This document shows, in pieces, positions 1 to 35,599 of a DNA stretch of 35,599 nt (its first letter is position 1; the number at the start of each line of letters is the position of its first letter). The notes beneath the pieces are model-generated. The model had not been told where the DNA came from. It saw nothing but the letters and a program-made list of their open reading frames with translations, and ran no database searches. The DNA is taken from positions 1 to 35,599 of the IMG/VR virus record IMGVR_UViG_3300025652_000228; one strand, written 5' to 3'. The stretch comes from a virus. A program made the translations under genes and the position numbers.

Positions 1-202
1 CTGCAACCATATTATCAATCTGGGTCAGCAAACCCAAAAGGTCACCAAGTGGACGCCATCCATCTTTCACAGCATCAGGGTAATGCTTCACAAGACAATC
101 CGCCAAATTCAAAGCATACTGGTATGACTTTTCATATTCGGCAATGCGATTGTCCGGTGCTGGCGTGTCTGCTGGGATAAGGGCGAGGATTGTGTCGGTC
201 AT
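1..202 (-). CDS. Hypothetical protein, partial (C-terminus outside window)
   Basis: Leftward open frame from an ATG at 202 that is still open at base 1, giving the first 67 residues. It begins MTDTILALIPADTPAPDN and continues with a hydrophilic, probably helical stretch (NRIAEYEKSYQYALNLAD). The ATG overlaps the TGA of the upstream leftward gene as ATGA at 199-202, and a purine-rich GGGAGGCGGGGG lies just before it. Coupling makes it the distal visible member of the leftward operon. I do not recognise the family and cannot give its full length. Confidence 0.7.
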   Translation of the reverse strand, partial: MTDTILALIPADTPAPDNRIAEYEKSYQYALNLADCLVKHYPDAVKDGWRPLGDLLGLLTQIDNMVA

Positions 203-414
203 GCCCCCGCCTCCCATGCTGCTAGTGCGGAGTAAATCTGACGCGCCTCGCTGGCGGTCAGCGTGACCGCCAGCTGCCGCTGGTCAGGGCTGTGCAGCTT
301 GGCCGCGATGATGCGCGACAGGCGCGGCTGGATCGGCCCAACGGATGGCAGGGTGTCGATGGTGTTGCTGCTGGCGAGTGCCTGCGCGATGCGGTGGCCC
401 ATATCTCTGATCAT
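199..414 (-). CDS. Small hypothetical protein (71 aa) of the leftward operon
   Basis: Leftward frame of 71 residues with no recognised domain. It has a basic N-terminal half (PRLSRIIAAKLHSPDQRQLAV) and a helical C-terminus (LTASEARQIYSALAAWEAG). The ATG at 414 forms an ATGA overlap with the stop of the 30-residue membrane protein upstream, and GGAGCAGG precedes it. Its own stop forms an ATGA overlap with the next gene. This tight coupling on both sides is the main reason to believe it is real. A plus-strand frame over the same bases lacks such signals. Confidence 0.65.
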   Translation of the reverse strand: MIRDMGHRIAQALASSNTIDTLPSVGPIQPRLSRIIAAKLHSPDQRQLAVTLTASEARQIYSALAAWEAGA

Positions 415-503
415 AATCCTGCTCCGTACCCGATGATCAGCACCCCGAAGAGGATGCCGAAGATTGCGATGACTGCGATGGTGTCCGATATGAGGTCTCT
501 CAT
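411..503 (-). CDS. 30-residue single-pass membrane microprotein
   Basis: A 30-codon leftward frame that fills exactly the space between its neighbours. Its ATG at 503 overlaps the stop of the upstream gene (ATGA, 500-503), and its stop overlaps the start of the downstream gene (ATGA, 411-414). A CTGGAG ribosome-binding site sits 8 bases upstream. After a short charged start (MRDLISD) nearly every residue is hydrophobic (TIAVIAIFGILFGVLIIGYG), which predicts one inner-membrane helix. The function is unknown. Short phage membrane peptides of this kind include lysis, superinfection-exclusion and membrane-protease-modulating factors, but nothing here chooses between them. Confidence 0.6.
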   Translation of the reverse strand: MRDLISDTIAVIAIFGILFGVLIIGYGAGL

Positions 504-745
504 TCGAAGATCTCCAGCCTGACCATCGTCTCGTAGCCCTCTGGCTTGCCCTCGTATACGACGGCGTCGATCATCAGGTATTTTTTGAAGGCGACTAGGG
601 CGGCTGCCATTGGCACGATGGCTATAGCGCGGTCAACGAATGTCGCCAGCTTGGTGTCGGCGACGGTGCCGTGCGCGGACACGCGGATGATGACGATCCA
701 CTTGGTGCTGGTCTTGCGGATGACGAGGGTTTTTACGATAGCCAT
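500..745 (-). CDS. Small hypothetical protein (81 aa)
   Basis: Leftward gene of 81 residues starting MAIVKTLVIRKTSTKW. The start at 745 is chosen over an in-frame upstream one because AGGAG lies 6 bases before it. The sequence alternates beta-like strands (TLVIRKTSTKWIVIIRVSA) with a central hydrophobic helix (DRAIAIVPMAAALVAFKKYL) and an acidic end. It may be a small alpha/beta cytosolic protein, and the helix is too interrupted to call a membrane span with confidence. The stop overlaps the next ATG (ATGA). It is separated from the preceding gene by 60 bases that contain a hairpin. Family not recognised. Confidence 0.65.
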   Translation of the reverse strand: MAIVKTLVIRKTSTKWIVIIRVSAHGTVADTKLATFVDRAIAIVPMAAALVAFKKYLMIDAVVYEGKPEGYETMVRLEIFE

Positions 746-774
746 GCTGGGCTCCTGAGCTTGGGTTGGTGGGT

Positions 775-799
775 GGACCAATCAGGGACTGACTGGTCC
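775..799. other. Hairpin in a leftward intergenic gap
   Basis: GGACCA at 775-780 pairs with TGGTCC at 794-799, and TCA/TGA pair inside after one mismatch, leaving a 5-base loop. It lies in the 60-base gap between two leftward genes. There is no T-run on either side, so it is better read as an RNA-processing or partial attenuation hairpin than as a rho-independent terminator. Confidence 0.35.
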
Positions 800-805
800 A
801 GAGAA

Positions 806-1135
806 TTATGCAATGCGTACTGTGACGACTTCGATGGTGGTGACCGCGCGGCGTGCTGCTGCACCTTCGTTGAGGTGGGCGATGACAGCTGCAGCGTTTG
901 CGAAGCCGCGATCCTTTGCCAGACGCGACCAGTGGCGGGTCAGCTTGGCGGCCTTTGCCGAGATAGGTGTAGGCAGCATGGCTGTCGCTGCTTTATGCGC
1001 CAGCGCTGGGTTGCTGCTGAAGCCTTTCTCCTCGATGCGGCCGTCGCGGATGACAGCCCATGCATGGGTGTAGACGCGGGTGGAGTTCTTGATCTCTACG
1101 GCCTTGATCGAGAAGTCTGCGATGTAGTGGGTCAT
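806..1135 (-). CDS. Hypothetical protein (109 aa), leftward operon
   Basis: Leftward gene of 109 residues beginning MTHYIADFSIKAVEIK. Two ATGs are available. The one at 1141 abuts the GGAG with no spacing, whereas the one at 1135 has the normal 6-base spacing and is chosen. The N-terminal half looks beta-rich (ADFSIKAVEIKNSTRVYTHAWAV). The C-terminal half is helical and basic (AAKLTRHWSRLAKDRGFANA), which could bind nucleic acid, although that is only inference from charge. It has its own promoter/operator copy upstream. Family not recognised. Confidence 0.65.
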   Translation of the reverse strand: MTHYIADFSIKAVEIKNSTRVYTHAWAVIRDGRIEEKGFSSNPALAHKAATAMLPTPISAKAAKLTRHWSRLAKDRGFANAAAVIAHLNEGAAARRAVTTIEVVTVRIA

Positions 1136-1141
1136 GGTCAT

Positions 1142-1204
1142 CTCCGGTGGTTGGTGGTTGGTTCGTCGTTCAGTAGATATAAGCGCTTATGTAGGGGGCG
1201 TCAA
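1142..1204 (-). promoter_or_regulatory. Leftward promoter/operator/leader module, copy 1
   Basis: On the minus strand, TTGACG (1204-1199) and TATATC (1181-1176) are separated by 17 bases, a good sigma70-type promoter. The perfect 12-bp palindrome ATAAGCGCTTAT (1179-1190) overlaps the -10, as expected of a repressor operator. A CA-rich leader containing ACCAACCACC precedes GGAG (1145-1142). G-run/C-run arms flank the -35. Confidence 0.7.
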
Positions 1205-1214
1205 CCCCCTTTGA

Positions 1215-1427
1215 TTAATCTGTGTAGATCATGCGCTGCAGCAGGGCGTTCTTTCCGAAGATCGAGACCGGCAGCCCGTCGTGCTTGGCATGGCGGACTG
1301 CTGCTGTCTTCAGGTAATAGTAAGCAGCTGCGCCGATCTGGTTGCCGTCGGCGTCACGGGACTGAGCGACCCAGCCGTTCTTGCGGTCGCTGTAGAAAAC
1401 ATGGCTGTGGGTTGGTGCGTTGGTCAT
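1215..1427 (-). CDS. Small hypothetical protein (70 aa), DUF2188-like
   Basis: Leftward gene of 70 residues starting MTNAPTHSHVFYSDRK. The ATG at 1427 is preferred over 1433 because only it has the 6-base spacing from GGAG. The pattern of a strand with GWVAQSRDADGNQ, a helix AAVRHAKHDG and an end LPVSIFGKNALLQRM resembles the small DUF2188-type proteins (substrate and function unknown). The match is by eye and weak. It is driven by its own copy of the promoter/operator module. Confidence 0.6.
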   Translation of the reverse strand: MTNAPTHSHVFYSDRKNGWVAQSRDADGNQIGAAAYYYLKTAAVRHAKHDGLPVSIFGKNALLQRMIYTD

Positions 1428-1433
1428 AGTCAT

Positions 1434-1492
1434 CTCCGGTGGTTGGTTGCTTCGTTCAGTAGAGATAGTCGCTTATGTGTTGGGGGTGTCAA
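1434..1492 (-). promoter_or_regulatory. Leftward promoter/operator/leader module, copy 2 (diverged operator)
   Basis: The minus strand carries a TTGACA -35 (1492-1487) embedded in a G5/C5 inverted repeat. The candidate -10 is weaker (TATCTC at 1467-1462 with 19-base spacing, or ACTATC with 17). The operator is imperfect here (ATAGTCGCTTAT on the plus strand, 1465-1476). The CA-rich leader and the GGAG-6-ATG arrangement are conserved with the other copies. Confidence 0.55.
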
Positions 1493-1692
1493 CCCCCCTG
1501 CCGACCATCGATCCAAAAATCGATCCAGTCCTTCGCTTGGCGCAGCGTGTTCATGCTGTCGTGGGCCTCATCTTCGTTCGGGGCTGTGACGTTCCAGAAT
1601 TTGCAGTCGCTATCCCACTGCTCCATGTTCTCGATGTTGTAGCCACGATACTCATACTCGCCGATGCGGATCTTTTTGGCTGGGTGGGGCAT
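1489..1692 (-). CDS. Small hypothetical protein (67 aa), first gene of the leftward cluster
   Basis: Leftward gene of 67 residues starting MPHPAKKIRIGEYEYRGYNI. The start at 1692 keeps the GGAG spacing of 6 shared with its two neighbours. The layout (YRGYNIENMEQW, then FWNVT, then a helix MNTLRQAKDWIDFWI) looks like a small one-domain alpha/beta protein often seen among phage early genes. No catalytic residues stand out and the function is unknown. It is the promoter-proximal gene next to the divergent control region. Confidence 0.6.
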   Translation of the reverse strand: MPHPAKKIRIGEYEYRGYNIENMEQWDSDCKFWNVTAPNEDEAHDSMNTLRQAKDWIDFWIDGRQGG

Positions 1693-1698
1693 GGTCAT

Positions 1699-1758
1699 CT
1701 CCGGTGGTTGGTGGTTGCTTCGTCCTTACTAATATAAGCGCTTATCAAATGGCGTCAA
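1699..1758 (-). promoter_or_regulatory. Leftward promoter/operator/leader module, copy 3
   Basis: On the minus strand, TTGACG (1758-1753) and TATATT (1736-1731) are 16 bases apart. The perfect palindrome ATAAGCGCTTAT (1734-1745) overlaps the -10. The same CA-rich ACCAACCACC leader leads into GGAG (1702-1699). This is the most upstream module and faces the divergent region. Confidence 0.7.
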
Positions 1759-1763
1759 TCCCC

Positions 1764-1791
1764 TTGAAGAAAAAACTTTTCTGGGTATGCT
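1764..1791 (+). promoter_or_regulatory. Candidate rightward promoter of the replication region
   Basis: TTGAAG at 1764-1769 and TATGCT at 1786-1791 are 16 bases apart, each matching 4 of 6 consensus positions. It is back-to-back with the leftward module. If used, it gives a leader of about 200 bases before the primase-helicase gene. The match is modest. Confidence 0.3.
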
Positions 1792-1811
1792 TGGGGCTCG
1801 CCGTCGTGCTA

Positions 1812-1843
1812 AGAAAAAAGGGCGGCCACCGAAGTGACCGCCC
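1812..1843 (-). terminator. Rho-independent terminator, leftward
   Basis: GGGCGG (1820-1825) pairs with CCGCCC (1838-1843). After one mismatch CAC pairs with GTG around a CGAA tetraloop. Read leftward, the stem is followed directly by six T (1819-1814), a textbook intrinsic terminator. No leftward gene ends here, so it must terminate a short transcript started from the minus promoter near 1950. Confidence 0.75.
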
Positions 1844-1931
1844 AAATGCACCAACCACGGAGCATAGATCCGAAACCACGAAAGAGGAGTATATGAAACC
1901 TCAACCCTGACGTCGTCATGCGAACGGACCT
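1814..1931 (-). ncRNA. Predicted small antisense RNA, about 118 nt
   Basis: A strong minus-strand promoter (-35 at 1967-1962, -10 at 1943-1938) should start transcription near 1931, and an intrinsic terminator ends it near 1814. The interval has no convincing coding frame: the only long minus frame crosses both promoter and terminator and lacks a ribosome-binding site. The RNA would be complementary to the leader of any rightward transcript reaching the primase-helicase gene. By analogy with phage and plasmid antisense controls it could limit replication-gene expression. That role is inference. Confidence 0.5.
1893..1910 (+). other. Candidate five-codon leader peptide
   Basis: A GAGGAG purine run at 1884-1889 is followed, only 3 bases later, by ATG and a five-codon frame MKPQP with a TGA at 1908. 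It lies in the leader of the replication gene and inside the region antisense to the predicted small RNA. The spacing is shorter than ideal, so this may be chance. Confidence 0.2.
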
Positions 1932-1937
1932 TGTGAC

Positions 1938-1967
1938 ACTATATGTGCGCGTGCCAAGGTTCGTCAA
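1938..1967 (-). promoter_or_regulatory. Minus-strand promoter of the predicted small RNA
   Basis: On the minus strand, TTGACG (1967-1962) and TATAGT (1943-1938) are 18 bases apart, each 5 of 6 to consensus. The intrinsic terminator about 95 bases downstream makes this a complete short transcription unit. Confidence 0.6.
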
Positions 1968-1988
1968 CACCAAATGCGCCACATATAG
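1939..1988. repeat. Inverted repeat flanking the small-RNA promoter
   Basis: CTATATGTG at 1939-1947 and its exact reverse complement CACATATAG at 1980-1988 flank the minus promoter. One arm overlaps the -10. The inner bases extend the pairing (CGC/GCG) with a one-base bulge. It could be a two-site operator or a structured leader element for the following gene. Confidence 0.45.
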
Positions 1989-2000
1989 CTGGGACCAACT

Positions 2001-4238
2001 ATGAACGAACTTGTCAAACAAGCAGAAGACCTGCTCGCCTATGAACCACCCTTTGTCCTGATCCCTGTGAAGCTGTCCGTCGGAGACGACGGCAGGTTAA
2101 ACAAGATCCCCGTGATGAAGTGGTCAGAGAAACCCATCCCCGAAAAAGATCTGCTCAAGAAGCTCACCGGCAAGACCGTCAATGGTCTGGCCTTCGACCT
2201 GCGCCGGTCGGGCCTCGTCGTCATCGATGTCGACGCCTACAAAGAGGCGTGCAACTGGTACGAATGGGTCGAGGAGAACGGGGTCGAGTGCCCAGCCACA
2301 TGGAAGGTCCGCAGCGGATCTGGCGGCGTGCACTATATATTTGCCAACCCTGACGGCATCCAGCTGCGCGGCCATATCGCAGGTGTCGTGGGCGTTGACA
2401 TCAAGAGCGCGGGCATCGAGATCATTCCCCCGTCGATGTGCGGCGACCGAGAGTACATCTGGATGGTCGGACCAGACGATATGGAGGAGGGACCGGCACC
2501 GATCCCGCAGTGGCTGATCGATGAATGCGCCAAGGGCGAGGATGAGGGCAGCACCCAGCAGAAGGTTGCGGTGGCGCTGTCGATGCGCGAGCCAGAGCAG
2601 AACATCGACGTCCTGTCAAAGCTGCTCGCGGTCAAGAACTCAGGCGTCGATTATTCGCAGTGGCTGTCGATCCTGATGGGCCTGCACTTCGAGTTCCACG
2701 ACACCGCGTTCGAGGATGAGGCGCTTAACTATTTGCTGGCATGGACGCGGACCCGCGTCGAGGGATGCAACGACGACGACATCGCAGCTGCAGTCAAGAC
2801 GTGGAAAGCGCTGCCCCGCATGGGCGAGATCACGGCACCATTCGTGACCGTTGCCAGCGTCTACCACTTCATCAAGTCGGCGGAGAAGCTGCCGATGCCA
2901 GAGGAGAAGGTGACCGAGCTGGAGCAGGCCATCGAGGCAGTGGAGAAACCAGCTGCAAAAGGGCTCCAGCGCCCTGAGCGGTTCAGCCCCACAGCAGTGC
3001 GCCCTCGGCCTTGGGTGCTCGGCACTGACCTGATCAAGGGCGAGGTCTCGGCGCTGTTCGCAGCCGGTGGCTCTGGCAAGTCCAGTCTCGTCATCCTGCA
3101 GGCGCTGTCCATTGCCACAGGTCGCGACCTGATGGGCTGCAAGGTCTACGGCAAGCGCACGGTCTGGCTGTGGAACGGCGAGGACGGTGCCGAGGAGCTG
3201 GCGCGCAGGGTTTACGCCGCTATGCAGCACTATGGCATCACCGAGGAGGATCTTGGCGGCCGCCTGATCATCCAGACCGGAGACAGCATGCCGATCAACA
3301 TCGCATACGAGACACCGGCGCAGGATCGGCAGCGAGGCAGGGACGTCCAGAAGGTCACCATCGACAGCCAGATGATCGACTGGATCGTGGACACCGCCAA
3401 CGCAATGGAGGTCGAGGTCGTGATGTTCGACCCCTTCATCAACACCCACCAGCTGAACGAGAACGACAACGTCCACGTCAACATCGTGATGCAGGCGTTC
3501 AAGAAGATTGCACGCGACGGCGATCTGGCTGTGCAGCTGGTGCATCACGTCGCCAAGGGCACGCTCAACGGCAAGGATGACGGCGGCAGTGCAGACGCAG
3601 CGCGCGGCGCCACGTCGTTCATTAACGCCAGTCGCGTGGGTATGGCGCTGCAGCAGATGTCGAGGGCCGAGGCCACACTGGCCGAGGTCAAGAACGAGAC
3701 GGACTACGTCAAGCTGATCGACAGCAAGGCCAACCTCGCGGCTCGCCGGTCGCAGGCAGACGTGCGGTGGTTCAAGAAGGTGAGCGTGCCCATCGGAAAC
3801 GGCACCGCGCTATACCCAGACGGCGACGAGGTCGCTGTGATGGAGAGGTTCACGATGACGGTGCCTATGCGCATGAAGCGGCTGGGCCAGATGCTCATCG
3901 TGCTTGAGACGCTGGCAGACGAGATCCGCAAGAACGACAGCGCCGATGAGGAGGAGGTCGGCTTCGTCTTCAAGAACATTGCCAACGGCTTCTGGGCGGG
4001 CTGGAAGGTCGCAGAGGTGCTGGACCTGCCGATAGGTGAGCAAGGCAGAGAAGATGGCCGCAGCGATGCAGAGAATACCAATCGCGAGCTGATCATGCAC
4101 CTACTCAGCGAGTGCGTCTCGGCAGGCTACCTCAAGAACACCGACAAGCGGATGAAGGCAAACGACGGCAAGTTCGCACCCGTCTACACCGTCGAGGATG
4201 ACGCGTTTTCGGTCATCAAAACACTGATGAAATCATAA
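2001..4238 (+). CDS. Primase-helicase: prim-pol domain plus RepA/DnaB-type AAA ATPase
   Basis: Replication protein of 745 residues. Residues about 15-175 look like the bifunctional primase/polymerase (AEP) domain: VIDVD with D76 and D78, GSGGVH ending at H111, and VDIKSAG followed by PPS. A PriCT-like helical region follows (about 205-290). Residues about 335-560 form a RepA/DnaB-like ATPase with Walker A GGSGKS at 356-361, a WLWNGED strand, Walker B VVMFDP and a VQLVHHVAKG motif, then GSADAARGATSF. The C-terminus (about 600-745) is charged and unrecognised. It should prime and unwind phage DNA. No polymerase gene is visible in the window, so the host polymerase may be used. GGGA precedes the ATG by 6 bases. 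An origin-like region lies directly downstream. Confidence 0.9.
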   Translation: MNELVKQAEDLLAYEPPFVLIPVKLSVGDDGRLNKIPVMKWSEKPIPEKDLLKKLTGKTVNGLAFDLRRSGLVVIDVDAYKEACNWYEWVEENGVECPATWKVRSGSGGVHYIFANPDGIQLRGHIAGVVGVDIKSAGIEIIPPSMCGDREYIWMVGPDDMEEGPAPIPQWLIDECAKGEDEGSTQQKVAVALSMREPEQNIDVLSKLLAVKNSGVDYSQWLSILMGLHFEFHDTAFEDEALNYLLAWTRTRVEGCNDDDIAAAVKTWKALPRMGEITAPFVTVASVYHFIKSAEKLPMPEEKVTELEQAIEAVEKPAAKGLQRPERFSPTAVRPRPWVLGTDLIKGEVSALFAAGGSGKSSLVILQALSIATGRDLMGCKVYGKRTVWLWNGEDGAEELARRVYAAMQHYGITEEDLGGRLIIQTGDSMPINIAYETPAQDRQRGRDVQKVTIDSQMIDWIVDTANAMEVEVVMFDPFINTHQLNENDNVHVNIVMQAFKKIARDGDLAVQLVHHVAKGTLNGKDDGGSADAARGATSFINASRVGMALQQMSRAEATLAEVKNETDYVKLIDSKANLAARRSQADVRWFKKVSVPIGNGTALYPDGDEVAVMERFTMTVPMRMKRLGQMLIVLETLADEIRKNDSADEEEVGFVFKNIANGFWAGWKVAEVLDLPIGEQGREDGRSDAENTNRELIMHLLSECVSAGYLKNTDKRMKANDGKFAPVYTVEDDAFSVIKTLMKS

Positions 4239-4246
4239 GCGCTTTA
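4235..4246. promoter_or_regulatory. Fourth operator-like copy at the primase-helicase stop codon
   Basis: ATAAGCGCTTTA spans the TAA stop of the primase-helicase gene and matches 10 of 12 bases of the ATAAGCGCTTAT palindrome found in the leftward promoters. It sits at the edge of the putative origin. It may let the same DNA-binding protein act there, but a single near-match could be chance. Confidence 0.35.
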
Positions 4247-4247
4247 C

Positions 4248-4290
4248 GGCAGTTTTCTCCGGCAGTTTAAAACTGCGGGAGAAAACTGCC
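4248..4290. repeat. 43-base near-perfect palindrome
   Basis: Arms of 21 bases pair around a central A (4269) with one mismatch (G4261/G4277). The outer arm GGCAGTTTTCTCC matches exactly at 4278-4290, and the inner core is GCAGTTT/AAACTGC. No T-run follows on either strand, so it is unlikely to be an intrinsic terminator. A cruciform or protein-binding role at the origin is more plausible. Confidence 0.75.
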
Positions 4291-4448
4291 GACGACCCTA
4301 CCTACAAGCTGTTGATAGCAAACGATAATCTTTTCCGCAGTGTTTAGTTTAGCAGTTTCCTACGCAGCAGTTAAAACTGTCTAACATACTGATAACCAAC
4401 AACAAATATCAGTTTAGCGGTTTTTGGAGTGGGGGTATATAAATATAA

Positions 4449-4476
4449 CCTTGCGGCACCCAAAGTGCCCGCAAGG
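4449..4476. other. Hairpin in the leader of the helicase gene
   Basis: CCTTGCGG (4449-4456) pairs with CCGCAAGG (4469-4476), with a possible CAC/GTG extension inside. It lacks a following T-run. It lies 78 bases before the helicase start and may structure the leader. Downstream, a CA-rich ACCAACCAC (4527-4535) and AGGAG (4542-4546) repeat the leader style of the leftward early genes. Confidence 0.4.
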
Positions 4477-4554
4477 TATTGGATGAGAGTGTTGCGCCGC
4501 CGACATCGAAAGTGTAGGCTCGCAGAACCAACCACAAACCAAGGAGCTTGAGAG

Positions 4555-5694
4555 ATGACCACCCTATCAGTTGAACAGGATCGAATGCTCGAACTGTTAT
4601 TGAGGAAGAGGAACGGCTTGTCGTTCGGAGGCTATGCTGGCACGGGGAAGACCACTGTGCTTGCCGAGCTTGCACGCAGAGACAGGACCGTGATCTTCGC
4701 GGCACCCACGAACAAGGCAGCGGCAGTGTTGAGGTCGAAGATGCCGAAGGGCACAGATGTCCGCACTTTCCACGCTCTCACCCAGATGCCCATGCTCGAT
4801 GAGAAGGGCATGCTCATCGGGTTCAACTCGTCCAACGAGCCGCTGGAGGAGGGCACGCACGTCGTCGTGGATGAGGCAAGCATGATTGGCGAGAAGACAT
4901 GGCGCATCGCTGCGCGTGCGCTGGAGCATGCGACCGTGAACCTCGTCGGCGATCCTGCGCAGCTGCCGCCGGTGAACGACGACCCGATCTTCAAGATGGC
5001 AGACCTGACCATGATCCTGCGCGAGGTTCACCGGCAGGCGAACCAAAGCCCAGTGCTTGAGCTGGCCACGCGGGTCAGGGAGCAGAACAAGTTCGAGGAC
5101 GTCTGGCTGGATGAGCTTGGCATCGACAGGATCGGCGCTCTCGCCCTCAAGAGGTCGCCTGAGAGGATGGAGGAGATCTGGCAGGGCTGCGCACAGTTTT
5201 TGTGCTTCACCAACCTCACACGTCGCAACATGAACAGGGCTGTCCGCACGTCGATGGGCAACCCAAGTCCTGAGCCAGACATCGATGACATGCTGACCTT
5301 CTACATGAGAGAGAACACAGATGGTGTGCCGCGATGGAACAACGGATCGACAGCCCGCGTCATGGACGTGATCGAGAGCCTGAACGGAGCGCACAACATC
5401 GCTGTCGAGCTGGACGGCGGTGGTGGTGGCTTTGGCCATGACGAGATCACCGTCTATGAGGGCATCCTCGACGCCGAAAGCCCACAGAACGCTGTCTATG
5501 ATTTGCCTGACCACCTGCGCGGTGCATTCGCATGCGCCAGCTATTCGTATGGACTGACAGTCCACAAGGCGCAGGGGTCTGAGTGGGACAAGGTCTATCT
5601 GCAGGGCAATAACAAACCGAGAGGGCTGGACGGCATCCGCTGGCTGTACACCGGCATAACAAGGGCAGCCAACGAGCTGGTGTGGGTCGAATGA
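4555..5694 (+). CDS. SF1B DNA helicase, Dda/RecD-like
   Basis: A 379-residue superfamily 1 helicase with all core motifs. Motif I is GYAGTGKTT (K32), Ia is APTNKAA, and motif II is VVVDEAS (D106, E107). Motif III is GDPAQLPPV, motif IV is ILREVHRQ, motif V is TVHKAQGSEWDKV, and motif VI is YTGITRAANELV at the very C-terminus. The length and layout fit T4 Dda and short RecD2-like 5'-3' helicases. The likely role is replication initiation, fork progression or recombination. The motif V to VI spacing is intact, so it should be active. AGGAG lies 8 bases before the ATG. The 3' end overlaps the next start as ATGA, which couples it to the small protein and the resolvase. Confidence 0.92.
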   Translation: MTTLSVEQDRMLELLLRKRNGLSFGGYAGTGKTTVLAELARRDRTVIFAAPTNKAAAVLRSKMPKGTDVRTFHALTQMPMLDEKGMLIGFNSSNEPLEEGTHVVVDEASMIGEKTWRIAARALEHATVNLVGDPAQLPPVNDDPIFKMADLTMILREVHRQANQSPVLELATRVREQNKFEDVWLDELGIDRIGALALKRSPERMEEIWQGCAQFLCFTNLTRRNMNRAVRTSMGNPSPEPDIDDMLTFYMRENTDGVPRWNNGSTARVMDVIESLNGAHNIAVELDGGGGGFGHDEITVYEGILDAESPQNAVYDLPDHLRGAFACASYSYGLTVHKAQGSEWDKVYLQGNNKPRGLDGIRWLYTGITRAANELVWVE

Positions 5695-5960
5695 ATATGT
5701 CACCGAAATCAGAAGCCTCAGCATACCGGATCTGGGCACACTGCCGTAGCGTCGGTTGGGATATCACGACCTCGGACTGTGCGCGCGAGCTGAACATGAA
5801 GCACCGCAGCGTCATAGTGATCTCTCATCTGAAGGGCTGGGGCAGTAGGTTCAGGACGATGACGATGGACAACCAAGGCCTATTTCCTCTCCGCACTGGC
5901 GGTAGGATTGATGCGCCGAGCAGGATGAGCGCTGAGCAGGCGCAGGAGGAGCTGGGATGA
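5691..5960 (+). CDS. Small protein (89 aa) with a possible helix-turn-helix
   Basis: An 89-residue protein between helicase and resolvase with ATGA overlaps at both ends. The ATG at 5691 is chosen for the overlap, although ATG 5697 is possible. Residues about 10-45 (YRIWAHCRSVGWDITTSDC, then ARELNMKHRSVIVISHLKGW) have the spacing of a winged or plain helix-turn-helix, with the second helix in NMKHRSVIVISHL. The C-terminal third is polar and probably disordered. It may be a DNA-binding regulator or accessory replication protein. The HTH call is by eye. Confidence 0.6.
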   Translation: MNMSPKSEASAYRIWAHCRSVGWDITTSDCARELNMKHRSVIVISHLKGWGSRFRTMTMDNQGLFPLRTGGRIDAPSRMSAEQAQEELG

Positions 5961-6415
5961 TCACCATCGGGGTCGACTGCGGGCAGACAGGCGGCGTCGT
6001 CGTCATCGAGGACGGCCGGTTCATGGCTGGCACCCGCATGCCAATCATCACCAGAGGCAAGTGGAAACATGTGGACGCTGCATACCTGTGCCAGTGGCTG
6101 GATGTGGAGCTGGCAGCAGCCACCTTCGTGATCGAGAGCGTTCACTCGATGCCTGCTCAGGGCGTCGCCAGTTCGTTCGCCTTCGGGCGGGTCACTGGCG
6201 GCGTTGAGGCGTGGGCCATGAGCTATGGCAGGCCGGTCGAGTGGGTCACGCCAGTTGTGTGGAAGAAGGCGATGGGCCTGTCATCTGACAAGCAGGCCAG
6301 CCTCGATGCATGCAAGCGGCACTTCGGCAGCTGCAGCCTGTGGGAGGTCAAGGCCAACGACGGCATTGCCGAAGCGGCCCTCATCGCGCTATGGTGGCAG
6401 AGGCAATATGTTTAA
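5957..6415 (+). CDS. RuvC-like Holliday junction resolvase
   Basis: A 152-residue RNase H-fold nuclease. The first strand carries IGVDCGQTGG (D7), the second acid is in FVIES (E60), and the C-terminal helix has NDGIAEAALIAL (D135, E139), which gives the D-E-D-D/E metal site of RuvC-type crossover junction endonucleases. The glycine-rich AFGRVTGGVEAW segment is the usual dimer or substrate-contact region. The length fits the family. In phages of this type it should resolve branched DNA before packaging, consistent with its position just ahead of the terminase genes. ATGA overlap with the preceding gene. Confidence 0.88.
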   Translation: MITIGVDCGQTGGVVVIEDGRFMAGTRMPIITRGKWKHVDAAYLCQWLDVELAAATFVIESVHSMPAQGVASSFAFGRVTGGVEAWAMSYGRPVEWVTPVVWKKAMGLSSDKQASLDACKRHFGSCSLWEVKANDGIAEAALIALWWQRQYV

Positions 6416-6430
6416 TGGGGGAAATATAGC

Positions 6431-6862
6431 GTGGGTGTGAGCAGGCAACCAAAGGAGCAGTACCAGCCGCGAGGCGAGGGTGGCAGGCTCAAGAAGGGTG
6501 CTGTGCTGAACCCAAAGGGGCGGCCCAAGGGTTCACTCAACTCGATGACCAAGGACATGACAGCGATGGTGACGCAGGCGATGTCGCTGGCTGGCCAGAG
6601 CGCCAAGGATCTGGTCAACTCCGAGGGCGCTCTGGTTTTCCCAGAGCTGGGGGGCGTCGATGCTGGCACGGCATACCTGTACCAGCAGGCGAGGCTGAAC
6701 CCAGCGCTGTTCATGCCTCTGGTCAAGCAGCTGATGCCCACCAAGATCGATGTGGATCTGCAGATCATGGGCGGTGAGCTGCTCGAACTGATGACACAAC
6801 GCCGAGACCAGCTCGCAGCAATGCGGGACATCACACAGGAGGACGATGACGATGACAGGTAG
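6431..6862 (+). CDS. Probable terminase small subunit
   Basis: A 143-residue protein with a basic N-terminal segment LKKGAVLNPKGRPKGSLN, the NPKGRPKGS pattern (DUF5681-like) commonly found in small phage proteins directly upstream of TerL. A helical central part (TKDMTAMVTQAMSLAG) and an acidic tail (EDDDDDR) follow. GTG at 6431 has GGGGGAA 8 bases upstream; GTG 6437 is possible. Position two short genes before the large terminase is the main support for a DNA-recognition role in packaging. No classical HTH is obvious. Confidence 0.65.
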   Translation: MGVSRQPKEQYQPRGEGGRLKKGAVLNPKGRPKGSLNSMTKDMTAMVTQAMSLAGQSAKDLVNSEGALVFPELGGVDAGTAYLYQQARLNPALFMPLVKQLMPTKIDVDLQIMGGELLELMTQRRDQLAAMRDITQEDDDDDR

Positions 6863-7019
6863 ACCAGAAGACGACGGCCCAACCGACAGCCAGATCGAGG
6901 ACGACATGATCGAGCGCGACATCCAGTGGCAGGAGGAGCGCGTAGCTGAGGATGATGACCAGTTGCAGGGGGCGCAGTATTACTCCGACCTCACATATGC
7001 AGAGGGATTGCAGCGATGA
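6852..7019 (+). CDS. Small acidic protein (55 aa) between terminase genes
   Basis: A 55-residue, strongly acidic and probably helical protein (PEDDGPTDSQIEDDMIERD, later AEDDDQLQGAQ). The ATG lies inside the end of the preceding gene, preceded by the purine-rich GGAGGACGATGACG. The stop overlaps the next ATG (ATGA). It has no recognised family. Acidic small proteins near terminases can be packaging accessories or DNA mimics, but there is no direct evidence for either. Confidence 0.6.
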   Translation: MTGRPEDDGPTDSQIEDDMIERDIQWQEERVAEDDDQLQGAQYYSDLTYAEGLQR

Positions 7020-7192
7020 CGCATAAGGGCCACAGGTGGGTCGCACCACCGGCAGGGCAGGGCGGCCAGTTCGAGAAGCTCTGCGCAGCCTGCGGTGGAC
7101 GTCGCAGCGTAATGGGTGACGGCGAGTGCAGCGGCACCGGCCGAGATGTGACGCTGGAGACAAAGCACGACTATGACCCATATGCTGACTGA
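7016..7192 (+). CDS. Small protein (58 aa) with a possible zinc knuckle
   Basis: A 58-residue protein with ATGA coupling to the gene before and a 20-base overlap with the large terminase after. Cysteines at residues 23, 26 and 38 (LCAACGG and GECSG), with nearby histidines, suggest a small zinc ribbon or knuckle. No fourth Cys follows in the usual place, so a His or Asp would have to complete the site. The rest is polar. It could be a packaging-site DNA-binding accessory, which is inferred from neighbours only. Confidence 0.6.
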   Translation: MTHKGHRWVAPPAGQGGQFEKLCAACGGRRSVMGDGECSGTGRDVTLETKHDYDPYAD

Positions 7193-8681
7193 CCCACGCA
7201 TGGCCCAGCGTCTGCTGGTCGAGCAGATCTCGGCGTTCTACGACGATCCGCTGGGCCATGTGCTGTTCAGCTATCCGTGGGGCACTGGGCAGCTGCAGGG
7301 CCGTGATGGCCCACAGGAATGGCAGCGCGAGATGCTCACCGACATCGGCGAGGCTGTCCGCAAGAACGGGTTCGACGGCATCCACGCTGTCGAGGCGCTG
7401 CGCTACAGCACAGCCAGCGGCCACGGCATCGGCAAGTCTGCCATCGTGGCGTGGATCATCCGGTGGATCATGGACACGCGGCCATTTGCCAAGGGCGTGG
7501 TCACCGCCAACACAGGGCCGCAGCTGCAGACCAAGACGTGGGCAGAGCTGGCCAAGTGGCACCACATGGGCATCACCAAGTACTGGTGGGAGATCACCAG
7601 CGGCAAGGGGTCGATGAGCTATTACCACAAGGAACACCGCGAGCAGTGGCGCTGTGATGCGCAGACCAGCCGCGAGGAGAATAGCGAGGCGTTCGCTGGC
7701 CTGCACAGCGCCAACAGCACGCCGTTCTACATCTTCGATGAGGCGTCAGGCATCCCCGACAAGATCTACGAGGTGCGCGAGGGCGGCCTGACCGATGGCG
7801 AGCCCATGACGTTCGACTTCGGCAACCCGACGCGTAACAGCGGCCGCTTCTTCGAGAACATGGAGGGCAAGTTCCGCCATCGCTTCAACCGCAGGCGCAT
7901 CGACAGCCGCGACGTCGAGCAGACCAACAAGGAGCTGTTCAAGAAGTGGGCCGAGGACTACGGCGAGAACAGCGACTTCTTCAAGGTTCGTGTGCGCGGC
8001 CTGTTCCCAGACAGCGGCAGCCTGCAGCTGATACCGATGAACCTGTACGATGAGAACATCGGCCGCGACGTCTACGTCGGGCCGACAGATCCACTGATCA
8101 TGGGCGTTGATGTCGCACGGTTCGGCGATGACCGCAGCGTCATCTGGCTCAGGCAGGGCCGAGACGCAGAGAGCCAGAACGACTGGCCGCGCCAGATCTT
8201 CAACCAGATGGACACGATGCAGTTCGCTGCACGCATCGCCGAGATCGCGAACGAGAAGCGACCAGACGCGATCTTCATCGATGGCGGCGGCGTCGGTGGC
8301 GGCGTGGTCGACCGGTGCAGGCAGATGGGGCTGGAGATCATCGAGGTGAACTTCGGAGGCAAGGCGACGCAGGCCGGTATGGGCAACATGCGCAGCCAGA
8401 TGTGGTACAACCTCAAAGAGGCGCTGAAGCAGGGCGTGCGGCTGCCAGAGATGGACGAGCTGCGCACAGATCTGACGGCGCTGGAGTATGGCTACAACAT
8501 GCGCAACGACCTGATGCTGGAGAGCAAGGCCGACGCGAAGAAGAGGGGCTTGGCATCGCCTGACCTCGCCGACGCCCTTGCCTTGACATATGCGCTGCCC
8601 GTATACCCGAATAGAGCTGGCCTCGACGGCCTGCAATACGCCCATGAGATCACAGACTACGACCCCTACAAGGAGATGTGA
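7173..8681 (+). CDS. terL: Terminase large subunit (packaging ATPase-nuclease)
   Basis: A 502-residue packaging motor. The ATPase domain has Walker A GHGIGKSA (83-90, K88) and Walker B with YIFDEAS (about 186-192). The C-terminal RNase H-like nuclease has GVDVARFGDD (D313), IFIDGGGVGGG (D370) and DLADALAL (D464/D467) as its acidic triad. Length and motif spacing are normal for a full enzyme, so it should cut concatemers and drive DNA into proheads through the portal. The start at 7173 lies within the preceding gene; ATG 7182 is an in-frame alternative. Confidence 0.95.
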   Translation: MTHMLTDPRMAQRLLVEQISAFYDDPLGHVLFSYPWGTGQLQGRDGPQEWQREMLTDIGEAVRKNGFDGIHAVEALRYSTASGHGIGKSAIVAWIIRWIMDTRPFAKGVVTANTGPQLQTKTWAELAKWHHMGITKYWWEITSGKGSMSYYHKEHREQWRCDAQTSREENSEAFAGLHSANSTPFYIFDEASGIPDKIYEVREGGLTDGEPMTFDFGNPTRNSGRFFENMEGKFRHRFNRRRIDSRDVEQTNKELFKKWAEDYGENSDFFKVRVRGLFPDSGSLQLIPMNLYDENIGRDVYVGPTDPLIMGVDVARFGDDRSVIWLRQGRDAESQNDWPRQIFNQMDTMQFAARIAEIANEKRPDAIFIDGGGVGGGVVDRCRQMGLEIIEVNFGGKATQAGMGNMRSQMWYNLKEALKQGVRLPEMDELRTDLTALEYGYNMRNDLMLESKADAKKRGLASPDLADALALTYALPVYPNRAGLDGLQYAHEITDYDPYKEM

Positions 8682-8682
8682 T

Positions 8683-8847
8683 ATGCCAAAGCAGACCATC
8701 GTCGCCACGCGCTCGCTGACCGGCACAGCACCAAAGCGCAAGGTGTTCACACGCGAGGAGACCATGAATGCACGAGCTAAAGAGGCCAAGCCTAAAGGCC
8801 CGCAAGATGATGTCAGCAATGTCAGCCCTACACCCCGCAATCGGTGA
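8683..8847 (+). CDS. Small basic hypothetical protein (54 aa)
   Basis: A 54-residue basic, low-complexity protein starting MPKQTIVATRSLTGTAPKRK, one base after the terminase stop. AAGGAGATGTGAT provides the ribosome-binding site. Its last 80 bases overlap the next gene in another frame. No family recognised. Basic residues dominate, so nucleic-acid contact is possible. Confidence 0.5.
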   Translation: MPKQTIVATRSLTGTAPKRKVFTREETMNARAKEAKPKGPQDDVSNVSPTPRNR

Positions 8848-9046
8848 CCGGCCAATCGACCAGCTCGACAAGGTTTACACCCGTCTGATGCTTGGGGATC
8901 GGCACGTTGATGCGAAGCCAAAGCGCACGACATCGAAGGCCACAGCTCCTCGCGTCAGCCGCCAGCTGCAGCGCCAGATCGACCGACTTCGTGCCAAGCA
9001 GGCACTGCTCAAGGCCCGTGTAGACGAAGCACGCAAGATGAGGTAG
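8768..9046 (+). CDS. Hypothetical basic coiled-coil protein (92 aa)
   Basis: A 92-residue basic protein. GAGGAG at 8755-8760 lies 7 bases before this ATG, which supports the start although it overlaps the preceding small gene by 80 bases. The C-terminal third (QLQRQIDRLRAKQALLKARV) is a clear amphipathic helix with heptad spacing, probably a short coiled coil. The middle is Lys/Thr/Ser-rich. It sits between the terminase and the other head genes. A minor structural or assembly role is possible but not shown. Confidence 0.55.
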   Translation: MHELKRPSLKARKMMSAMSALHPAIGDRPIDQLDKVYTRLMLGDRHVDAKPKRTTSKATAPRVSRQLQRQIDRLRAKQALLKARVDEARKMR

Positions 9047-9055
9047 AGTTCGGGC

Positions 9056-9676
9056 ATGAAAGCACTAGTGGTATTCACCAACGAGAACGCGCATTGGCTG
9101 GGCAGGTTTCTGCGACCAGCCTATCGGCATGTGTACTGCGTACTGCCCACCGCCGATGGCTGCAGCACTGAGATCAACTTGGGCGCCAAGGGCATCCAGA
9201 CATTCACCTACGCTGGCAACCCAGCCGAGCTGGCGGTGCATTACAGAAACCTACCCAACACATCGCACGTCGAGCTGGTCGAGTACGACCCAATCGACAG
9301 GCACCTGTTGCCCATGTCCCTGAACAACTGCGTCGGCCTGACCAAGCAGCTGCTTGGCATCCGGTCGTGGGGCGTAACCCCGTATCAGCTTCATCGATAC
9401 ATCAAACCGAAAGGACAGCGCATGCGCATCAACCTCACCCTCGCAGGCGGCGGAGGGGGCAGCGTCAGCGCCCTCGGCAACTTTCTCAAGAAGCCCTTGG
9501 TCGCTCCTCCTCCCCCAACCAGCCCATCCGTAGCCCCACCATCCCCAGTTCAATCAACGCCGAGGCAAGGCAGTAGGCGCATGGGGGCAGAGAACATCCG
9601 CAACACATACGGCGGGCGCGGTGCAGGCATCGCGGCAAGCACAGCACAAGCCCTCAAGTCCTTGATGGGGCAGTAA
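9056..9676 (+). CDS. Possible permuted papain-like protein fused to a Pro/Gly-rich tail
   Basis: A 206-residue protein in two parts. Residues 1-122 have a strand with PAYRHVYCVLP (H25), an acidic strand HVELVEYDP and a helix LNNCVGLTKQLLG (C92) followed by TPYQLHRYI. The order His, acid, Cys with an NCV helix start resembles circularly permuted NlpC/P60 (papain-fold) hydrolases, but I cannot confirm this. Residues 123-206 are a Gly-rich and Pro-rich linker (AGGGGGSVSALGNF, APPPPTSPSVAPPSP) ending in an Arg/Gly segment. An in-frame ATG at 9422 has AAAGGA upstream, so the tail could also be made separately. The Shine-Dalgarno of the main start is weak. Confidence 0.65.
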   Translation: MKALVVFTNENAHWLGRFLRPAYRHVYCVLPTADGCSTEINLGAKGIQTFTYAGNPAELAVHYRNLPNTSHVELVEYDPIDRHLLPMSLNNCVGLTKQLLGIRSWGVTPYQLHRYIKPKGQRMRINLTLAGGGGGSVSALGNFLKKPLVAPPPPTSPSVAPPSPVQSTPRQGSRRMGAENIRNTYGGRGAGIAASTAQALKSLMGQ

Positions 9677-9677
9677 C

Positions 9678-10526
9678 ATGGTAGACACAGCAGACGACTT
9701 CTGGCTGGCTGAAGCGGTTAGCCGATTTACAGCAGACTATGCCAGCCTGATCGGCGACCGCAGGGTCGACCTGATCGGTAAACAGAAGGCGCTGCTGAAT
9801 TTCGGGCGCAACGTCGACATGTCCAATGGTGTGATCGAAACCATCTGGGACATAGGCATCGCAAACGAGACCTACGTCGCCAGCAACCTTATCGACAGCA
9901 TCAGCTCGTCCAGCGCCAGCGACACGATCACCGTCCGCGTCGATGGGCACTACTACGGCGCTGATGGTAACTTGCACTTCGTCATTCTGAATGCCACGTT
10001 AACCGGCCAGACCCCTGTGACCACCACCAGCGTGGTGTCGGATTTATACGGGGAATACAGCGGCGCACTAGCGCGGGTCACCAGATTGGCCAACCTATCT
10101 TCCGTGCTGCTGGTGGGCGACGTGTACGTTTACCAGTCCACCCAGACCGTGACAGCCGGTGTGCCGCAGGATCTGACCAAGGTCCACGCAAAGATACGAG
10201 GCACCGCAGGGCTGCAGCAGACAAACAAGGCCGCGACCACCACAAGCAACGAAGACTTTTACATCATCACCGCAACGCGTGGCGGTGTTGCCAAGGCGCA
10301 GGCATCCTTCGTGGACTTCACACTGGAGGTCAGAGAGCAGGGCGGAGTGTTCCGCGAGAAGGCCATTGGCATCGGGTCGAGGGACAGCGGGTTTGGGATG
10401 CTCTTCAGCGTCCCACCCTACCTCATCGTGCCGCCAAACGCAGACGTCCGCGTGCGCGGTACAGCGTCGGCAAACAACACCACCGGCATCGCCGAGTTCA
10501 ACGGAATACTAGGAGCTTTGATCTAA
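9678..10526 (+). CDS. Probable virion structural protein, beta-rich (282 aa)
   Basis: A 282-residue protein rich in Thr/Ser/Val strands. It has a short helical N-terminus (ADDFWLAEAVSRFTADYASLIG), then alternating strand-like segments (SDTITVRVDGHYYGADGNLHFVILNA), and a C-terminal half with SFVDFTLEVREQGG and PPNADVRVRGTAS. It lies between packaging genes and the portal. Its composition suits a capsid-surface or minor head protein. No family identified. TAATG overlap with the portal gene suggests coupled synthesis with head components. Confidence 0.6.
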   Translation: MVDTADDFWLAEAVSRFTADYASLIGDRRVDLIGKQKALLNFGRNVDMSNGVIETIWDIGIANETYVASNLIDSISSSSASDTITVRVDGHYYGADGNLHFVILNATLTGQTPVTTTSVVSDLYGEYSGALARVTRLANLSSVLLVGDVYVYQSTQTVTAGVPQDLTKVHAKIRGTAGLQQTNKAATTTSNEDFYIITATRGGVAKAQASFVDFTLEVREQGGVFREKAIGIGSRDSGFGMLFSVPPYLIVPPNADVRVRGTASANNTTGIAEFNGILGALI

Positions 10527-12262
10527 TGGTAGCCATCAGCCCAGAAAATTCGATGAGTGATAGTCTGGGCAAGCGTGGCCCAGCCCTCAAGCGCTACCGC
10601 AAGCTGGAGGAGGACCGGTCGTCCTTCCGTGCCCAGTGGCAAGAGATCACGGACTACCTGCTGCCACGGCGTGGCCGGTACCTGACCGAGAGCCAAGGCA
10701 CCAAGGGACGCAAGCGCACCAACAAGATCATCGACAACTCGGCAGGGCAGGCGCTCCGCACGCTGGCAGCCGGTATGATGTCGGGGCTGACCAGCCCAGC
10801 GCGGCCTTGGTTCCGGTTCCAGACCCGCGATGCCGTGACGATGAACGCCGAGGGCGTCAAGCAGTACCTCGGAGAGGTCGAGGCAGTGCTGCGCAAAGTC
10901 TTGGCAGGCTCGAACTTCTACAACTCCGTGTCCAGCCTTTACACAGAGATGGGTGCGTTCGGTACAGGCGTGCTGTATCGCCGTCGCCATCCCCAGCACG
11001 TCGTGAATTATCGCGCACTGACTGCTGGCGAGTATGTGATCGCCGAGAACGAGTACAATCAGGTGGACACTCTTGGCCGCGACTTCACCATGACGGTGGC
11101 CCAGATTGTGGAGCAGTTCGTCCTCGACAAAGACAGCGGAAACCTTGACTGGTCGAAGGCCAGTGACACCGTCAAGAACCTGTGGAAGCAGAAGAACTAC
11201 GACCAGCTGATCAGCGTGGTCCACATGGTGCAGCCTCGCCGCGCGAAGGAGCGCGATCTGGCTAAGATGGACGGGGTCAACCGCCCGTATACAGACACCT
11301 ACTTCGAAAAAGGAGGCAACACCGATGTGCTGCTTCAGGACGGCGGGCACTTCCGTCGCCCATTCTTCGCCTGCCGGTGGGATGTTCTTGGCGGAGACGT
11401 CTATGGCTACAGCCCAGCGATGGATCAGCTCGGCGACATCAAGCAGCTGCAGCATGAGCAGCGCCGCAAGGCACAGGCCATCGACAAGATGGTCAACCCA
11501 CCGATGACTGCGCCTGTCTCATTGCGAGGCAAGCCCACAACGGTGATCGCTGGCGGCACCACCTACGTTGACAACGCGAACGGCGGCGCAGGTTTCCAGC
11601 CTGCCTACCTCGTTCAGCCCCGCATCCAAGAGATGATGATGGACATCCAAGAAGTCCAGAACCGCATCCAGCGTGGCTTCTATGCCGACCTGTTCGCGAT
11701 GATGATCAACTCGGATCGCCGCCAGATGACTGCGACCGAGGTGGCAGAGCGCCATGAGGAAAAGCTGGCACTGCTGGGGCCGGTGCTGCAGCGTATGAAC
11801 ACAGAGCTGCTCGACCCGTTGCTGGAGGATCTGTTCTTCATCTGCATGGAGGAGGGGCTCCTGCCTGAGCCACCAGAGGCGTTGCAGGACATTGACATCG
11901 AGATCAAGTACGTTTCGATCCTCGCTCAGGCACAGGAGGCCTCGGCAGCTGCAGCGATGGAGCGCACCGTGGGCTTCGCTGGCAACCTTGCCGGTATCGC
12001 ACCTGATATCCTCGACAACCTCGATCTGGACGAAGCTGTGCGCGAATACGCCGACATCCTCGGCGGGTCGCCCAAGCTCCTGCGCGAGATTACCGAGCGC
12101 GACCAGATCCGTGGGGAGCGAGCGAAGCAGCAGCAGATGGCACAGATGGCTGCGCAGGCCAATCAGGGTGCAGACACAGCACGCCTGCTGTCCGAGGCAG
12201 ACACGCAGAACCCGAATGCATTGACGGATCTGCTAGGAAGAGGCCAGTCACTTGGCGCGTAA
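10526..12262 (+). CDS. Portal (head-tail connector) protein, T7 gp8/BPP-1 type
   Basis: A 578-residue portal of the podovirus head-tail connector family (Pfam Head-tail_con). It begins with the typical RYRKLEEDRSSFRAQWQEI then DYLLPRRGRY. It continues with the conserved IIDNSAGQALRTLAAGM, the MMSGLTSPARPWF loop, VLYRRRHP, and the C-terminal wing and stem TATEVAERHEEKLALLGPV. The tail is Gln/Ala-rich. Twelve copies should form the vertex ring through which TerL packages DNA. AGGAG lies 10 bases before the ATG; an in-frame ATG at 10553 (MSDSLGKRG) is a possible alternative. The 3' end overlaps the next gene. Confidence 0.95.
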   Translation: MVAISPENSMSDSLGKRGPALKRYRKLEEDRSSFRAQWQEITDYLLPRRGRYLTESQGTKGRKRTNKIIDNSAGQALRTLAAGMMSGLTSPARPWFRFQTRDAVTMNAEGVKQYLGEVEAVLRKVLAGSNFYNSVSSLYTEMGAFGTGVLYRRRHPQHVVNYRALTAGEYVIAENEYNQVDTLGRDFTMTVAQIVEQFVLDKDSGNLDWSKASDTVKNLWKQKNYDQLISVVHMVQPRRAKERDLAKMDGVNRPYTDTYFEKGGNTDVLLQDGGHFRRPFFACRWDVLGGDVYGYSPAMDQLGDIKQLQHEQRRKAQAIDKMVNPPMTAPVSLRGKPTTVIAGGTTYVDNANGGAGFQPAYLVQPRIQEMMMDIQEVQNRIQRGFYADLFAMMINSDRRQMTATEVAERHEEKLALLGPVLQRMNTELLDPLLEDLFFICMEEGLLPEPPEALQDIDIEIKYVSILAQAQEASAAAAMERTVGFAGNLAGIAPDILDNLDLDEAVREYADILGGSPKLLREITERDQIRGERAKQQQMAQMAAQANQGADTARLLSEADTQNPNALTDLLGRGQSLGA

Positions 12263-12560
12263 GGTCGTTTACGATAGCTCGGATGCCGCGCAGGTTGCGG
12301 CAGCCGAGAAGGAAGAGCAGGACCGCCTCGGCGACCTGCGCTGGATCTTGTCGTCGCCAAGAGGGCGGCGCTGGATCTACGAGATGTGCTACGACAAGTG
12401 CCACATCGACAGGGCAAGCTATTGCGGGCCAGACACTCACGGGACGTCGTTCAACGAGGGAGGACGAGCCATTGGTCTCGCCTTGCTAGACGATGTCCGC
12501 ACCCTGCACTTCGGTGCATTTATGAAAATGATGGAGGAAAATCATGACCCAATCAGCTGA
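12252..12560 (+). CDS. Bbp19-like phage protein (102 aa)
   Basis: A 102-residue protein that resembles the Bbp19-like family first named in Bordetella phage BPP-1. It has a helix with LGDLRWILSSPRGRRWIYEM, a Cys (YDKCHIDRASYCG), TSFNEGGRAIGLALLDDV and a C-terminal helix. The start is a TTG at 12252 inside the portal stop region, and the end overlaps the scaffold start. The molecular role is not known to me; the family sits consistently between portal and scaffold genes. I rely on pattern memory, so the family call is probable rather than certain. Confidence 0.75.
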   Translation: MARKVVYDSSDAAQVAAAEKEEQDRLGDLRWILSSPRGRRWIYEMCYDKCHIDRASYCGPDTHGTSFNEGGRAIGLALLDDVRTLHFGAFMKMMEENHDPIS

Positions 12561-13272
12561 TGTACTCACCCCAGACACAGCCGCACCAACGGCCACTAAT
12601 CCTGCGGCAGGCGATACTCCTCCCGTCCCTGACGCGGGTAAGCCAGCGGCGGCTGCAGCCACCGCTGGCGACATACTTGACATCGATGCCCAAGATGGGG
12701 CAAAATCCGCCGTAACCAAGGACGTGCTGTCGGATGACGACGCCTCTGGTGATGAAGGAGTGCCAGACCGGTATACCTTCGACGTCACTGATGAGCTGAA
12801 AGAAAAAGGCTTTGAAATTGACGACAGCAAGTTCGAGGCGTTCTCGGAAGTGGCGAAAGAGATGAAGCTGTCACAGGCCCAGTTCTCCAGCCTCATCCAG
12901 TATCAATTCGAACGGCAGCAGGAAGCGGCGGCCTCGGCTGTCGATCACTGGCAAAGTAGGGTTCAAGGGTGGCGCGATGCTGCCCAGACGGACAAAGACT
13001 TTGGCGGTGAGAACTACGCCTCGAATGTGAAGCAGGTCGCTCAGACATTGCAGAAGTTCGGTGACGCAGAGCTCACAGCCCTTGTTAAGTCGCCGTCAGA
13101 AGAGAACCCTAATGGTCTGGCAATCGGCAACCACCCAGCATTCCTGCGGTTTGTGAACCGCATCAGTAAGGTTCTATCCGACCCCCAGCTCGTACTAGGT
13201 GAAGATGTCCAGAAGGGCGACGCAACCGAGGCCAAGCTCAGGCGGATGTACCCGTCGATGTACAAAGACTAG
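12544..13272 (+). CDS. Prohead scaffolding protein
   Basis: A 242-residue acidic protein. The N-terminal third is Ala/Pro/Asp-rich and disordered (DVLTPDTAAPTATNPAAGDT). Helical segments follow (EIDDSKFEAFSEVAKEMKL, SSLIQYQFERQQEAAASAV), then TDKDFGGENYASNVKQVAQT, a stretch common to phage scaffolds, and a C-terminus with NHPAFLRFVNRI and a basic end (KLRRMYPSMYKD) suited to capsid binding. Its position directly before the capsid gene is canonical. It should template head assembly and leave before maturation. GGAGG lies 6 bases from the ATG. Confidence 0.85.
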   Translation: MTQSADVLTPDTAAPTATNPAAGDTPPVPDAGKPAAAAATAGDILDIDAQDGAKSAVTKDVLSDDDASGDEGVPDRYTFDVTDELKEKGFEIDDSKFEAFSEVAKEMKLSQAQFSSLIQYQFERQQEAAASAVDHWQSRVQGWRDAAQTDKDFGGENYASNVKQVAQTLQKFGDAELTALVKSPSEENPNGLAIGNHPAFLRFVNRISKVLSDPQLVLGEDVQKGDATEAKLRRMYPSMYKD

Positions 13273-13295
13273 AGGCGTAATCACAGGAGGCCATC

Positions 13296-14300
13296 ATGGC
13301 TGTTCTTAGCGTAAACAACCCGACCTTGTCCGACTTGGCCAAGGTTACCGACCCAGACGGCAGCATCGCTGATGTTGTCGAAATCCTGAACGAGACCAAC
13401 GAAATGTTGATGGACATGACGTGGCTCGAAGGGAACTTGACCACAGGCCACCGGACCTCGATCCGTTCGGGTCTGCCCACACCCACATGGCGTAAGCTCT
13501 ATGGCGGCGTTCAGCCGACCAAGTCGCGCGCCGTACAGGTCACTGACACCACCGGCAACCTCGAAGACTACGCCGAAGTGGACAAGGATCTGGTCGACAT
13601 GGCAGGCGACAGCGCTGCCTTCCGTCTTCAGGAAGACCGCCCCCACATCGAGGGCATGAACCAAGAGATGGCTGACACGCTGTTCTACGGCGATGAGACC
13701 ACAGCACCGGAAGAGTTCACCGGTTTGGCCCCTCGGTTTAGCGACCTCGGTGCTGAAAACGCTGACAATATCATCAACGGTGGAGGCACCGGTTCCGACA
13801 ACGGTTCTGTCTGGCTGATCTGCTGGTCGCCCAACACTTGCCACGGCATCGTGCCCAAAGGCTCCACTGCGGGCCTGCAGACACGCGACCTCGGCGAGGA
13901 TACTCTGGAAGACGCATCGGGCGGTTCGAACACCGGCCGCATGCAGATCTACCGTACCCACTACAAGTGGCAGGCTGGTCTCACAGTCCGCGACTGGCGG
14001 TACGTCGTCCGCATCTGTAACATCGACCGCTCGTTGCTGACGAACGATCTGACGACAGGTGCTGACTTGAACGACCTGATGCACAAGGCTCTCACCGAGA
14101 TCCCGAACGCATCGATGGGCCGCACCGTATGGTACATGGATAAAACCATGCTGGCCTTCCTGCGCCGCCAGACAGCCAACGCTGTTGCAAACTCCACCCT
14201 GACCACTGATATGGTCGGCGGGACGATGCAGACATCGTGGGGTGGCTACCCTATCCGTCGGTGTGATGCACTGGCTGGCAACGAAGCGCGGGTCGTGTAA
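13296..14300 (+). CDS. Major capsid protein, BPP-1 Bbp17 type
   Basis: A 334-residue major capsid protein. It has SVNNPTLSDLAKVTDPDGSI, EMTWL-like MDMTWLEGN, RSGLPTPTWRKLYGG, an E-loop-like AVQVTDTTGNLEDYAEVDKD and a helix MADTLFYGD. This is the pattern of the capsid family of BPP-1-like podoviruses, an HK97-type fold. The strong AGGAGG ribosome-binding site 6 bases before the ATG fits the need for high expression. The cement protein follows 25 bases later. Confidence 0.9.
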   Translation: MAVLSVNNPTLSDLAKVTDPDGSIADVVEILNETNEMLMDMTWLEGNLTTGHRTSIRSGLPTPTWRKLYGGVQPTKSRAVQVTDTTGNLEDYAEVDKDLVDMAGDSAAFRLQEDRPHIEGMNQEMADTLFYGDETTAPEEFTGLAPRFSDLGAENADNIINGGGTGSDNGSVWLICWSPNTCHGIVPKGSTAGLQTRDLGEDTLEDASGGSNTGRMQIYRTHYKWQAGLTVRDWRYVVRICNIDRSLLTNDLTTGADLNDLMHKALTEIPNASMGRTVWYMDKTMLAFLRRQTANAVANSTLTTDMVGGTMQTSWGGYPIRRCDALAGNEARVV

Positions 14301-14325
14301 ACCGCAAACTGGAAAGGATCATCAG

Positions 14326-14799
14326 ATGATCATCGATAGCCTCAACGAGTTCGCCGACGCCGTAAGCGTTGCCGCAGCGGCAGGTACTGCCCTGATCGGT
14401 AACGTGATCGACCTCGGCGCAACCCCACAGGATCTGGGTAACGGCAAGCCCATGTACCTTGTGATCACCGTGCCCACAGCCATCATCACTGGTGGCGCTG
14501 CCGGTACGATTGCATTCAGCTTGGCGTCTGACGCCCAAGCTGCAATCGCCGTAGACGGGACTGCCACGAACCATATCACCACTGACACCTTCGTCACTGA
14601 TGACATCGCTCTGGCAGCTCTACAGGCAGGTACTACGGCATTTGTTGGCGCACTGCCAACCGGCGCAGGTAAAGCATACGAGCGCTACCTCGGCGTGCTT
14701 GCCATCATCGGTACGACCACTGTCACTGCAGGCGCGATCAACGCCTTCTTAACTTATGACCCATCTGCGTGGAAAGCCTACGCTGACGCCGTCAACTAA
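14326..14799 (+). CDS. Capsid cement protein, Bbp16-like
   Basis: A 157-residue protein beginning MIIDSLNEFADAVSVAAAAG, then NVIDLGATPQDLGNGKPMYL, the signature I associate with the Bbp16 cement protein of phage BPP-1, which binds the capsid exterior and stabilises it. The sequence is Ala/Thr-rich and beta-like, with YERYLGVLAIIGTTTVTAGA at the end. GGAAAGGA precedes the ATG at 14326; a longer upstream frame overlaps the capsid gene and is not needed. A terminator-like hairpin follows, closing the capsid unit. Confidence 0.78.
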   Translation: MIIDSLNEFADAVSVAAAAGTALIGNVIDLGATPQDLGNGKPMYLVITVPTAIITGGAAGTIAFSLASDAQAAIAVDGTATNHITTDTFVTDDIALAALQAGTTAFVGALPTGAGKAYERYLGVLAIIGTTTVTAGAINAFLTYDPSAWKAYADAVN

Positions 14800-14809
14800 A
14801 ACCTAGAGG

Positions 14810-14837
14810 GCGGGGCTGTGATGGCCCCGCTTTCGCT
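14810..14837 (+). terminator. Terminator-like hairpin after the capsid genes
   Basis: GCGGGGC (14810-14816) pairs with GCCCCGC (14824-14830) around a 7-base loop and is followed by TTTCGCTT. The T-run is short, so it may only partly terminate and lower tail-gene transcription relative to capsid. It lies in the 61-base gap before the next gene. Confidence 0.65.
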
Positions 14838-14860
14838 TATCTTGGAACGGGAGAACGACG

Positions 14861-15265
14861 ATGAAAGTTAAATTTGACAAGCACGGGTTTTACCACCCAG
14901 CCTTCGGACGACTAGGCCGAGGCAATCAGCGCAACGTCTGGTACACACTACCATCCGTGTTCGCTGAAAAAGAAACCCTCAAGGTTCCGATTATGGATAA
15001 CACCTCGAAACCTGCTCGGCAGGTTGGCGAGAAGGAAATTACCCGCTATAAATTCCTTCCCCAGAGTGCTACGATCTTTGTTGAGGATGCAGAGTTCGAA
15101 GCTATGGCGAAGGAGCTCGAAGAGCAGGGCGAAGAGCCGCCGAAGGCTGTCCGCCCGAAGCCCGCGTCTGACGCGAGTGAGTACATGCCCGCAGGCCAAG
15201 CAAAGGCCAAGGCACAAGGTGCGGTTCATCGCACAACTGGGAAGTTCCCTTCCCGCAAACAGTAG
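14861..15265 (+). CDS. Hypothetical protein (134 aa) between capsid and adaptor genes
   Basis: A 134-residue protein. The N-terminal part (KFDKHGFYHPAFGRLGRGNQ, then VWYTLPSVFAE) looks globular. The C-terminal third is Lys/Ala/Pro-rich and probably disordered (PPKAVRPKPASDASEYMPAG). It occupies the place often held by small head-completion or neck proteins, but I do not recognise a family. GGGAG before the ATG is adequate. It is the first gene after the terminator-like hairpin. Confidence 0.6.
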   Translation: MKVKFDKHGFYHPAFGRLGRGNQRNVWYTLPSVFAEKETLKVPIMDNTSKPARQVGEKEITRYKFLPQSATIFVEDAEFEAMAKELEEQGEEPPKAVRPKPASDASEYMPAGQAKAKAQGAVHRTTGKFPSRKQ

Positions 15266-15272
15266 GTGAAGC

Positions 15273-15881
15273 ATGGCTGTCTCTGACGTACAGATCGCGA
15301 AACTAGCTCTCCAGTACATCGGAGACCGCTATGACATCACCAGCCTGACCGAGGCAACGCCAGAGGCGGAGCAGGTCAATCTAGTCTATGAAGATATCAG
15401 AGATGCTCTTCTGCGAGAACACCCTTGGAAGTTTGCTCTGCGGTATTACACCCCAGCACTGTTATCCGGTACGCCGCCTGCTGGGTGGGCGAACATGTAC
15501 GCGTACCCGCCAGATGCCCTCAAGGTCATCCGCATGGTGCACCCCCTCGACCCTCTGCAGAAACGCTATCCTCCCCTAGAGTGGACTGTTTCCCGCAGCT
15601 CAACCGACGCCAAGGTACTGGTGACCAACGAGAGCGAGCCAGAGTTCGAGTACACAAAGCAGGTCACTGTGCCGACAGAATTTGATGCGTTGTTTGACTT
15701 AGCGTTGAGCTGGCGCATCGCTGCAGCTATCTGCCTGCCACTGACCGGAGACGCACAGCTTGCTGACCGCATGGTGCGCGAGAGTGAGCGGCACACCGGA
15801 GTGGCGAAGATGGAAGACAGCAACGAGGGATCGGTAGGCCGCGTCACTCGCGAACCTGACTGGATCACAGCGAGGAACTAA
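15273..15881 (+). CDS. Tail tubular protein A / portal adaptor, T7 gp11-like
   Basis: A 202-residue protein with the layout of T7 gp11-type adaptors: VQIAKLALQYIGDRYDITSL, then EAEQVNLVYEDIRDALLREH, the conserved HPWKFALRY, a PPAGWANMYAYPPDAL strand-loop, and a C-terminal helix bundle (FDLALSWRIAAAICLPLTGD). Length is typical (about 200). It should form the ring that joins the portal to the nozzle. AGGTGA lies before the ATG. The nozzle gene follows 2 bases later. Confidence 0.88.
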   Translation: MAVSDVQIAKLALQYIGDRYDITSLTEATPEAEQVNLVYEDIRDALLREHPWKFALRYYTPALLSGTPPAGWANMYAYPPDALKVIRMVHPLDPLQKRYPPLEWTVSRSSTDAKVLVTNESEPEFEYTKQVTVPTEFDALFDLALSWRIAAAICLPLTGDAQLADRMVRESERHTGVAKMEDSNEGSVGRVTREPDWITARN

Positions 15882-15883
15882 GC

Positions 15884-18800
15884 ATGGTCAAGATCATTCA
15901 GCCGAGCATGGGCGGCGGGGAAGTCTCCGCGCCCGTGGGCGCCCGCGTAGATCTTGGCAAGCGCGCCGTCGCTGTCGAGCTGGCCGAGAACTTCACCGCG
16001 ACCTTCACAGGGTCGATGGAGAGCCGCTCTGGTCACCGCTTCACTGCCCAGTGTAAGGCAGGAGCAGGCCCATACCGCATCATCGAGTTCGAGTTCAGCA
16101 CCGACCAGACATTCGTGCTGGAGCTTGGCAACCTGTACATGCGGTTCCACGCGTTCGGTGCCCAGATCCTCGACAGCGCCAGCATCAAGACTATCACCGG
16201 CATCACCACCGGAGCAGGCGTCGTTACCAGCGTGGGGCATGGGCTGACCGATGGCCAAGAGATCTACATCAGCGGCGTCGTAGGTATGACTGAGCTGAAC
16301 GGTCGCAACTTCCTTGTCGATAACGCGGCCGCCGACACATTCACCCTGACCGACTTGAACGGCACCGCCGTGACGACCACTGACTACGGCACCTATACCA
16401 GCGGCGGCACCGCCACGCCACCTTACGAGGTGGTGACCCCGTGGGCTGCAGTAGACCTGATGGCCATCAATTACGCTCAGTCTGGCGACGTGATGACGCT
16501 GGTCCACCCAAGCTATAACCCACAGGAGCTAATTCGGATAGACAACGACACATGGTTTCTGGGTGACATCGACCTGACACCTGACGTCGCCTATCCTGTA
16601 AACATCTCACACAACGAGACGACCACAAAAACCACAGGCACTATCACTGCTGCTGCTGCCACCAACCCTGTCCGCATCACTGATGCTGGGCATGGGCTGG
16701 CTACAAATGATGAGGTACACATCACTGGCATCGTCGGGATGACCCAGCTCAACAACTTCGTGTACAAGATCACCGTGATTGACGCTAACAGATTTGATCT
16801 GGCCTACAGATCCTCTGGCGCTGCCGTAGATGGCACTGGCTTCACGGCCTACACCAGCGGCGGGGTGTGGGAGAAGCTCATCAGGGCTAGGTACTACGCA
16901 GTCACAGCAATCAGCGCTGACGACAGCGAGGAGAGCCTACGCGGAGCATCGAACGAGGCCGCAGCAATTACAGGGATCACGCAGGCCAACCCTGCTGTGG
17001 TCACATTCTCTGCGGGCCACGGCCTCGATGACCTAGATCCTATCCTTATATCTGGCGTCGTCGGCATGACTGAACTGAACGGCCTGCGCTTTCACGCGGT
17101 GTTCATCAACGCCACACAGATAAGTCTGCAGCTGCTGGACGGTAGAGATGTGGATAGCACCATACTGACTGCCTACACTAGCGGCGGGCTGGCTTACAGG
17201 TTGTTCACTAGAGCCTTCTCAAGTGCGCAGTCAGGCTGGAAGAATACCATCAGTTGGGACGCCGTAAGCGGAGCAGAGAGCTATGTGATCTACGCCACTG
17301 ACAACTTCGGTTCCTTTGGTAAGATCGGCAACAGCTCGAAGGGCGAGTTCAAGGATCTTGCTGTGGTCCCAGATTACTCGCTGACCCCGCCCATTTTCCG
17401 CGACCCCTTCTTGGACCTCGGCTCGTCTGGCGATAACAACCCATCAGCAACAGGCTTCTATCAGCAACGCAGGATCTTCGCCAACAGTAACAACAACCCG
17501 AACCGGTTCTGGATGTCCCAGCTTGGGCACTTCAACAACTTTGCTTCAGCCTCTCCACCCCTGTCCGATGACGCAATCACACAGTCGATCTCAGCGCGCC
17601 GCATCAACGCGATCCAGCACATCGTACCTCTGAGCGACCTTGTGCTGCTAACCAGTGGCGGGGAGTACAGAGTGCAGGCTGGCGACACCTTGGTGTTCAC
17701 TCCGACCACAATCAGTGTCGCTCCTCAGTCCTACTACGGATCGACAGCGCTGCGCCCTATCGTTGCCGGTGACGTTGCACTCTACGTCAGCTCTGGCGAG
17801 TTCGTCCGTGACCTCGGCTTTCAGATCAACTCCAACAAGTTCGTTGGCCGAGACATCAGCGTCCTTGCGCGCCACCTCTTCGACCGGCGCACAATCGTAG
17901 ACTGGGACTACGCCCCCGCACCAAATGCGCTGGGCTTCCTTGTGATGAGCGATGGCGATGGCCTATACCTCACATACCAGCCAGATCAGGACATCTACGC
18001 ATGGACCAGATCTACCACGAAGGGTCAGTACAAATCGACATGCGTCGTCCGAGAAGGCGCGTCGGATATTATCTATGCGGTTGTAGAGCGGGTGATCAAC
18101 GGCTTCACCGTCACCTTCCTAGAGCGTTTTGGAGAGAGGCAGTTCAGCACTCTCAGCGACGCATTCCATGTCGACGCTGGCCTGACCTTTGATATCCCGA
18201 TCACTATCACAGGTATCACGGCTGCAGATCCAGTAGTTGTCACTGCACCTGCTCACGGCCTGAGCGACGGCGACATTGTCGATATCTCCGACGTCTTTGA
18301 AACCAGTACGACAACGAACCAAGGGGCGGCGCTCAGTGGAGATTATAACGGCGTCGGGTTCGTGGTGGCCAACGCCACGACAGACACCTTCTCACTGCAG
18401 ATCGAGGCGGCCGACTATGACGGCACCGCGTTCGCTGCGTACAAGTCCGGTGGCTACGCCCGTAAGGCGGTAACCACCATCACCGGCCTGCACCACCTCA
18501 ACGGCGAGACCCTTGTCGCTGCTGCCAATGGTTACGTCGAGCGCGGCCTGCTGGTTACTGACGGCACCATCACCCTGCAGACGCCTGCATCCCGCGTCCA
18601 TCTTGGCCTGCCGTACTTCTCGCGCCTGACTACGCTACCTCTGTCAAATTACGGCAAAGGGGGCGATGCCTTTGAGGGCAGATCCAAGAACATCACCCGC
18701 CTCACCGTTCAGGTAGAGCGCACCCTCGGCATGTGGTTCGGCCCAGACATCAACACGATGCGTGAGGCGCGGTTCGGGTTGCCTGCTTTGTTCGGGCAAC

Positions 18801-18943
18801 CCCTCGAAATGGTGACAAACGACATTGACGTGACTATGTCTGCAAACTGGGGTAAAAGGAAACAAGTGGTGATCGAGCAGCGCGATCCTCTGCCCCTCAC
18901 CGTGCTGACCCTGATCCCAGATGCAATCATCGGAGGGAACTGA
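15884..18943 (+). CDS. Tail tubular protein B / nozzle with four inserted beta repeats
   Basis: A 1019-residue tail nozzle protein, longer than T7 gp12 (794). It starts IIQPSMGGGEVSAPVGARVD, the usual nozzle N-terminus. Four related beta modules are inserted at about residues 104-175, 252-327, 362-435 and 772-856. Each runs from ITGIT through a GHGL turn and ISGVVGMTELNG to a YTSGG end (the ubiquitin-E1 FCCH-like annotation class). The remaining segments (for example RRIFANSNNNPNRFWMSQLG and the C-terminal SANWGKRKQVVIEQRD) match nozzle proteins. It should form the lower tail tube. A TGATG overlap couples it to the cupin-like gene. Confidence 0.85.
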   Translation: MVKIIQPSMGGGEVSAPVGARVDLGKRAVAVELAENFTATFTGSMESRSGHRFTAQCKAGAGPYRIIEFEFSTDQTFVLELGNLYMRFHAFGAQILDSASIKTITGITTGAGVVTSVGHGLTDGQEIYISGVVGMTELNGRNFLVDNAAADTFTLTDLNGTAVTTTDYGTYTSGGTATPPYEVVTPWAAVDLMAINYAQSGDVMTLVHPSYNPQELIRIDNDTWFLGDIDLTPDVAYPVNISHNETTTKTTGTITAAAATNPVRITDAGHGLATNDEVHITGIVGMTQLNNFVYKITVIDANRFDLAYRSSGAAVDGTGFTAYTSGGVWEKLIRARYYAVTAISADDSEESLRGASNEAAAITGITQANPAVVTFSAGHGLDDLDPILISGVVGMTELNGLRFHAVFINATQISLQLLDGRDVDSTILTAYTSGGLAYRLFTRAFSSAQSGWKNTISWDAVSGAESYVIYATDNFGSFGKIGNSSKGEFKDLAVVPDYSLTPPIFRDPFLDLGSSGDNNPSATGFYQQRRIFANSNNNPNRFWMSQLGHFNNFASASPPLSDDAITQSISARRINAIQHIVPLSDLVLLTSGGEYRVQAGDTLVFTPTTISVAPQSYYGSTALRPIVAGDVALYVSSGEFVRDLGFQINSNKFVGRDISVLARHLFDRRTIVDWDYAPAPNALGFLVMSDGDGLYLTYQPDQDIYAWTRSTTKGQYKSTCVVREGASDIIYAVVERVINGFTVTFLERFGERQFSTLSDAFHVDAGLTFDIPITITGITAADPVVVTAPAHGLSDGDIVDISDVFETSTTTNQGAALSGDYNGVGFVVANATTDTFSLQIEAADYDGTAFAAYKSGGYARKAVTTITGLHHLNGETLVAAANGYVERGLLVTDGTITLQTPASRVHLGLPYFSRLTTLPLSNYGKGGDAFEGRSKNITRLTVQVERTLGMWFGPDINTMREARFGLPALFGQPLEMVTNDIDVTMSANWGKRKQVVIEQRDPLPLTVLTLIPDAIIGGN

Positions 18944-19392
18944 TGCCAGAGCAAAACCAGCTGACACCATCGGGCCACTCGCTCGATGACGTCGAGGCCA
19001 TGATGCTGAGCGGGCCGCAGGCACCTTACGAAATCAACCATCACTTCGGGCCAAATATCTATATCCGCGAGGCTGTGATCCCTGCTGGCACCATCGTCCT
19101 TGGGCATGCGCACAGAGACGCCCACATTTGCATCATCCTGCAGGGCAAGATGGCTGCGCTCATGGGAGACAAGGTCGTCGTGGTCGAGGCACCGGCAACC
19201 TTCGTGGCGGGTGCAGGTCGTAAAATGGCCTACATCATGGAAGATCTGATCATTCAAAATGTGTTTTCCACAGATGAGACCGACATCGACAAGCTCGAAG
19301 ATATGCTGGTGGACAAGACCGATCTGGCTAAGTCATACGAGGTGCAGGCCGAGATCGATATGTTCAGGGCTATGATAGAGGGTGTCTCCTAA
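18943..19392 (+). CDS. Cupin-like small protein in the tail module (149 aa)
   Basis: A 149-residue protein with a single cupin-like barrel: YIREAVIPAGTIVLGHAHRD, then AHICIILQGKMAALMGD. H55, H57 and H61 are possible metal ligands, and a second motif GAGRKMAYIME follows. The C-terminal 40 residues are helical and acidic. GGAGGG precedes the ATG, which overlaps the nozzle stop. Whether it is an enzyme, a chaperone or a virion component is not evident. Its location between nozzle and internal virion proteins favours a tail or assembly role. Confidence 0.65.
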   Translation: MPEQNQLTPSGHSLDDVEAMMLSGPQAPYEINHHFGPNIYIREAVIPAGTIVLGHAHRDAHICIILQGKMAALMGDKVVVVEAPATFVAGAGRKMAYIMEDLIIQNVFSTDETDIDKLEDMLVDKTDLAKSYEVQAEIDMFRAMIEGVS

Positions 19393-19931
19393 TGGCGTTT
19401 ATTGTTTCAGCAGCAGTCAGCGCAATTGGCGTTGCAGGTACCATCTCGGCTGTTGGCGTCGGCTTGTCTGCCTATGGCGCGTACAAGAGCTCGCAGGCCA
19501 ACAAGGCAGCTGCCAACTCGCAGGCGGAGCAGGCGCGGATCAACGAGCAGATCGCGATCCGCAACGCAGAGGACGTGGTCAAGATCGGAGAGAGCAGCCT
19601 CTTCGACCAGAAGAAAGCAACCCTCTCCTCCCTCAGCCAAGTGCGTGCAGGCACTGCTGGTGCAGGCTTCGTAGTCGATATGAAAGACACGACAGGCATG
19701 GAGCTATATAAGGCGATGGCCGAGGCAGGCGAGCTGGACATCACCCGCCTGAAGGAGAATATCGACAGAGAAGAGCAGCGGGCGCTGGATACAGGCGCAG
19801 GTTTCGCAGCTCAGGCCGATCAGTTCAAGGCCCAAGCTCGCGGGTTCAATCCGCTTCTGTCTGGCTTTACGGCTGGCGTCAGCGCCGTGTCCCGTAGCTC
19901 CGACATCCTATTCCCGACTAAAACAGTCTAG
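19392..19931 (+). CDS. Internal virion protein, T7 gp14-like
   Basis: A 179-residue protein with a hydrophobic N-terminal segment (VSAAVSAIGVAGTISAVGVG) followed by Gln/Ala-rich helices (SSQANKAAANSQAEQARINE), then SLSQVRAGTAGAGFVVDMKD, a pattern shared by T7 gp14-family core proteins, and a helical end. Such proteins are ejected first and form a pore in the outer membrane for genome entry. TAATG overlap with the cupin-like gene. The two larger internal proteins follow, as in T7 (gp14-gp15-gp16). Confidence 0.8.
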   Translation: MAFIVSAAVSAIGVAGTISAVGVGLSAYGAYKSSQANKAAANSQAEQARINEQIAIRNAEDVVKIGESSLFDQKKATLSSLSQVRAGTAGAGFVVDMKDTTGMELYKAMAEAGELDITRLKENIDREEQRALDTGAGFAAQADQFKAQARGFNPLLSGFTAGVSAVSRSSDILFPTKTV

Positions 19932-19940
19932 AGGTAGATC

Positions 19941-22520
19941 ATGCGCATCCCAACACCAGCACAACGCGGCGCAGAGGTCGGCAGCATCACGGTCAACCCG
20001 CTGCAGCCTGTCTACAAGAACACCACATTCGCCAATAACCAAGAGTTCTCCCAGAACCTGTCCAGCCTCGGCGACAGTGCGCTGAACATTGGCCGCGAGC
20101 TGGACAACCGCAGGGTCGAGACGACGATGCGTCTGGCGCAGGCTGACTTCGACACGGTCGTGCGTGACGCGATAAACCCGCAGACCGGCCTGATGTCTCG
20201 ACGCGGCGGTTCCGCACGCGGTGTCGCTGACGAGATCGATGGCCTGATGGAAGCTGCCAAGGGGCGGATCGGGCTGGACAAGATGACCGGCAACGCCCGC
20301 AAGGCCGTCGAGAAGCTGTACGCCACCACCAAGGAGAGCCTGTACGGCAAGATGGCCGCGTATGAGATTGGTCAGCTGGATGCCTATGACACCGAGCTGA
20401 GTGCAGGACGCATCGCTGGGGCTGCAGATAGAGCGTCAGCAAACCCTACCGACACCAAAGAGTATCAGACCTCGATCCTTCAAGCTAAGGACGCAGCCGA
20501 GAAAGAGGCTGCCCGATCTGGGTTAAGTCCTACGGGTGAGAGCAAGGATGCGTGGGATCAAGCAGTGCTGAAGGGCACTTCTACGGTCGTGCTGGCCACC
20601 GTCAACGCACTGGCTAACACCAGCGCAAAAGCAGCACAGGTGCTGCTGGATGCGGCGTTGGCTGCGGGTGACATCGATGCCACCAATTTCCAAGCGGCCA
20701 CTGCAGCCCTGCAGCCACGGATCAAAGATCAGCGCTCTGACCAGATCGCGACCGACGCCCTACGGATCAGCAGAGGCGGGGAGGGGATGATGGACCCCGC
20801 ATCTCCGATCATGAAGCTACTGCACAAGCATGAGAGCGGCAGCGGTGGGTACAAGACCCTGTACGCACAGGGTCAGAATAGTGGCTTCGCCGGTACTGAC
20901 ATCACCAAGATGACGCTCTCCCAGCTGGTCAACTTCTCGAACCCAAGTGGAGAGTACGGTCAGTGGGTGAAACCAAGACTGAACCCCAACAGCTATGCTG
21001 CCCAGAACGGGCTGACCTCTACGCCTATGGGCAAGTACCAGATCGTCGGCGGCACCTTGCGCACCTTGATCAAGAAGATGGGTCTGACCGGAGACGAGGT
21101 GTTTGACGAGGCCATGCAGGACCGCATGTTCTCAGTGCTGATGACTGACGCACTCGCTGGACCTAAAACCGCAGCAGGCAAGCGCGCCTCTCTGCGCGCC
21201 GTGTGGGAAGGCTTCTCTAGTGCTGGAGATGCGGAGCTTGACGCAGCCGTCGCCTCGTTCGAAAGCGGCGACAGCAACAACTACGCCACCCCAATGGACC
21301 GGATAAACGCCGAAGAAGACATGGATGTGCGCCAGATGGCGCTGCGCAAGTACAATGCAGAAGCGGCGGCAGAGCGTGCCGAGGAGGAGAGGCAGGTTGC
21401 CGCTCAGATTGACAGCTTCTACGCCATCATCGACAGCTACTCCTCCGAGGAACTGAAGCAGGTGAAGTGGGACAACGTACTGACCCAAGAAGAGCGCAAC
21501 ATCCTCGGCACCAAGGTCGATGGGCTGCACAACTGGTTCCTCAAGAAGAAGTCCGGTGAAGAGGTAGACACCGACTGGAATAAGGTCAACGACATGCTGG
21601 ACAACTCACTCGGCGTCAATGGCGTCAAGGCGCAGGTTGCGTTCATGAAGATGGATCTGACCCAGTCCCGCGACATCATGGACGATCAGACCTACAACAC
21701 CATGCGCGAGAAGCAGCGGCAGCTGAACAAGACCGACCAAGATCCTGATCTTCCAAGCCTCGCAGATATCACCCCTACCTTTGACAATGTCATGAACTTG
21801 TCCAAGAACAAGTTCACCGAGCTGGGCATCAAGATCAACACGGAAAAGGGCGCACGCGAAGCCAACAAGCTTGTCACTCAGGTGATGGAGGGCATGCAGA
21901 AAAAAGGCATGAACATGAAGGGCTTCGAGAAGTGGACCGACTGGGACATTCTGAACGAGATCGACATGCAGAGCGTGAGGGTGTCCGTCGAGGATACTCG
22001 CAGTGGCAAGGGGGATTACGAAGACGTGCCGCTATTCCAGCTGGGAGCAGCCCTGAGCAAGGCCGACGCAATGGCAGACGACCTGATCGCGGCCGCCGGT
22101 TCCAAGGGTGGCGGCGTCGTCGTCGGCGACTACGTTTTGAACGCTGCCGTCCTAGAGCAGGCCAAGGCGATGTACCTCGATGAGAACCGCGCGTTCAAGG
22201 ATGTTTACGCCGAAGACCTGATCGAGTATGTCTATGCTAAGGTGCGGGTCAATAACCCAGAGATCATGGCTGGGATCAACGAGGCGGCAGATGCAGCAGC
22301 GGCAGCGGTGACAGAGAAAGGGCGTGCTGCACTAGAGGCAGAAAACGCGAACCTGCTCATGCTGGCAGAGCAGGACGCACTTAGGCAGCGCGCCGCCAAC
22401 GAAGCCGCTTTAAGCGCGCAGGGCAAGAAGGCCGCGTCCTCGACGCAGCGGGCAATAGATGAGGCACGCAAAGATCCGATGGGCATTAGGGGGTCTGCTC
22501 GTACACCTCTAAGGAAATAA
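19941..22520 (+). CDS. Internal virion protein with an embedded lysozyme-like domain
   Basis: An 859-residue helical protein. Residues about 290-405 form a lysozyme-superfamily domain: LLHKHESGSGGY with a candidate catalytic Glu near 298, ITKMTLSQLVNFS, TPMGKYQIVGGTLRTLIKKMG and EAMQDRMFSVLMTDAL. The GKYQI to QDR layout recalls GH104/SLT-type muramidases. Flanks are long helices (for example NAEAAAERAEEERQVAAQID), with an Ala-rich C-terminus. It likely travels in the capsid core and opens the peptidoglycan during DNA entry, like T7 gp16, but the enzyme is mid-protein rather than N-terminal. GAGGT precedes the ATG. Confidence 0.82.
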   Translation: MRIPTPAQRGAEVGSITVNPLQPVYKNTTFANNQEFSQNLSSLGDSALNIGRELDNRRVETTMRLAQADFDTVVRDAINPQTGLMSRRGGSARGVADEIDGLMEAAKGRIGLDKMTGNARKAVEKLYATTKESLYGKMAAYEIGQLDAYDTELSAGRIAGAADRASANPTDTKEYQTSILQAKDAAEKEAARSGLSPTGESKDAWDQAVLKGTSTVVLATVNALANTSAKAAQVLLDAALAAGDIDATNFQAATAALQPRIKDQRSDQIATDALRISRGGEGMMDPASPIMKLLHKHESGSGGYKTLYAQGQNSGFAGTDITKMTLSQLVNFSNPSGEYGQWVKPRLNPNSYAAQNGLTSTPMGKYQIVGGTLRTLIKKMGLTGDEVFDEAMQDRMFSVLMTDALAGPKTAAGKRASLRAVWEGFSSAGDAELDAAVASFESGDSNNYATPMDRINAEEDMDVRQMALRKYNAEAAAERAEEERQVAAQIDSFYAIIDSYSSEELKQVKWDNVLTQEERNILGTKVDGLHNWFLKKKSGEEVDTDWNKVNDMLDNSLGVNGVKAQVAFMKMDLTQSRDIMDDQTYNTMREKQRQLNKTDQDPDLPSLADITPTFDNVMNLSKNKFTELGIKINTEKGAREANKLVTQVMEGMQKKGMNMKGFEKWTDWDILNEIDMQSVRVSVEDTRSGKGDYEDVPLFQLGAALSKADAMADDLIAAAGSKGGGVVVGDYVLNAAVLEQAKAMYLDENRAFKDVYAEDLIEYVYAKVRVNNPEIMAGINEAADAAAAAVTEKGRAALEAENANLLMLAEQDALRQRAANEAALSAQGKKAASSTQRAIDEARKDPMGIRGSARTPLRK

Positions 22521-22533
22521 AGGGACTGGTATT

Positions 22534-25500
22534 TTGACCACAGACTTCACACGCGCGCTGAGGAACGAACAGACACAACTGGCGCAGAGGAAGCTGCAGC
22601 TCGGCCGTCAATCTGGTAACCCTGACCCGCTGGCCACAGTGGCCAATCAGATGCCGATCAACGCCGAACGCCTCGCGAACCCTGAGCCAACGGCCAACTA
22701 TCTCCAAGACCAGATGAACTCGCGCGGACTAGCGCAGCAGGCCACGCAGTCTCTGCGGTGGATGGACGACGCGCCAGAGAACCCAGCGATGGTGAAGGAT
22801 GAACTGCCCCAGCTGATCGACTGGGAGCGTACGATCATGCGCAACCTCGACAGCAAGGAAGCTGGCAATGTGGCGCGCGGCTGGGAGAACGGCAAGCTCA
22901 TGTTCGGGACCATGGGCGCGGCAATGGGCTTTACTGGAAGCGCAGCAGACCTGACCGCATCCTCGCGCATGCTCGACAACCTCGCACTAGCCGCGATGGC
23001 TCAGGCTGCAGGCGAGCCGCTGGACTATAACGACCTCAAGCTGGAGGGCGGCCACGCAGGCCGCAGCGAGCGCCGGTCCATCGAGCGGTTTTTGGCCGCG
23101 ACACCGGAGGAGCGCCAGCGCCAGCTGACAGAGCTGTCTCTCGCTGTCCTCGATGACGAGGTGTCAGCCGGTCGGTACTTCGCAAAGCTGAAAGAACTAT
23201 CAGCAGAGCGCGAGAAGGTGAACTTCACAGCTGTGCAGGATCTGCGTGACATTCGGTCTACAGGTGACCTGATGGAGTGGGGCGTCGTTCAAGGCATCCC
23301 AAGCCTCGGCATCATGGCAGGTATCATCGGCGCTGGCCTGCTGACAGGTGGCGTCGGCGGCGTCGCGCTGTCGGTCGCAGCTGGTACCGTGGCAGCGCAG
23401 GGCGAGATCGTGTCCGGTCAGGTGGACAAGCTCGACAGCATGGTCATGTATACCCCAGAGATGCGCATCCGCGCTCGGCAGACGGCACTGCTCAGTGGCT
23501 CACTTGAAGCGGTGCTTGGCCCAGTAGGACGCGTCAGCGCCCTCGGTAGCCGCACCCTGTTCAATGCTGTAACGCGGCGTGAGGCACTGAGCGCGCTGTC
23601 CGAGCCAGTGCTGCGTCGGATCTCGCAAGGTTACCTGCGCCGCATCGGCGCACCCTTCTTGCGCGATGGCATCGAAGAGTTTGTCGCAGAAGGTGCCCAG
23701 ACCCTGATCGAGCAGTACGGCGTCGAGGGCAAGCTGGAGCTGAACAACGAAACCATGTGGGCTGCGCTGAACGGCGCCGTCCTCGGCGGTTTGACGGGCG
23801 GTGTGATGGGCATGACCATCGGTGCCCGTGGCGCTATCACTGACGAGCGGACAGCCAGAGCGATGGCCGACGCTGGCCAGACGGTACATACGATGGACCA
23901 GCTGGCAGCAGTGACGCAGAAGCTGAAGCTGAACTCGCGGTCTCCGTCCAAGTTCAAGGCGTTGGTGGACCGGCTGGGCCTGTCCAACACATCCGTGTAT
24001 TTTCAGACCGACGACATCGTGAAGCACGCATCCGAGATCGGCGTCAGTCCAGAGGTTCTGGTCGAGCGCCTCGGCGGGTCAGTCGCAGACTTTGACGCTG
24101 CACGCGACAGCAACGGTCGGGTCGCGGTCAAGGCCAGCGGCGTGGTCACCAGCCTTGCAGGCGACAGCGCAGACTTCATCAAGGGAAACGCATCGATCAC
24201 AGCTCAGGGCTTCACGCCTGCTGAGGCCAAATCGATGAAGGAGATCCAAGCAGAGATCGCCGATCAGGCTGCCATGCTGAACGACCTTGAGGCGATGGCA
24301 CCCAAGCGCAAGAGTATGTACAGCCAGATCACCTCGCAGCTGAAGGCCACCGGTCGAATGACCGCGCCAGAGGTCGAGGCAAACGCCGCACTGGCGACCG
24401 CATTCTTCGAGACGATGGCCACGCGCTACGGGATTGATGCGCAGGATCTGTTCCAGCGCATGGGCTTCGACGTCAAGGGCGAGGCACAGACCCTAGGCGC
24501 CCTCGCCGGTGGTCAGAAGGAGCTGGCAGCCCAGACCAAGGCTGTGGCAGGCCTGCAGGGCATTGTCAGCCAGCTTGAGGCTGCAGTCGCAGCTGCCCCG
24601 CCTGAGACCAAGGCAGCCATCGAGGCGCAGCTGCAGCAGGCTGTCGCGGAGCTGGAAGCAGCAGGCGTTGGCATCGAAGAATTGACTGCTGCAGTCGATG
24701 CTGGTATCGCGCAGTTTCAAGCTGATCGTACCAACCAAGCACAGACACCAAACATAGGAGCAGGTCGTGGACAACGTAGTGACACCCAAGGACGAACAAG
24801 AAGCGGGAGCCTATCGGCTCTTGAAGGCGCGCCGACAGTCAGAGGCGTTTCTGGCCCAGACCCGCGCCTTGTCGCAGTCGCCGAGAAATACGCAGCCGAC
24901 AACGGCATCGACCTCAAGCGCCAAGCAGAGTTCGTCAAAGTAGATCCAGAGTTCGCGGCCCGTGTCGCGGACGCCTACGAGGCTATGGAACACAACCCTC
25001 AAGACCCAGCGGTCAAAGAGGCTTACGCGAACCTGATCGCGCAGACGACGGCTCAGTACCAAGCGCTGGTCGATGCCGGTTACACTTTCTACTTCATCGA
25101 TCTCAACTCACCAGAGGGGCAGGCCTACGCTGCCTCTCCGTGGAACGCGATGTTCGACGCCAGAGATAACCAGACGATGGGCGTGTTCTCCACTGCCGAG
25201 GGGTTCGGCACCGGCGATGACTTTAGCCCAGACGCAAACCCCCTGCTTGCTGAGACAGGCATCGAGTGGCCGCTCGGCCCGAACGGCGAGATGCGCCCTG
25301 TCTACGCTAACGACCTGTTCCGCGCCGTGCATGACGCATTTGGCCACGGCCTAGAGTTCACCGGCTTCAGAGCAGATGGCGAAGAGAATGCGTGGCAGGC
25401 CCACGTTCGCTTGTTCACCGGATCTGCAGTCGCTGCCATCACCACAGAAACACGCGGCCAGAACAGCTGGCTCAACTACGGCCCAAACGGGGAAGCGAAC

Positions 25501-28500
25501 CGGACGGCTAAGGTCGAGGATACGGTGTTCGCAGACCAGAAGACTGGCCTACTTCCTGAGTTCGCGTGGACCGAGAATGTATCGCCTGATGACACGGTAG
25601 CAGCCGATTTCACTGTTCTTAACCAAGCAGGCGCTGGGCCTATTGTTGATACGTCAGTCGCCGGTGGCCTCACCAGCAAGAGCTTTATCAAGACGCGAGA
25701 CCTAGAGGGCGCGAGCATCTACCCGATGTTCGCCGACCTCACGGCAGCGGGGTCCACCTATGACAAGCTGGACGGCATCCCGCTGGCTCCAACTCCCTAC
25801 CTCGGCGGGCCGAACTTCCCGTGGCTGAAGGCTTACAGAGACGCAGGCGTCGTCTGGGCGTTCAACAAGGTGGGCGTGATCTCCAAGGTACGCAACAAAG
25901 TGCGCGCACTGAGGGAGCAATCCTTGGCACAGGGCGGCAGCGGTCGTGTTGTCATCACGATGCTCGCCATGAAGGACGACGCGCACACCTCAAACGAGAT
26001 GACCATCAACGCGCTACTCCGCACCCTTGAGGGCGTCATCGAGGCTGGGCAGTTCCCTGCAGGCCAGATCCAGAAGGCGCACGAACTCATCGTCTCCAAG
26101 AGCAATAAAAAGGATGACGGATACGCCGGTCTAGCGACCCTACCTATGCTGGACGACGCAGTGGCGCTGCACGCATGGATACGTCAGGCGACCTTCACGA
26201 CCCGCAAAGCTATGGCAAACGAGATGAACAGCGCGGCCTTCCGGTCACTGGACGGCATGTTCCCTGTTGGCCGTGTCATCCGCGAGGCCGTTGACCCAGA
26301 CTACCGCGCGACCCAACAGGGTGACGCACTGTTGGCGATGGAGATCGACCCAGACGCCGAAGACCTGATCATCGACTTTGACGACCCAGCACAGGCTGGC
26401 GACATCCCGCGCCACCCAGCATACCGCTACGGCATGCGGGGCACGCTGGTCGGGTCGTTCTCTACGCACATCCCTATGGAGGTTCTCTACAAGGATCTGC
26501 TGCAGGAAGTGACGTCCAGATCGAAAGAGGGATCGAACCCCAAGTTCTTGATGGAGCGCCTGCGCACCACTGATGAACAGATCGTCACGCCAGAGATCGT
26601 GCGCGAGGCAGAGGTCATCGAGCAGCTGCACGATTACCGCGTGGCTCAGGCGTACACCGCAGCATTGGCTGGGCAGTGGCGCAGCAGCGACAACGCCGCG
26701 AACGCCGGTGGCATCAACCCAGCGGAGTTCGAGCTTGCCCTCGTAGAGAACGAGGCCTCGGCCACCCTGACCAAGTACACCGCAGCCGACCTCAAGGCTG
26801 GGAAGAAGGACGGGTCATTCCGTGTGTTTCAGCTTGGAGACACCCGCGTTCAGGAGGGTGGCCTCAACGTCTGGATGGGCGTGAAGAAAGGCCTCGACTA
26901 TCGGCAGGAGTACCCAAGTGATGTGACCAATCAGCTGGTTGCAGACGGCATCCTGACGGACAACGAGACCGCACTTGTGGGCGTAGCCAGCAACGAGCTT
27001 GGTGTTCAGGGCATGGGTACGTTCCAAGTTCTGAAGGCCATCGAAGAGGGCGTCACGGTGCTGGATGCGTTCAAGGTTAAGAGCGCGAGCAAACCGGCTG
27101 GACTGCTGCCATCAATTTATGCTACGATGGGCTTTGAGGAAGTGGGGGCGATCCCCTTCGATCCTCAATACTTCACCAACCAAGAGATAGAAAATTTAAA
27201 AGCAGTGTGGACTAGGCAGGGGTGGCTCGAAGGAGACGCGTTCCCTGATGTGGCCATCATGAAATGGAGGGGCGACGATGCCATACGATCCGAAGCAACT
27301 AAACGATTTGTTCTTGAGGGCCAAGACGGTCTTGGGATCAGAAGCGGAGCAGACCTTGACGAGTTCAAGGCCGCGCAACGACGCCTACCTGACGGCGCTC
27401 CAGCTGGCAACGAAGGAGATGGGGTCACCGGACAAGGTGACGGACGAGCAAATCCTCGGCGCTTTGCAGACCGCGCACGAAGTGTTTCCGGTCGAGCTAG
27501 GAGCTTTGCCAACAACGTAATTGCTGCAGACGAGGCAGCGACCAACGCCCTGAAACTGCCTAAGAGCATGATCGACGCGATACGGGCGCAGTACGGGGAA
27601 CCGGTTGCGCCCCAAGGCCAAGGCCAAGGCCAAGGCCAAGGCCAAGTCCTGAACCAGCAGAACCGTGGACAGATCGCGATGCCGTCCAACCTGACGGAGG
27701 CGCGGTCGGTGATCACGCTGTTCCAGAAGTCGGACAAGTCCACGTTCGTCCATGAGGCAGGGCACTTCTTCCTGCAGGCCTTCAAGGAGCTGTCGATGCT
27801 GCCGACGGCACCGGCTGACATGGTCGCTGACATGGACACCATCAACGAGTTCCTCGGTCGTGGTCAGGGCGAGCAATCGCCGTTCACCGTGGCCCAGCAG
27901 GAGCAGTGGGCCGTGGCGTTCGAGAAGTACATCGAGACCGGCAAGGCGCCATCTGTCGAACTGCGCACATCCTTCGAGCGCCTGCGCAAATGGATCGTCA
28001 ACCTGTATCGCCAGTTCGGAGGCTTGAATGTCGAGCTACCACCGGAGGTGACCGAGGTCATGGACCGGATGCTGGCGACCGACGACGCCATCGCCATCGC
28101 CAAGGCCGAGCAGGGCATGGGGCAGATGCTCACGGCCAAGCCACCGAATATGACAGAGGAGGTCTGGGCGGCGTACCGCAAGGGTGCGATCCAGCACGAC
28201 GACGAGGCTGCCGCCACCCTGCTGGCCAAGACGATGGAGCCGATCCGCAGAGCGCGGTCGAAGGGCTACATCGAGCGCCGTGCAGTGCTGCGCGCAGAGA
28301 TCGAGGCATCTGTCGATGCCGACCCACAGCGCCGCGTCCTGCGCCGCCTTGCGACCAAGGACGCACAGCGCCTAGACCGCAAGTCGATCCTCGACACCTA
28401 CGGCCAAGAGGCGCTGGACGATCTGGACAAGCACACCGAAAAGGGGCGCAAGGTCTACGGCACCGGCGAGCCATCCATCGAGGCGGTCGCCCACCAGTAT

Positions 28501-31500
28501 GGCTACAAGAACGCAGCCACCATGATTTCCGAGCTGCGCGAGATGCCGTCGCGTGAGGCGCGGATCGAGGAAGAGCTGCGCATGAAACTGCGCGAAGAGT
28601 TTGCTGATGCCCTCGATGACGGGTCCATCAAGCGTGAGGCTATGGCAGCCCTGCACAAAGACAAGAACCGCCAGCTGATGATGCTGGACCTGAACTTCAT
28701 CTTGGACACCATCAAGGCCGAGGGCGGCGAAGTCCCGACCATGATGACCAAAGCCGAGATGGAAGCACGGGTCGAGCTGGAGGTCAGCGAGACCACCGTG
28801 CGTCAGGCGACACAGGATGCTGTCTATCTGCACGCAGAGCGGACAGCCGGTCGTAAGGCCCAGACCCTGATGGCGCGCATCATGAAGCGCATGACGTCGA
28901 AGGGGAAACCCAAGACGACGGCGAGCGAGGATCTGGTCGCGGCATTCAAGGCCAAGGAAAACCAGATCATCGCGCACATGAAGTACAACCATGCGCGCGA
29001 CACGCAGGCCATCGTTGACCGGCTGATCGCCGCCAACAAGACGGCCCGCAACAAGGACGTCGGCAAGCGCTTGGCAGAGCCACAGATCGGCACCCTGCGC
29101 GAGCTGCTGGAGAAGTATAGCTTCCGCCCCCAGTCGCCCAAGCAGCTGAAGCAGGCGCGGGATCTGGCGTCGTATGTGCAGGCGATGGTCGACGCAGGCA
29201 ATGAGGACCAGCTGGCCTTCAACGCCGAGAGCGTGATCGCCACCGGTCGGCAGAAGCACTACAGCGAACTGACAGTTGAGGAGCTGCAGGAGCTTGACGC
29301 CATCGTCAAGAACCTGATCTACGTCGGCAGGGCCACACGCAAGGTCTTGGACGGGATCACGGCGCGGGCTTACCAAGAGGTCAAGACCGACATCATCACC
29401 GAGCTGGACGCGAAGCACGAAGACGACGGCCCATCCAAGGTAGGCAAGCGTGATGAGCGCCTGCTGAAAAAAGGTAGTCGGGCTGTGCGTGGTTTCTTCC
29501 TGTCCATGTCGAATGCCGACAGCATCCTCCGCGTCCTCGACCGGACCAAGCGTGACGCTGTCGGCCTGATGGGGCGTGTCATCGCAATCCCAGTGCAGGA
29601 TGCCATGAGCAGGGCTGGCCTGCGCCGCCGTAAGAATGCCGAGTGGTTCGAGCGCGACCTGTGGAAGAAGGTCTACGGCAAGGACTACATCAAGCAGTTG
29701 CGTACGTTCACCTCGATGAAGGTCGAGGCTACGGTCGGCGGGACCAAGGAAATCCTCGACGGCTACAACCTGCTGACCATCGCCCTGAACACTGGGGCCG
29801 ACGGCAACATGGAGCGCCTGACAAACCAAGGCAGCCGCAACTTCATGACCAAGAAAGAGATCGAGCGTGTCCTGAGCGAGAACATGACCACAGAGATGTG
29901 GCAGGTGGTCAGTCAGGTCTGGGGCAAGATCAACGAGCTGTGGCCAGACATCTCCGACCTTGAGGTGCAGGCCACCGGCGTGCGCCCTCAGCAGATCACG
30001 ACCAAGATCCAGATCAAGGGTGCGCCTGCCTTCGTAAAGAACGGCGGGTACTACCCGATCCGGTACGACCGCGAGCAGGCTGTCGGCACAGTGCGCGACA
30101 CCGACGCCGACACGCAGGTCAAGAACATGGCCAGCGGCCGAGCAGCCCGTGCCCAGACCAAGAGCGGCTGGCAGGAGGCGCGGACAGCCGTCACCGGCGA
30201 TCCTCTCAGCCTGCAGTTCCACGGCGCCCTGTCCCATATGAACGACGTGGTCTACGACCTTGAGCTGCGCCTTCCTTTGTCTGGCGCGATGAAGATCCTG
30301 AAGGACAAGGAGATCAGCGGCATCCTGACAGAGAAGGGGTTCAACCAAGAGCTGGACCACTTGAAGCTGTGGGCAGAAGACGTGGCCAACGGCGACCGTC
30401 AGGCGAGCGACGCCGTATCACGCCTAGTCAAGCAGTTGCGCGAGGGCACCTCTGTCGCGGCTATGGCCTACAGCTGGACCACTCTGGTGCAGCAGCCTCT
30501 GGGCCTGTTCAACGCCGTCAACATCATTGGCGCCGGCAACCTGATCAAGGGCTTCTCTGCCTACATGGGCAACGTCCGTGAGGCGTCTGACGTCGTGATG
30601 AGTAAGTCACCCTTCATGCAGGAACGGCAGCAGACCATGCAGCGGGATATGGCACTCGCCTCAGGTGCCATGCGCGAGGACACTCTGAGCGGCGGACGCA
30701 TCGGCGCCTTCAAGCAGGGCATGCAGGCCTACGGCTTTGTGGGGATGCAGAAGCTGCAGTTCTACACGGTCGATATGCCGACATGGTACGGGGCATATGG
30801 CTCGTACATGCAGCAGGGCAAGACCGATGCCGAGGCCGTCAGCTATGCCGACCGCATGGTCGCCCGTGCCCACGGGTCGGGTGTAATTAGCGACCGGTCG
30901 GCCTTCGAGCGAGGAACGGTCGGGGCCAACACCCGCAACTCCGAGCTGGTCCGTGCCTTCACGACGTTCCAGACCTTCATCATCGCACGCCTGTCCGTCA
31001 CCTCGGTTGAGTTCAGGAACATGCGGATGGATGACCCTGCGACCATCATGAACTTCGCGACAGATCTGGCTATAGCCTACATCATACCATCGATGTTCTC
31101 GTCCTTGCTGCGGCTGCAGCCTTGGGATGAGCGCGAGCAGGACGACATCGAGGAGATGGGCATCCCGCTGTGGTGGCTGACCACACAGCTCCCCAAAGAA
31201 TTTTTGGGCGGCCCGATCATCAGCCAAGCGGTCTCATCGTGGGAAGGCTTCGGTGCCGAGACCTCGTTCGAGGCGGGCATCGGGACTATCGTCGGCGGCG
31301 GCAAGGCCATCTCGCAGATGGTGTCTGGTGACTTCAACTGGGACAGCTCCACCCGCAGCGTGATCTCTGCAGCTGGCATCGTGTTCAAGCTGCCGTCGGT
31401 GGTGATTAACAGAGGGATAAAGCAGGTGCTTGACAAGGACGGGTTGAGCGATGAGGAGCTTAACCTGCTCGAAGTTTTGTACGGCAAGAACCTTACTTTC

Positions 31501-31509
31501 GCCGAATAA
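22534..31509 (+). CDS. Giant polyvalent internal virion protein (2991 aa) with metal-site and zincin domains
   Basis: A single frame of 2991 residues from a TTG (AGGGA 8 bases upstream). Hydrophobic segments lie at about 245-290 and 406-436, and helical regions at about 570-725. A block at about 775-1010 contains VHDAFGH (H933, H938) and GEENAWQAH. A further unnamed block spans about 1030-1400. A domain at about 1405-1580 includes LDAFKVKS and ATMGFEEVG. After a GQ-repeat linker (1694-1704) comes a zincin, FVHEAGHFFL (H1740, E1741, H1744; possible third ligand E1790 or E1797). A charged helical region and a hydrophobic C-terminus (from about 2640) follow. It resembles the large polyvalent proteins ejected with DNA. 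No RNA polymerase motifs seen. Two linkers overlap out-of-frame ORFs. Confidence 0.8.
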   Translation: MTTDFTRALRNEQTQLAQRKLQLGRQSGNPDPLATVANQMPINAERLANPEPTANYLQDQMNSRGLAQQATQSLRWMDDAPENPAMVKDELPQLIDWERTIMRNLDSKEAGNVARGWENGKLMFGTMGAAMGFTGSAADLTASSRMLDNLALAAMAQAAGEPLDYNDLKLEGGHAGRSERRSIERFLAATPEERQRQLTELSLAVLDDEVSAGRYFAKLKELSAEREKVNFTAVQDLRDIRSTGDLMEWGVVQGIPSLGIMAGIIGAGLLTGGVGGVALSVAAGTVAAQGEIVSGQVDKLDSMVMYTPEMRIRARQTALLSGSLEAVLGPVGRVSALGSRTLFNAVTRREALSALSEPVLRRISQGYLRRIGAPFLRDGIEEFVAEGAQTLIEQYGVEGKLELNNETMWAALNGAVLGGLTGGVMGMTIGARGAITDERTARAMADAGQTVHTMDQLAAVTQKLKLNSRSPSKFKALVDRLGLSNTSVYFQTDDIVKHASEIGVSPEVLVERLGGSVADFDAARDSNGRVAVKASGVVTSLAGDSADFIKGNASITAQGFTPAEAKSMKEIQAEIADQAAMLNDLEAMAPKRKSMYSQITSQLKATGRMTAPEVEANAALATAFFETMATRYGIDAQDLFQRMGFDVKGEAQTLGALAGGQKELAAQTKAVAGLQGIVSQLEAAVAAAPPETKAAIEAQLQQAVAELEAAGVGIEELTAAVDAGIAQFQADRTNQAQTPNIGAGRGQRSDTQGRTRSGSLSALEGAPTVRGVSGPDPRLVAVAEKYAADNGIDLKRQAEFVKVDPEFAARVADAYEAMEHNPQDPAVKEAYANLIAQTTAQYQALVDAGYTFYFIDLNSPEGQAYAASPWNAMFDARDNQTMGVFSTAEGFGTGDDFSPDANPLLAETGIEWPLGPNGEMRPVYANDLFRAVHDAFGHGLEFTGFRADGEENAWQAHVRLFTGSAVAAITTETRGQNSWLNYGPNGEANRTAKVEDTVFADQKTGLLPEFAWTENVSPDDTVAADFTVLNQAGAGPIVDTSVAGGLTSKSFIKTRDLEGASIYPMFADLTAAGSTYDKLDGIPLAPTPYLGGPNFPWLKAYRDAGVVWAFNKVGVISKVRNKVRALREQSLAQGGSGRVVITMLAMKDDAHTSNEMTINALLRTLEGVIEAGQFPAGQIQKAHELIVSKSNKKDDGYAGLATLPMLDDAVALHAWIRQATFTTRKAMANEMNSAAFRSLDGMFPVGRVIREAVDPDYRATQQGDALLAMEIDPDAEDLIIDFDDPAQAGDIPRHPAYRYGMRGTLVGSFSTHIPMEVLYKDLLQEVTSRSKEGSNPKFLMERLRTTDEQIVTPEIVREAEVIEQLHDYRVAQAYTAALAGQWRSSDNAANAGGINPAEFELALVENEASATLTKYTAADLKAGKKDGSFRVFQLGDTRVQEGGLNVWMGVKKGLDYRQEYPSDVTNQLVADGILTDNETALVGVASNELGVQGMGTFQVLKAIEEGVTVLDAFKVKSASKPAGLLPSIYATMGFEEVGAIPFDPQYFTNQEIENLKAVWTRQGWLEGDAFPDVAIMKWRGDDAIRSEATKRFVLEGQDGLGIRSGADLDEFKAAQRRLPDGAPAGNEGDGVTGQGDGRANPRRFADRARSVSGRARSFANNVIAADEAATNALKLPKSMIDAIRAQYGEPVAPQGQGQGQGQGQVLNQQNRGQIAMPSNLTEARSVITLFQKSDKSTFVHEAGHFFLQAFKELSMLPTAPADMVADMDTINEFLGRGQGEQSPFTVAQQEQWAVAFEKYIETGKAPSVELRTSFERLRKWIVNLYRQFGGLNVELPPEVTEVMDRMLATDDAIAIAKAEQGMGQMLTAKPPNMTEEVWAAYRKGAIQHDDEAAATLLAKTMEPIRRARSKGYIERRAVLRAEIEASVDADPQRRVLRRLATKDAQRLDRKSILDTYGQEALDDLDKHTEKGRKVYGTGEPSIEAVAHQYGYKNAATMISELREMPSREARIEEELRMKLREEFADALDDGSIKREAMAALHKDKNRQLMMLDLNFILDTIKAEGGEVPTMMTKAEMEARVELEVSETTVRQATQDAVYLHAERTAGRKAQTLMARIMKRMTSKGKPKTTASEDLVAAFKAKENQIIAHMKYNHARDTQAIVDRLIAANKTARNKDVGKRLAEPQIGTLRELLEKYSFRPQSPKQLKQARDLASYVQAMVDAGNEDQLAFNAESVIATGRQKHYSELTVEELQELDAIVKNLIYVGRATRKVLDGITARAYQEVKTDIITELDAKHEDDGPSKVGKRDERLLKKGSRAVRGFFLSMSNADSILRVLDRTKRDAVGLMGRVIAIPVQDAMSRAGLRRRKNAEWFERDLWKKVYGKDYIKQLRTFTSMKVEATVGGTKEILDGYNLLTIALNTGADGNMERLTNQGSRNFMTKKEIERVLSENMTTEMWQVVSQVWGKINELWPDISDLEVQATGVRPQQITTKIQIKGAPAFVKNGGYYPIRYDREQAVGTVRDTDADTQVKNMASGRAARAQTKSGWQEARTAVTGDPLSLQFHGALSHMNDVVYDLELRLPLSGAMKILKDKEISGILTEKGFNQELDHLKLWAEDVANGDRQASDAVSRLVKQLREGTSVAAMAYSWTTLVQQPLGLFNAVNIIGAGNLIKGFSAYMGNVREASDVVMSKSPFMQERQQTMQRDMALASGAMREDTLSGGRIGAFKQGMQAYGFVGMQKLQFYTVDMPTWYGAYGSYMQQGKTDAEAVSYADRMVARAHGSGVISDRSAFERGTVGANTRNSELVRAFTTFQTFIIARLSVTSVEFRNMRMDDPATIMNFATDLAIAYIIPSMFSSLLRLQPWDEREQDDIEEMGIPLWWLTTQLPKEFLGGPIISQAVSSWEGFGAETSFEAGIGTIVGGGKAISQMVSGDFNWDSSTRSVISAAGIVFKLPSVVINRGIKQVLDKDGLSDEELNLLEVLYGKNLTFAE
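24767..24943 (+). other. Candidate nested ORF 1 (58 aa, +1 frame) inside the giant gene
   Basis: A GTG at 24767 with AGGAG (24756-24760) 6 bases upstream opens a 58-codon frame in +1 relative to the giant gene. The first 37 residues look protein-like (DNVVTPKDEQEAGAYRLLKA, then RRQSEAFLAQ); the rest is Ser/Thr-rich. In the same bases the main frame reads as a Gly/Arg/Ser linker (GAGRGQRSDTQGRTRSGSLS). It is either a small overlapping gene or a relic of a gene absorbed by fusion. Confidence 0.35.
27278..27520 (+). other. Candidate nested ORF 2 (80 aa, +1 frame) inside the giant gene
   Basis: An ATG at 27278 with GGAGGGG (27266-27272) 5 bases upstream opens an 80-codon frame, again +1. The product is well balanced and helical (MPYDPKQLNDLFLRAKTVLG, then NDAYLTALQLATKEMG and VTDEQILGALQTAHEVF). 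The main frame over the same bases is a low-complexity linker (RRLPDGAPAGNEGDGVTGQG). On composition the nested frame looks more like a real protein than the main frame does here. Confidence 0.45.
27613..27645 (+). repeat. CAAGGC hexanucleotide tandem repeat encoding a (QG)n linker
   Basis: Five exact CAAGGC units (27613-27642) followed by CAA encode QGQGQGQGQGQ just before the zincin domain of the giant protein. Exact repetition at the DNA level suggests recent slippage and possible length variation between isolates. Confidence 0.9.
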
Positions 31510-31545
31510 TATGGTACAACGATAAGAACTGAAGGAAGCGCACCG

Positions 31546-32682
31546 ATGACAACGACAGCACAGGTACCCCGCTCTGGCCCGTTCACCGGCGACGGGTCTA
31601 CAATAGCCTTCACCTACAGCTTCCTGATCGAGGATAGGACGCAGTTGGTTGTTGATGTGGTGGACACCACGACAAATGTCATCACCACCAAGGCTCTGAC
31701 GACTGACTACTCTGTGGCCAACGTCGGCAACGTGGCGGGTGGAACCGTAACTTTTGTCACTGCGCCGACAGCCAATGAGCAGGTCGCGTTCACCCGCGCC
31801 ACAGCTTTGGCTCAGGATCTTGATCTTCAGAACAGAGGGGTCGTCTCTCCTCAGCTTCTCGAAGAGAAGCTCGATGACCTCACCAGAATTGCGCAGGAAT
31901 TGAGCGAGCAGATCGGCCGCGCAATCAAGACCGATCTCTTCAGCACAGTCGATCAAGCCCAGTTCATCCTGTACATCGATCTACTGGCAGGCATCGAGGC
32001 AGAGATCGTCACGGTCGCTGGTATCAGTGCCAATGTCACCACAGTTGCCGGTATCAGCGCCGACGTCACCACAGTTGCCGGTATCAGTGCCTACATCATC
32101 GCCGTCGCAGCTATCGCTGCAGACGTCACGACTGTAGCGACAAACATCGCAGCCATCCTCGCAGCTTCTACCGATGCTGCAAACGCAGCGGCCTCAGCGC
32201 TGGCAGCTGCAGCCTCAGAGACAGCCGCAGCTGCCTCTGCTCTAGCAGCAGATGCCTCGGCTATCGCAGCCGGTGCAGCCGAGGGCGGCGCACTTGCGGC
32301 GCAGGCTGCAGCCGAGTTGGCCCTTGATGAGTTCACCGATTTATACCTTGGGGCCAAGGCCGTAGAGCCGACCCTCGACAACGACGGCAACGCGCTGCAG
32401 ATCGGAGCGCAGTATTTCAACACTGTGACCTTGCAGATGAATATCTACAACGGCTCCAGCTGGACCGCCCTCGTTGGTGGGGGCGGGCTGTTCAAAGGAA
32501 ACAACGGTGAGGTCGGAGATCCGAGCACAGGTGTCGGCGATATCTTCCGCATCAACGCACAAACGCTGACAGTAAGTACCACCATCGACGCTACCGAAAA
32601 TGCCAGTGCAGCGGGGCCGCTAACGGTGGATACGGGCGTCACCTTAATCATCACATCTGGCGGGAGTTTGGTCATTGTCTGA
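31546..32682 (+). CDS. Tail fibre anchor, T7 gp17 N-terminal-like
   Basis: A 378-residue tail-fibre protein. Residues 1-130 match the T7 gp17 N-terminal anchor pattern (VPRSGPFTGDGSTIAFTYSF, then TPTANEQVAFTRAT-like PTANEQVAFTRATALAQDLD, and RGVVSPQLLEEKLDDLTRIA), which binds the tail. A shaft follows with VTTVAGISA repeats and a long Ala-rich helix (SALAAAASETAAAASALAAD). Then come a small beta unit with YFNTVTLQMNIYNGSSWTAL and a short beta C-terminus. It is much shorter than T7 gp17, so the receptor-binding part may be one of the next proteins. AAGGAAG precedes the ATG. Confidence 0.85.
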   Translation: MTTTAQVPRSGPFTGDGSTIAFTYSFLIEDRTQLVVDVVDTTTNVITTKALTTDYSVANVGNVAGGTVTFVTAPTANEQVAFTRATALAQDLDLQNRGVVSPQLLEEKLDDLTRIAQELSEQIGRAIKTDLFSTVDQAQFILYIDLLAGIEAEIVTVAGISANVTTVAGISADVTTVAGISAYIIAVAAIAADVTTVATNIAAILAASTDAANAAASALAAAASETAAAASALAADASAIAAGAAEGGALAAQAAAELALDEFTDLYLGAKAVEPTLDNDGNALQIGAQYFNTVTLQMNIYNGSSWTALVGGGGLFKGNNGEVGDPSTGVGDIFRINAQTLTVSTTIDATENASAAGPLTVDTGVTLIITSGGSLVIV

Positions 32683-33046
32683 AATCAGAGCAGCAGCAAT
32701 CAGCAACGAGGCGGGCAGTGGGCCGATTACCTTGACGGGGCAGGCTGCAACAAGGGCCATGTGCTCCGTAAATCAAGTTGGAACTATTTCAACACGGTCA
32801 TCTTTGAACGTCAGCAGCCTCACCGACGTCATCGTAGGGCACTCAACTGTAACTTATACAAACGCGTTCGTCTCGGCGTTATATGGCGCAACGCAAGGCG
32901 GTGGAAATAATGGTATAACCGCTGGGATATGCCGAAACCTTGCCGCATACTCTACGACGTCAATCAGGATGGACAACATCACAACGTCTGGGACGTTTGC
33001 TGACCTACCACAAACGGACGTTTTCGTGATCGGAGATTTAGCATGA
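32675..33046 (+). CDS. Short beta-rich tail-associated protein, paralog 1 (123 aa)
   Basis: First of three tandem paralogs. It is 123 residues from a TTG inside the fibre stop region (GGGAG upstream), starting MSEIRAAAISNEAGSGP. The core has a strand pattern with SSLNVSSLTDVIVGHSTVTY, then TNAFVSALYGATQGGG, and ends VIGDLA. It is the most diverged copy: the KAW(L)NF-type strand of paralog 2 is replaced by ATRAMCSVNQVG. The small beta-sandwich-like folds directly behind the fibre anchor suggest fibre-tip or capsid-fibre units. No enzyme residues seen. Confidence 0.7.
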   Translation: MSEIRAAAISNEAGSGPITLTGQAATRAMCSVNQVGTISTRSSLNVSSLTDVIVGHSTVTYTNAFVSALYGATQGGGNNGITAGICRNLAAYSTTSIRMDNITTSGTFADLPQTDVFVIGDLA

Positions 33047-33399
33047 GCACCTTAGCAGTAGACAATCTCAAGCCAAGCGCAGGCGGGACCGAGTTTGGCA
33101 TCGGCGGAGTAGCTAAGGCTTGGCTTAACTTCACTGGGACAGGCACTGTCACTATAAATAAGAGCCTCAATGTGGCATCCGTCACAGATAGGGCACAGGG
33201 TGACTACAACACAAACTATACCAATACTCTTATTGCTAATGACTTTGCCCCATCCGCCAGCCATTACGCTGCTGCCGGAGTAAGTTCCGTCCTAGTGGTG
33301 GAGATCCTCACCACATACCATCGAAACTTTAGCTTAGACGCAACGGGAGCAATAGATAGCCTTATAGTGACTAACGTAGTCATGGGGGACTTAGCATGA
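33043..33399 (+). CDS. Short beta-rich tail-associated protein, paralog 2 (118 aa)
   Basis: A 118-residue protein beginning MSTLAVDNLKPSAGGTEFGI, then GGVAKAWLNFTGTGTVTINK, SLNVASVTDRAQGDYNTNYT and a final VVMGDLA. The AKAW(V/L)NF...G.GDY.(V)N(F/Y)T pattern is one I associate with a widespread small structural protein of marine-type phages, of undefined role. ATGA overlap with paralog 1, and its ribosome-binding site is formed by the upstream gene's codons for GDLA. Confidence 0.75.
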   Translation: MSTLAVDNLKPSAGGTEFGIGGVAKAWLNFTGTGTVTINKSLNVASVTDRAQGDYNTNYTNTLIANDFAPSASHYAAAGVSSVLVVEILTTYHRNFSLDATGAIDSLIVTNVVMGDLA

Positions 33400-33746
33400 G
33401 TACGATAGTAGCAGCGAATATCTCGGACGGGATCGACAGCACACCAATGGGCTACGCAGTCAATGGGTCGGCTAAATCGTGGTCTAAAGGCACACCGACA
33501 GCCGTAGTTTCTGGCTTGAACATTGCAACTTTTACAGACAGCGGGGTCGGCATCTACACCTATGCCCACACTAACACCTTCGTTGGCGCAGAGGATGCAG
33601 CTTGGTGTGGACGAATGGCGGCGGGTAGCGCGCTCTTTGGTGTGGCCGACACTGGTATTTCACAGACAGTTGTTCGCATCTATACCTCTGCAGGAAGCAT
33701 TTCTGACAGCAGCCACGCCATGATACGCTTGGGGGATTTGGCGTGA
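33396..33746 (+). CDS. Short beta-rich tail-associated protein, paralog 3 (116 aa)
   Basis: A 116-residue protein beginning MSTIVAANISDGIDSTPMGY, then AVNGSAKSWSKGTPTAVVSG, LNIATFTDSGVGIYTYAHTN and ending IRLGDLA. Alignment by eye with paralog 2 preserves the SAK(S/A)W, LN(I/V)A(T/S)(F/V)TD and G-x-Y-x(2-3)-N/HT-N positions while most surface residues differ. This fits duplication followed by rapid divergence of exposed loops. ATGA overlap at its start and GTGA overlap at its end. Confidence 0.75.
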   Translation: MSTIVAANISDGIDSTPMGYAVNGSAKSWSKGTPTAVVSGLNIATFTDSGVGIYTYAHTNTFVGAEDAAWCGRMAAGSALFGVADTGISQTVVRIYTSAGSISDSSHAMIRLGDLA

Positions 33747-34219
33747 TGACTGATTACAGCACCATGCCCCTCTGGGCCAGAGAGTTGGACTTCATCCCCA
33801 AGGCGAAAGCCAAGGGGCCGTTACCTGATCCGCAGTTTGCAATACTGTGGGAAGACCCATCCGCACCTGACAATCCTGCCTGCGTCACAACGCCCTCAAG
33901 CGAGTGGCTGGCAATGGCCACACACGGCGGCATCCTACCACCTGTCTCGGTCTATTGGGCCTTGGCAGAGGATGAAGCAAAACCTGACTTCAAACAACAC
34001 ACCCGTGGCCACCTGCTGCACCAGACCCCGCCCATCCCAGCAATGACAGAGGAAGAGGCGATGGAGTACCTTGTGCAAATGGCCGTGCCACCACGGGTCT
34101 GGCGAGGCTATCAAGGCAATCGCACTATACTCAAGATCGTCAGGCGTGCTATAATCCCCACAAACAGAGAACACCGCAACGCATGGCGCATCGCGCAGCA
34201 TCAAGAGGAGGCCGCATAA
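33743..34219 (+). CDS. Hypothetical accessory protein of the tail module (158 aa)
   Basis: A 158-residue protein with no recognised enzyme motif. The N-terminal half is Pro-rich (YSTMPLWARELDFIPKAKAK), and the C-terminal half has MTEEEAMEYLVQMAVPPRVW, then RAIIPTNREHRNAWRIA. The IPTxRxxRNAWR ending is common in short phage proteins near fibres. The GTG at 33743 is chosen because GGGGGA-TTT-GGC before it exactly parallels the arrangement before paralog 3; ATG 33746 is one codon later. A chaperone or fibre-assembly role is possible, only from context. Confidence 0.6.
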   Translation: MMTDYSTMPLWARELDFIPKAKAKGPLPDPQFAILWEDPSAPDNPACVTTPSSEWLAMATHGGILPPVSVYWALAEDEAKPDFKQHTRGHLLHQTPPIPAMTEEEAMEYLVQMAVPPRVWRGYQGNRTILKIVRRAIIPTNREHRNAWRIAQHQEEAA

Positions 34220-34584
34220 TGGCAAACCCACAGACATTCACCCGCATCAACGGCGTTGACGTCGATGCTTCCAGCGTCATCGTCCCAGCGACTGGCCGCA
34301 TGTTCCGTGATGCTTGGCAGCTGAACGGCGACGTGATCGAGATCGACATGGCCAAAGCCAAGACGATCAAGATCCAAAAGATCTTGGCCAAGGCAGCAGA
34401 ACGGGTAGCAAAGGCCGAAGCCAAGGCGCTGGAGAAGCTCCTCAAAGGTGAGGGCGCTACCGCAGAAAATGCGGAAGCGGCAAAATTCAAGAGCAAGCCT
34501 AAGGCCGCTGCTGTCGCGCTGATCGCTGGAGCCACTACGCCCGATGCACTGGACCTGATCACGGAAGACATAATCTTTTCCTAA
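34219..34584 (+). CDS. Hypothetical protein with coiled-coil centre (121 aa)
   Basis: A 121-residue protein starting at ATG 34219 (TAATG overlap; AGAGGAG 8 bases upstream). The N-terminus contains INGVDVDASSVIVPATGRMF, then RDAWQLNGDVIEIDMAKAKT. The middle is a Lys/Ala/Glu-rich coiled coil (AKAAERVAKAEAKALEKLLK). The end is hydrophobic then acidic (AAAVALIAGATTPDALDLIT). The FRDAWQ...VIEIDM element recurs in small proteins paired with the preceding gene type, so the two probably act together. Function not known. Confidence 0.6.
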   Translation: MANPQTFTRINGVDVDASSVIVPATGRMFRDAWQLNGDVIEIDMAKAKTIKIQKILAKAAERVAKAEAKALEKLLKGEGATAENAEAAKFKSKPKAAAVALIAGATTPDALDLITEDIIFS

Positions 34585-34601
34585 AGTAGCAGGTGACACC
34601 G

Positions 34602-34835
34602 GTGCCAGAGAACGATGCCCTAGACGCGCTCCTGCGCAAAATCTCGGCTGCTGCTAAGGGAGACGACAGCGACCTCGCTGTCTTCACCAAGCACGAAGTG
34701 AAGGAGATAAGGAATATGCTGTCGGGGTACGCGATGCTTCAGAGCTGGGGTAAACTGGGGAAGGTTATAATCTGGGTTATCATCACAGCAGCAGCGCTGA
34801 AGGTAGGCGTAGATAACCTTGGGTGGGCGAAATGA
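34602..34835 (+). CDS. Holin-like small membrane protein (77 aa)
   Basis: A small protein with a polar N-terminus (PENDALDALLRKISAAAKGD), an amphipathic region (HEVKEIRNMLSGYAMLQSWG) and one clear C-terminal membrane span (LGKVIIWVIITAAALKVGV). GTG 34602 is favoured because AGGTG lies 6 bases upstream; GTG 34593 would add three residues. Position two genes before the endolysin and a single span suit a class III-like holin or antiholin. Other small membrane roles cannot be excluded. Confidence 0.55.
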   Translation: MPENDALDALLRKISAAAKGDDSDLAVFTKHEVKEIRNMLSGYAMLQSWGKLGKVIIWVIITAAALKVGVDNLGWAK

Positions 34836-35263
34836 CAGCGAGCATGATCCGTAAACTGTTTAGCTGGCCTATGACGCTGGTGATCTTCTTCACGCTGCAG
34901 ACACTGCTGCTCGGCGGTACCTTCGGCGGCCGCCTAGAGGGGTGGATATATCCCGTAGTCTTACACACTGAGATCACCCAGATGGAGGTGGTTGATGAGT
35001 ACAGCACGCGTATCTGGGGCGAGGCTGACAAGGTCCGCGACTGTACGTTCGTCTCTATCTCATGGTACATCGGCACCCCAGAGAGCAGCGCCCTCGTCGC
35101 CCTGCGCATCGAGGAGCGCAGCGAGCTGCGGCCCGCCGCAGGCTTCAGCTTCGGGCCGTGGGTGGTGAGGCTCACCCCCAATGAGATTAGTGAGTACAGC
35201 TTCGCCAAGACACTGCACCAGTGCCATCCCTTCTGGCTGACCGAGAGTAGGTTTTACCCATGA
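34832..35263 (+). CDS. Membrane-anchored periplasmic-type protein of the lysis cluster (143 aa)
   Basis: A 143-residue protein with a basic start and one N-terminal span (IRKLFSWPMTLVIFFTLQTL, continuing LLGGTF), then a soluble beta-rich domain of about 110 residues (WGEADKVRDCTFVSISWYIG, later FSFGPWVVRLTPNEI). Two cysteines (in RDCTF and HQCHPF) could form a disulfide if periplasmic. It lies between the holin-like gene and the endolysin with ATGA overlaps on both sides. It could be a spanin-like or other envelope factor. It has no lipobox and no coiled coil, so spanin is not supported directly. Confidence 0.6.
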   Translation: MTASMIRKLFSWPMTLVIFFTLQTLLLGGTFGGRLEGWIYPVVLHTEITQMEVVDEYSTRIWGEADKVRDCTFVSISWYIGTPESSALVALRIEERSELRPAAGFSFGPWVVRLTPNEISEYSFAKTLHQCHPFWLTESRFYP

Positions 35264-35599
35264 GCAGAGTAAACTTTTTTGACGCGATCCGCTCCATGTT
35301 CAGCAGCGGCGCGCTGCTTCCGGTACAAGTCAACGTGATCGAGGACATCCTAGATCAAGGGCGTGATCTGCCTCGTGAGCATCTGGCCTACATCCTTGCC
35401 ACCGCATTCGGCGAGGCCAAGTTCGTGCCTAAGAGCGAGAACATGTACTACTCAGCCCAGCGCATCAAGATCGTATGGCCGAATAGGCCAGAGGCTGTCG
35501 AGTTCGCGCGCAACCCGCAGGGGCTGGCGAACTGCGTGTACAATGGTCGTCTCGGCAACAGGCGCGGCAGCAACGATGGCTGGGCCTATCGTGGTGGCG
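35260..35599 (+). CDS. Endolysin, GH19 chitinase-like, partial (C-terminus outside window)
   Basis: The first 113 residues of a lysozyme of the phage GH19-like type. It has REHLAYILATAFGEAKFVP with the likely catalytic Glu in FGEAKF. It continues with MYYSAQRIKIVWPNRPEAV, EFARNPQGLANCVYNGRLGN and GSNDGWAYRGG, the family signature. It would cleave peptidoglycan after holin action. No signal peptide is seen at the N-terminus (SRVNFFDAIRSMFSSG), so export depends on the holin. The ATG overlaps the preceding stop (ATGA). The frame is still open at the window edge. Confidence 0.9.
   Translation, partial: MSRVNFFDAIRSMFSSGALLPVQVNVIEDILDQGRDLPREHLAYILATAFGEAKFVPKSENMYYSAQRIKIVWPNRPEAVEFARNPQGLANCVYNGRLGNRRGSNDGWAYRGG

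Follow-up and report, generated by a model that had tools for sequence, protein, structure and literature searches.

Phage small RNAs were described in a review as mostly single-target antisense RNAs, or as RNAs acting on host genes. In the enterobacteria, GcvB is a single RNA complementary to C/A-rich sequence near the Shine-Dalgarno of several mRNAs, and it inhibits translation of yifK by binding a stretch with ACA translation enhancers that lies immediately ahead of the Shine-Dalgarno (PMC3879156). The phage RNA predicted here has complementarity of this kind, with the Shine-Dalgarno included, but it differs from GcvB in being phage-encoded, in carrying its seed in a short hairpin loop, in having the phage's own genes as its predicted targets and in lacking any sequence relationship; the GcvB family gave no Rfam match at gathering score, and the likeness is mechanistic only. 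In layout it resembles OOP RNA of lambda, a short leftward RNA from pO whose promoter lies upstream of a replication gene, which is convergent with that gene and ends at an intrinsic terminator (PMC3985674, PMC12197685), although OOP is antisense to cII, is not known to carry a seed directed at leaders and shows no sequence similarity that we could see. The c4 RNA of P1/P7, in which the pairing sequences are believed to be placed in loops, and the sar RNA of P22 are likewise antisense RNAs of phages, and they prevent translation initiation through pairing at or close to a ribosome-binding site (PMC12197685), but both were described for one target (ant) rather than for a set of genes that share a leader. 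VpdS of phage VP882 is, as proposed here, a phage small RNA acting in trans, affecting both phage and host mRNAs (PMC12197685); VpdS binds Hfq, and no leader tag common to its targets has been described.

The window, by which we mean the whole stretch of DNA analysed, is a 35.6-kb IMG/VR virus record, to which all coordinates refer unless another contig is named. Small leftward genes (199–1698) are set against rightward replication genes, among which one encodes a Holliday junction resolvase, and against a structural module; the portal of that module has its closest match in Bordetella phage BPP-1 (45%). Further along, a single open frame of 2991 codons (22534–31509) lies between endolysin-like and tail-fibre-like genes. 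The features around the small-RNA unit are as follows.

1814–1931, minus strand: predicted small RNA of ~118 nt with three stem-loops, its ends predicted from promoter and terminator
1938–1967, minus strand: small-RNA promoter TTGACG-18-TATAGT (TTGACG at 1967–1962, TATAGT at 1943–1938), expected start near 1931
1843–1810, minus strand: intrinsic terminator GGGCGGTCAC-TTCG-GTGGCCGCCC plus TTTTTTCTTA (stem 1843–1820, T6 1819–1814)
1846–1865, minus strand: seed hairpin AUGC-UCCGUGGUUGGU-GCAU, apical loop UGGU, whose sequence complements the leader motif
1764–1791, plus strand: candidate rightward promoter for the primase transcript, TTGAAG-16-TATGCT, a weak assignment from sequence
2001–4238, plus strand: primase-helicase gene (Prim-Pol and AAA_25), its leader overlapped by the predicted small RNA
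4555–5694, plus strand: Dda-like helicase gene, among the rightward replication genes

The preliminary description had recognized a consensus-like promoter and a six-T intrinsic terminator flanking about 118 nt, and both are present on the minus strand at these positions, the promoter with 10 of 12 matches and the terminator with a 10-bp stem closed by a UUCG loop (1820–1843). Neither class is rare by itself, since the first 5 kb holds two promoters where 2.3 are expected and four terminators where 3.1 are expected. A promoter and a perfect-stem terminator on the same strand and 50–250 nt apart, however, occur together once in the 35.6-kb window against 0.025 expected from Markov simulations. 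The description's further statement that the unit holds no plausible gene is fair: a minus-strand frame of 36 codons (1919–1809), with AAGG ~10 nt before its ATG, crosses the terminator, and a counterpart sought in L004, a related contig, was absent. The predicted small RNA thus has its own promoter and intrinsic terminator without a conserved reading frame. An inverted repeat, ACCTTG...CAAGGT (1928–1960), surrounds the −10 of the small-RNA promoter and is perhaps an operator; in L004 an inverted repeat of different sequence, ATGCATAC-N10-GTATGCAT (3802–3827), lies around the corresponding −10 and may be one too.

A search with the primase protein identified L003/L006 and L004/L008 as the only close relatives and found none in genomes, while a degenerate primase pattern gave only distant matches (best ~39%, covering only a section of the protein). 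At the small-RNA unit, L003/L006 have almost the same sequence as the window. The primase of L004/L008 is 64% identical to that of the window, and in these contigs TTGACG and CATATAGT are retained around a spacer of diverged sequence (19 nt in L004), the 5' half of the RNA is diverged and shorter, and the 20-nt motif ATGCTCCGTGGTTGGTGCAT is identical at 20 of 20 positions. In the 10-bp UUCG hairpin of L004, pairs 2, 5 and 9 are altered on both sides and the U.G at pair 7 is retained; the T tract is broken or poor (TTCTCATT), and this, like the 19-nt promoter spacer, counts against the small-RNA reading. The unit's place next to the primase gene, convergent with its transcript, is kept in the window and L004. 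Conservation of promoter and hairpin in related phages had been named as a check on the unit, and it supports an independent small RNA, the hexamers and the terminator fold being kept in L004/L008.

An IMG/VR scan with an 18-nt core of the motif yielded one additional contig, L007 (5.2 kb), which is unrelated to the window in its genes (DNA polymerase A and a cell-wall hydrolase) and on whose 5.2 kb no primase gene was seen. The core is identical at 18 of 18 nt, stands ~24 nt past the −10 box of a TTGACA-17-TACGGT promoter and immediately precedes a long terminator stem, after which comes TTTTCTTTT; a neighbouring gene (1720–2073 of L007) has the same orientation and stops a little short of that promoter, and a separate promoter-like TTGACA...TATAAG stands just after the terminator. 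By our reasoning, the chance of such a match with all its neighbours is well below 1 in 1000. The 5.2 kb of the L007 contig hold no ACCAACC leader, a point against the trans reading. No gene starts there on the strand opposite the small RNA, so that cis-antisense action on a primase is not the element's general role. The earlier proposal of an RNA antisense to the primase leader therefore stands in its geometry, which is kept in one diverged relative, but not as a general role. That geometry would apply only if primase transcription starts upstream of ~1930, for which the candidate promoter at 1764–1791, partly conserved in L004 (TATGCT and the A-rich tract), would suffice.

Only three independent copies of the motif are known. 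An exact 16-mer, GCTCCGTGGTTGGTGC, matched 22 viral contigs, and the matches other than the window-type, L004-type and L007 ones were coding-like or had a terminator that was absent or wrongly directed, and were taken as chance; L017, for example, has a hairpin nearby, but the T tract belongs to the opposite direction. Six genome matches of the 16-mer plus a T run were all judged chance, and there is accordingly no sign of a host-derived copy. A relaxed seed scan added nothing convincing to these (L179 and L182 were looked at but left out of the count), a scan for ATAAGCGCTTAT...ACCAACC gave no further phage of the window's type, and BLAST searches with the element in phage and plasmid collections likewise yielded no copy that convinced. 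At gathering score, Rfam placed no family in the window, L004, L007 or L008; sbrA (RF01489; 31.6 bits against a threshold of 45) and AniS (RF02274; 23.5 bits against 50) were rejected.

The 119-nt RNA has a computed fold of −48 kcal/mol (z = −4.3), a large share of which comes from the terminator. The terminator hairpin is stabler on the small-RNA strand than on the other by 4.5 to 9 kcal/mol in the window (−19.4 against −14.9 kcal/mol), L004 (−19.6 against −15.1 kcal/mol) and L007 (−31.9 against −22.9 kcal/mol), and the U.G at pair 7 on the minus strand corresponds to a mismatched C.A on the plus strand. In all three the predicted fold includes the seed hairpin GC.CCG-UGGU-UGG.GC, in which UGGU is left open. 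Conservation, compensatory stem changes and strand-specific folding support an independent minus-strand small RNA, and we regard the unit as very probably a real small RNA; the replication-control role first suggested for it we can only infer.

The preliminary description overlooked the strongest feature, which points to action in trans: the motif hairpin UGC-UCCGUGGUUGGU-GCA has its complement in ACCAACCAC(C)GGAG, a C/A-rich leader with its Shine-Dalgarno that precedes no fewer than three leftward genes. The window's predicted targets, and the promoter of one of them, are these.

1699–1712, minus strand: predicted trans target, leader ACCAACCACCGGAG of gene 1698–1489, duplex −24.7 kcal/mol
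1434–1447, minus strand: predicted trans target, leader ACCAACCACCGGAG of gene 1433–1215, duplex −25.1 kcal/mol
1142–1162, minus strand: predicted trans target, doubled leader ACCAACCACCAACCACCGGAG of gene 1141–806, duplex −24.7 kcal/mol
4527–4546, plus strand: weaker predicted target, partial match, leader ACCAACCACAAACCAAGGAG of the Dda-like helicase gene 4555–5694
1731–1758, minus strand: promoter of target gene 1698–1489, assigned from sequence, TTGACG-16-TATATT, with palindrome ATAAGCGCTTAT at 1734–1745

The Dda-like helicase leader gives −23.2 kcal/mol with the whole seed hairpin and −18.4 with the seed core, and a gene near 746 is another weaker predicted target. ACCAACC falls at −40 to −8 of Shine-Dalgarno-bearing starts at 7 of its 12 sites in the window, far above what the share of sequence in such zones would give (P 5e-6), a count that includes 24730, inside a gene, and the overlapping pair 1155/1162; in L008, 7 of 10 sites precede such starts (P 2e-6), and the leader at 8260 contains the perfect 13-nt complement ACCAACCACGGAG. 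Elsewhere in L008 (6037–6089), a hairpin abuts the leader ACCAACCATAGGAG and, read on the other strand, resembles a terminator (GTTTTCTTAG). Over its five best leaders the seed has a mean duplex energy of −24.2 kcal/mol, compared with −17.1 for shuffled seeds; not one of 500 shuffles matched the real value, the best giving −21.5. One of the five, that of gene 199–414, has no ACCAACC, pairs via CGGAGCA and may be incidental; because ~6% of random window stretches reach −20, only ACCAACC leaders are put forward as targets. Opening the seed costs 7.1 kcal/mol, and opening the target leaders 0.4–3.7, against a mean of 5.9 for other leaders. The prediction is thus of a conserved, accessible seed complementary to the initiation regions of several mRNAs. 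Since the seed is identical in all known copies, there is no seed–leader covariation; the main doubt is that the plus strand of the motif reads ACCAACCACGGAG, so that likeness to a leader would by itself give the same complementarity without function.

We favour, with modest confidence, the explanation that a ~118-nt phage small RNA blocks translation of several phage mRNAs in trans and is also antisense to the primase leader. The sequence itself shows the promoter, the terminator, the conservation and the complementarity, and folds and duplex energies are computed; that the RNA is transcribed, that it pairs in the cell and that it represses, and when, we infer. Minus-strand transcription would start near 1931 and stop at the intrinsic terminator at 1814, and the middle hairpin of the RNA would display UCCGUGGUUGGU with its UGGU loop open. 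This loop would first contact ACCA repeats in unstructured C/A-rich leaders of phage mRNAs, from where pairing would zipper across ACCAACCAC(C)GGAG, covering both the enhancer-like sequence and the Shine-Dalgarno, so that ribosomes would be unable to load. Because the leader region of the rightward primase transcript also contains the small-RNA gene, the RNA would be a fully complementary antisense RNA on that leader, adding an effect in cis, and its transcription could also interfere with rightward primase transcription. Of the functions considered, trans action on the leader common to these genes has the best support, and we rate it slightly more likely than not. One phage RNA that addressed several genes in this way would be a simple post-transcriptional means of timing them together.

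In the main rival explanation the RNA is real but works in cis alone, as an antisense RNA and convergent transcription unit across the primase leader that would restrict synthesis of the replication protein much as lambda pO/OOP does; its resemblance to other leaders would then be a by-product. The unit does lie just upstream of, and convergent with, a replication gene in both the window and L004, and pO activity in lambda reduces transcription from pR into the replication region (PMC3985674). Yet in L007 this seed hairpin and terminator face no gene start on the other strand, the rightward promoter for the primase is weak and putative, and a cis antisense RNA has no need of a fixed seed, whereas the 20-nt motif is kept while the remaining overlap diverges; we consider this explanation unlikely. 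Less probable again is that function resides in the plus strand, the primase leader bearing an extra copy of ACCAACCACGGAG behind a stabilising hairpin and the minus-strand complementarity being trivial. In L004 the motif is followed 9 nt later by the ATG of an 8-codon frame, and L008 (6037–6089) and L179 have a sense-strand order of hairpin, ACCAACC, Shine-Dalgarno and ATG. Against this, the window has no start codon at a usable distance past the plus-strand GGAG and L007 no gene after the motif, the hairpins carry C.A on the plus strand where the minus has U.G, the minus-strand promoter is conserved, and TGC...GCA flanks none of the true leaders seen here.

It is very improbable that the unit is the attenuated leader of a leftward operon, whose transcript would mostly stop at 1814 and otherwise read into the 1698 gene: leftward genes do start downstream on the same strand, but they possess their own promoter (1758–1731), the predicted fold has no evident alternative antiterminator, and in L007 a separate promoter-like site likewise follows the terminator. 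Chance matches to a promoter and a terminator, with no transcript, would fit the chance-level frequency of each motif taken singly; given the rarity of the pairing, the conservation of the features in L004 and their recurrence in L007, we give this explanation scarcely any weight.

The trans-acting RNA could be part of a wider arrangement, which we put forward tentatively: a 'leader tag' regulon in which unrelated genes stand behind a common cassette of TTGACN, ATAAGCGCTTAT and ACCAACCACCGGAG, and a differently controlled small RNA silences them all via its hairpin loop, as a module shared between otherwise unrelated phages. The three leftward genes each have a TTGACG or TTGACA promoter, a ATAAGCGCTTAT-like palindrome (1734–1745, 1179–1190 and, degenerate, 1465–1476), and then the leader ACCAACCACCGGAG and ATG; the small-RNA promoter lacks the palindrome of its targets and so could be timed differently. 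The palindrome ATAAGCG(N)CTTAT recurs in TTGACN promoters of ACCAACC-leader genes, also in L008 at 585, 1518 and 8235. It may serve as the operator of a phage regulon, and the window phage and L008 seem to have different genes behind it.
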